A stretch of DNA of 39,291 nt from Bacteroidota bacterium (GTDB taxonomy: Bacteria > Bacteroidota > Bacteroidia > Chitinophagales > Chitinophagaceae), in assembly GCA_018267545.1 (NCBI GenBank), contig JAFDYG010000134.1:1-39291 (forward strand), in the 5' to 3' direction. Of this stretch, positions 1-39,291 are shown piece after piece. Below the pieces are notes generated by a model. It did no database searches. It was not told the DNA's origin and was given only the letters and a program-made list of their open reading frames with translations. Made by a program: the position numbers and the translations under genes. Positions within the stretch are counted from its first letter, which is position 1; every line of letters begins with the position of its first letter.

Positions 1-896
1 ACCAGTATGGGAGGGAGATATATACGTGGACCTGGCCAATCGTTAAGCCGGCTGAGGTGGCGAGGAAGGTAGTGGATACAGCAGGAGCTTCTGCGGCGGC
101 TCTTGTTGCGGGAGATACGAGCTATACATTGAGTGCGAATGGAGTAAAGGCGGTGATCGGGAAGGGGACGGGACTGCTACGGGCGGTACAGAATGCAAAG
201 GGGGCGATTCCTTTTGTGGATGGGCCTGCGTTGACGGTCGGGAGTGGGGAGTTTATAGGGCTGAATGGACGGCAGGAGGGTAATAATGCTGTATTGGAAG
301 CCAGCTACGCCAAGAATAGCTTGATTCAGGAACTGAAGTGGACGATGTATCCGTCGGGATGGTTGAAAATGGAGATTCATTATTTTCCGCCGGACTATGA
401 ATATAATTTGCTGGGTATTAATTTCTCTTTCCCGGAGTCGGGTGTGAAGGGGATTCGTTGGCTGGGTAATGGGCCGTACCGGGTTTGGAAGAACCGGATG
501 CAGGGGTCGGAGCTGGGGGTATGGGACAAGGCCTATAACAATACGGTCACGGGTTTTGGAAATGTCGTTTATCCGGAGTTCAAGGGATATTTCTCGAATT
601 TTTATTGGATGAGGATGGAGACGGCGGGACAGCCTTTTACGGTGGTGTGCGGGAACGAGGATGTTTTTTTGAGGTTGTTTACACCGGCGGACCCGCCGGG
701 GAAAACGTATAATACGGCGCCGGAGTTTCCGGCGGGGAATATTTCGTTTATGCAGGCGATACCGGCGATAGGGACGAAGTCTCAGAAGCCTGAGAAGCTG
801 GGACCGAGCGGTGGGAAGAGCATGTACTATGATTATGGGAGGAGTAAGGAATATGCGAAGGTGATCACTTTATACTTTGATTTTTCTGGGAAATAA
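1..896 (+). CDS. Glycoside hydrolase family 2 (beta-galactosidase type), C-terminal fragment
   Basis: This is the 3' end of a gene that enters from outside the window; the frame is open back to base 3, so the GTG at 57 is not a real start. About 298 residues are visible. The stretch NGPYRVWKNRMQG followed by GVWDKAYNN is typical of the C-terminal small-chain domain (Bgal_small_N type) of large GH2 beta-galactosidases, which helps shape the active site. The catalytic TIM barrel with its two glutamates lies upstream and cannot be seen, so the substrate cannot be told; in pectin-type loci GH2 enzymes remove galactose, arabinopyranose or glucuronate. The next gene starts one base after the stop, so it belongs to the same operon. 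Family is confident; substrate is unknown. Confidence 0.85.
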   Translation, partial: QYGREIYTWTWPIVKPAEVARKVVDTAGASAAALVAGDTSYTLSANGVKAVIGKGTGLLRAVQNAKGAIPFVDGPALTVGSGEFIGLNGRQEGNNAVLEASYAKNSLIQELKWTMYPSGWLKMEIHYFPPDYEYNLLGINFSFPESGVKGIRWLGNGPYRVWKNRMQGSELGVWDKAYNNTVTGFGNVVYPEFKGYFSNFYWMRMETAGQPFTVVCGNEDVFLRLFTPADPPGKTYNTAPEFPAGNISFMQAIPAIGTKSQKPEKLGPSGGKSMYYDYGRSKEYAKVITLYFDFSGK

Positions 897-897
897 G

Positions 898-3516
898 ATG
901 TTTAGGTGGTTCTACTATATTGTTTTTTTGTTGGTGGTTTTTGGGCGGGTTTCTGCTCAGGAGGTGGGAGGATTGTCTTGTGAGCAATTGACTGACCCGA
1001 TGGGCATCGATGCGGTGAGGCCCAGACTGGGGTGGGAGCTTAGCGGTGGCGTGATGCGACAGGCGGCGTGGCAGGTGCTGGTCGCTTCTTCCGAGGCGGT
1101 GCTGGCGGCGGACAGGGGGGACCTATGGAATTCGGGGAAAGTGGAAGGTGATCAGAGCTGGATGGTAGTCTATAAAGGAGTGCCTTTGAAGAGCCGGATG
1201 GTTTGTTATTGGAAGGTGAAGGTGTGGACGGATAAGGGAGAGGGGGTATGGAGTAAGCCTGCCAGGTGGAGTATGGGGTTGCTTTTGCCGACGGATTGGA
1301 AGGCGCGGTGGATTGGTTATGAGCAGGGATTTCCCTGGGATAGCGTATCGAAGTTCTCGAGATTATCCGCGAGGTATTTTAAAAAGAGCTTTGCCGTGGG
1401 CGGGGGTGTGAAGCGGGCTACCTTATACATTGCGGGTTTGGGACATTATGAATTGTCTTTTAATGGAGCGGCGGTTAGCGACCAGGTATTGGCGCAGGCG
1501 CCGACAGATTATACGAAGTCGGTTTTGTATCAGACGTTCGATGTGACGTCGATGTGTAAGAAGGGGGAGAATCTGGTGGATGTAGTGCTTGGGAATGGGC
1601 GGTTCTTTACGATGAGGCCGAAGTACAAGCCGCTGAAGATAAAGGAATTTGGATTTCCGAAGCTGTTGTTTCAATTAGAATTGGAAGATGCTGCGGGGAA
1701 GCGGATGATTGTGAGTGATACGAGCTGGCAATTTACCGGGGATGGCCCGATACGGACGAATAACGAATATGATGGGGAAGAGTATGATGGGACGAGGGGT
1801 TTAAATGGATGGATGAAGCCGCAGCTGGTGGCTGGGCCTGGCGGGAAGTTGGTCGCGCAGATGAATCCGCCGATCAAGGTGATGAAGACGATTAAGCCTG
1901 TGTCCTTGGTCGAGGGGCCGGGAGGGGTTATGATCCTGGACATGGGGCAGAATATGGCGGGTTGGTTGCAGATGAAGGTGAGGGGCAAAAAAGGTGAACA
2001 GGTTAGGTTACGATATGCGGAGACGTTGCAGAAGGATGGCAGCTTGTATACGGCGAATTTGAGGGATGCGAAGGTGACGGATTTGTATACGCTTAGCGGG
2101 AACGGGGAAGAGGTCTGGCATCCGGTCTTTGTCTTTCATGGGTTCAGGTATGTAGAGATCTCGGGCTATCCGGGGAAGCCAACGCTGAGTGATTTCGAGG
2201 GGCAGGTGGTATATGATGACCTTGCGAATGTGGGGGAGTTTCATTGTTCGGATACCTTGTTGAACCAGCTTTTTACGAATGCGTGGTGGGGGATCAATGC
2301 GAATTACAAGGGAATGCCGATCGACTGTCCGCAGCGGAATGAGCGGATGCCCTGGCTGGGGGATCGGGCGACGAGCTCGCTGGGGGAAAGCTATCTTTTC
2401 AATAATGGATTACTTTATGCCAAGTGGCTGGATGATATCGAGCAGTCACAGAAGCCGGATGGGCAGCTGCCGGATGTGGCGCCGGCCTATTGGAATTATT
2501 ATAGCGACAATATGACGTGGCCGGGGGTGTATATCCAGGTGGCGGAAATGTTGTATGATCAATACGGGGACCGGAGGCCGATCGAGAAGCACTATGCTTC
2601 TATGAAGAAGTGGCTGTGGTACATGAAAGGGAAATATTTGAAGGATGGGATCATGACGAAGGACAAGTATGGGGACTGGTGCGTGCCGCCGGAATCGCCG
2701 AAGTTGATCCATTCGAAGGATTCTATGCGAAATACGGATGGACAATTGATTGCTACGGCGTATTATTTTCATTTTCTCCGGGTGATGAAGGATTTTGCGG
2801 GGATGCTGCATTTGCCCCAGGATATGGTGGAGTACGAGCGCGAGTCGATCAAGGTCTGGCAGGCGTTCAACGCGCGTTTTTTGAAAGGCGATCATTATTC
2901 CAATAATACGGTGACGGCAAATTTATTGCCTTTGTATTTCGGGCTGGTTCAGGAGGAAATCAAGAATAAGGTGATCGATGCGATCGATGAGAAGATCAGG
3001 GTAGACAATGGCGGGCACATCAGCACCGGGGTTATCGGGACGCAGTGGCTGATGCGTGGGTTGGTGAAATATGGGATGGGTGATCTTGCTTATAAGATTG
3101 CTTCCAATAAGGACTATCCGAGCTGGGGGTATATGGTGGAGCATGGGGCGACGACGATCTGGGAACTGTGGAATGGAGATTCTGCGGACCCGGCGATGAA
3201 TTCGCAGAATCACGTGATGTTGCTAGGCGATCTGCTGGCTTGGTTTTTTCAGGATTTGGTGGGGATAGCGCCGGGGGAGCCTGGGTTTAGGAGGATAAAG
3301 ATGAGACCGGCTTTTTCTTGTGGGCTGAGCAGTGCGGGTGGGTCTTACCGGACGCCGTATGGAGTGGTGAAGAGTGAGTGGGTGAGGAAGGGCGACAGGG
3401 TTGTTTGGGATATTGTAGTGCCGGCGAATTCGAAGGCGGAAGTTTTTCTGCCCGATGGGAGTGTTCGGCAGATAGGTACAGGAAATTATCATTTTGAAGT
3501 AAAAATGACGATATGA
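898..3516 (+). CDS. Secreted alpha-L-rhamnosidase, GH78
   Basis: Predicted to hydrolyse terminal alpha-L-rhamnose from glycans or glycosides outside the cytoplasm. The ATG at 898 is chosen because it gives a clean signal peptide (residues 1-20, ending VSA-Q); an in-frame TTG at 877 would overlap the preceding gene and add a useless N-terminus. Beta-sandwich domains occupy about residues 25-440. The (alpha/alpha)6 catalytic barrel follows, with the GH78 signature DCPQRNER..WLGD at 476-489, where E482 is the expected general acid, and TIWELWNGDS around 756, where E756 is the likely base. A C-terminal beta domain ends the 872-residue protein, a normal GH78 length. It starts one base after the GH2 stop, and its own stop overlaps the next start in an ATGA. 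Family assignment is very secure; linkage specificity is not visible. Confidence 0.95.
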   Translation: MFRWFYYIVFLLVVFGRVSAQEVGGLSCEQLTDPMGIDAVRPRLGWELSGGVMRQAAWQVLVASSEAVLAADRGDLWNSGKVEGDQSWMVVYKGVPLKSRMVCYWKVKVWTDKGEGVWSKPARWSMGLLLPTDWKARWIGYEQGFPWDSVSKFSRLSARYFKKSFAVGGGVKRATLYIAGLGHYELSFNGAAVSDQVLAQAPTDYTKSVLYQTFDVTSMCKKGENLVDVVLGNGRFFTMRPKYKPLKIKEFGFPKLLFQLELEDAAGKRMIVSDTSWQFTGDGPIRTNNEYDGEEYDGTRGLNGWMKPQLVAGPGGKLVAQMNPPIKVMKTIKPVSLVEGPGGVMILDMGQNMAGWLQMKVRGKKGEQVRLRYAETLQKDGSLYTANLRDAKVTDLYTLSGNGEEVWHPVFVFHGFRYVEISGYPGKPTLSDFEGQVVYDDLANVGEFHCSDTLLNQLFTNAWWGINANYKGMPIDCPQRNERMPWLGDRATSSLGESYLFNNGLLYAKWLDDIEQSQKPDGQLPDVAPAYWNYYSDNMTWPGVYIQVAEMLYDQYGDRRPIEKHYASMKKWLWYMKGKYLKDGIMTKDKYGDWCVPPESPKLIHSKDSMRNTDGQLIATAYYFHFLRVMKDFAGMLHLPQDMVEYERESIKVWQAFNARFLKGDHYSNNTVTANLLPLYFGLVQEEIKNKVIDAIDEKIRVDNGGHISTGVIGTQWLMRGLVKYGMGDLAYKIASNKDYPSWGYMVEHGATTIWELWNGDSADPAMNSQNHVMLLGDLLAWFFQDLVGIAPGEPGFRRIKMRPAFSCGLSSAGGSYRTPYGVVKSEWVRKGDRVVWDIVVPANSKAEVFLPDGSVRQIGTGNYHFEVKMTI

Positions 3517-5213
3517 GAGCGATACTTTTTTTATTGTTTTTGGGCGGGGTTTTTACGGCGGCGGCGCAGGATAGTTCTATGGATAAGCGTGCTACGGAAT
3601 GGGTGTCGGCTTTGAAGCTGAATGATGCGGATAAGGAGACTCGGTTGGTTGCGGTGGTGTCGACGCATTTGAAGACGATCAAGGATTGGAATAATGAGCA
3701 TCCGTATACGACGGTTCCGGCGGGTATCGACCCGTCGACGGGGAAGGCTTTGTCGGAGATGGACCGGCAGATTATTGCCAATTCGGCGATGCCGAAGTCG
3801 GTTCATGCGGATTTGATGAATGGGTTGAGGAAGGAGCTTGCGGATTCGCAGGTGAATTTTATTCTTGATCAGTATACGATTGGAAAGGTGGCGTTTACGC
3901 TGAATGGGTATAAGGCGATAGTGCCTGATCTGACGGCGAAGGAGGAAGCGGAGATTTTGAAGAATTTGCAGCAGGCGAGGGAGCAGGCGGTGGATTTTAA
4001 GAATATGAAGCAGGTGTCGGCGATTTTTGAAATATATAAGACGAAGTGTGAGCAATATTTGAACTCGAACGGGAGGAATTGGCATGCTTTATTTAAAGCT
4101 TATGTGGATGGGGTGAAGGCGAAGAAGGCGGCGGCGCAGGTGAGTCCTGTGAAGGTTGCTGAGTTTTTGTATGATACAGCTTCGTTTCCGGAGTGTCATG
4201 CGGCTACGATCGTGGAGACGCCGAAGGGGTTAGTCGCGGCTTATTTTGGCGGGACGAGGGAGCGGCATCCGGATGTTTGTATTTGGGTGAGCAGGAAGGA
4301 TGCCGGGTCGAAGAATTGGACAGCGCCGTTGAATGTGGCCAATGGGATACAGAATGATACGCTTCGGTATGCTTGCTGGAATCCGGTTTTGTACCAGGTT
4401 CCGGCGGGGGATCTGCTGTTGTTTTATAAGGTAGGGCCGAGTCCGTCGACGTGGAAGGGCTTTTTGCTTCGGTCCAGGGATGGGGGTATCACATGGTCGA
4501 AGCCGACGGCATTGCCGGAGGGTTTTTTGGGACCGATCAAGAATAAGCCGGTGGCTTTGAAGGACGGCAGCTTACTGTGTCCAACGAGTGTAGAGGGAAA
4601 TGGCTGGAAGATACATTTCGAGCTGATGACGAATGGGGGTAAGAATTGGAAGATGGCGGGGCCGGTGCCTGTGCCGCCTGCTGCGGCTACGGGTGCAAGT
4701 CCTAATGATGAGGACAAGGTACCGGCGGCGTATCAGGCGATACAGCCGACGATACTCCTATATAAGAATGGGGCGATACAGGCTTTGAGCCGGAGCAAGA
4801 ACAGGGTTATCCTTTCAACCGAATCGAAAGACGGGGGTAAGACCTGGTCGACGCTGGAGCCGACGGGGCTGCCGAATAACAATTCGGGACTTGATGGAGT
4901 GACACTGGCGGATGGAAGGCAGCTCCTGGTTTATAATCATGTCCTGCCGCCGGCGGGTGAGTCAAAGGGGGAGCGTTCGCCCCTGAATGTGTCGTTGTCG
5001 CCGGATGGGAAGACCTGGTATGCGGCGCTGGTACTGGAAGATGACCATACGGGGCAGTATTCTTATCCTTCGGTGATCCAGTCGAGCGATGGGATGGTGC
5101 ATATTGTTTATACATGGCATAGGAAGAAAATAAAATACGTTGAAATCGATCCGTCCAAACTGGAAATGAAAAAGATTGAAAACGGTAGCTGGCCAGATAG
5201 TGTCAAAAAATAA
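3513..5213 (+). CDS. DUF3826 domain fused to sialidase-like BNR-repeat domain, secreted
   Basis: A two-domain exported protein of 566 residues with a signal peptide ending TAAAQ at residue 19. Residues 24-205 match the DUF3826 family, which I know as a stand-alone secreted protein in Bacteroidota pectin loci (KATEWV-like start, LKTIKDWNNEHP at 53-64). Residues 212-560 look like a six-bladed beta-propeller of the sialidase superfamily, with Asp-box motifs SRDGGITW (321-328), SKDGGKTW (438-445) and a degenerate SPDGKTW (496-502). Similar propellers act on sialic acid or on the plant keto-acid sugars Kdo and Dha; the full arginine triad could not be assigned by eye, so enzymatic activity is unproven. 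The start codon overlaps the GH78 stop (ATGA), implying translational coupling. Domain calls are good; function is open. Confidence 0.8.
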   Translation: MRAILFLLFLGGVFTAAAQDSSMDKRATEWVSALKLNDADKETRLVAVVSTHLKTIKDWNNEHPYTTVPAGIDPSTGKALSEMDRQIIANSAMPKSVHADLMNGLRKELADSQVNFILDQYTIGKVAFTLNGYKAIVPDLTAKEEAEILKNLQQAREQAVDFKNMKQVSAIFEIYKTKCEQYLNSNGRNWHALFKAYVDGVKAKKAAAQVSPVKVAEFLYDTASFPECHAATIVETPKGLVAAYFGGTRERHPDVCIWVSRKDAGSKNWTAPLNVANGIQNDTLRYACWNPVLYQVPAGDLLLFYKVGPSPSTWKGFLLRSRDGGITWSKPTALPEGFLGPIKNKPVALKDGSLLCPTSVEGNGWKIHFELMTNGGKNWKMAGPVPVPPAAATGASPNDEDKVPAAYQAIQPTILLYKNGAIQALSRSKNRVILSTESKDGGKTWSTLEPTGLPNNNSGLDGVTLADGRQLLVYNHVLPPAGESKGERSPLNVSLSPDGKTWYAALVLEDDHTGQYSYPSVIQSSDGMVHIVYTWHRKKIKYVEIDPSKLEMKKIENGSWPDSVKK

Positions 5214-5215
5214 TA

Positions 5216-5223
5216 AAAGGAGG
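5216..5223 (+). promoter_or_regulatory. Strong Shine-Dalgarno sequence before the first DapA-family gene
   Basis: AAAGGAGG ends 4 bases before the ATG at 5228. It is a full complement of the 16S anti-SD core and lies in the 14-base gap after the preceding stop. Most other genes here lack any such motif, as is usual in Bacteroidota, so this one stands out and fixes the start codon. Confidence 0.7.
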
Positions 5224-5227
5224 TTTT

Positions 5228-6202
5228 ATGGAAAAGAAGTTTGTCCCGGTGATGATCACCCCCTTCAATTTGAAGGCGAAGGTAGATCTGGATGTCGTCT
5301 CGACGCTGGTGGAGTTCTACCTGGCGGCAGGCGTAAAAGGATTTTTCGCTAACTGTCTCAGCAGTGAGATGTACAGTATCAGCGAAGACGAGCGGCTGGA
5401 GCTGACACGGCACGTCGTCCGGGCAGTAGATGGGCGGGTGCCGATCGTTGCGACGGGTTCGTTCGGTCTGACGATCGAGGACAAGGCCGAGTTTGCCGGT
5501 CGCATTTACGATACAGGGATCGATGCGGTGATTCTGATCACGGGGCATTATGCGAATGTGGAAGACAGCGAGGACGTCCTGATGCGGAATTTCGACAAGA
5601 TGTTCCGGCTGACGAAAAATATTCCGATGGGGCTGTACGAGTGTCCGGCTCCGTATAAACGTATTATCAGCCCGGAGATTTTTAAGAAGCTGCTCGATAC
5701 GGGGCGGTTGGTGTATCATAAGGACACGTCGATCGAGCTGGAGAAAGTAAAGGCGAAACTGGATGTGTTGAGTCAGGGTTCGTATGGGCTGGAGTTTTAT
5801 GATGCGCATACCCCGAACGCCATGTATTCCTTGCAGATGGGGGCGAGGGGGATGTCTTCGATCTCGGGGAACTTCTACCCGGAGATATTAGTCTGGATGG
5901 TGGAAAATGCCAACAACCCTGATAAACAGGAAGACGTGCGTTGGCTGCAAGGAGAGCTGAGCCGGGTGGACCCACTGATACACGTGGCTTATCCGATGAG
6001 CGCCAAGTACTTCTTACAGAAGCGGGGATTACCGGTTCGGACGATCAGCCGGGCGCATGCGTTGGAGCTGACGTTACAGCAGAAGCAGACATTGGATGAT
6101 ATCCATTATAGTTTTTTGGGCTGGTGTGAGCGGCTGGGTATTCAGCCGGTGCAGACGGGTAAATTGATAAAGGCCAAGATGCCGCTTGATCCTCCTATTT
6201 AA
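5228..6202 (+). CDS. DapA/N-acetylneuraminate lyase family aldolase, copy 1
   Basis: A 324-residue class I aldolase-type TIM barrel of the dihydrodipicolinate synthase superfamily, cytoplasmic (no signal peptide). Members cleave or form bonds to pyruvate through a Schiff base. The catalytic pair is visible: Y137 in GLYECP and the Schiff-base lysine K165 in VYHKDTS. The usual GTTGE loop is replaced by NCLSSEMY (42-49), so it is not a housekeeping DapA and should bind a different substrate carboxylate environment. Setting it among glycosidases, an alcohol dehydrogenase and a second homologue points to cleavage of a 2-keto-3-deoxy sugar acid into pyruvate plus an aldehyde, which is inference. 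The start follows a strong ribosome binding site. Superfamily certain, substrate unknown. Confidence 0.88.
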   Translation: MEKKFVPVMITPFNLKAKVDLDVVSTLVEFYLAAGVKGFFANCLSSEMYSISEDERLELTRHVVRAVDGRVPIVATGSFGLTIEDKAEFAGRIYDTGIDAVILITGHYANVEDSEDVLMRNFDKMFRLTKNIPMGLYECPAPYKRIISPEIFKKLLDTGRLVYHKDTSIELEKVKAKLDVLSQGSYGLEFYDAHTPNAMYSLQMGARGMSSISGNFYPEILVWMVENANNPDKQEDVRWLQGELSRVDPLIHVAYPMSAKYFLQKRGLPVRTISRAHALELTLQQKQTLDDIHYSFLGWCERLGIQPVQTGKLIKAKMPLDPPI

Positions 6203-6207
6203 TCTTT

Positions 6208-7344
6208 ATGACGATTTATTTTCCTGGAAAATTAGTTTTTGGCAATGGTAAGCTGGCGGGACTGGCGGGTGAGCTTGTTTCGTTACGGCCGGAGCGTGTG
6301 ATGCTGGTGACCATTGACCCGTTGATGGGTGTGCTTCGCGGATTGATTTCGGAACTGGAGGGTGCGGGTGTTCGTGTGGCGGTATCTACGGGTATCGTGC
6401 AGGAGCCGACGTATGAAGACTTTCACCGGCTGATGGCGGAGGCCAGTCCGTTCAACCCGGACGTAGTATTGGGTATCGGGGGAGGCAGCGTGCTCGACGT
6501 GGCCAAGCTGGTGGCTGCGCAGCTGGATAATGAGCAATCTTTGGAAGAGTATGTGGGGATTGGGTTATTGAAGGGGAGAGCAAAGAAGCTCGTTTGTGTG
6601 CCGGCTACTTCGGGGACTGGGAGTGAGGTATCGCCGAATGCGATTCTCGTGGATAACCGGGACAATCAGAAAAAGGGAATTATCAGTCCTTTCCTGGTTC
6701 CTGATATTGTATATGTCGACCCTTTGCTGACGGTGAGCGTACCGCCGGCGATTACGGCGGCGACGGGGCTGGATGCGTTGACGCACTGTCTGGAGGCGTA
6801 TACGAATAAGTTCGCCCAGCCTCTAATCGACGTTTACGCGATCGAAGGGGTCAGGCTGATTGCAGAGCACCTGGTGCCGGCGGTCAGACAGGGGGATGAT
6901 GCGTATGCGCGCTCGCAGGTGGCGATGGGGAGCTTGTTGGGGGGCTTTTGTTTGGGGCCGGTGAATACGGCGGCCGTGCATGCCTTGTCGTATCCGTTGG
7001 GGAGCAGCTTTCATCTGCCGCATGGACTGTCGAATGCCCTGTTGTTGCCGTATGTGATGGAATTCAATATTCCTGCTGCGGTGGAGAGATATGCGGATGT
7101 AGCTGTGGCGCTTGGTGTTGAACGTAGGTGGGATGCCTTGGAGACGGCTTTGAAAGGAGTGGAGAAGATTCGGGAGCTGAGCCGGGAGTGTGGAATACCT
7201 ATGAGCTTGAAGGAAGTGGGAATTCCGTTGGAGGCGGTGCCGGAGATGGCGGAAGCTGCGATGAAGATCACCCGTTTATTGAACAATAATCCCAGACCGG
7301 TTACGGTAGAGGATGCTATGACAATTTATAAAGCCGCGTATTAG
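6208..7344 (+). CDS. Iron-containing alcohol dehydrogenase
   Basis: A 378-residue group III (Fe-type) NAD(P)-dependent alcohol dehydrogenase, cytoplasmic. The nucleotide-binding GGGSVLDVAK (91-100) and GTGSEVSP (136-143) motifs are intact, and the four metal ligands appear as D189 and H193 (GLDALTH), H258 (AVHAL) and H272 (LPHG). Relatives include lactaldehyde reductase and 1,3-propanediol dehydrogenase. Between two pyruvate-lyase-type genes, a plausible job is reducing the aldehyde they release, such as lactaldehyde from a deoxyhexose; that is inference. It begins 5 bases after the preceding stop and ends 3 bases before the next gene, so it is co-transcribed. Confidence 0.9.
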   Translation: MTIYFPGKLVFGNGKLAGLAGELVSLRPERVMLVTIDPLMGVLRGLISELEGAGVRVAVSTGIVQEPTYEDFHRLMAEASPFNPDVVLGIGGGSVLDVAKLVAAQLDNEQSLEEYVGIGLLKGRAKKLVCVPATSGTGSEVSPNAILVDNRDNQKKGIISPFLVPDIVYVDPLLTVSVPPAITAATGLDALTHCLEAYTNKFAQPLIDVYAIEGVRLIAEHLVPAVRQGDDAYARSQVAMGSLLGGFCLGPVNTAAVHALSYPLGSSFHLPHGLSNALLLPYVMEFNIPAAVERYADVAVALGVERRWDALETALKGVEKIRELSRECGIPMSLKEVGIPLEAVPEMAEAAMKITRLLNNNPRPVTVEDAMTIYKAAY

Positions 7345-7347
7345 AAC

Positions 7348-8184
7348 ATGATAAAGAAATACAGAGGGACGATAGTGCCTGCGATAACACCGTTGAATGC
7401 AGACTTTTCATTGGATATCGATGCGGTCCGGCGGTTGCTGGGGTTGTTCCGTCGTCATGAAGTGCAGCCTTTTATTCTGGGGACAACAGGGGAAGCGGCT
7501 TCGTTGCCGGTTGCGCTGAAGCAGGAGTATGTCAGACAGGCGGGGAGATTGAAAGAGGAAGGAGATGTGCTCTATGTGGGGATTGGATCGAATTGTCTTT
7601 CCGACTCGGTGGAGGCGGCGCGTTTTGCATTTGGGGAAGGGGCGGATGTGGTGGTGGCGACGCTGCCGTCTTACTATGCGCTGACGGAGGTGCAGATATC
7701 CGGGTATTTCGAGCGGCTGGCTTCGAAGGTAGGAGGGCCGTTGATCATCTATAATATCCCGGCTACGACGCATCATTCGATTCCGTTGTCGATTATCGAT
7801 AGGCTGAGCCGTCATCCTTTAATCGTGGGGACGAAGGATTCGGAGAGGAGCGAGGAGCGGCTGGCGACTTCGTTGTCGCTGTGGTCGGGGCGTGCTGATT
7901 TTTCACACTTTTTGGGTTGGGCGGCGAAGTCCGGGCATGCTTTGTTGAATGGAGGAGATGGGTTGGTGCCGAGTACGGGAAACTTTGCTCCGGCGGTCTA
8001 TCGTGATATGGAGAAGGCGGTGGAGGTGGGGGATTTGGAGAAGGTGGACCAGCTGCAGGGTTTGTCGGATGAGCTGGGGAATTCGTATCAGGCGGGTAGG
8101 ACGCTTGGGGAGTCGCTCGGGGCTTTGAAGAAAATTATGCAAGATCAGGGGCTTTGTCAGGGGTATATGATGCCGCCGCTGTAA
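7348..8184 (+). CDS. DapA/N-acetylneuraminate lyase family aldolase, copy 2
   Basis: A 278-residue cytoplasmic member of the dihydrodipicolinate synthase superfamily. It keeps the canonical GTTGEA loop (45-50), the catalytic tyrosine Y135 in IIYNIPA, and the Schiff-base lysine K163 in GTKDS. It is clearly diverged from the copy at 5228, which has a different loop, so the two probably handle different substrates or successive steps rather than being a recent duplication. Likely reactions are retro-aldol cleavage of a 2-keto-3-deoxy acid, or dehydration of a sugar acid as in KDG dehydratases. Tight spacing on both sides (3 and 10 bases) places it inside the catabolic block. Confidence 0.9.
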   Translation: MIKKYRGTIVPAITPLNADFSLDIDAVRRLLGLFRRHEVQPFILGTTGEAASLPVALKQEYVRQAGRLKEEGDVLYVGIGSNCLSDSVEAARFAFGEGADVVVATLPSYYALTEVQISGYFERLASKVGGPLIIYNIPATTHHSIPLSIIDRLSRHPLIVGTKDSERSEERLATSLSLWSGRADFSHFLGWAAKSGHALLNGGDGLVPSTGNFAPAVYRDMEKAVEVGDLEKVDQLQGLSDELGNSYQAGRTLGESLGALKKIMQDQGLCQGYMMPPL

Positions 8185-8194
8185 AAATTTAAAT

Positions 8195-9229
8195 ATGGCT
8201 AAAAAACCGATTATAGGAATTACGATGGGCGACCCGGCGAGTATTGGGCCGGAGATTGCGATCAAGGCTTTGTTGGATGAAAAAGTTACGTCGATCTGCC
8301 GGCCGTTGGTGGTTGGAGATGTGAGTGTGTTTCGGCAGATTGCGGGTTTGCTGGGATGGGAGGTAGGACTACGACCGGTTGAGTCTGTTGGCGAGGCTCG
8401 GTTTGAACCGGGTGTGATTGATGTACTGGATCTGAAGACGGTTGATGTTGGTCGGTTGGTGCTGGGAGAGGTTTCGGCGATGGCGGGGCATGCGGCTTTC
8501 GAGGCGGTGCGGAAGGTAATCCAGCTGGCGATGGCCGGGGAGATCGATGCGACGGTGACTGGGCCGATCAATAAGAAGTCGATCAATGATGCGGGACATC
8601 ACTTCGCCGGGCATACCGAGATCTATGCGCATTTTACGAATACGGCAAAATACGGGATGCTGCTGGTGGAAGAGAATTTGAAAGTGATACATGTGTCAAC
8701 GCATGTTTCTTTAAGGCAGGCTTGCGACCTGGTGAAGAAGGAGCGGGTGCTGGCGGTGATCGAGCTGTTAAGGGATGGACTGGTGCAGCTGGGTGAGGGC
8801 AATCTGAAGATTGGTGTGGCGGGGCTTAATCCGCATGCGGGCGATTCGGGATTATTCGGGACGGAGGACGATATGGAGATCCTGCCGGCCGTCCTGGAAG
8901 CGCAGCGTCTGGGTTACGATGTGGATGGGCCGGTGCCTCCGGATACGTTGTTTGCGAAGGCGGCGACCGGGCACTATGGAGGGGTGGTGGCGATGTATCA
9001 TGACCAGGGGCATATCCCTTTTAAATTGAATGGCTTCAAGTGGAATGCGGAGAAAAAGCGGATGGATAGTGTGAAGGGGGTGAATATTACGATGGGCCTG
9101 CCGATCATCCGGACTTCGGTGGATCATGGGACGGCCTTCGAGATTGCGGGGAAGGGGATTGCCAGTCCGGATGCGATGGTGCTGGCGATCGAGGCGGCGG
9201 TACAACTGAGTAAGAATCGAAAGAAATGA
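8195..9229 (+). CDS. PdxA-family 4-phosphate dehydrogenase (PdxA2-like, four-carbon acid catabolism)
   Basis: A 344-residue NAD-dependent dehydrogenase of the PdxA fold. The family signature MGDPASIGPE (11-20) and the three metal-binding histidines are visible: H170 (VSTHVSL), H214 (NPHAGDSG) and H269 (YHDQGH), matching the ligand spacing of E. coli PdxA. Its stop overlaps the start of a DUF1537 kinase gene. That pairing is established for PdxA2 proteins, which oxidise and decarboxylate 4-phospho-D-threonate or D-erythronate to dihydroxyacetone phosphate, rather than making vitamin B6. I therefore call it a catabolic paralogue; the housekeeping role in pyridoxal synthesis cannot be excluded from sequence alone. 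Confidence 0.88.
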   Translation: MAKKPIIGITMGDPASIGPEIAIKALLDEKVTSICRPLVVGDVSVFRQIAGLLGWEVGLRPVESVGEARFEPGVIDVLDLKTVDVGRLVLGEVSAMAGHAAFEAVRKVIQLAMAGEIDATVTGPINKKSINDAGHHFAGHTEIYAHFTNTAKYGMLLVEENLKVIHVSTHVSLRQACDLVKKERVLAVIELLRDGLVQLGEGNLKIGVAGLNPHAGDSGLFGTEDDMEILPAVLEAQRLGYDVDGPVPPDTLFAKAATGHYGGVVAMYHDQGHIPFKLNGFKWNAEKKRMDSVKGVNITMGLPIIRTSVDHGTAFEIAGKGIASPDAMVLAIEAAVQLSKNRKK

Positions 9230-10212
9230 TAGTCGTAATTGCGGATGATTTTACTGGGGCCGCGGAGCTGGGCGGTATAGGACTGCGTCACGGACTGAGG
9301 ACGGAGGTGTATACGGCTGTGGGAGAGGTTCCGGCTGGGTTGGATCTATTGGTGGTGGCGGCGAATACCAGGTCTAAGGATGTCGCGTCGGCGGTTGCGG
9401 ATATGGTTTCGATTACGAAGTGGGTTCACCGGCTGGCGCCGGAGTTTGTTTATAAGAAGACGGATTCTGTGCTGAGGGGGCATGTGGTGGCGGAATTGAA
9501 GGTGCATATAGGTGTGCTGGGATTTAAGGAGGCGTTGTTGGTACCGGTGAATCCTTTGTTGGGTAGGGTGATAAAGCGCGGGCATTACTTTGTGAATGGG
9601 ATACCGGTGCATGAGACGTCTTTTGCGGAGGATCCGGAGTTTCCTGTTCGGTCCAATGACGTAAGAGAGATGTTGGGGGGAGGGGCTGAGGAGATCGTGG
9701 TCGCGGATGCCGAGACGCCAGAGGATTTGTGGGATCTGGCTGGAAGGGTGGGGGCGGGTGTGCTGGCCGCTGGTGCGGCGAGTTTTTTTTCTGCGATTTT
9801 GGATAGACGTCGTTTGCCGGTTTTGTATGTGAGCGGGACGACTTTTGATAGCAGCCGGGAGAGGATTCGACAGTTGTATGAAGAGGGGGGACCGGTGCTA
9901 TATATGCCGATCGATATTGAGCGGGCGGTGGAGATATTACGTGGGGGGAAACTGGTAGTGGCGGAGAGTTCTGGTGGAATGAGGACCAGGATGGGGAAGG
10001 TCATCGCGCAATTATTGGAAAGGGTGAAGGTTGGGGAATTGATTATAGAGGGTGGGTCGACGGCTTATGCGATTATGGAGGAGGTGGGGTTGAGCCGGTT
10101 TGTGCCGGTGCAGGAAGTGGCGCAGGGGGTAGTAAGGATGAGAGAGGCGGGTGGTATGCTGGTGACGGTTAAACCGGGCAGCTATGGCTGGCCGGATTCA
10201 ATACGCTATTAA
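9226..10212 (+). CDS. Four-carbon acid sugar kinase, DUF1537 family
   Basis: A 328-residue cytoplasmic ATP-dependent kinase. The N-terminal substrate domain begins with the hallmark ADDFTGA (6-12) and carries YKKTDSVLRGH; the C-terminal nucleotide domain has EGGSTA and ends with VKPGSYG. Known members phosphorylate D-threonate, D-erythronate or related acids at O4 for a PdxA2 dehydrogenase, which is encoded immediately upstream with a 4-base ATGA overlap, so product channelling or balanced expression is likely. At 328 residues it is shorter than many family members. Which acid is phosphorylated here is unknown; a four-carbon fragment derived from a branched or deoxy sugar is a reasonable guess. 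Confidence 0.9.
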   Translation: MIVVIADDFTGAAELGGIGLRHGLRTEVYTAVGEVPAGLDLLVVAANTRSKDVASAVADMVSITKWVHRLAPEFVYKKTDSVLRGHVVAELKVHIGVLGFKEALLVPVNPLLGRVIKRGHYFVNGIPVHETSFAEDPEFPVRSNDVREMLGGGAEEIVVADAETPEDLWDLAGRVGAGVLAAGAASFFSAILDRRRLPVLYVSGTTFDSSRERIRQLYEEGGPVLYMPIDIERAVEILRGGKLVVAESSGGMRTRMGKVIAQLLERVKVGELIIEGGSTAYAIMEEVGLSRFVPVQEVAQGVVRMREAGGMLVTVKPGSYGWPDSIRY

Positions 10213-10229
10213 TCTAACGAATTGACCAT

Positions 10230-13200
10230 ATGGAGCAGAAATTACATCTTCCGGACATTCTTATCATCGTTGTCTTTTTGGCGGCGACCTTGTTTCTGGG
10301 TTTGCGATTTGCCAAGCGGAAGCAGTCTACACAGTCTTATTTTCTGGCGAAGGGGAAGATACCTGCCTGGGCGATCGGGATGTCGCTGCTGTCGAGCATG
10401 ATCAGCAGCGTGACGTTCCTGGCATATCCAGGGGAGGGGTATTCTTCGAATTGGATATTGCTTGTGCAGGGGTTGATGGTTCCGGTGGTCTTGTTAGGGC
10501 TTATCTGGTTCGTGGTGCCGCTGTATCGCAAAGTGATTGGTTTGAGCACGTATGAATATTTTGAAAGAAGGTTCGGGACTTTTGCGCGTTACTATAGCTC
10601 GCTAGCCTTTGTGCTGCGGCAGTTCTCGGCGATGGGGACGATATTCTATTTGCTGGCGTTGGCGCTTAGCAAGATGACTGGTTTGGATACGACGCTGATG
10701 ATCGTGGCTATTGGGCTGGTGATTATTTTCATCAATCTATTGGGCGGGATCGAGGCGGTGATCTGGCTGGACGTTTTCCAGGGGTTTTTGCTTTTTGCCT
10801 CCGGGATCATCTGTCTGTCGATACTGATTTACTCCGCGGCGAGCAGTCCGGGGGAGGCGTGGCGGATTGCGCAGGAGAATCACCGGACGGGTTTTGGTCC
10901 GTATGAATGGAATTTTACGAAGCTGACATTTGTCGTCATGGCGATCAATGGCGTTTTTTATGCGATTCAAAAATATGGGACGGACCAGACGGTGGTGCAA
11001 CGTTATCTGACGGCAAAGACGGATAAGGCTGCGGTGCGGGCTTCGCTGATGGGAGTCTTGTTAACGGTGCCGGTTTGGTGTTTGTTTATGTTCATCGGTA
11101 CGGGATTATTCGTGTATTATCAGACGCATTCGCTGCCGGCTGGGATGAAGGCGGAAGCTGTGTTCCCTTATTTTATCATGACGCGTCTGCCGACAGGGTT
11201 GGTGGGTTTTATCCTTTCGGCGATGACTTCGGCGGCGATCTGTGCGATGAGCGCGGATTTGAATTCGTTGGGAGCGGTAGGGGTGGAAGACTATTATAAG
11301 AAGTTTCGACGCGGGAGGAATGATAAGGAGTATTTGACGGCGGGGAAGGTGATTGTGATTGTATCGGGTATTATTTCTATTTTGATTGCGATGTTATATG
11401 CCAATGCGGGCAGTGATGGTGTGCTGGGAATTGTGTTTACGCTGTATGCGATCTTTTCGGGTGGTATTTCTGGGATATTCTTATTGGGATTGTTTAGTGC
11501 GCGGACGAACCGGCAGGGGATGAATATTGCGATCGTGGCTTGTATACTGTTTACGAGCTATGCGTTTTTGACTTCTACAAAGATTGGGCTTGGGGCTGAC
11601 AAGCGAGTATTGCTGGACCTTGGCAGATGGAATTTTACGCAGCATAAATTGATGCTGGGTGTTTATAGTCATTTGGTGGTGATTGTGGTAGGGTATCTGG
11701 CGAGCTTATTTTTTCCTAAGCCTTCGGTGGAGTCGGGTTTGTTATTTAGTGGTTGGAGGCGGGCCCGATTGACGGTGGTGGCGGTTTTGCTGGTGATGGT
11801 GGTTCGTGCACAGAATAATTCGGATGGGCAGTATCGGAAACCGTTACGGGAGGTGCTGGCGGAGATACAGCAGCGGTATGGGGTGGTGGTGAAATATTCG
11901 GAGGATTTGGTGAAGGACCGTTATGTCAACTATGCGGAGTGGCGGTTTAGGGGGAATGTCGATACGACGTTAAAGAATGTGCTGTCGCCCTTGGACCTGG
12001 ATGTCAATAAGACGGGGGACAAGGCGTACAAGCTGAAGAACTATGAATATTGGAGGAGGAGCTATGAAGAGGGGAAGGCAACGCTGGACCATCTGGCGTC
12101 GCTGTATCATAACCGGTCGGAGTGGGAGGAGCGGAAGGCGATGCTGAGGCCTTGTTTGTATGAGGCGTTGGGGATGTCTCCTTTGCCAGCTGCTCCGGGT
12201 TCGGCGCCGATTACTACGCCCTGGAGGAAGATGGATGGGTACGAGGTGTCGAATGTGGCTATCGAGATACTACCGGGTTTGTACGTGAATGGGTCGTTGT
12301 ACAGGCCTTTGAAGATAAAGGGGAAGATTCCGGTGATCTTGAATCCGGATGGGCATTGGGAGCGGCACCGGTACAGGGCGGATTGTCAGATCCGGTGTGC
12401 GACGCTGGCGCGGATGGGGGCGATGGCGTTTAGCTATGACCTGTTCGCCTGGGGGGAGTCGCTTTTGCAGTTCAAGTTCGAGGATCACCGGAAGAGTCTG
12501 GCGATGCCGATTCAGCTTCTTGGCGGGGTAAGGATATTGGACTATTTGTTGTCGCTGCCGGCGGCGGATTCTTCTCGTGTGGGTATCACGGGTGGTTCTG
12601 GCGGTGGGACGCAGACGGTGTTGATGACGGCGCTGGACGAGCGGATCAAGGTGAGCGTACCGGTCGTTTCCATGTCATCCTATTTCTATGGAGGATGTCC
12701 TTGCGAGAGCGGGATGCCGATCCATGCCTGCGGGGGTGGGACGGATAATGTGGAGCTGGCGGCAATGGCTGCTCCGCGGCCGCAATTGGTGATCTCGGAT
12801 GGACATGATTGGACGGATCATACGCCGGAGCATGATTTTCCGTATTTGCAGCATATGTATGAGTATTATGGGGTGAAGGGGAATGTGGAGAATGTGCATT
12901 TGCCTGCTGACGTGCATGATTATGGAGTGACGAAGCGGGTGCCGATGTATAAGTTCATGGCTCGTTGGCTTGGGTTGAACCTGGCGGCGGCGGATGAAGC
13001 GAAGGTGAAGGTGGAGCCGGATTCGGCGTTGTTTGTGTTTGGAGGACATGGCGAGAGATTACCGGCGAATGCGATTATGGGATTTGCGAATTTGGAGAGG
13101 GTTTGGGCGGCCACGCCAGGGGGGAAGATGGCTGCGGATGGTGGGGGACGGTATAAGGTGGCGGTGGTCGATCTGATGTTGTTGAAGCGGCAGAAGCTGG

Positions 13201-13937
13201 GGGCTTTTCCGTTGGCGAAGACGGTGGGAGCGGATGGACTGGAGGTGGATATGGGTGGATTGGGTGATAGGGAGACTTTCGATAATACATTGCTGGTGGA
13301 TTCGGTGAGGGAGCGGTTTATGGACAGTTCCCGGAAGCTGGGGGTGGAAGTGGCTTCACTGGCGATGACGGGTTTTTATGCGCAGAATTTTGCGACGCGG
13401 CCGACGTGGCAGCGGATGATCGGGGATTGTATCGCTACGATGAAGAAGATGAATGTTCGGGTGGCGTTTCTGCCGCTGGGGGTCGGGGCTGATCCGGGGA
13501 AGCATCCGGAGTTGCGTGGTGCGGTGGTGGAGCGGCTGAAGGTGGCTGGGAAGATGGCGGCGGATGCGGGAGTGGTGATCGGGATCGAGACGAGCTTGCC
13601 GGCGGTGGAGGAGGTTCGGCTTTTGGATGAGATTGGTTCGCCGGGGGTGAAGAGCTATTTCAATTTTGCGAATGCGTTGGATGCTAAGCGGGACTTGTAT
13701 AAGGAGCTGGAGGTTTTGGGGGCTGGCCGCATCTGTCAGATACACTGTACGAATACGGATGGGGTTTGGCTACAGAATGATACGGCGATCGATATGAGGA
13801 AGGTGAAGGAGACGTTGGACAGGATGGGATGGCATGGGTGGTTGGTGGTGGAGAGGAGCAGGGATGCGAAGGATCCGAGGAATGTTAAGTTCAATTTTAC
13901 GGCAAATACACGATATGTTAAATCAATATTTCAGTAG
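10230..13937 (+). CDS. Triple fusion: SSS sodium:solute symporter + STN-like domain and alpha/beta-hydrolase (esterase) + xylose-isomerase-like TIM barrel
   Basis: One uninterrupted 1235-residue frame. Residues 1-495 form a sodium:solute symporter with about 13 membrane helices. Residues 509-528 (positive WRRAR, hydrophobic core, then VRAQ) look like a complete signal peptide buried in the chain and should carry what follows to the periplasm. Residues 535-605 resemble an STN-type module. Residues 610-915 are an alpha/beta-hydrolase of the acetylxylan-esterase/dienelactone-hydrolase type, with nucleophile S790 in GGSGGG, a likely acid in SDGHDWTDHTPE and H896 in VHDYG. Residues 970-1235 are an AP-endonuclease-2/xylose-isomerase-like barrel with probable metal ligands E1120, H1172 and E1208. 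Normally these are separate genes. A GTG at V500 could also start a separately secreted enzyme. The domain calls are strong; the topology is inferred. Confidence 0.88.
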   Translation: MEQKLHLPDILIIVVFLAATLFLGLRFAKRKQSTQSYFLAKGKIPAWAIGMSLLSSMISSVTFLAYPGEGYSSNWILLVQGLMVPVVLLGLIWFVVPLYRKVIGLSTYEYFERRFGTFARYYSSLAFVLRQFSAMGTIFYLLALALSKMTGLDTTLMIVAIGLVIIFINLLGGIEAVIWLDVFQGFLLFASGIICLSILIYSAASSPGEAWRIAQENHRTGFGPYEWNFTKLTFVVMAINGVFYAIQKYGTDQTVVQRYLTAKTDKAAVRASLMGVLLTVPVWCLFMFIGTGLFVYYQTHSLPAGMKAEAVFPYFIMTRLPTGLVGFILSAMTSAAICAMSADLNSLGAVGVEDYYKKFRRGRNDKEYLTAGKVIVIVSGIISILIAMLYANAGSDGVLGIVFTLYAIFSGGISGIFLLGLFSARTNRQGMNIAIVACILFTSYAFLTSTKIGLGADKRVLLDLGRWNFTQHKLMLGVYSHLVVIVVGYLASLFFPKPSVESGLLFSGWRRARLTVVAVLLVMVVRAQNNSDGQYRKPLREVLAEIQQRYGVVVKYSEDLVKDRYVNYAEWRFRGNVDTTLKNVLSPLDLDVNKTGDKAYKLKNYEYWRRSYEEGKATLDHLASLYHNRSEWEERKAMLRPCLYEALGMSPLPAAPGSAPITTPWRKMDGYEVSNVAIEILPGLYVNGSLYRPLKIKGKIPVILNPDGHWERHRYRADCQIRCATLARMGAMAFSYDLFAWGESLLQFKFEDHRKSLAMPIQLLGGVRILDYLLSLPAADSSRVGITGGSGGGTQTVLMTALDERIKVSVPVVSMSSYFYGGCPCESGMPIHACGGGTDNVELAAMAAPRPQLVISDGHDWTDHTPEHDFPYLQHMYEYYGVKGNVENVHLPADVHDYGVTKRVPMYKFMARWLGLNLAAADEAKVKVEPDSALFVFGGHGERLPANAIMGFANLERVWAATPGGKMAADGGGRYKVAVVDLMLLKRQKLGAFPLAKTVGADGLEVDMGGLGDRETFDNTLLVDSVRERFMDSSRKLGVEVASLAMTGFYAQNFATRPTWQRMIGDCIATMKKMNVRVAFLPLGVGADPGKHPELRGAVVERLKVAGKMAADAGVVIGIETSLPAVEEVRLLDEIGSPGVKSYFNFANALDAKRDLYKELEVLGAGRICQIHCTNTDGVWLQNDTAIDMRKVKETLDRMGWHGWLVVERSRDAKDPRNVKFNFTANTRYVKSIFQ
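11754..11813 (+). other. Embedded signal-peptide-like segment joining symporter and esterase
   Basis: Encodes residues 509-528 of the fusion protein: a basic stretch (WRRAR), about 12 hydrophobic residues (LTVVAVLLVMVV), then RAQ with an N-rich start of the mature domain. This is the layout of a Bacteroidota signal peptide with cleavage before Q. In place it would serve as an extra inward-to-outward transmembrane helix, and possibly as a signal peptidase site. Confidence 0.6.
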
Positions 13938-13944
13938 GGGGTAT

Positions 13945-15795
13945 ATGTGGTTTTTGAAAAAATCGAATTTGTATATACAAATTGGGTTGTGGTCTTTTTT
14001 GAGGTGGGGGGTAGTGTCGTGCATGCTGCTGTCCGGACGGGCGGTGATGGCGCAGAGTGGGATAGGGGTTGCTTCGATTTGGGTGGCTCCGGGCGGGAGT
14101 GATGGGGCGGAGGGGACTGCGGCTTCGCCGTTGGGGAGTATTGGGGCTGCGGTGCGGAAGGCGAGGGAATTACAGCGGCTGCATCTGGCCAGTGGGGTAC
14201 ATATTTGGGTAAGGGGAGGAGAGTATGTGTTGACGGAGACGGTTTTTATCCGGCCGGAGGATTCGGGGATTGTGATCGAGGCTGCGCCGGGGGAATTGCC
14301 GGTGCTGAGTGGTGGTGAGGATGTGCGGGGATGGCGCAGGGTGAAGGGGGCGGCGTACTGGGAGGCTGATTTGCCGGCGGGTTCAGGATTCCGGCAGCTT
14401 TGGGTGGATGGTAAGAAGGCGGTGAGGGCGAGGGATGTCAATAGAGACGATGACATGCAAAGGATAATTTCTGTGGATAAGAAGGAGCGGGTTATGTGGA
14501 TTCCGGCGAGCGGGATTGTGCCGAAGGCGGTGGGGCAGATGGAGCTGGTTATTCATCAGATGTGGGCGATTGCGGTGCTGAGGGTGAAGACGATGGAGCG
14601 GGTGGGGGACCGATTGAAATTGTCCTTTCGGGAACCGGAAGGGCATATCGAATTCGAGCATCCCTGGCCGGCGGCGGTTATCGATAGCGGGCATAAGCAA
14701 AATGGGAATTCCGCCTATTACCTGGCCAATGCGTTGGAATTTTTAGACGAGCCAGGGGAATGGTATGCGGATTTTCAGAAGGGGAAGGTGTATTACTGGC
14801 CTCGTGCGGGGGAAGACCTGAATAAGGTGAGGGTAGTTGCGCCGGTGCTGACGAAGCTGGTGGAGGTGCAGGGAACGCCGGACCGGCCGGTGAGTCATGT
14901 GGAGTGGCGGGGGATTGGGTTTTCGTATTCGGGGTGGATGCGTCCTTCGGAGCAGGGGCATGTGCCTTTGCAGGCGGGGATGTATTTGCTGGACGCTTAT
15001 AAGTTGAAGATACCGGGGACTCCGGATAAGAAGGGGCTGGAGAATCAGGCGTGGATAGGCCGGCCACCGGGTGCGGTGGAGGTTAGCTATGCGAACGATA
15101 TAAGATTTGTCGGGTGCAGGTTCGAGCACCTGGCGTCTACGGGGCTGGACTTTATACGTGGGACGAGTGGAGATAGTGTTAGTCGTTGTTCTTTTCAAGA
15201 TATCGGCGGGACGGGTCTACAGATAGGGGTTTATTCGGACCCGGCATTCGAGACGCATCTGCCGTATAATCCTTCGGATGGACGGGAGGTTTGTCATGAT
15301 GAATTTGTTTTGAATAATACGGTTCGGGATGTTACCAATGAAGATTGGGGTTGTGTGGGAATCAGCGCGGGGTATGTGCATGACGTTACTATCGAGCATA
15401 ATGAAGTCAGCGAGGTGGCTTATTCGGGAATCTGTGTGGGCTGGGGATGGACGAGGACGGTCAATTGTATGAAGAACAATAAAATCCTCGGCAACTATGT
15501 GCATCACTATGCCAAGCATATGTTCGATGTGGGGGGGATTTATACATTGTCGGCGCAGCCGGGGACGCTGATTGCGGAAAACCGGATCGATTCGATCTAT
15601 CACCCGGTGTATGCGCATGACCCGAAGCATTGGTTCTACTTCTATTTCGACGAGGGTTCTTCCTATATCACTATCCGGGACAACTGGTGTCCGGAGGAGA
15701 AGTTTATGCATAATGCCAATGGACCGGGGAATACCTGGGAGAACAATGGACCGATGGTATCCGATAAAATTAAACAAAAAGCAGGAGTACATTAA
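13945..15795 (+). CDS. Secreted right-handed parallel beta-helix protein, GH141-like
   Basis: A 616-residue exported protein. The ATG at 13945 is preferred because it lies just after the preceding stop, has a G-rich stretch before it, and yields a signal peptide ending in AVMA-Q at residue 36; upstream in-frame ATGs would overlap the previous gene. The mature start IWVAPGGSDG, followed by SPLGSIGAAVRKAREL and a VRGGEYVLTETV strand, is typical of pectin-lyase-fold proteins. The C-terminal half has successive beta-helix rungs with N-rich turns. Overall it resembles GH141, a family with alpha-L-fucosidase and xylanase members acting on pectin and xylan. A polysaccharide lyase or an uncharacterised beta-helix hydrolase is the alternative; no catalytic residues could be fixed by eye. 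Confidence 0.72.
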   Translation: MWFLKKSNLYIQIGLWSFLRWGVVSCMLLSGRAVMAQSGIGVASIWVAPGGSDGAEGTAASPLGSIGAAVRKARELQRLHLASGVHIWVRGGEYVLTETVFIRPEDSGIVIEAAPGELPVLSGGEDVRGWRRVKGAAYWEADLPAGSGFRQLWVDGKKAVRARDVNRDDDMQRIISVDKKERVMWIPASGIVPKAVGQMELVIHQMWAIAVLRVKTMERVGDRLKLSFREPEGHIEFEHPWPAAVIDSGHKQNGNSAYYLANALEFLDEPGEWYADFQKGKVYYWPRAGEDLNKVRVVAPVLTKLVEVQGTPDRPVSHVEWRGIGFSYSGWMRPSEQGHVPLQAGMYLLDAYKLKIPGTPDKKGLENQAWIGRPPGAVEVSYANDIRFVGCRFEHLASTGLDFIRGTSGDSVSRCSFQDIGGTGLQIGVYSDPAFETHLPYNPSDGREVCHDEFVLNNTVRDVTNEDWGCVGISAGYVHDVTIEHNEVSEVAYSGICVGWGWTRTVNCMKNNKILGNYVHHYAKHMFDVGGIYTLSAQPGTLIAENRIDSIYHPVYAHDPKHWFYFYFDEGSSYITIRDNWCPEEKFMHNANGPGNTWENNGPMVSDKIKQKAGVH

Positions 15796-15796
15796 T

Positions 15797-16858
15797 ATGT
15801 TAAAAATTGGAATACTGGGACTGGGTGAAGGGCGGAGCACGATGTCGGCTGCGCTGAACAGTCCGAAATATACATTGGTAAAAATTTGTGATCTGAATGA
15901 AGAGCTTTGCAAGCATCGGGCGGAGGAATTCAACTTTCCGCATTATACGTTGAAGTTCGAGGACTTGTTGAATGATCCGTCGATCGATGTCATCGGTATC
16001 TATACGCCGGACAAGTGGCATGCGACGCACGTGAAGATGGCGTTGTCGCATGGGAAACATGTGGTTTGTACGAAGCCGTTTATCGATGATTTGGCTGAAG
16101 CCAAAGAGATTTTGAGATTGAGCGAGACTACGGGGCGTAAGGTTTTCGTGGGACAGAGCTCGCGGTTTTTCGAGCCGATGAAGCGGCAGCGGAAGGATTT
16201 CGAGGAGGGTTTGATCGGGGAGCTGATTACGATCGAGGCGTATTATCATGCGGACCACCGTTGGTTCCTGGGAAAAGGTTGGTCGCTGGAGAATGCGTTC
16301 AAGTGGCTGTATGGCGGGCTGAGCCACCCGGTGGACTTTGTCCGCTGGTATCTACCTGATATTTCAGAGGTCATGGGGTATGGGATGTTGAGCTCGAATG
16401 GCCGTAAGGGAGGGTTGCATCATGAAGATACCATGCACTTTATCTTCAAGGCTTCGGATGGGCGTGTGGCCCGGGTCAGCGGGGCGTATACGGGGCCGGT
16501 GCAGCCGGTGGTCCGGGACAGCGAGATGAGCTGTATCCTGCGGGGAACGGAGGGGTGCAGCCAGGGGGATTATATGGACCTGCGTTATGCGGTGACGACG
16601 AAGACGGGGGAAGAGCAGGTTGTTACCTGGGAACATAAGCTAAAGCATTATTTCCGGTTCGAGGGGAAGAGTCATCATGCGGGGGAATATCAGAACTACC
16701 TGGAATACTTTCATGATTGTCTGGAGTCGGGTGTGACGGCGTACCCGGATGCGAAGGAGGGGATTGGGACGATCTGTTTATTAAAGGCGATGGAAGAATC
16801 GCTGGCGACGGGTATGCCGGTTCGGGTTGACAGTATTAAAGCGAAGTATGATCTATAA
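15797..16858 (+). CDS. Gfo/Idh/MocA family NAD(P)-dependent oxidoreductase
   Basis: A 353-residue sugar dehydrogenase-type protein without signal peptide. The start at 15797 begins the Rossmann strand directly (MLKIGILGLGEG), one base after the preceding stop, with AGGAG ten bases upstream; a longer upstream frame only translates the end of the beta-helix gene in another frame. The family lysine appears as K93 in CTKPF (the usual EKP is TKP), and GGLSHPVD (173-180) supplies the catalytic H177 and D180 region. Members oxidise or epimerise sugars at ring carbons, or act in 3-keto-sugar routes. In this operon it could oxidise the imported sugar ahead of the lyases. Its last 11 bases overlap the next gene, suggesting translational coupling to the symporter fusion. 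Confidence 0.9.
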   Translation: MLKIGILGLGEGRSTMSAALNSPKYTLVKICDLNEELCKHRAEEFNFPHYTLKFEDLLNDPSIDVIGIYTPDKWHATHVKMALSHGKHVVCTKPFIDDLAEAKEILRLSETTGRKVFVGQSSRFFEPMKRQRKDFEEGLIGELITIEAYYHADHRWFLGKGWSLENAFKWLYGGLSHPVDFVRWYLPDISEVMGYGMLSSNGRKGGLHHEDTMHFIFKASDGRVARVSGAYTGPVQPVVRDSEMSCILRGTEGCSQGDYMDLRYAVTTKTGEEQVVTWEHKLKHYFRFEGKSHHAGEYQNYLEYFHDCLESGVTAYPDAKEGIGTICLLKAMEESLATGMPVRVDSIKAKYDL

Positions 16859-19800
16859 TTTTTTGAAGCCGGTCGACTTTATCATCGTCGTGGTCTATCT
16901 GCTGGCGTTGCTGGCGATTGGGTACTGGGTGAGCTTTGTCCGCAAGAAGAAGGAAGGGGAGAATTTGTTTTTGGCGGAGCGGAGTCTGGGATGGGGTAGT
17001 ATTGGGTTGAATATGTGGGGGACCAATGTGGGGCCGTCGATGTTGATTGCTTCGGCGAGTATTGGATATACGACGGGGATTGTAGCGGGGAATTTCGCGT
17101 GGTACGCTTTTGTGTTCATTCTTTTGCTGGCGGTGGTTTTTGCGCCGCGTTATCTGGGGGCCAGGGTATCGACGCTGCCGGAATATATGGGGAAACGGTT
17201 TGGGGAATCGACGCGGAGCATTCTGGCGTGGTATACGCTGATTACGATATTGATTTCCTGGCTGTCGCTGGGGCTGTTCGCGGGTGGGGTGTTGGTGAGG
17301 CAGTTATTGGGGATGCCGATGTGGTTGTCGGTTATCAGCATGGTGGTGCTGGCTACGTTTTTTACGGCGGCGGGGGGATTGAAGGCGATTGCCTATACGA
17401 ATGTATTTCAGATGTTGCTTTTGATTGCGGTTTCGGTGGTGTTGGTGTGGATTGGGGTTTCTAAGATTGGAGGGGTGAAGGCATTGGTCGATCGGACGCC
17501 GGCTGGTTATTGGAATTTATTTTTGCCTTCGAATGATAAGGGATATCCCTGGCAGGCGATCCTATTGGGTTATCCGGTGATGGGGGTTTGGTTTTGGTGT
17601 ACGGAGCAGTCGATGGTGCAGTCGGTATTGGGGGCTAAGAGTCTGGAGCAGGGACAGCTGGGGGCGAACTTTATCGGTTGGTTAAAGATATTGGATGTGC
17701 CCTTGTTTATCATTCCGGGGGTGCTTTGTTATATTCTTTATCCGCATCTTTCGAATCCTGACGAGGCGTATTTGACGCTGGTGACGAGGCTTTTTCCGCC
17801 GGGGATGCGGGGGCTGATCATCGTGGTATTGATTGCGGCGCTGGTGGGGAATATCGGGTCTTCTCTTAATTCAGTCAGTACGGTGTTTACGATGGATATC
17901 TATATCAAAAAATATAAGCCGGGGGCGAGCAATTCTGATATTATCCGGATTGGGCGCTGGGTGACGGTGCTGGGGGCGTTGGTTTCGATTTTGATGGCGC
18001 TGGCGATCGACAATATCAAGGGCTTGAATCTGTTCGATGTGTTTCAGTCGGTATTGGGATTTTTGGCGCCGCCGATGTCGGTTGCGTTTTTGCTGGGGGT
18101 GCTGTGGAAGGGGACCAGCTCGAAGGCGATCAATGGGGTGCTGACCTGGGGGACGGCGTTTAGTGTGGGGGTGGGGGTTTTGTATCTCTGGGTGTTTCCG
18201 TCTTCTCGTTATCCCTGGCCGCATTTTTTGTTGTTGTCGTTTTATTTGTTTGTCATTATTGCTCTAGGGGGGATTATGGCGTCGTTACGAGGGGTAGCTG
18301 CGGCGGTGACGGATGTGGGGGCTGGTTCGGGGGCTACGCCGAGGGTTCGATGGTTGTGGGTATTGTTGACGGCGGTGATGATTGTGCTGTATATCTTATT
18401 TAACGGGCATTCGGCTTCGGCGCAGAGTTATGTGGCATATCCGGGGGATTATGAGGTGTGGCTGGCGAACAAGGTTCAGAACCGTCGAATGGAGAGGGGA
18501 ACATTTTTTCCGCCGTTTTGGAGAATGGATAATCACTATGTGCTGGTTGATTTTAGGAAGGAGGTTGTATTGCCGGGGGATGATGAGGTGGAGATAGTGG
18601 CGGAGGGGAAATATAATTGTAAGGTGGATGGGAAGATGGTATCTGGGATGCCTGGGCGTTTGCATTTGTCGAGGGGGCCACATGTTTTGGAATTGAAAGT
18701 TTATAATCAAGTTTCGCCGCCGGCGTTGTCGGTGAGGGGGCGTTATTTGACGAGTGAGGGTTGGTCGGTGACATTCGAGGATAAGGAATGGATTGATGCG
18801 TCGGGGAAGGCTTCGGATAAGTCGGGGACGCAGTGGCTGCCGGCGGAGGTATTGAATTTGGGGTGTGCGCCTTCTGAGTGGAAATTGGCTGTCGAGCCTC
18901 GTTCGGCTGTACGGATGGAGAAGGGGGCGCATTCTTTGTTGGTGGATTTTGGGAAGGAGTCGTTTGGGTATGTTCGATTGCATGGACTAAAGGGGAAAGG
19001 GAAGCTTGCGCTTTATTATGGAGAGTCGAAGGAGGAGGCGTTGTCGGTGGATAGCTGTGAAGTGTTGGATAGAATGGATGGGGTGTATTCCGGTGATACT
19101 GTGTTGTCGGGATCGCGGGCTTTCCGGTATGTGAATATTCAGTGGGAGGGTGGTGTTCAGGTGGATTCGGCTTCGCTGCTATTCGAATATTTGCCGATTG
19201 CGAATAAGGGGAGCTTTCGGTGTTCGGACGCTTCGATCAATAAGATCTGGGATGTAGCTGCGTATACCTTTCATTTGAATACGAGGGAATTCTTTATCGA
19301 TGGGATCAAGCGGGACAGGTGGGTTTGGTCGGGGGATGCGTATCAGAGCTATTTGATGAACTATTATTTGTTTTTTGATTCGGCTTCGGTGACGCGGACA
19401 CTTTGGGCGTTGAGGGGGAAGGACCCGGTGACGAGCCATATCAATACGATAATGGATTATAGCTTTTATTGGTTTTTGGGGATTTACGATTACTACCGGT
19501 ATACGGGTGATTCGGCTTTTTTGAAGGTTTGTTATCCGAGGATGGTGAGCTTGATGCAGTGGGTGCAGTCGAGGAGCAATGGGGCAGGGTGGCTGGAGGG
19601 GAAGGCTGGAGACTGGCTTTTTATCGATTGGGCGGATGGACTGACGAAGAAGGGAGAATTGAGCTTTGAACAATTATTGTATGTGCGGAGCCTGGAGACG
19701 ATGGCGTTGTGTGCGGGGATTGCGGGGGATGTGGCTGCCTCGGCAAAGTATGGAGGGGAGGCTTCGGTGTTGAGGAAGCGGTTATTTACCGATTTTTGGG

Positions 19801-20498
19801 ATGCGGGGCGACAGGCTTTTGTACATTCGAGGAATGGAGGAGAGGACAGGGTGACGAGGTATACGAATATGTTTGCGATCTTTTTCGATTATCTGGATGC
19901 GGGGCAGAGGGAAGGAGTTCGGCGGCGGGTGTTGTTGAATGACAGCATTCAGAAGATTACGACGCCTTATATGCGGTTTTATGAATTGGAGGCTTTGTGT
20001 GTGCTGGGGGATCAGGGTCGGGTTTTGAAGGAGATGAAGGATTATTGGGGTGGTATGTTGAATCTGGGGGCGACGTCTTTTTGGGAGAAGTATGATCCGG
20101 GTGAAGTGGGCGTTCAGCAGTATGCGATGTATGGACGGCCTTTTGGGAAGAGTCTTTGTCATGCGTGGGGGGCGAGTCCGATTTATTTGCTGGGTAAATA
20201 TTATTTAGGAGTACGGCCGTTGGAGGCGGGTTTTAGGAAATATGAAGTGCAGCCTGTGCTGGGGGGAATGGAATGGATGGAGGGGGATGTGCCGACGCCG
20301 CATGGGAATGTGAAGGTGTATTGTAGTCGTTCGAAAATTCGGGTGGCTGCTGTGGAGGGAGATGGAATGTTGAGGTTTAAGAGTAAGAAGATGCCGGTTT
20401 GTAAGGAGGGTGCGGTGGTTTCGGAAGGTGGGGGTGTATACTCTGTGCGGCTGGTTGGGGGGAAGGAGTATAATGTGAATTATGTTGCTTCGGAATAA
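16848..20498 (+). CDS. Fusion: SSS sodium:solute symporter + GH78-like alpha-L-rhamnosidase
   Basis: A single 1216-residue frame. The ATG at 16848 overlaps the preceding stop by 11 bases and starts right before the first membrane helix. Residues 1-480 are a sodium:solute symporter with early VGPSMLIASASIGY and about 13 helices. A last hydrophobic segment at 502-519 preceded by arginines ends NGHSASAQ and reads as a signal peptide. Residues 526-1216 are a GH78-type enzyme: beta-sandwich domains, then DGIKRDRWVWSGD (818-830) and TSFWEKYDP (around E1080). Compared with the DCPQRNER motif of classical GH78, the general-acid glutamate position holds D823, so this is a divergent subgroup and may not be a rhamnosidase. 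The predicted topology puts the enzyme on the periplasmic face of the inner membrane. The next gene overlaps by 17 bases. Confidence 0.88.
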   Translation: MIYNFLKPVDFIIVVVYLLALLAIGYWVSFVRKKKEGENLFLAERSLGWGSIGLNMWGTNVGPSMLIASASIGYTTGIVAGNFAWYAFVFILLLAVVFAPRYLGARVSTLPEYMGKRFGESTRSILAWYTLITILISWLSLGLFAGGVLVRQLLGMPMWLSVISMVVLATFFTAAGGLKAIAYTNVFQMLLLIAVSVVLVWIGVSKIGGVKALVDRTPAGYWNLFLPSNDKGYPWQAILLGYPVMGVWFWCTEQSMVQSVLGAKSLEQGQLGANFIGWLKILDVPLFIIPGVLCYILYPHLSNPDEAYLTLVTRLFPPGMRGLIIVVLIAALVGNIGSSLNSVSTVFTMDIYIKKYKPGASNSDIIRIGRWVTVLGALVSILMALAIDNIKGLNLFDVFQSVLGFLAPPMSVAFLLGVLWKGTSSKAINGVLTWGTAFSVGVGVLYLWVFPSSRYPWPHFLLLSFYLFVIIALGGIMASLRGVAAAVTDVGAGSGATPRVRWLWVLLTAVMIVLYILFNGHSASAQSYVAYPGDYEVWLANKVQNRRMERGTFFPPFWRMDNHYVLVDFRKEVVLPGDDEVEIVAEGKYNCKVDGKMVSGMPGRLHLSRGPHVLELKVYNQVSPPALSVRGRYLTSEGWSVTFEDKEWIDASGKASDKSGTQWLPAEVLNLGCAPSEWKLAVEPRSAVRMEKGAHSLLVDFGKESFGYVRLHGLKGKGKLALYYGESKEEALSVDSCEVLDRMDGVYSGDTVLSGSRAFRYVNIQWEGGVQVDSASLLFEYLPIANKGSFRCSDASINKIWDVAAYTFHLNTREFFIDGIKRDRWVWSGDAYQSYLMNYYLFFDSASVTRTLWALRGKDPVTSHINTIMDYSFYWFLGIYDYYRYTGDSAFLKVCYPRMVSLMQWVQSRSNGAGWLEGKAGDWLFIDWADGLTKKGELSFEQLLYVRSLETMALCAGIAGDVAASAKYGGEASVLRKRLFTDFWDAGRQAFVHSRNGGEDRVTRYTNMFAIFFDYLDAGQREGVRRRVLLNDSIQKITTPYMRFYELEALCVLGDQGRVLKEMKDYWGGMLNLGATSFWEKYDPGEVGVQQYAMYGRPFGKSLCHAWGASPIYLLGKYYLGVRPLEAGFRKYEVQPVLGGMEWMEGDVPTPHGNVKVYCSRSKIRVAAVEGDGMLRFKSKKMPVCKEGAVVSEGGGVYSVRLVGGKEYNVNYVASE
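18342..18425 (+). other. Embedded signal-peptide-like segment joining symporter and GH78-like domain
   Basis: Encodes residues 499-526 of the fusion: RVR, a long hydrophobic core (WLWVLLTAVMIVLYILF), then NGHSASA-Q. This fits a signal peptide with an AXA-Q cleavage site, and as a fused helix it would export the C-terminal enzyme. It parallels the segment at 11754-11813 in the other symporter fusion but is not similar to it in sequence. Confidence 0.6.
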
Positions 20499-23400
20499 GT
20501 TAGTCATATTGTTTTTATTAGTGGGGGCGTCATGCTGTGCGCAGCTGGATACGTCGTTGTTTCGGCGGCCGCCGGCCAGTGCGAGGCCCTGGGTCTTTTG
20601 GTATTGGATGCAGGCTGCGGTATCGGAGGAGGGGATAAGGGCTGATTTGAGGGCGATGAAGGAAGCTGGGATTGCGGGTGCGTACCTGATGCCGATTCAA
20701 GGGGCGGCGGATTCGCCGATTTGGTCGCCGCCTGTGCCGCAGCTGAGCAAGCGATGGTTCGAGATGGTGCGGTATGCGATGCAGGAAGCGGACAGCCTGG
20801 GTTTGCAGATGGCGTTGCATGACTGTGATGGATTTGCCCTGGCGGGTGGCCCGTGGATCAAGCCGGAGCGTTCGATGCAGAAGGTGGTGTCTTCCCGGGC
20901 GTTTGTGGAAGGTGGGAGGATGGTAGATATGCGTTTAGCGCAGCCGGAGACTTTAGAGGGTTATTATAAAGATATTACGGTGGTGGCGGTGCCGGTGAAG
21001 GCGGGGTGGGAAGCTACGGAGAAGGTGGTGAAGGAATCGTTCAAGAGTGATACCGCCTGTTGGATACAGTATGAATTTTCACAACCTTTTACGTGTAGGA
21101 GCATTGTTGTCCATGCCGTCAACAATTATCAGGCGCAGCGGATGATCGTCGAGGTGAGTGATGACGGGGCGGTATTTCGGCGTGTCGTGCGGCTGGAATC
21201 GCCGCGGCATGGCTGGCAGGATGGGGATGCTCCGGTGACGCATTCGATACCGACGGTGAAGGCGAAGTATTATCGTTTTGTTTATGATAAGGAGGGAAGT
21301 GAGCCGGGGTCGGAGGATTTGGATGCGGCGAAGTGGAAGCCTTCTTTGAAGATAAATAGTATCGAGCTGTCGGCGATGCCGGTGATCGAGGGATATGAGG
21401 GGAAAGCGGGGGAGGTGTGGCGGATTAGCAAGCCTTCGGTGCTGCCGGATTCGTTGTGTGTGGATGCCCACCGGGTTGTCGATTTAAGGAAGTTTATGGA
21501 TGCCGGAGGGCGGCTTGTCTGGAAGGCGCCGGCGGGGCATTGGATGGTGCTGCGGATGGGGCATACTTCGACGGGGCATACGAATGCGACGGGTGGGGCG
21601 GCACAGGGATTGGAGTGTGATAAGTTCGATACGGCGGCGATCGACCTGCAGTTCGACCGCTGGTTCAAGGAAATCGAACGGCAGGTAGGATTGGAGCTGG
21701 CGCAGCGGGTTTTAAAAGTATTTCATATCGATAGCTGGGAGTGTGGGAGTCAGAATTGGTCGCGGGTGTTCCCGGAGGAATTTCGTCGTCGCCGGGGATA
21801 TGATCTGATGCGGTGGATGCCGGTGATGGCGGGTGTGCCGCTGGTGTCGGCGGATAGTTCGGAGCGGTTTCTGCATGACGTGCGGCAGACGATTGCGGAA
21901 CTGGTGCGAGATATCTTTTACGAGCGGATGGGGCAGCTGGCTCATAAGAGTGGTTATGCTTTTAGTGCGGAGAGTGTGGCTCCGACGATGACCAGCGACG
22001 GGATGCTTCATTATAGCAAGGCAGATCTTCCGATGGGAGAGTTCTGGATGCGGAGCCCGACACATGACAAGCCCAACGACATGCTGGATGCGATCTCGGG
22101 TGCGCATGTGTATGGAAAGCCGGTGGTGCAGGCGGAGGCGTTTACGGAATTGCGGCTTAGCTGGGACGAGCATCCGGGGATGCTAAAGGCCTTACAGGAT
22201 CGGAATTTTGCGTTGGGGATCAATAGAATGGTCCTGCATGTTTTCACCCATAATCCGTGGATGGATCGTCGGCCGGGGATGACGTTGGGAGGAGTAGGAA
22301 ATTTCTTTCAGCGGGATCAGACCTGGTGGTCGCAGAGCAGGGCGTGGATGGAATATACGGCAAGGTGTCAGTGGTTATTGCAGCAGGGCAGGCCGGTGGC
22401 GGATGTGGCGGTTTTTACGGGAGAGGAGCTGCCGCGAAGGGCGGTGTTGCCTGAGCGGTTGGTGGGGATATTGCCGGGATTAGTGGGGGCTAAGCGGGTG
22501 CGATCGGAGGCGCTGCGGCTGGAGAATGTGGGTGTGCCGACGACGAAGGTGCCGTCGGGAGTGGTTCATTCGGCGAATATGGCGGATCCTGCCGATTGGG
22601 TGGATCCGTTGCACGGATATGCTTTCGATTCGTTTAATCCGGATGTGTTGTTGCGGCTGGCTACGGTTCGTAAGGGCAGGATTGTGTTGCCGGGTGGGGC
22701 GAGTTATGCTTTATTGGTTGTTCCGGGGGCGGGACCGATGGTGCCGGACCCGGGGGCGATGAGTGTGGGGGTGGCGAGGAAGCTGTTGGAATTGGTAAAG
22801 GCGGGGGCGACGGTGGTGGTGGATACGACGGTGAAGTATCGTGACCCGGTGGTGAGAGAGATTTTTCGGCGGTTGTCGTCGGCGAAGGTGTTGAAGGGGC
22901 CTTTTAAGGAAAGTGTTTTGCCGGGGTGTCCGAGGGACTTTGAGGCGGGTGGGGCTAGCGGAATAGCTTATACGCATAGGGAGGGTAATGGATGGGATGC
23001 CTATTTTATTTCGAATCAGAAGGAGCAGGGGGTAAGTATGAGCGCTTCGGTGCGGGTGAGCGGGCGGGTGCCGGAGATTTGGGATCCGGTGACTGGGAAG
23101 GTGAGGGAGATGGATGGGTGGTCGGTGAAGGAAGGGCGGACGCATTTTTTATTGACGTTGGGTGGGAGTGGGTCGGTCTTTGTTGTGTTTCGGAAGCCGG
23201 GTGTGGTTGCTGGGGTAGGTGAGAGGGGGCTGGATGTATTGAAGCGATTGGATGGTGCTTGGGATGTCGATTTTAAGGGAGTGGGAAAAGTTGTGTTCGA
23301 TTCGTTGAAGGATTGGAGCTTTTCTGCGGATACTGCTATTCGTTATTATTCGGGTACGGCGGTTTATACGAAGTCATTTGATTTTGGGTCGACCGGCCGG

Positions 23401-23685
23401 CCGGTTTATTTGCTATTGGGGAAGGTGGCTAACATTGCGACGGTCTATGTGAATGGAGTGGAGTGTGGGACGGATTGGTTTGGGAATGGGATTGAGATTG
23501 GACAGGCGGTGAGGCCGGGGAAGAACGAGCTGCGGGTGGTGGTGACGAATACCTGGGCTAATCGGCTGACGGGTGATCAGGGGCTGCCGGTGGGTCAGCG
23601 GAGGACGTGGACTTCGTCCACGTGGAAGTCGGATGGTAAGTTGTTGCCGGCGGGGTTGTTGGGGCCGGTGTATTTGCATTATTAG
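20482..23685 (+). CDS. Secreted alpha-L-rhamnosidase, GH106
   Basis: A 1067-residue exported enzyme of the GH106 type, like the large rhamnosidases of Bacteroides pectin loci. The signal peptide ends near ASCCAQ (residue 20); a lipoprotein site at C18 or C19 is possible but the lipobox is poor. The barrel begins PWVFWYWMQAAVSEEGIRADL with the GH106-typical GIAGAYLMP. Acidic motifs likely lining the active site are HIDSWE (E420), FSAES (E497) and QAEAFTE (E552). The last 130 residues form a GH2-like carbohydrate-binding beta-sandwich. It is the last gene of the operon and overlaps the upstream fusion gene by 17 bases. It converges on a DUF5686 gene only 16 bases away, and no terminator hairpin fits in that gap. 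Family is secure; which rhamnose linkage it cuts is not. Confidence 0.9.
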   Translation: MLLRNKLVILFLLVGASCCAQLDTSLFRRPPASARPWVFWYWMQAAVSEEGIRADLRAMKEAGIAGAYLMPIQGAADSPIWSPPVPQLSKRWFEMVRYAMQEADSLGLQMALHDCDGFALAGGPWIKPERSMQKVVSSRAFVEGGRMVDMRLAQPETLEGYYKDITVVAVPVKAGWEATEKVVKESFKSDTACWIQYEFSQPFTCRSIVVHAVNNYQAQRMIVEVSDDGAVFRRVVRLESPRHGWQDGDAPVTHSIPTVKAKYYRFVYDKEGSEPGSEDLDAAKWKPSLKINSIELSAMPVIEGYEGKAGEVWRISKPSVLPDSLCVDAHRVVDLRKFMDAGGRLVWKAPAGHWMVLRMGHTSTGHTNATGGAAQGLECDKFDTAAIDLQFDRWFKEIERQVGLELAQRVLKVFHIDSWECGSQNWSRVFPEEFRRRRGYDLMRWMPVMAGVPLVSADSSERFLHDVRQTIAELVRDIFYERMGQLAHKSGYAFSAESVAPTMTSDGMLHYSKADLPMGEFWMRSPTHDKPNDMLDAISGAHVYGKPVVQAEAFTELRLSWDEHPGMLKALQDRNFALGINRMVLHVFTHNPWMDRRPGMTLGGVGNFFQRDQTWWSQSRAWMEYTARCQWLLQQGRPVADVAVFTGEELPRRAVLPERLVGILPGLVGAKRVRSEALRLENVGVPTTKVPSGVVHSANMADPADWVDPLHGYAFDSFNPDVLLRLATVRKGRIVLPGGASYALLVVPGAGPMVPDPGAMSVGVARKLLELVKAGATVVVDTTVKYRDPVVREIFRRLSSAKVLKGPFKESVLPGCPRDFEAGGASGIAYTHREGNGWDAYFISNQKEQGVSMSASVRVSGRVPEIWDPVTGKVREMDGWSVKEGRTHFLLTLGGSGSVFVVFRKPGVVAGVGERGLDVLKRLDGAWDVDFKGVGKVVFDSLKDWSFSADTAIRYYSGTAVYTKSFDFGSTGRPVYLLLGKVANIATVYVNGVECGTDWFGNGIEIGQAVRPGKNELRVVVTNTWANRLTGDQGLPVGQRRTWTSSTWKSDGKLLPAGLLGPVYLHY

Positions 23686-23701
23686 GGTTTTTGTGCGGAG
23701 G

Positions 23702-26215
23702 CTAGAAGTTGAAGTTGGAGCTGACGCGGATGCCGACGGAGGAGACGTTGGGGTGATCGAGGTAGGTGAAGCGTTTGACTACATCGACGCGGAAGATGTT
23801 CAAGATATTATAGATTCCTATGCTGCCCTCGACGTAGGGCTTTCCACCCAGTACAAAAGAAGACGTAACGCCATTGGTGAGGGGAAACTTCATCTGGTTG
23901 GGGTTGACGTTGGGGTTGTTCTTGTCGCTTAGGCCTCCGTAGAGGATTTTGCCTCCAATAACTTCTCTTAGTCTCAGTTTTTTCAATAACGGAATTTTAT
24001 TCAGGAAGAAGCCATTGAAGAAATGGTCGGCGTTGATGCTGGCGTAGTGATCGCTTATGAATTCGCCGACGTTCATCAAGTTGTAAGCGCGCAGGCTATA
24101 GAAATAAGAGGGGTTGGCCGGGTGGATGATCAGGAGGGGAAAGGGGAGGTTGCCACGGAGGAAGCCGGCGTCGAAATAGGCTTCGGTGAAGCCGAGGGGG
24201 GCGAGGTAGCAGCGTTTGTAGACGTTGAGGTGCAGGGCGTCGGAGTTGTATTCGCCACCGAAGAGACCTTTTACGCCGTGGGTATATTGTAGGGAGATGA
24301 TAGGATATTTATTGGCGACGTTGACGCGGACGACCTTGTTCTGGAAGAATTGTTCTTTGGGCGCCCAGCGGATGGTCGCGGTGAGCTCGCCCGTGGTGAT
24401 TCGGGGTATGGTATCTTCCTTGATGGAAGGTTCTTTCTTATAGATGTATTGGAGCGTGCCGGTAGGGCTTTGCTGCCAGTATTTGACGCCGAAGCTAAAG
24501 GTCAGCTTGTTTTGGTATTCGTGTACATAAGATAGCCTGGCGATATGGTTGTAGAGCCATTTGGAATTGTCGCCATGGCTGAAGGAAGTGAAGAAGTTGC
24601 TTGCCGAGGCGAAGGCGTTTTCTGCGCCAAGGGTTTTTACTTCGTTCTGGTAGCTGACTTGTATATAGTGGAGCGGGAAGGTGAAGATGGACTTATGGTT
24701 AAAGGCGTAGGAGAGATTCGTCGAAAACTTCCATCGATTGTCCCGCTGGCCGTAGGCGATATAGTCTTCGCTGAAGATGCGGGTGCTGAGCTTGGTATTG
24801 GTGCGGCCGCCAAAGCGGAAGCGTTGGCCTTCGATGGGGTTGAAGGTAGAGAAGCTGCCGATGGGACCGATGTCTACCTTGCCCGCGGATTTATAACCGG
24901 CGGTAAAGACGGTGATATAGTCCATGAGGCGGCGGTAGGATTTCATTTTAACCAGGCTATCGGTATTGGAGTAAGTCTTGGCTTCGGTGCTGCTGAGGGG
25001 GGCGAGTCTATTCTCCGTCCAGAAGCTGTCGCGTTGCTGCGAGGCTTGTGGGAGGGTATCGATAGAGGGGCCTTTGAAGATGCTATCCGATAGAGGGGTG
25101 GCCTGGAACTGGTCGATGCTGATCATGCGTTCGCCGACGACGCCGGGTGGTTTGCCTGCGAAGGGGCTGAAGGTGGCGATGATGTCGGAATTGGCCAGGT
25201 GGTAGTGACCGGCGCTGTCTTTTTCGAAGTCTTGTTTGAGATTGAATTCGTGGATCCAGTTTAGATTGGCCCGTTTGCTCGTGCCGAGGACGATGCGGCG
25301 AATGGCATAGTGCCCGTCGAGAGTAATGTACATGGTGCCGCGGAAGAGGAGGTCTTCGGGGTTGCGGGGCGTGAAATAGAGCTGGATCAGTTTTTCACCG
25401 TGGTCGACGATGGTATCACGGATAAAATACATATAGAAAGTGGGTGCTATCTCGGCGACGGGGCCGACGAACTGCATGGTAAAGGCGGTGATAGTATTTT
25501 CATAGACGTTGATGTCCTCATAGAGTCGGTTGAGGATGGTGCTAACGCCGCGCATGTCGATGTATTCGCCGTAGTCGACGCCTTTATGACCGGCGATGAG
25601 CTTGCGATTTTTCTCGGGGTGTTTGCGGTTATAGATATTGGAAAAGACTTCCTCGATATATACGGGGACGAGGGTGCGGCCGGGCATGATGGTGGTATCC
25701 CGGTTCTCGAACATAAAGTGATAGCGTTTGAGCAGCTTGTTGTCGACGATGAATTTTGGGGCGCGGTCCAGCAAGAGGCGGGTCTTTTCGTATTGTTGAT
25801 AGGAACTATAGTCGGTGGAGCCGGGGGCGTTTTCGGCTTTGTGGGCGATGACCTCCCGGATGAGCTCGACCGCGGGATTGTTCTTATTGCGATATTTGCC
25901 GCGGCGGTGCGTGGTGACCACGACATCCTGGAGGGTGAGGTAGGATTTGGCGAGCAGGATGATCATGGGGCTGTCACCTTGTGGAATGGGAATGGTCAGG
26001 GCCTGGTAGCCGGTGGCGCTAAGTATGAAGCGTTGGGCGGAGGGGCTGACGTGGATGGTGAACTTTCCTTGTTGGTTGGTGAGGACGCCGTGGCTGCCGT
26101 TTTGGATTCGGACGCTGATATTGGCCAGGGGGGTATGGGATACGGAGTCCTCCACCGTCCCGGTAACCGTCCTCGTCTGGCATAGGCCGGTTATACAGGA
26201 CAGGCCGGTAAGCAA
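23702..26215 (-). CDS. DUF5686 outer-membrane protein with carboxypeptidase-like regulatory domain
   Basis: An 837-residue (or slightly longer) Bacteroidota outer-membrane protein. A signal peptide ending GLCQ is followed by a CarboxypepD_reg-like beta-sandwich (about residues 17-100: TGTVEDSVSHTPLANISV, then TLQDVVVTTH) and a long DUF5686 region predicted to end as a beta-barrel, with an aromatic terminus SSNFNF. The role is unknown; the architecture resembles TonB-dependent receptors without the plug. The start is odd: the frame has no ATG or GTG in the right place. The TTG at 26215 leaves the signal peptide without its basic n-region, whereas starting at a CTG (26248) or ATT would add NLKQTILFL. 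I give the TTG coordinate but suspect the upstream start. It is convergent with GH106 and divergent from the GNAT gene. Confidence 0.82.
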   Translation of the reverse strand: MLTGLSCITGLCQTRTVTGTVEDSVSHTPLANISVRIQNGSHGVLTNQQGKFTIHVSPSAQRFILSATGYQALTIPIPQGDSPMIILLAKSYLTLQDVVVTTHRRGKYRNKNNPAVELIREVIAHKAENAPGSTDYSSYQQYEKTRLLLDRAPKFIVDNKLLKRYHFMFENRDTTIMPGRTLVPVYIEEVFSNIYNRKHPEKNRKLIAGHKGVDYGEYIDMRGVSTILNRLYEDINVYENTITAFTMQFVGPVAEIAPTFYMYFIRDTIVDHGEKLIQLYFTPRNPEDLLFRGTMYITLDGHYAIRRIVLGTSKRANLNWIHEFNLKQDFEKDSAGHYHLANSDIIATFSPFAGKPPGVVGERMISIDQFQATPLSDSIFKGPSIDTLPQASQQRDSFWTENRLAPLSSTEAKTYSNTDSLVKMKSYRRLMDYITVFTAGYKSAGKVDIGPIGSFSTFNPIEGQRFRFGGRTNTKLSTRIFSEDYIAYGQRDNRWKFSTNLSYAFNHKSIFTFPLHYIQVSYQNEVKTLGAENAFASASNFFTSFSHGDNSKWLYNHIARLSYVHEYQNKLTFSFGVKYWQQSPTGTLQYIYKKEPSIKEDTIPRITTGELTATIRWAPKEQFFQNKVVRVNVANKYPIISLQYTHGVKGLFGGEYNSDALHLNVYKRCYLAPLGFTEAYFDAGFLRGNLPFPLLIIHPANPSYFYSLRAYNLMNVGEFISDHYASINADHFFNGFFLNKIPLLKKLRLREVIGGKILYGGLSDKNNPNVNPNQMKFPLTNGVTSSFVLGGKPYVEGSIGIYNILNIFRVDVVKRFTYLDHPNVSSVGIRVSSNFNF

Positions 26216-26306
26216 GAATAGAATGGTCTGTTTTAAATTTAGAATCAGGCGTTCTTATTTTTTATGCACGGACTATTGGACGGAGTCCCGTTAAGGCAAT
26301 ATAGTT

Positions 26307-26337
26307 ATAAAATACTTAACTTTATAATCGTATCAAA
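26307..26337 (-). promoter_or_regulatory. Candidate promoter for the DUF5686 gene
   Basis: On the minus strand a TTTG (26337-26334) is followed 19 bases later by TATTTTAT (26314-26307), which matches the Bacteroidota -33 box and spacing, with a -7 box differing at two positions from TAnnTTTG. On the + strand the same gap contains TAACTTTA (26317-26324), one mismatch from TAnnTTTG and 34 bases before the GNAT start. This 110-base divergent region holds nothing else recognisable. Confidence 0.3.
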
Positions 26338-26358
26338 CCGTTGCAAAACAAGCGTTAA

Positions 26359-26802
26359 ATGACCGTTAAAAAAGGAGAATATAGCATATCAACGGACAAG
26401 GAAAGGTTGGATTTGTCCTTTGTCCATGGGTTTTTATCCAAAGAAGCGTATTGGAGCTTAGGGATTCCCTTCGAGGTGGTTGAGAAGTCTGTTCGCAATT
26501 CGTTATGTTTTGGCGTTTATCACGGTGAGGGGCAGGTGGGATTTGCGCGGATTATCACCGATTTTGCGACGGTTGCCTATTTGGGGGATGTTTTTATCGT
26601 CCAGGAGCATCGGGGAAAAGGATTGTCGAAGTGGCTGGTCGAGGTGATAAGGACGCATCCGGAGCTGCAGGGTTTGAGGAGGTGGGTGTTGCTGACGCAG
26701 GATGCGCACGGGCTATACCGGCAGTTTGGGTGGAAGGATATAGCACATCCGGAGCGATATATGGAGATTGCGGTGCCGGATATTTATAAGAAAAAAGTTT
26801 AG
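26359..26802 (+). CDS. GNAT family N-acetyltransferase
   Basis: A 147-residue cytoplasmic acetyltransferase of the small single-domain type. The acetyl-CoA binding motif is visible as VQEHRGKGLSKWLVE (about 80-94, the R/Q-x-x-G-x-G loop), preceded by the beta4 strand YLGDVFIV and followed by the C-terminal YRQFGWK typical of the fold. The substrate (small amine, antibiotic or protein) cannot be read from the sequence. It stands alone between a divergent DUF5686 gene and a convergent OmpA gene, with a hairpin terminator touching its stop codon. Confidence 0.88.
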   Translation: MTVKKGEYSISTDKERLDLSFVHGFLSKEAYWSLGIPFEVVEKSVRNSLCFGVYHGEGQVGFARIITDFATVAYLGDVFIVQEHRGKGLSKWLVEVIRTHPELQGLRRWVLLTQDAHGLYRQFGWKDIAHPERYMEIAVPDIYKKKV

Positions 26803-26820
26803 GGCCTGCTGGACAGGCCC
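26802..26820. terminator. Bidirectional hairpin terminator between GNAT and OmpA genes
   Basis: A perfect 7-bp GC-rich stem (GGGCCTG / CAGGCCC) with a 5-base loop begins at the last base of the GNAT stop codon. On the + strand it is followed by TTGTTATTTG, and on the minus strand by TAAACTTTTTTC, so it can serve both convergent genes. Confidence 0.75.
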
Positions 26821-26842
26821 TTGTTATTTGTTGGTGGTTTGG

Positions 26843-27499
26843 TTAGTTGAGCTTTCCCTGTTGGGCTTCCTGTTTCATTTTATCGTTAGCGGTGATGCCG
26901 AGCTCGACGCGGCGGTTGAGGGCGCGGTTGGACTCGTTGTCGTTGGGATATTTGGGTTGGTTTTCTCCATACCATTTGATGTCCATGCGGCTGGCGGAGA
27001 CACCTTTGCTGATGAGGTAGCTGCTGACGGCGTAGGCGCGTTTTTTGGAAAGGTCCATGTTGTATTCGGGGGTTCCGGTGTTATCGGTATGGCCTTCGAT
27101 GAGGATGTTGGTTTCGTTGTATTTGACGAAGACGCCGGCGACCTTGGAGAGGTTTGTTATGGCTTCGTCGCTGAGGGTGGCGGAGTTGATCTTGAACAGG
27201 AGGCCGGAGTTGAAGGTCATTTCGATGCCTTCGCCAACGCGGGTGACCTGGGCGTCGGGGACGGCCTGCTTGATTTCCTCCGCTTGCTTATCCATATGGT
27301 GGCCGATGAGGTAGCCGATGCCGCCGCCGACGGCTGCGCCGATGAGGGCGTCTACGACGGAGTGTTTGCCTTTGCCGATGATGGCGCCGGCTGTGGCGCC
27401 TGCGGCTACGCCGATGGCGGTACCCTTTTGGGTTTTGTTCATGCTTTTGCAGTTGGAGAGGAGTATGCCCAGGAGGGCGGGTATGAGGATATATTTCAT
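26843..27499 (-). CDS. OmpA-family lipoprotein with glycine-zipper segment
   Basis: A 218-residue lipoprotein. The start at 27497-27499 is chosen because it gives a short lipoprotein signal with lipobox LLSNC (C17); longer frames run into the upstream gene. Residues 26-68 form a glycine-zipper segment (GTAIGVAAGATAGAIIG and GAAVGGGIGYLIG), thought to insert in membranes. Residues 92-205 are an OmpA C-terminal domain that binds peptidoglycan: FKINSATLS, then EGHTDNTGTPEYNMDLSKKRA with D139 and R154, and NRRVEL. It probably anchors the outer membrane to the cell wall. It follows the TPR lipoprotein gene by 7 bases, so the two are an operon. Confidence 0.92.
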   Translation of the reverse strand: MKYILIPALLGILLSNCKSMNKTQKGTAIGVAAGATAGAIIGKGKHSVVDALIGAAVGGGIGYLIGHHMDKQAEEIKQAVPDAQVTRVGEGIEMTFNSGLLFKINSATLSDEAITNLSKVAGVFVKYNETNILIEGHTDNTGTPEYNMDLSKKRAYAVSSYLISKGVSASRMDIKWYGENQPKYPNDNESNRALNRRVELGITANDKMKQEAQQGKLN

Positions 27500-27506
27500 G
27501 GCTATA

Positions 27507-28331
27507 TTATTTGCAGATGGAGAGTTTGACCAGGTCGATGCCCATATCCTGGACGCCATTTTGGGTGGCGGTGTTGATGGCTGAGCACAGGGATTGGCGA
27601 TCGGCGGCGGTGATTTTTTTGTTGAGCGTGCCGGCGTCGTCGGTCTTGTATTTCTTCTGATAGAGTTTGACCAGGCTGGTGGTCTTTGCTTTCCAGGCTT
27701 CGGTGCTGCCGTTGCCTTTGGAGATAGCTTCGTCGTAGCTGGCGATGGCAGCGTAATAGTTACCGGCTGCTACATTGATATCGCCTTTTTGGAGGTAGAA
27801 GCGGTAGTTGGAGTTGTCGGTGGAGATAGCCTGCTGGATGTTTTGCAGGGCTGCGTCGTACTGTCCCTGGCGGGTATCGATCTCGGCCATCCTGGCGTAG
27901 ATGGTAGCGCGCTGGGCGGTGTTTTGATTTTTAGTCGTGAGCTGGATGACCTGGTTGAGGTCGGCTTTGGCTTCGGTGGTCATGCCGAGGCCGAGCTCGG
28001 CGTTGGCCTTTTCGAAGAGATTGTCCAGGCTTTTTTTGTCGATTTGGAGGCCGTGGTTGGCGGCGCCGAGGGCGTCATTATATTGACGTAAACCATTGAG
28101 GGCTGCGGCCTGGCCGGCATAGCCTTTTTCTTTGGCGTCGTAGGCGTCGCATTTTGTAATGACTTTGTTAAAGGTCTCGAGGGCGGTGCTGTAGTTGCCG
28201 GATTTGTTTTGGGACTGGCCCTGTGCAATGAGGTCGTAACAGCTGTTGGACATGGTAACCAGGCCGCTTTTGCATTGCGAGAATGCGAAAAGAATAGCCG
28301 CCAGGCTGAAGATCATCTGGTGATTTTTCAT
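27507..28331 (-). CDS. TPR-repeat lipoprotein
   Basis: A 274-residue protein with a lipoprotein signal (lipobox FSQC, C20) and about five tetratricopeptide repeats between residues 30 and 215, for example GNYSTALETFNKVI, GQYDAALQNIQQAI and GNYYAAIASYDEAI. TPRs mediate protein-protein contacts; in the periplasm such lipoproteins often scaffold envelope or secretion machines. It is the first gene of a two-gene operon with the OmpA lipoprotein, suggesting a joint envelope role. A typical Bacteroidota -7 box lies 21 bases upstream of its start. No enzymatic domain is seen. Confidence 0.88.
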   Translation of the reverse strand: MKNHQMIFSLAAILFAFSQCKSGLVTMSNSCYDLIAQGQSQNKSGNYSTALETFNKVITKCDAYDAKEKGYAGQAAALNGLRQYNDALGAANHGLQIDKKSLDNLFEKANAELGLGMTTEAKADLNQVIQLTTKNQNTAQRATIYARMAEIDTRQGQYDAALQNIQQAISTDNSNYRFYLQKGDINVAAGNYYAAIASYDEAISKGNGSTEAWKAKTTSLVKLYQKKYKTDDAGTLNKKITAADRQSLCSAINTATQNGVQDMGIDLVKLSICK

Positions 28332-28332
28332 T

Positions 28333-28359
28333 GGTTGTTTGTTAACAACCGCAAAGATA
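28333..28359 (-). promoter_or_regulatory. Promoter -7 box and overlapping inverted repeat before the TPR/OmpA operon
   Basis: TATCTTTG on the minus strand (28359-28352) fits TAnnTTTG exactly and is followed by CGG, a common Bacteroidota arrangement. No clear -33 TTTG lies 19 bases further up. Between this box and the ATG sits a perfect inverted repeat, GGTTGTT-AACA-AACAACC (28350-28333), one base from the start codon, which could be an operator or a leader hairpin. Confidence 0.5.
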
Positions 28360-28391
28360 GGAGATATTCAAATATGGTGATGATGCTTGCG

Positions 28392-29441
28392 TCAGCTCAG
28401 CTGAACATTGGCAGGGACGGGGGCTTTGGCGTATTTTTTTAGAAATTCTTTTTTCGAATCTCTGTACCAGGAAACCATGCGGAGCTTTCGAAGTGTATAA
28501 ATATAAATCCAGGCGAGGTCCAGTTGACCGGGGAGAAAGCCAGCGCGGGCGCTTCCGGGGAAGAGGTGATGATTGTTGTGCCATTCGCCGGCCAGCAGTC
28601 CAGGTCTTGTCTGGTTGATGGAGAGGTTGCTTCTGTCGAAGTCGACTCCTTCGCGGTGTTTTTCTTTACCGCCGCCGTGGCCTGTATAGTTAAATGCCCT
28701 GATGAATGTAAACCATAGCATGGATGCGGAGAAGATTGCGCAGGCGAGTGCGTGGCCGCCGATCAGGAAGAGGATGCTGTACCAGATGGCCCAGTTGATG
28801 AGCCATATGGCGATGGTATATGCGGGGCTGGCCATGGAGCCCCATTTTTGGTATTGCTGGTAAGTGTTGAGCTTAACCCCGGTATGGTCCATGAAGTGGG
28901 TCGCCTTTTTATAGGCTTCTTCGCTTAAGGAAGGGGAAACGCGCTGGTGGTTGTACTCGGCCAGCATACAATACAGGAATCCGGCCTGGGCGTTATAGGG
29001 GTCGCCGGGTTCGTCGGATTTACAGTGATGTACGTGGTGAGAGAGCACATAGATCTCTTCGGGGATAGTCTTTATGACGAGGTTTTGTGTGATAATGCGC
29101 CAGACCGGATGGCTAAAGCCATAGGATTTGTGGGTGCAGTATCTGTGAAACCAGATCGTTCCGTGTGTACCCATGATCATCATGGCGTAGACTACGACAG
29201 CGATGAGCAGCTGCCAGGAAAAGTATTTGAAAAGGAAGAGAATGAAGAACGGAAGCATGCTGGCCAGCATCAGGAAGCTGACAAACGAAATCCAGTTCTT
29301 TCGGGATTTGAAGATATTGATCCGTGAAAAAGCCTCTGACCAGAGCTGCTGATTCGTAGGGACGATAAGTGTGTTATCCTTGTCTTTCCAGCCGTAGGAA
29401 GGGGTATAGAGAAGGTCATCAATAAAGGCGCCTTTAACCAT
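28392..29441 (-). CDS. Membrane fatty-acid desaturase (acyl-CoA desaturase type)
   Basis: A 349-residue integral membrane di-iron desaturase that introduces a double bond into acyl chains, probably at delta-9, to tune membrane fluidity. All three histidine boxes are intact: HRYCTH (99-104), HHVHH (135-139) and EWHNNHH (286-292). Four or so transmembrane helices lie around 51-90 and 205-250, in the usual family order. Length is normal. It lies between the cold-shock/RRM operon (47 bases upstream, same strand) and the TPR lipoprotein gene. Closeness to RNA-binding cold-shock genes suggests, but does not prove, a shared low-temperature response. Confidence 0.92.
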   Translation of the reverse strand: MVKGAFIDDLLYTPSYGWKDKDNTLIVPTNQQLWSEAFSRINIFKSRKNWISFVSFLMLASMLPFFILFLFKYFSWQLLIAVVVYAMMIMGTHGTIWFHRYCTHKSYGFSHPVWRIITQNLVIKTIPEEIYVLSHHVHHCKSDEPGDPYNAQAGFLYCMLAEYNHQRVSPSLSEEAYKKATHFMDHTGVKLNTYQQYQKWGSMASPAYTIAIWLINWAIWYSILFLIGGHALACAIFSASMLWFTFIRAFNYTGHGGGKEKHREGVDFDRSNLSINQTRPGLLAGEWHNNHHLFPGSARAGFLPGQLDLAWIYIYTLRKLRMVSWYRDSKKEFLKKYAKAPVPANVQLS

Positions 29442-29488
29442 AATGGTTTTTTTGAATATTGGATAGTTGGGTGACGAGATGCTATTGG

Positions 29489-29938
29489 TTAAACCTTCTT
29501 TGCAACACCTACGGCAATGAGTCCTTTTGGTCCTCTTTCGATGGTGAAGTTTACTGCATCACCTTCACTAACCTTATAGGTAACATTGCTGATGTGAAAA
29601 AAAAGCTTTGTCCCATTTGTCTGTATGATGAAGCCAAAGCCTTTGGCTTCATTAAAGTAATCGACTGTGCCTTCCTTGAGCGGGTCTTCGTCTTCTTCTG
29701 TTGATTTGGGTACGCCTATCTGGATGTCCTCTATATTGAAAACTTTCTTTTTTTCGGGGTCGGGAGGGGTGGATGAAATATTGCCATTTTCGTCTATATA
29801 GGCCATCATTTCATCCAAAGACTTGCCTTTGGATTGGCTGGCCTTGCGCTCTTCCATCTTTTCGCGCTTCTCCTGCTTTTCCTTCTGACGTTGTTTCTCC
29901 TTTTCCCGTTTATTAAAATTTCCTTTTGGCTTTGACAT
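29489..29938 (-). CDS. Cold-shock-domain protein with charged N-terminal extension
   Basis: A 149-residue RNA-binding protein. The ATG at 29936-29938 lies 4 bases after the RRM gene stop. Residues 5-35 are almost entirely K, E, R and Q, predicted to be one long charged helix; 40-85 is a linker with an acidic EEDEDP patch. Residues 87-149 form a cold-shock domain with RNP1 KGFGFI (99-104) and RNP2 LFFHIS (112-117). Compared with standard 65-70 residue Csp proteins it is twice as long because of the extension. It probably binds single-stranded RNA as a chaperone, perhaps with its operon partner. Confidence 0.9.
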   Translation of the reverse strand: MSKPKGNFNKREKEKQRQKEKQEKREKMEERKASQSKGKSLDEMMAYIDENGNISSTPPDPEKKKVFNIEDIQIGVPKSTEEDEDPLKEGTVDYFNEAKGFGFIIQTNGTKLFFHISNVTYKVSEGDAVNFTIERGPKGLIAVGVAKKV

Positions 29939-29942
29939 AACG

Positions 29943-30266
29943 TTACCAACGGCTTTTTTTGTATCCGCCGCCGGAATTTCCGCGTCCGCCGCCGCCGAAA
30001 TTCCCACCGCGGGAGGGTCTTTCTTCTTTGGGTCTAGCCTCCATTACCTTAATGTTGCGGCCTTCTACGGTCGCGTCATTAAGCTCTTCGATCGCTTTTT
30101 TGGCGGCTGCGTCGTCGCTCATTTCTACAAAGCCGAAGCCTCTGGATTGGCCGGTTGTTTTATCGTTGATGATCCTGGCGGAAGTTACTTCTCCGTAGGG
30201 GGTGAAAAATGCTTTTAGGTCTTCATCCTGCACGTTAAAACTCAGATTAGAAACATAGATATTCAT
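29943..30266 (-). CDS. RNA recognition motif (RRM) protein with glycine-rich tail
   Basis: A 107-residue RNA-binding protein of the small bacterial/cyanobacterial Rbp type. One RRM covers residues 1-80, with RNP2 IYVSNL (3-8) and RNP1 RGFGFVEM (42-49). The tail (85-107) is rich in glycine and arginine and ends YKKSRW, like eukaryotic glycine-rich RNA-binding proteins. Such proteins in Bacteroidota act as global RNA binders and some are cold-induced. It is the first gene of an operon with a cold-shock-domain protein 4 bases downstream. Confidence 0.95.
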   Translation of the reverse strand: MNIYVSNLSFNVQDEDLKAFFTPYGEVTSARIINDKTTGQSRGFGFVEMSDDAAAKKAIEELNDATVEGRNIKVMEARPKEERPSRGGNFGGGGRGNSGGGYKKSRW

Positions 30267-30311
30267 ACAATAAATGATTTAAAGAGTAAAAAAATGATCT
30301 GAGGGGTCCGG

Positions 30312-30319
30312 TGAAGGTA
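30312..30319 (-). promoter_or_regulatory. Weak candidate -7 box for the RRM/cold-shock operon
   Basis: TACCTTCA on the minus strand differs at two positions from TAnnTTTG and lies 46 bases before the RRM start. The 121-base gap (30267-30387) also holds an AT-rich stretch with repeated TTAATTA and an ATTTAT-CA-ATAAAT inverted repeat, but no convincing GC-rich terminator for GH127. Confidence 0.25.
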
Positions 30320-30387
30320 GGGCTTTATTTATCAATAAATGCCAAGGTTTTGGTAAAAGGACAAATATTTAATTATCTGTTAGTTAA

Positions 30388-32418
30388 TTACCTGTATAGG
30401 GGGAGCCAGACTGACATGTCGGATGGGCCGCGGTTGGCCCAGGCGTAGTAGGGTATGAGGCGGATGTTGGCCGAAATAGGTGTTTGTTTGGAGAGTTCCT
30501 GGTAGAGATGACCGGAGGATTTGGGGAGAAGGCGAACGGAGCCTTCGAGGGCGGTCAGGTGGTTGTTGCCGATGGTGGTGGGGACGGGGTGAAAGCTGGC
30601 GTTGGCAGGTATAGCGATAGACGTAAGTGGAGTGTTGGAATCGAGGTCGGGGGATTCGAGACAGTAGACGACGGGACCGCGGCGGATGGCTACCTGCCCG
30701 CGGGTTTCTTCTACGAGGGGGTTGGCTTCGATGAGGGTGGCGGGCATGGGGAGGTCGAGGACGATGGTGTCGCCTGCTTTCCAGTAACGGGTAAGCTGGG
30801 CGTAGGAACCGGGGGCTGGGAGATTTGCCGGGGCTGCTCCGGGGGTGTGGGTGGTGTTGAGGGCGGGTTTACCGTTGATGGTGAGGGTTGCATTTTTGGA
30901 CCAGCCGGGGATGCGGAGGAAGATGGAGTAGGATGCGGCGGGGATTTTTTTTATGAGGAGGGTGATTTTGCCGTCCCAGGGGTAGTTGGTTTGCTGGGTT
31001 AGCTCGATAGAGGGGGTGGTGAGGGTATTGCTACCGTATAGGTTGACGTAGACGCCGGGGTTGGGAGTGAGGCCGGGTGTGCTGAAGCTATAGGCGTAGT
31101 CGCTGACTTCGGCGAGGGTGCGGGCGAGGTTGGGGGGGCAGCAGTTGGATAGGGAAATATATTCTTCGCGGCCGCCGGACCAGCGGAGGTTGTAGGGGAA
31201 GTCGCGGGAGGCGCGGAGGGGGTTGGTATAGAAATAACGGTCGCCGTCGAGGCTGACGCCGGAGAGGACGCTGTTATAAAGAGACTGTTCGAGGATATCG
31301 GCGTACTGGGCTTTACCGGTGAGCTGGAGCATACGCCAGTTCCAGAGCATATTGCCGATGTTGGCGCAGGTCTCGTTGTGGGCGGTGGTATTGGGGAGCT
31401 GGTAGTCGCGGCCATAGGCCTGGTGAACCTGCTGGATGTCGGGTGGGCTATAGGAGATGGCATCGGGGGAGACGCCGTCGTAGAGGGCGCCGCAGCCGCC
31501 GGTGATATAGAGCTTGTGTTCGGTGAGGTCGGTCCAGATGGCGTCGAGGTTATGGTGGAGGGAGTCGTCTCCGGTTTCGGCGACGACGTCGGCCACTCCT
31601 GCATAGAGGTAATTCGCACGGACGGCATGGCCCATCGCGGTATATTGTTTACGGAATGGGGTGCGGTCCTGGTTGTCGTCAGTGCCGTTGTTTACGAGGC
31701 CGCGGATGTCGATGAGGTTTTTGGCCAGGTCGAGGTAGACGGGGTTGCCCGTGGTTCGATACAGCTCGACGATACCCATGTAGTGAGAGGGGCAAATGGC
31801 GTTGCGGGCCAGTTCGGGTGAGCTGCGCCGGTAGAAGGCGGCGAGGTAATCGGCGGCCTTGATGGCGACGGCGAGGAGGGTAGTCTTGCCGGTGGCGCGG
31901 TAGTGGACGCAGGCGGCGGTCATGAGGTGACCCATATTATAAGTCTCGAAGTTGAGGCGGTCTTCGCAGGCGGTGGTTTTGCCGGGGTTTTTGCGTTCTT
32001 CGATGAGGACGGGGGTGTGGATATAGCCGTCGGGGCGTTGGCATTTGGCGATGACGGTGATGGCGGCGTCCATTTTTTCGTCGAGGTCCTTGTCTTTTGT
32101 GACAGCGTAGACGGCTGCCATGGCTTCGAGCAGCTTATAAAAGTCGCCGTCGTGGAAGGGAGGGCCCTGGTGGGAGCCGGTGTCGAGGCCGGCGGCGATG
32201 CGGAAATTGGTGAATGCGTGGCTGATATGCGGGTCGTTGTAGATCCTCCAGAGGCGGGGGAGGATGGAGTCGTGAGTTATGGCGAAGCGTTCGGCCCAGA
32301 AGCCGCCGGTCCATTTGACGGCGTTCATGTCCGTCGATTTCAGGACGGCGTGACTGGATTTTTGGGCTTGGAGATGGAGGGTGCTAGCGAGTAATAACAG
32401 GATGAGGAACTGGCGCAT
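30388..32418 (-). CDS. GH127 beta-L-arabinofuranosidase-type glycosidase, secreted
   Basis: A 676-residue exported enzyme (signal peptide 1-19, ending LQAQ) of family GH127. Characterised members remove beta-L-arabinofuranose by a cysteine nucleophile, and one Bacteroides member is reported to release aceric acid from rhamnogalacturonan II. The zinc-cysteine site is intact: E349 and C351 in NETCANIG, and C426-C427 in NCCPPN, with the same spacing as in the Bifidobacterium enzyme HypBA1. The position that should carry the HypBA1 acid/base glutamate appears to be Q333 (VHQAYGRDY). The gene starts one base after the DUF5703 stop on the same strand, so they form an operon, divergent from an AraC regulator. 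Confidence 0.93.
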   Translation of the reverse strand: MRQFLILLLLASTLHLQAQKSSHAVLKSTDMNAVKWTGGFWAERFAITHDSILPRLWRIYNDPHISHAFTNFRIAAGLDTGSHQGPPFHDGDFYKLLEAMAAVYAVTKDKDLDEKMDAAITVIAKCQRPDGYIHTPVLIEERKNPGKTTACEDRLNFETYNMGHLMTAACVHYRATGKTTLLAVAIKAADYLAAFYRRSSPELARNAICPSHYMGIVELYRTTGNPVYLDLAKNLIDIRGLVNNGTDDNQDRTPFRKQYTAMGHAVRANYLYAGVADVVAETGDDSLHHNLDAIWTDLTEHKLYITGGCGALYDGVSPDAISYSPPDIQQVHQAYGRDYQLPNTTAHNETCANIGNMLWNWRMLQLTGKAQYADILEQSLYNSVLSGVSLDGDRYFYTNPLRASRDFPYNLRWSGGREEYISLSNCCPPNLARTLAEVSDYAYSFSTPGLTPNPGVYVNLYGSNTLTTPSIELTQQTNYPWDGKITLLIKKIPAASYSIFLRIPGWSKNATLTINGKPALNTTHTPGAAPANLPAPGSYAQLTRYWKAGDTIVLDLPMPATLIEANPLVEETRGQVAIRRGPVVYCLESPDLDSNTPLTSIAIPANASFHPVPTTIGNNHLTALEGSVRLLPKSSGHLYQELSKQTPISANIRLIPYYAWANRGPSDMSVWLPLYR

Positions 32419-32419
32419 A

Positions 32420-34729
32420 TCAGAATGTTTTTATAATATCTTTTCTCCGGGATTCGGGTTCTACTTTGAGGGATTCGATCTTACCATTTTTTAGAGTGCA
32501 TTCGATGGTAGTGGAGTAGGGGGCGTATAATTTAAAATGTACGTCCCAGTCGCGGGGCCAGGCTGGGAGAAGGTAAATCTTTTCGTCGTCGGTTTGGAGG
32601 AGCATTTCCTGCAGGCCGATCATTCCGCTTCCGCCCCAGTTGTGGTCGGGTGTCCAGTCGAAGCCGGGGCCCCAGAAGGCGGGGAAGCGGCGGGGGGCGT
32701 CTTGTAGCTTTTTTATGGTTAGGTCGGCGGCTTCGGTTGTCAGACCGAGGCGGGCGGCGAAGATATTGTCCTGTTTCCAGCCGATATGGGATCTGAAGCT
32801 GATAGCGTCGGTATCGTATTTAAAAGTATTGATGGCGGTGTCGAGACCGGGTTTACCGATGCCGTAGAGGCCCCAGGGGTAGACGGGATAAAGCTGTGTG
32901 GATTCTTTGTTGTTGATGCGTTCCCAGGAGCGGGCGGGGGCGATGGTGGGGTGGCCGTTGACCGTGCGGAAAGAGAGAGAAGGAAGACGGCCGAGCATCG
33001 TGGTATAGGTGTGACGGGCGGAGTCGTCGAGATAGGTTTTTGGAAGTTGGAGCAGGCGGGTGAGGATGGTATGGAGGCCGGCGATGGTGGAAGAGGAGTT
33101 ATAGGCCATCTTATAAGTCTCTCCGCCGGAGCCGGGGTAGAGGATGAGGTGGCCTTCGCCGTCGAGGGAGCGGCGGCCGCGATGGGCGGCGAGGTATTGG
33201 TAGTGTTCGGAGAAGAAGGTGAGGCAGCTTTGGATAAAGGGGAGGTATTCGTGGATGTCGGCGCCGGTGTAGCGTTCGCGGTCGAGCATCATGAGACAAA
33301 ATTCAAGAACGGTGTCCCATTCGTATTCGAGCCAGGCGTTGTATTCGACGCCTTTGTCGTGGTTGGCAGGCATATCCCAGCCGTATTCGGCGCTGTTGGG
33401 GAGGCCGAAATTTTCGAGCTGTTCGGTAAAGGAGGCGCCGGTGTGGTTCCAGTAGACGCGGGTGCGGGCTTCGGCTGCGGGAAGAAGATGGACGTAGTAG
33501 TCGAGCTGATTTTTTTGCAGGTCGAAGTCGCCGCTGCGGGTCATGGGGAAGTAGACCAGGCGTTGGTTTTGTGCGGTCATGGTGCCGCCGCCCCAGTTGC
33601 GGAAGTCGGGGGTGTAGTGCAGGCTGGTGTCAGTGAGGGAGGGGTCGTAGGTGAAGAGGCCGCCGTTGAATTTAGTGGGGTAGCGGCCGAAGGCGTTGCA
33701 GGCGAGCATGTAGCGGAGGAGCTGGTAGTTTCGGGCGGCTTGCCATTGGGGGGAGGTTGCGGCTTCGGGCGTGGGAGGGGAGCTTTCGGGTTGTATGTAG
33801 ATAAAGCTGCGTTGCCAGAAGTCATGCCACCACTTCGTGGTGGCAGTAAGGGAAGAGGATTGGCGGGTTGTTGCTGCTAGGGTGTCTTCCCAGGATTGGG
33901 TGGTGGTGGCGAGGGTCAGGGTAATATTTTGGATGCGGCGGGCTTTTGTGCTGGTAAGCTGCCAGCCGGTGAAATCGGTGTCGAGGTAGCGGCCTTGTGT
34001 GGTGCCGGAGGGGTGGAGGTTTGTGCCGGACAGCTGGCCGCCGAAGGTGAGGTCTTTTAGAGGGTTGGGGAGGAGGGATTTGACGGAGTCGAGGCCTTGC
34101 TGGTGGACGGTGACGTCGAATATGTTGGGACCGGGTTGGTTGTGGTGATAGAAGACGACGTTGTTGTCCTGGAAGCGGATGCTGTCGCGGTAAGTGAAGA
34201 CTTTGCCGCCTGGGGCGTGTTTGGGCGCCCATTTGTAGGAGTTGGCGTTGTTGGCGCGGCCGGTCATTTCGCGGTCGGTGGTGCGCCAGCTTTCGTAGGT
34301 GGCGGTGGTTTGGAAGGGGTGATCGCCGGCGCAGTCGATGTGGACGATGGGGTGGAAGACGTCGACCCAGATACGGATTTTGGTGTTTTTGGAGGTGATT
34401 AGGATGTGGCCGTCCTGGAGGAGCAGCTCCTGACGAAATTGGGTGTCTTGAAATGGGTTAGGATTTAATCGGATTCTAATACGACCGCCTTTAAGAAGAG
34501 CGTTATTTTCGTCGAAGCTTCCGCTGCGGCAGAAGTAGAGAAGGAGGTCGCCGTTTTCTACCCAGACGTTGAGGCCGATGTCGCCGCCGCCGCAGGGCAT
34601 GGATTCGCTGGAATTGTGGCTGGGTGTGGTCCAGACGACGTTGTACGATTGGGGGAGAGAGGGTTGGGCTTGGGTGGAGATGGAGAAGAGGAGGAGGGTA
34701 ATACACAAGTATTGACGTATCGAAAGCAT
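32420..34729 (-). CDS. DUF5703-domain glycosidase-like protein, secreted (GH95-like fold)
   Basis: A 769-residue exported protein with a signal peptide ending TQAQ (residue 22). The N-terminal region begins YNVVWTTPS and PCGGGDIGLNVWV, typical of DUF5703, which resembles the N-terminal domain of GH95 fucosidase/galactosidases. The rest reads as an (alpha/alpha)6 barrel with NGGLFTYD, WGGGTMTAQNQRLVYFP and a C-terminal DHNWGGSGMIGLQEML. I expect a glycosidase, perhaps on L-fucose or L-galactose, but no family member with this architecture is known to me biochemically. The composition is rich in T, P, S and H, consistent with a C-rich sense strand. It is co-transcribed with GH127 and begins 59 bases from a divergent AraC gene. 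Confidence 0.8.
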   Translation of the reverse strand: MLSIRQYLCITLLLFSISTQAQPSLPQSYNVVWTTPSHNSSESMPCGGGDIGLNVWVENGDLLLYFCRSGSFDENNALLKGGRIRIRLNPNPFQDTQFRQELLLQDGHILITSKNTKIRIWVDVFHPIVHIDCAGDHPFQTTATYESWRTTDREMTGRANNANSYKWAPKHAPGGKVFTYRDSIRFQDNNVVFYHHNQPGPNIFDVTVHQQGLDSVKSLLPNPLKDLTFGGQLSGTNLHPSGTTQGRYLDTDFTGWQLTSTKARRIQNITLTLATTTQSWEDTLAATTRQSSSLTATTKWWHDFWQRSFIYIQPESSPPTPEAATSPQWQAARNYQLLRYMLACNAFGRYPTKFNGGLFTYDPSLTDTSLHYTPDFRNWGGGTMTAQNQRLVYFPMTRSGDFDLQKNQLDYYVHLLPAAEARTRVYWNHTGASFTEQLENFGLPNSAEYGWDMPANHDKGVEYNAWLEYEWDTVLEFCLMMLDRERYTGADIHEYLPFIQSCLTFFSEHYQYLAAHRGRRSLDGEGHLILYPGSGGETYKMAYNSSSTIAGLHTILTRLLQLPKTYLDDSARHTYTTMLGRLPSLSFRTVNGHPTIAPARSWERINNKESTQLYPVYPWGLYGIGKPGLDTAINTFKYDTDAISFRSHIGWKQDNIFAARLGLTTEAADLTIKKLQDAPRRFPAFWGPGFDWTPDHNWGGSGMIGLQEMLLQTDDEKIYLLPAWPRDWDVHFKLYAPYSTTIECTLKNGKIESLKVEPESRRKDIIKTF

Positions 34730-34744
34730 GCTTATATTTATCTC

Positions 34745-34767
34745 GGAATTAACTATTCCTTTGGAAT
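34745..34767. promoter_or_regulatory. Three alternating GGAAT/ATTCC half-sites between DUF5703 and AraC genes
   Basis: GGAAT-N5-ATTCC-N3-GGAAT; the last two form the palindrome TATTCC-TTT-GGAATA (34754-34768). It sits 16 bases from the DUF5703 start and 21 from the AraC start, in a 59-base divergent gap, and contains TTCCTTTG, one mismatch from a + strand -7 box. A likely operator for the adjacent AraC protein. Confidence 0.45.
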
Positions 34768-34788
34768 ATGTTAGACTAAATTACGATA

Positions 34789-35694
34789 ATGGAACAGAAT
34801 AAAGTAGGGTCCCGTAAGAATATCTGGCACGGTGTGGGGCGGCAGCGTATTGAGATTCCAAAATCCGTACTGAAATCGCGTATCGAGAATAACGTAATGC
34901 TTCGCCAGCTGTATATCTGTGGTTTGGGTTATTATCCCAAGGCCACGAATCACTATACTTACCGGAAGAAGGGATTGCCGGAGAATTTCCTTTTTTATTG
35001 TGTGGATGGGCATGGCTTTTATAAGATCGGGGACAAGCGTTATGAGGTGGGGCCGAACGAATGTTTCATATTGCCTCAAAATATAGAGCATGCGTATGGG
35101 AGCTCGGAGGACAACCCCTGGACGATCTATTGGCTGCATTTTGGCGGTAGCCAGCTGCCGAATTTCAATGCGCTGCCGGTGATACAAAAACATTTCAAGC
35201 CGCATCCGGTCCGGAGCAGCAATGAAATGATTTCGTTGTTTTCAAAGATTTACAAGAGTCTGGAGCTGGGCTATAGTATCGACAATCTGCTTTTTGCGAA
35301 TATGTGTTTATCACACTTTATTACGCTCTTTATTTACAACTCCAAGCATTTCGTCGCGCCGGCGACGGAGAAGGCCGATTGTATCGATAGTGCGATCCTG
35401 TTTATGCAGGAGCATATCAACGAGAATATTACGTTGAATGAGCTGAGTCATCGGTATAACTATTCGCCGTCGCGGTTTTCGAGCTTGTTCAAACAGCGGA
35501 CGGGTTATGCTCCGATAGATTATTTTATCCAGATGAAGATGCAGAAGGCTAGTCAGCATTTGGGGATTACGGATAAGTCGATCAAGGATATTGCGCTTAG
35601 CATGGGGTTCGATGATCCTTATTATTTCTCCAAGCGGTTTACTAAGGTGATGGGAATGTCACCGAGCCGGTATCGCTCGGTGACAAGGGATTAG
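34789..35694 (+). CDS. AraC-family transcriptional regulator with cupin sensor domain
   Basis: A 301-residue regulator. Residues 40-120 form an AraC-type cupin (ligand-binding jelly roll: FYCVDGHGFYKIGDKRYEVGPNECFILPQNIEHAYGS split across strands), expected to bind a sugar. Residues 200-300 hold two helix-turn-helix motifs, about 213-235 (TLNELSHRYNYSPSRFSSLFK) and 262-285, ending with the classical FDDPYYFSKRFTKVMGMSPSRYR. It is divergent from the DUF5703-GH127 operon and is the probable activator of it, in response to a released monosaccharide such as arabinose. Its stop overlaps the convergent SDR gene stop (TTAG). Confidence 0.93.
   Translation: MEQNKVGSRKNIWHGVGRQRIEIPKSVLKSRIENNVMLRQLYICGLGYYPKATNHYTYRKKGLPENFLFYCVDGHGFYKIGDKRYEVGPNECFILPQNIEHAYGSSEDNPWTIYWLHFGGSQLPNFNALPVIQKHFKPHPVRSSNEMISLFSKIYKSLELGYSIDNLLFANMCLSHFITLFIYNSKHFVAPATEKADCIDSAILFMQEHINENITLNELSHRYNYSPSRFSSLFKQRTGYAPIDYFIQMKMQKASQHLGITDKSIKDIALSMGFDDPYYFSKRFTKVMGMSPSRYRSVTRD
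35658..35684. other. Perfect 10-bp inverted repeat at the 3' end of the AraC gene
   Basis: GTCACCGAGC-CGGTATC-GCTCGGTGAC lies inside the last coding codons (encoding SPSRYRSVT), 8 bases before overlapping stops of two convergent genes. It can form a strong hairpin in both transcripts, but no T-run follows on either side, so it is not a standard terminator. Confidence 0.5.
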
Positions 35695-36533
35695 TCATCG
35701 TGATCGGTGCCGGTCACTACTTCATACCATTCTTTTATATCTTGTTCAAATTGCAGGGTCTTGGAGCGGAAGGCTGCGAGTGTGTCGTTGCCGAGGGGCA
35801 GGTGCACGGGTGGTCTGGAAGCGTTTCCCAGGCGGACGATGGCGTCGGCCAGTTTTTTGGGGTCGCCGGGTTGTTTTTTATTTACCTGTGTGGCGAAGGA
35901 GCGCATGTTGCCGACGGTGGCGGAATAGTCGCTTATTTCGTTGCCGGTTCGGGTGAGGGAGGTTGTGTCCAGGAATTCGGTGCGGAAGAAGCCGGGGGCT
36001 ACGACGGTGGCGTGGATACCGAGGGGGGCGAGCTCCTGCGAGAGGGATTCGGTGATGCCTTCGACGGCAAATTTTGTGGAGCCGTAGATGCCCCAGCCGA
36101 TGTAGCCGGTGAGGCCGCCTACGGAAGAGATATTAATGATGTGGCCGGAGCCTTGTTTACGCATATAAGGTAGTACGGCGCGGGTGACGTTGAGCAGACC
36201 GAATACGTTGGTTTCATAGTTGTTTCTTACTTCTTCAGCGGAGGCTTCTTCTACGCCGGCGAGCAAGCCATAGCCTGCGTTGTTGACCAGGATGTCGATG
36301 TGGCCGTATTGGGTGATGGCTGTGGCTGCGGCTTCTTTTGTTTGGACTTCGTTGGTGACGTCCATAGTGACTACGGTGAGGTCAGCCGGGTTGTTGAGCT
36401 GGCTGGCGAGGGATTCGGGTTTGCTGCGGACGGTGGCTACTACTTTATCGCCTGTTGCGAGGACTGCGTTGGTTATTTCGAGACCGAAGCCGCGGGAGGC
36501 GCCGGTGATGAACCATACTTTTTGCTTTTTCAT
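35691..36533 (-). CDS. Short-chain dehydrogenase/reductase (SDR)
   Basis: A 280-residue classical SDR oxidoreductase, NAD(P)-dependent and cytoplasmic. The cofactor motif TGASRGFG (10-17), the structural NNAG (84-87), and the catalytic S136/S137, Y150 and K154 (YGSTK) are all present. Close relatives in Bacteroidota are annotated only as oxidoreductases, so the substrate is unknown. It lies downstream of an AraC regulator on the same strand with an 80-base gap, an arrangement often seen for such pairs. Its final codon overlaps the end of the convergent AraC gene by 4 bases. Confidence 0.93.
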   Translation of the reverse strand: MKKQKVWFITGASRGFGLEITNAVLATGDKVVATVRSKPESLASQLNNPADLTVVTMDVTNEVQTKEAAATAITQYGHIDILVNNAGYGLLAGVEEASAEEVRNNYETNVFGLLNVTRAVLPYMRKQGSGHIINISSVGGLTGYIGWGIYGSTKFAVEGITESLSQELAPLGIHATVVAPGFFRTEFLDTTSLTRTGNEISDYSATVGNMRSFATQVNKKQPGDPKKLADAIVRLGNASRPPVHLPLGNDTLAAFRSKTLQFEQDIKEWYEVVTGTDHDD

Positions 36534-36561
36534 ACTGTTTGTTTTTGACAGTACAAAGCTC
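36533..36561 (-). promoter_or_regulatory. Candidate -7 box and inverted repeat before the SDR gene
   Basis: GAGCTTTG on the minus strand (36561-36554) is one mismatch from TAnnTTTG and lies 21 bases upstream of the start, the same distance as the box before the TPR operon. An inverted repeat TACTGT-N9-ACAGTA (36533-36553) covers the space between box and ATG and may be an operator, perhaps for the neighbouring AraC protein. Confidence 0.35.
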
Positions 36562-36613
36562 GTTCAGGAGTGGGGGGAGGACGATATGGGCAGCAAAGGG
36601 GTTTTTATGAATA

Positions 36614-37555
36614 TCAAAGATGGGAGTAGGGGGTGGTGGAGTGGTGTTTTCTAAACTCTGCGGGGGTGGTTCCGGTGGCTTTTTTGAAGAATTGGGAGAA
36701 GTTGGGTTGGTCGGAGAAGCCGATGCTGAAGCCGATATCGCTCAGGGACCAGTCGGTTTGGAGGAGCAGGACTTTTGCTTCTTCCAGGATGCGGTTGCGG
36801 ATATGGGTACTGACGTTTTCGCCGGTGTGTTTTTTTAGGAGGGCGTTGAGGTAGTTGGGGTGGACGGCGAGGCTGGAGGCAAATTCTTTTGCGGTCTTTA
36901 GCCGGATGGGGTTGCGGAAGTTGATGCTGGAGGTTTCTTTTTCGAGCAGGTCGAAGAATTGGTGGATGTGGTTGAATTCGTCGCTCACGGACTGTGGTTC
37001 GACCCATTGTGCGCCACGGACGCTTTCTACGAGGACGAGCTGGATATAGGCCTGGATGGCATCTTCGTTATAGGCGCCGCCTTCGATCTCCTCCTGTTTC
37101 ATTCGTTCGAAGAAATTTTCCAGTGTAGAGGATTTGTCCGGGGGCAGCTTTATGACGCGCTTGTCTTTTTCGGTGAACAGCCCGTATTTTTCAATGGCTG
37201 TTTTTAATAGGGGATGTTTTTCGATGAAGTCGCGTTTGAATAAAATATAATAGCCGCCGACTTCGCCGGGGGTGATATTCTTCCAGGAAATGATGTCGTT
37301 GGGGTGGATAAAGATGATGGTGGGCTCGTCGAGGTAGTAGGTCTTTAGTCCGGTGGTGAAGACGCCGATGCCTTTCGTGACGAGGAGGATCTTATAGAAG
37401 CTGCGCCGGTTGGGAGAAAGGTAGTTTCGGCATTCGTGCTGCTCGCGATTGAATACCCGGACGGTCCAGCCTTCATAGAATTCCCGCAATACCGGAATCA
37501 TGTCCGGGATGTCGCGGAGCAGATCTATTTTTTTTGCGTCCAAGGTATCCTTCAT
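36614..37555 (-). CDS. AraC-family transcriptional regulator
   Basis: A 313-residue regulator with an N-terminal cupin-like sensor (about 30-130: FYKILLVTKGIGVF, then DEPTIIFIHPNDI) and a C-terminal AraC DNA-binding domain (about 210-305) with EFASSLAVHPNYLNALLKKHTG and the second motif DIGFSIGFSDQPNFSQFFKKATGTTPAEFR. It matches the group of Bacteroidota AraC proteins next to SDR genes, and probably controls the SDR gene 80 bases downstream. A 22-base palindrome lies 8 bases before its start, suggesting autoregulation. The ligand is unknown. Confidence 0.93.
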   Translation of the reverse strand: MKDTLDAKKIDLLRDIPDMIPVLREFYEGWTVRVFNREQHECRNYLSPNRRSFYKILLVTKGIGVFTTGLKTYYLDEPTIIFIHPNDIISWKNITPGEVGGYYILFKRDFIEKHPLLKTAIEKYGLFTEKDKRVIKLPPDKSSTLENFFERMKQEEIEGGAYNEDAIQAYIQLVLVESVRGAQWVEPQSVSDEFNHIHQFFDLLEKETSSINFRNPIRLKTAKEFASSLAVHPNYLNALLKKHTGENVSTHIRNRILEEAKVLLLQTDWSLSDIGFSIGFSDQPNFSQFFKKATGTTPAEFRKHHSTTPYSHL

Positions 37556-37562
37556 GGCATAA

Positions 37563-37584
37563 CAATATTAGAAATTTAATATTG
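37563..37584. promoter_or_regulatory. 22-base palindrome in the divergent AraC/GDPD region
   Basis: CAATATTA-GAAATT-TAATATTG is a perfect 8-bp inverted repeat with a 6-base spacer, 8 bases upstream of the AraC start on one side and 32 bases before the GDPD start on the other. The minus-strand half TAATATTG is one mismatch from a -7 box. This looks like an operator overlapping a promoter. Confidence 0.45.
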
Positions 37585-37615
37585 GACTACCCGAATTTTT
37601 TAGAATTTGCGGTCT

Positions 37616-38500
37616 ATGAAACTCTTTATCACTGTTTTATTTGCGGCTGTTGCCGTGTCCGCTGTTGCTCAGACCAAGGTAGATGTTCAGGCTCACCGGG
37701 GCGGGCGGGGCCTGATGCCGGAGAATACCATTCCTGCTATGCTGCACGCGATCGATCTGGGGGTAAGGACGCTGGAGATGGACTGTGTGATCTCCGCCGA
37801 TGGAAAAGTGGTAGTGTCGCATGATTTGTATATGGCATCGGAATTTATGCTGAAGCCGGATGGGACGGAAATTGCCAAGTCGGAGGAAAAGGGGCTTTTG
37901 CTGTATAAGATGTCGTATGATAGCATTCGTAAATATCCGGAGGGTGTGAAGACGCATCCGGGTTTTTCGAGCCAGGTGAAGGTTCGTACGTATAAGCCGT
38001 TGCTGGCCGATTTGATCGACAGTGTGGAAGCGTATGTAAAGCTGCATCATTTGAAGCCGGTTTATTATAATATCGAAACCAAGTGTGAGCCGCAGTATGA
38101 TGATGTGGCGCATCCGAAGCCGGAGCCTTTTGTTGGGTTATTGATGGGGGTGATCAAGTCAAAGGGGATAATGCCGAGAGTGACGATCCAGTCTTTCGAC
38201 TTTCGGACGTTGCGGGTAGTGCATCGGGATTATCCTTCTTTACCGACGGCGCTTCTAACGGGTAATAAGGCGGGTTTCGAGAAGAATGTGGCTGAGCTTG
38301 GTTTTATTCCGGCTATATATAGTCCTTCTTTCAACCTGGTCGATGCGGATCTGGTCCGGGTGGCGCACGACCGGAAGGTGGCCGTGCTGCCGTGGACGGT
38401 GAACGAGGACAAAGACATCAGGGCAATGGCTGCGTTGGGTGTGGATGGAGTGATATCGGATTATCCGGACCGGCTGATAGCGGTGTTTGGAAAGTACTAG
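37616..38500 (+). CDS. Secreted glycerophosphodiester phosphodiesterase (GDPD)
   Basis: A 294-residue exported GDPD-family enzyme that hydrolyses glycerophosphodiesters to sn-glycerol-3-phosphate and an alcohol, probably in the periplasm for lipid or phosphate recycling. The ATG at 37616 gives a clean signal peptide (1-19, ending AVAQ); an in-frame TTG three codons earlier falls in a possible promoter box. Catalytic residues are visible: H27-R28 in AHRGG, E36 in PENT, E54 and D56 in LEMDC, and H69 in VVSHD; the C-terminal DGVISDYPDRL is also typical. Its TAG stop forms CTAG with the stop of the convergent HTH gene. Confidence 0.93.
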   Translation: MKLFITVLFAAVAVSAVAQTKVDVQAHRGGRGLMPENTIPAMLHAIDLGVRTLEMDCVISADGKVVVSHDLYMASEFMLKPDGTEIAKSEEKGLLLYKMSYDSIRKYPEGVKTHPGFSSQVKVRTYKPLLADLIDSVEAYVKLHHLKPVYYNIETKCEPQYDDVAHPKPEPFVGLLMGVIKSKGIMPRVTIQSFDFRTLRVVHRDYPSLPTALLTGNKAGFEKNVAELGFIPAIYSPSFNLVDADLVRVAHDRKVAVLPWTVNEDKDIRAMAALGVDGVISDYPDRLIAVFGKY

Positions 38501-38700
38501 GATTGGTATTCCAGGATATCTGCGGGTTGGCAGTCGAGGGCCTTACAGATGGCTTCGAGGGTGGTAAAGCGAATGGCTTTGGCTTTGCCGGTTTTGAGGA
38601 TGGAAAGGTTGGATAGGGTGAGGCCGACTTTTTCCGAGAGCTCGTTGAGGGACATTTTTCTTTTCGCCATCATGACGTCGAGATTGATGATAATCGGCAT
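38497..38700 (-). CDS. Small XRE/Cro-type HTH regulator (YozG-like)
   Basis: A 67-residue DNA-binding protein consisting of one Cro/C1 helix-turn-helix, as in the YozG group: MSLNELSEKVGLTLSNLSILK (about 16-36) followed by FTTLEAICKALDCQPADIL. It is regularly paired with a DUF2975 membrane protein; here that gene lies 2 bases upstream on the same strand, so they form an operon. It may act as a repressor whose activity depends on the membrane partner, which is inference. It overlaps the GDPD gene by 4 bases at the stop. Confidence 0.93.
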   Translation of the reverse strand: MPIIINLDVMMAKRKMSLNELSEKVGLTLSNLSILKTGKAKAIRFTTLEAICKALDCQPADILEYQS

Positions 38701-38702
38701 GG

Positions 38703-39251
38703 TTATACGGTTAATTCGTTTTCGGTTTGGATTTCGATTCCTCTTTTAAAGATCTGCGCTATTACATAGAGTGTAATGGCCATGAACAGCCAGACGTCGG
38801 CTCCGCCTAATCGAAGGTGTTCTAAATTGGGCATCTTTACTCCTTTTTGGGTTAGCCATGCGACATAATTGCTCCCCATGTTCGAGAAAATTCCTATCAG
38901 GAGTGTTAGATAAGCTATTTTAAAGATGAAGCGCCTGACTTCATGGGTGAAGGGTTGGGACATGTCCAGCTTTTTGTCGTGGAGGATCTTTAGGATAAGG
39001 TAGAACATGATTGCCTTTGACACTTCTACGATGGAGATCATGAAAGTGATTACGAAAAAGTAGCCTTTGTCGTAGCCGTAGAGGCCTGAGAAGTCGATTT
39101 GCGGCCAGAAATGCCGGGCGTCGGCGGGGTTGATGGCAAGGGTATAAAAGGCGTTGAAGAGGAAGCCGCCGGCGTCGATGCAGACGCCGATGAAGATGAT
39201 CCAGGAAAGGATGTATAATCCTTTCAGGATCTGCCTGGTGGTGATTTCCAT
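38703..39251 (-). CDS. DUF2975 membrane protein
   Basis: A 182-residue integral membrane protein with four predicted helices (about 10-32, 62-88, 108-127 and 150-168). It matches DUF2975, a family of unknown function almost always adjacent to a YozG-like HTH gene, as here. Charged loops (KILHDKKLDMSQPFTHEVRRF, between helices 2 and 3) probably face the cytoplasm and could contact the regulator. It is the first gene of the pair, and a good -7 box lies 28 bases upstream. Confidence 0.85.
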   Translation of the reverse strand: MEITTRQILKGLYILSWIIFIGVCIDAGGFLFNAFYTLAINPADARHFWPQIDFSGLYGYDKGYFFVITFMISIVEVSKAIMFYLILKILHDKKLDMSQPFTHEVRRFIFKIAYLTLLIGIFSNMGSNYVAWLTQKGVKMPNLEHLRLGGADVWLFMAITLYVIAQIFKRGIEIQTENELTV

Positions 39252-39273
39252 AAATTTTTATTGTTTTTGGTTG

Positions 39274-39287
39274 TTACCCAAAGGTAA
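39274..39287 (-). promoter_or_regulatory. Promoter -7 box overlapping an inverted repeat before DUF2975
   Basis: TACCTTTG on the minus strand (39286-39279) matches TAnnTTTG exactly, with the start codon 28 bases downstream. It lies within the inverted repeat TTACC-CAAA-GGTAA (39274-39287), a possible operator for the co-encoded HTH protein. The -33 box would be outside the window. Confidence 0.45.
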
Positions 39288-39291
39288 TAAA

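Follow-up and report, generated by a model that had tools for sequence, protein, structure and literature searches.

Two transporter-enzyme gene fusions in a pectin-degrading operon of a Bacteroidota bacterium carry signal-peptide-like junctions with putative signal peptidase I sites

Two Fused Frames at the Locus

The window analysed here is a stretch of 39,291 nucleotides of Bacteroidota DNA, and both reading frames considered in this work lie in a pectin-degrading operon of a soil bacterium. ORF1 (10230-13937) encodes, in one open and continuous frame, an SSS transporter, a BT1017-type pectin methylesterase and a TIM barrel. ORF2 (about 16848-20498) encodes an SSS transporter and a GH78-like rhamnosidase in an unbroken open reading frame, for which alignment to a related genome (G031) makes the ATG at 16848 a more likely start than the TTG at 16827. 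The parts are as follows.

10230..11729, + strand: ORF1 SSS symporter, residues 1-500, SiaT-like (PF00474)
11739..11810, + strand: ORF1 junction, with the tail LLFSGWRRAR (n-region), an 11-residue hydrophobic core and VRA; predicted cut A527/Q528
11811..13109, + strand: BT1017-type methylesterase including its N-terminal small domain (6goc)
13110..13934, + strand: xylose-isomerase-like TIM barrel (PF01261, residues 995-1213)
16848..18410, + strand: ORF2 SGLT-type SSS symporter, native last TM helix included, with ..LYILFNGH as its end (PF00474)
18411..18425, + strand: ORF2 junction, c-region SASA/Q, with Q at 18423-18425
18423..20495, + strand: GH78-like alpha-L-rhamnosidase (PF21209 and PF17389)

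Each ORF holds a full SSF domain (residues 37-430 of ORF1 and 42-425 of ORF2), with scores of 125.6 and 171.1 bits for the two ORFs against a curated cut-off of 22.8. The nearest solved relatives of the ORF1 transporter are SiaT (5nv9) and SMVT, and the ORF2 transporter matches vSGLT/SGLT1, the alignment to vSGLT (2xq2) running through residue 518. The solved SSS chains among the matches listed are, by name and length, transporters alone, and they differ from ORF1 and ORF2 in that a C-terminal exported enzyme is absent. SiaT is described as having 13 TM helices and a cytoplasmic C-terminus (PMC5931594), and by homology we assign the ORF1 transporter to the same 13-TM, C-in type. Its final core helix in the AlphaFold2 model is residues 473-492, and the pLDDT falls below 50 at residues 509-534, over the junction, with confident domains on both sides.

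In the enzyme part of ORF1, Pfam gives AP_endonuc_2 at residues 995-1213 and only weak esterase matches at 767-815, and the assignment to the BT1017 type comes from residues 532-972, which align to the rhamnogalacturonan-II pectin methylesterase BT1017 (6goc) with an E-value of 3.4e-124. The catalytic triad is conserved, as S790/D860/H896 of ORF1 align to S282/D352/H388 of BT1017 (PMC7939467), and the GxSxGG motif is also there. Associations of the BT1017 module with solute symporters and TIM barrels are mentioned in the same 2021 paper (PMC7939467). BT1017 itself differs in that it carries a signal peptide of its own and has DUF3826 at its C-terminus, a domain which in the window belongs to another gene (3513-5210, with BNR_2). 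The window also encodes a DHDPS-family protein at 5228-6199.

The ORF2 enzyme is, by domain and full-length match, a GH78-like rhamnosidase: it carries Bac_rhamnosid-like_N (568-765) and Bac_rhamnosid6H (788-1118), and it is related over its full length to a solved rhamnosidase (3cih, E 1.7e-255). The predicted structure of ORF2 had a pLDDT of 45 and was unusable. Taken as a whole, the two ORFs would probably serve the breakdown of methyl-esterified pectin, probably rhamnogalacturonan-II, and the uptake of its products.

Relatives With Fused and Separate Genes

The initial annotation described both genes as in-frame fusions, and this was borne out, the frames being continuous in the window and the same fused frames recurring in related Puia-like genomes. 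Within the genus, fused frames with 74-86% identity over the aligned stretches are found for ORF1 in G031, G004 and G021 and for ORF2 in G031 and G012, while for ORF2 in G004 and G021 the transporter side extends past A/Q up to a contig end. An ORF1-like fusion also occurs in six cultured species (Spirosoma, Fibrella, Arsenicibacter), and a single clade of ORF1-architecture carriers is rejected (p-AU 3e-50). The domains are thus not always apart in homologues, fused forms being present in separate assemblies, and the earlier proposal of two separate fusion events is supported. That the genes were joined by an assembly or sequencing artefact seems extremely improbable to us: the closest named relatives of the window are draft metagenome assemblies and the ORF2-type fusion is seen only in the window's group of genomes, which would speak for it, but in-frame fusion is shared by separate assemblies at 14-26% amino-acid divergence and, for the ORF1 type, by the cultured species.

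The remaining relatives in the comparison encode transporter and enzyme in two genes, mostly neighbours. The ORF2-type transporter and rhamnosidase are separate in each of the 19 retrieved relatives that have both (no more than about 21 bases apart in 16), and the ORF1-type transporter and esterase in 7 of 7 (6 adjacent); among 78 named loci, 9 carry the fusion, and in a further 9 SSS1 and esterase are both present in distinct frames. This comparison with relatives supports separate genes as the ancestral state. Two candidates were set aside, since a 1154-aa esterase frame in G360 has no SSS inside and an SSS1 in G081, matched across a stop, is an ordinary standalone gene.

Construction of the Junctions

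Signal-peptidase-like sites were proposed at both junctions, and on sequence criteria each junction does contain a signal-peptide-like segment with a signal peptidase I motif, although the ORF2 core is TM-like. The two were also said to be alike in layout. The residues are as described, but the builds differ, and the same-layout reading was dropped because the ORF2 core is the transporter's native last helix, as indicated by the 2xq2 alignment and by separate-gene relatives, whose transporters end in ..FNGH-stop or a close variant. Judged from the comparison of fused and separate forms, the ORF1 junction uses the transporter's basic tail as n-region and takes its h- and c-regions from the enzyme's old signal peptide, while most of the ORF2 "signal peptide" is the last helix of the transporter itself, the added part being the c-region AxA/Q only. 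The suggested topology of a 13-helix core plus one extra segment fits ORF1, by homology, where a real short signal-peptide core follows a 13-TM transporter; in ORF2 the junction helix is native to the transporter. A periplasmic location of the enzymes is supported, again by homology.

In eleven ORF1- and Spirosoma-type junctions, 19-residue insertion sums range from +2.7 to +11.4; the length of the uncharged core, a measure that applies to 9 of the 11, is 11-14 residues. Signal peptides of free enzymes (14 sequences, picked by eye) give sums of +1.1 to +7.2. The ORF2-type core gives -1.6 to +0.3, with an uncharged run of 21 residues that includes NGH and the next residue. As controls, a hydrophobic segment is absent in the alignment at the esterase-TIM junction within ORF1, and absent at the junction of a sialidase-esterase fusion, one without a transporter, in G014.

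A further alternative is internal initiation, in which translation of the enzyme would begin on its own at a start codon close to the junction, the fusion being only apparent. We regard this as very unlikely. Upstream of the core, ORF1 of the window does have TTG codons in frame, and from one of them a plausible signal peptide would result; 4 of 6 Spirosoma-type junctions have an in-frame GTG, TTG or ATG in or before the core; however, G004 and G021 have no ATG, GTG or TTG from the LLFSGW tail to the core, Spirosoma profusum and S. validum have no such codon ahead of the cut site over the stretch inspected, and the in-frame ATG of ORF2 (5/5) lies inside the helix and would yield no basic n-region.

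Conservation of the Putative Cut Site

With sites placed by eye, 21 of the 23 transporter-enzyme junctions examined have A/Q. Of 2099 hydrophobic segments taken from 109 standalone SSS sequences, 16 have [AVSTGLIC]xAQ close to their end, so the motif at the junctions exceeds chance. Both exceptions are fusions of SSS to rhamnose mutarotase (rhaM), one of 695 aa in G007 and one of 686 aa in G014, which join directly after a helix of the kind seen in ORF2 with the cut site absent. For each ORF, the five orthologues all retain A/Q, the two sets of rows coming from the same five related genomes and hence not amounting to ten independent tests. In the ORF2 orthologues, -3A, -1A and +1Q are invariant (5/5) while -2 varies (S/K/S/S/H), and the alanine codons carry silent changes (-3A gct/gcg/gcg/gcg/gcc; -1A gcg/gct/gca/gcc/gcg).

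The initial annotation left it undecided whether the enzyme is tethered or cut free. In a tethered bifunctional protein the junction would be an uncut signal anchor, with the enzyme held at the transporter mouth and passing its product to the transporter. Fusion would then give substrate channelling, the ORF2 junction helix is TM-like and native to the transporter, and the two SSS-rhaM proteins of the genus do look tethered, which makes tethering possible in this group and at the same time means that the site is not automatic. For ORF1 and ORF2 we nevertheless consider tethering unlikely, as in the ORF1 type the core is short and its hydrophobicity weak, and as the cut site is selectively conserved in ORF2, where the helix already ends outside and tethering alone would not require it. 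In G012 the ORF1 transporter is down to about two helices with junction and enzyme kept, which also argues against a tether, with assembly collapse a possible cause.

Proposed Processing and Comparison With Known Systems

The evidence thus favours cleavage, and we think it quite probable that both ORFs are polyproteins cut by signal peptidase I, with the periplasmic enzyme set free. Comparison with relatives supports an origin of each polyprotein by loss of the stop that separated a transporter gene from the exported-enzyme gene following it in the operon, ORF1 retaining the old h- and c-regions behind the basic tail and ORF2 the c-region only behind the last helix. A single chain would be translated, and homology and topology suggest that the SSS domain would enter the inner membrane and the junction segment would lead the enzyme to the periplasm. 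Signal peptidase I would then cut after the AxA-type sites (A527/Q528 in ORF1; past SASA, before the Q at 18423, in ORF2), leaving transporter and mature periplasmic enzyme in a 1:1 ratio. The N-terminus of the cut enzyme would be essentially that of the enzyme encoded alone; residue 23 of BT1017 aligns with ORF1 residue 532, four residues past the predicted +1, with the numbering offset set from the catalytic Ser. The TM-like core of ORF2 means that signal peptidase may cut it poorly, with partial or no cleavage possible there.

A known relative in kind is FbcH of Bradyrhizobium, a polyprotein of cytochrome b and cytochrome c1 that is cleaved at its internal signal peptide. As in FbcH, one ORF runs in frame from a polytopic inner-membrane protein through an internal signal peptide into an exported protein, and relatives have separate genes. 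The present cases differ in pairing a transporter with a secreted carbohydrate enzyme, in involving several unrelated enzyme families, and in that the ORF2 signal core is the upstream protein's own last helix; cleavage here is inferred. As judged from listings of the open-licence literature, no description of an SSS-enzyme polyprotein or its junction was found.

If this processing is correct, bacterial operons can merge a transporter with the exported enzyme that partners it into a single unit of translation with both proteins kept, because signal peptidase I separates them. The chimeric signals, built on a transporter helix or tail, would mean that a gene fusion needs to preserve little of a signal peptide, and automatic annotation could misread such genes as one bifunctional protein. 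We further lean towards the view that this lineage repeatedly converts neighbouring SSS transporter and enzyme genes to single-gene polyproteins with signal peptidase I as processing protease, in which, for an exported partner, a complete signal is rebuilt from what the transporter end lacks and importer and periplasmic enzyme become fixed at 1:1. Among the MFS frames listed for five genus genomes none exceeds 578 aa, which is only suggestive as to generality. Other fusions likewise place a sugar enzyme and an SSS transporter in one frame: SSS-rhaM, which differs in that the domain comes after the last helix and a cut site is lacking, and Kelch(NanM)-SSS (870-aa frames, G023 and G034), which differs in having the enzyme at the N-terminus, behind a signal peptide of the ordinary kind. 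In G031, G002 and G007, a sialidase follows Kelch-SSS behind a signal-peptide-like junction.

Domain content of the two frames

Both reading frames described in the initial annotation are present in the sequence of the window, and a domain search gives the following order:

10230-13937, ORF1: SSS-family (PF00474) transporter domain, BT1017-type esterase, TIM barrel
about 16848-20498, ORF2: SSS transporter domain, GH78-like rhamnosidase

The rhamnosidase matches 3cih (E 1.7e-255), which we take to be BT1001 from the same pathway as BT1017, and the esterase region of ORF1 matches 6goc with an E of 1.8e-105 alone and 3.4e-124 within the full ORF. Other window genes (GH78, DUF3826+BNR_2, DHDPS, Fe-alcohol dehydrogenase, DapA-like, PdxA-like, D-threonate-kinase-like, GH141, Gfo/Idh and GH106) form a neighbourhood that fits rhamnogalacturonan-II degradation, in which BT1017 takes part in Bacteroides (PMC7939467). 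In Bacteroides BT1017 DUF3826 follows the esterase, whereas in the window (3513-5213) it lies upstream of the BNR_2 domain in a gene separate from the esterase.

Fusion of neighbouring genes

The proposed in-frame fusions are real, as fused frames of both types also occur in same-genus genomes. Among 58 genomes searched for orthologues (33 of the same genus, own genome counted), three have the ORF1 orthologue and its transporter in one frame: G031 with 1215 aa, G004 with 1156 aa and G021 with 902 aa up to the contig end. In G012 the transporter is retained in part only. ORF2 orthologues are found at full length in G031 (1217 aa) and G012 (1278 aa), and in G004 and G021 the ORF2 transporter reads on beyond A↓Q, the predicted signal peptidase I cut with A at -1 and Q at +1, before the contig ends.

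In further relatives the genes are separate. A search of 396 genomes from the order gave 28 sequences closely homologous to the ORF2 enzyme (56-61% identity); each belongs to a genus of the family other than the window's and lies in a frame of 711-810 aa. Operon order is mostly unchanged relative to the window in 20 fetched relatives; the ORF2-type transporter (SSS2) and rhamnosidase are separate in all 19 loci with both (within about 21 bases in 16, about 1.4 kb in 3), and the ORF1-type transporter (SSS1) and esterase in 7 of 7, adjacent in 6. SSS2 of the 19 relatives ends in ..FNGH (12), ..FNGF (4) or near variants (3). In Niastella/Longitalea, SSS2 ends in ..FNGH at 4 of 4 loci. Since the ORF2 junction reads ..LYILFNGH-SASAQ, the fusion point corresponds to the old stop, and the enzyme's start, n-region and hydrophobic core are gone, with AxA↓Q retained. 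SSS1 of relatives carries a cytoplasmic C-terminal tail (e.g., ..NLLYSSWKANRHK); comparison with the ORF1 junction, ..LLFSGWRRAR-LTVVAVLLVMV-VRA-Q, thus assigns the charges to this tail and the core and cut site to the old signal peptide. The mature enzyme start is similar to that of free enzymes (AQNNSDGQYRKPL vs. AQQNSDEAYRRPL in G252).

The junction as a candidate cleavage site

We surveyed 23 junctions that link an SSS domain to a C-terminal enzyme or to an unassigned domain of exported type: 5 of ORF1 type, 6 of Spirosoma type, 5 of ORF2 type, 3 Kelch-SSS-sialidase, one on C450 of the own genome, one in G009, and 2 with L-rhamnose mutarotase (SSS-rhaM; G007 and G014). With sites placed by eye, A↓Q is found at 21 of the 23; in standalone SSS proteins, 16 of the 2099 hydrophobic segments have the motif nearby. 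In ORF2-type junctions the codons at -3 and -1 vary silently and -2 changes freely. Sums over 19 residues are +2.7 to +11.4 for ORF1 and Spirosoma junctions, -1.6 to +0.3 for ORF2 type, 0.0 to +2.7 for Kelch type, -2.2 for G009, -0.9 for C450 and +1.1 to +7.2 for free-enzyme signal peptides (14 sequences chosen by eye). An uncharged core of 11-14 residues is present in 9 of 11 ORF1 and Spirosoma junctions. Two controls, the esterase-TIM junction inside ORF1 and a G014 sialidase-esterase fusion without transporter, contain no hydrophobic segment; the latter (L074 8696-11188, G014:C1) joins a sialidase-like BNR_2 domain to a BT1017-type esterase.

The closest solved relative of the ORF1 transporter is SiaT, which crosses the membrane with 13 TM helices and ends in the cytoplasm (PMC5931594), so a SiaT-like ORF1 transporter would need one further membrane crossing. 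The vSGLT (2xq2) alignment of the ORF2 transporter extends to residue 518, within the junction helix. An AF2 model of ORF1 residues 1-960 (mean pLDDT 81.4, pTM 0.54) falls below pLDDT 50 at residues 509-534, as modelled two mostly confident domains linked by a free segment.

We suggest that a stop was lost between neighbouring genes, as comparison with relatives supports; that the product would, given the topology, be inserted and exported co-translationally; that signal peptidase I probably cleaves at A↓Q, judging from motif, core length and conservation; and that the mature enzyme would then be set free. It is possible instead that the enzyme remains joined to the transporter, likeliest of all for ORF2. 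The two SSS-rhaM junctions, at which A↓Q was not found, run from the last helix straight into a mutarotase domain with no visible signal peptide, and hence a cut site is not automatic; tethered SSS-enzyme fusions probably exist. SSS-rhaM itself (L275 1615-3699, G007:C42; L274 1331-3388, G014:C25), with PF05336 directly behind the last helix, is probably a truly tethered transporter-enzyme protein.

A G012 frame (L070 8352-10805, G012:C186) joins 17 residues equal to the DHDPS gene start (window 5228) to part of SSS1, the junction and the enzyme; either assembly collapse or a large deletion would account for this. The case is suggestive, as a natural deletion sparing the enzyme would argue for release. 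A further neighbour fusion in the genus, GH78 rhamnosidase with BNR_2 sialidase-like domains, fills one 1194-aa frame at L070 4755-8339.

Among the open-licence PMC papers listed by literature searches, none dealt with bacterial internal signal peptides or with polyproteins of the SSS-enzyme kind; the nearest processed precedent is presumably FbcH. Solute-symporter association of the BT1017-type esterase module is on record (PMC7939467), the accessible text of which does not discuss junction or processing.

Generality and origins

SSS proteins with C-terminal enzyme or unassigned domains make up 10 of 45 in five genus genomes (G000, the own genome, 3/7; G031 3/9; G002 1/10; G007 2/11; G009 1/8), one of the ten being SSS-rhaM; among 112 SSS matches in 14 family genomes outside the genus, no frame exceeds 632 aa. 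Partners vary, comprising BT1017-type esterase, GH78-like, sialidase (PF13088), rhaM, a GH110-related enzyme and the C450 domain. The G009 fusion (L080, G009:C3:74000-87000) is a 2170-aa open frame of SSS, unassigned region and GH110-related part; in G029 (L083 5145-10245) its transporter and first enzyme have their counterparts in a pair of neighbouring genes, and the enzyme there has its own signal peptide. The C450 fusion (L076 2705-6652, G000:C450; 1315 aa), the third of the own genome, has the junction ..VKGAA↓Q and a C-terminal part without Pfam match at 1e-3 or PDB match at 0.1. Frames of ~1210 aa (L077 1981-5604 on G031:C865; G002:C13; G007:C44) run from signal peptide through NanM-like Kelch, SSS and signal-peptide-like junction to BNR sialidase, a predicted enzyme-transporter-enzyme. 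For the sialidase fusion, a search of 298 genomes from the order, which scored two places in each at an E cut-off of 1e-100, gave matches in 19; none of the frames listed contains the transporter together with the sialidase.

With ORF1 as query, 9 of 78 loci in named genomes hold a fused SSS-esterase frame: contigs of G004, G021 and G031, and Spirosoma profusum, S. arboris, S. validum, S. endophyticum, Fibrella forsythiae and Arsenicibacter rosenii. The frames of these six Spirosoma-type species (989-1001 aa) exclude the TIM barrel, which adjoins the frame in 5 of 6 loci. A 395-genome phylum sample, in which two candidate places were scored in each genome at an E cut-off of 1e-80, gave a fused frame for the ORF1-type query in the window's own genome only, and the fused state looks rare. 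On an SSS1 tree (81 rows, 10 fused) the label has to change 4 times, and well-supported branches force 3 or more of these changes; constraining the fused rows to one clade is rejected (p-AU 3e-50), which points to a second origin of the ORF1-type fusion. Loss is also possible because four unfused Larkinella rows nest within the Spirosoma group. The Larkinella SSS1 proteins (L185, L187, L188 and L233), with no esterase found in the locus, have a longer C-terminal tail and are possibly a lost fusion.
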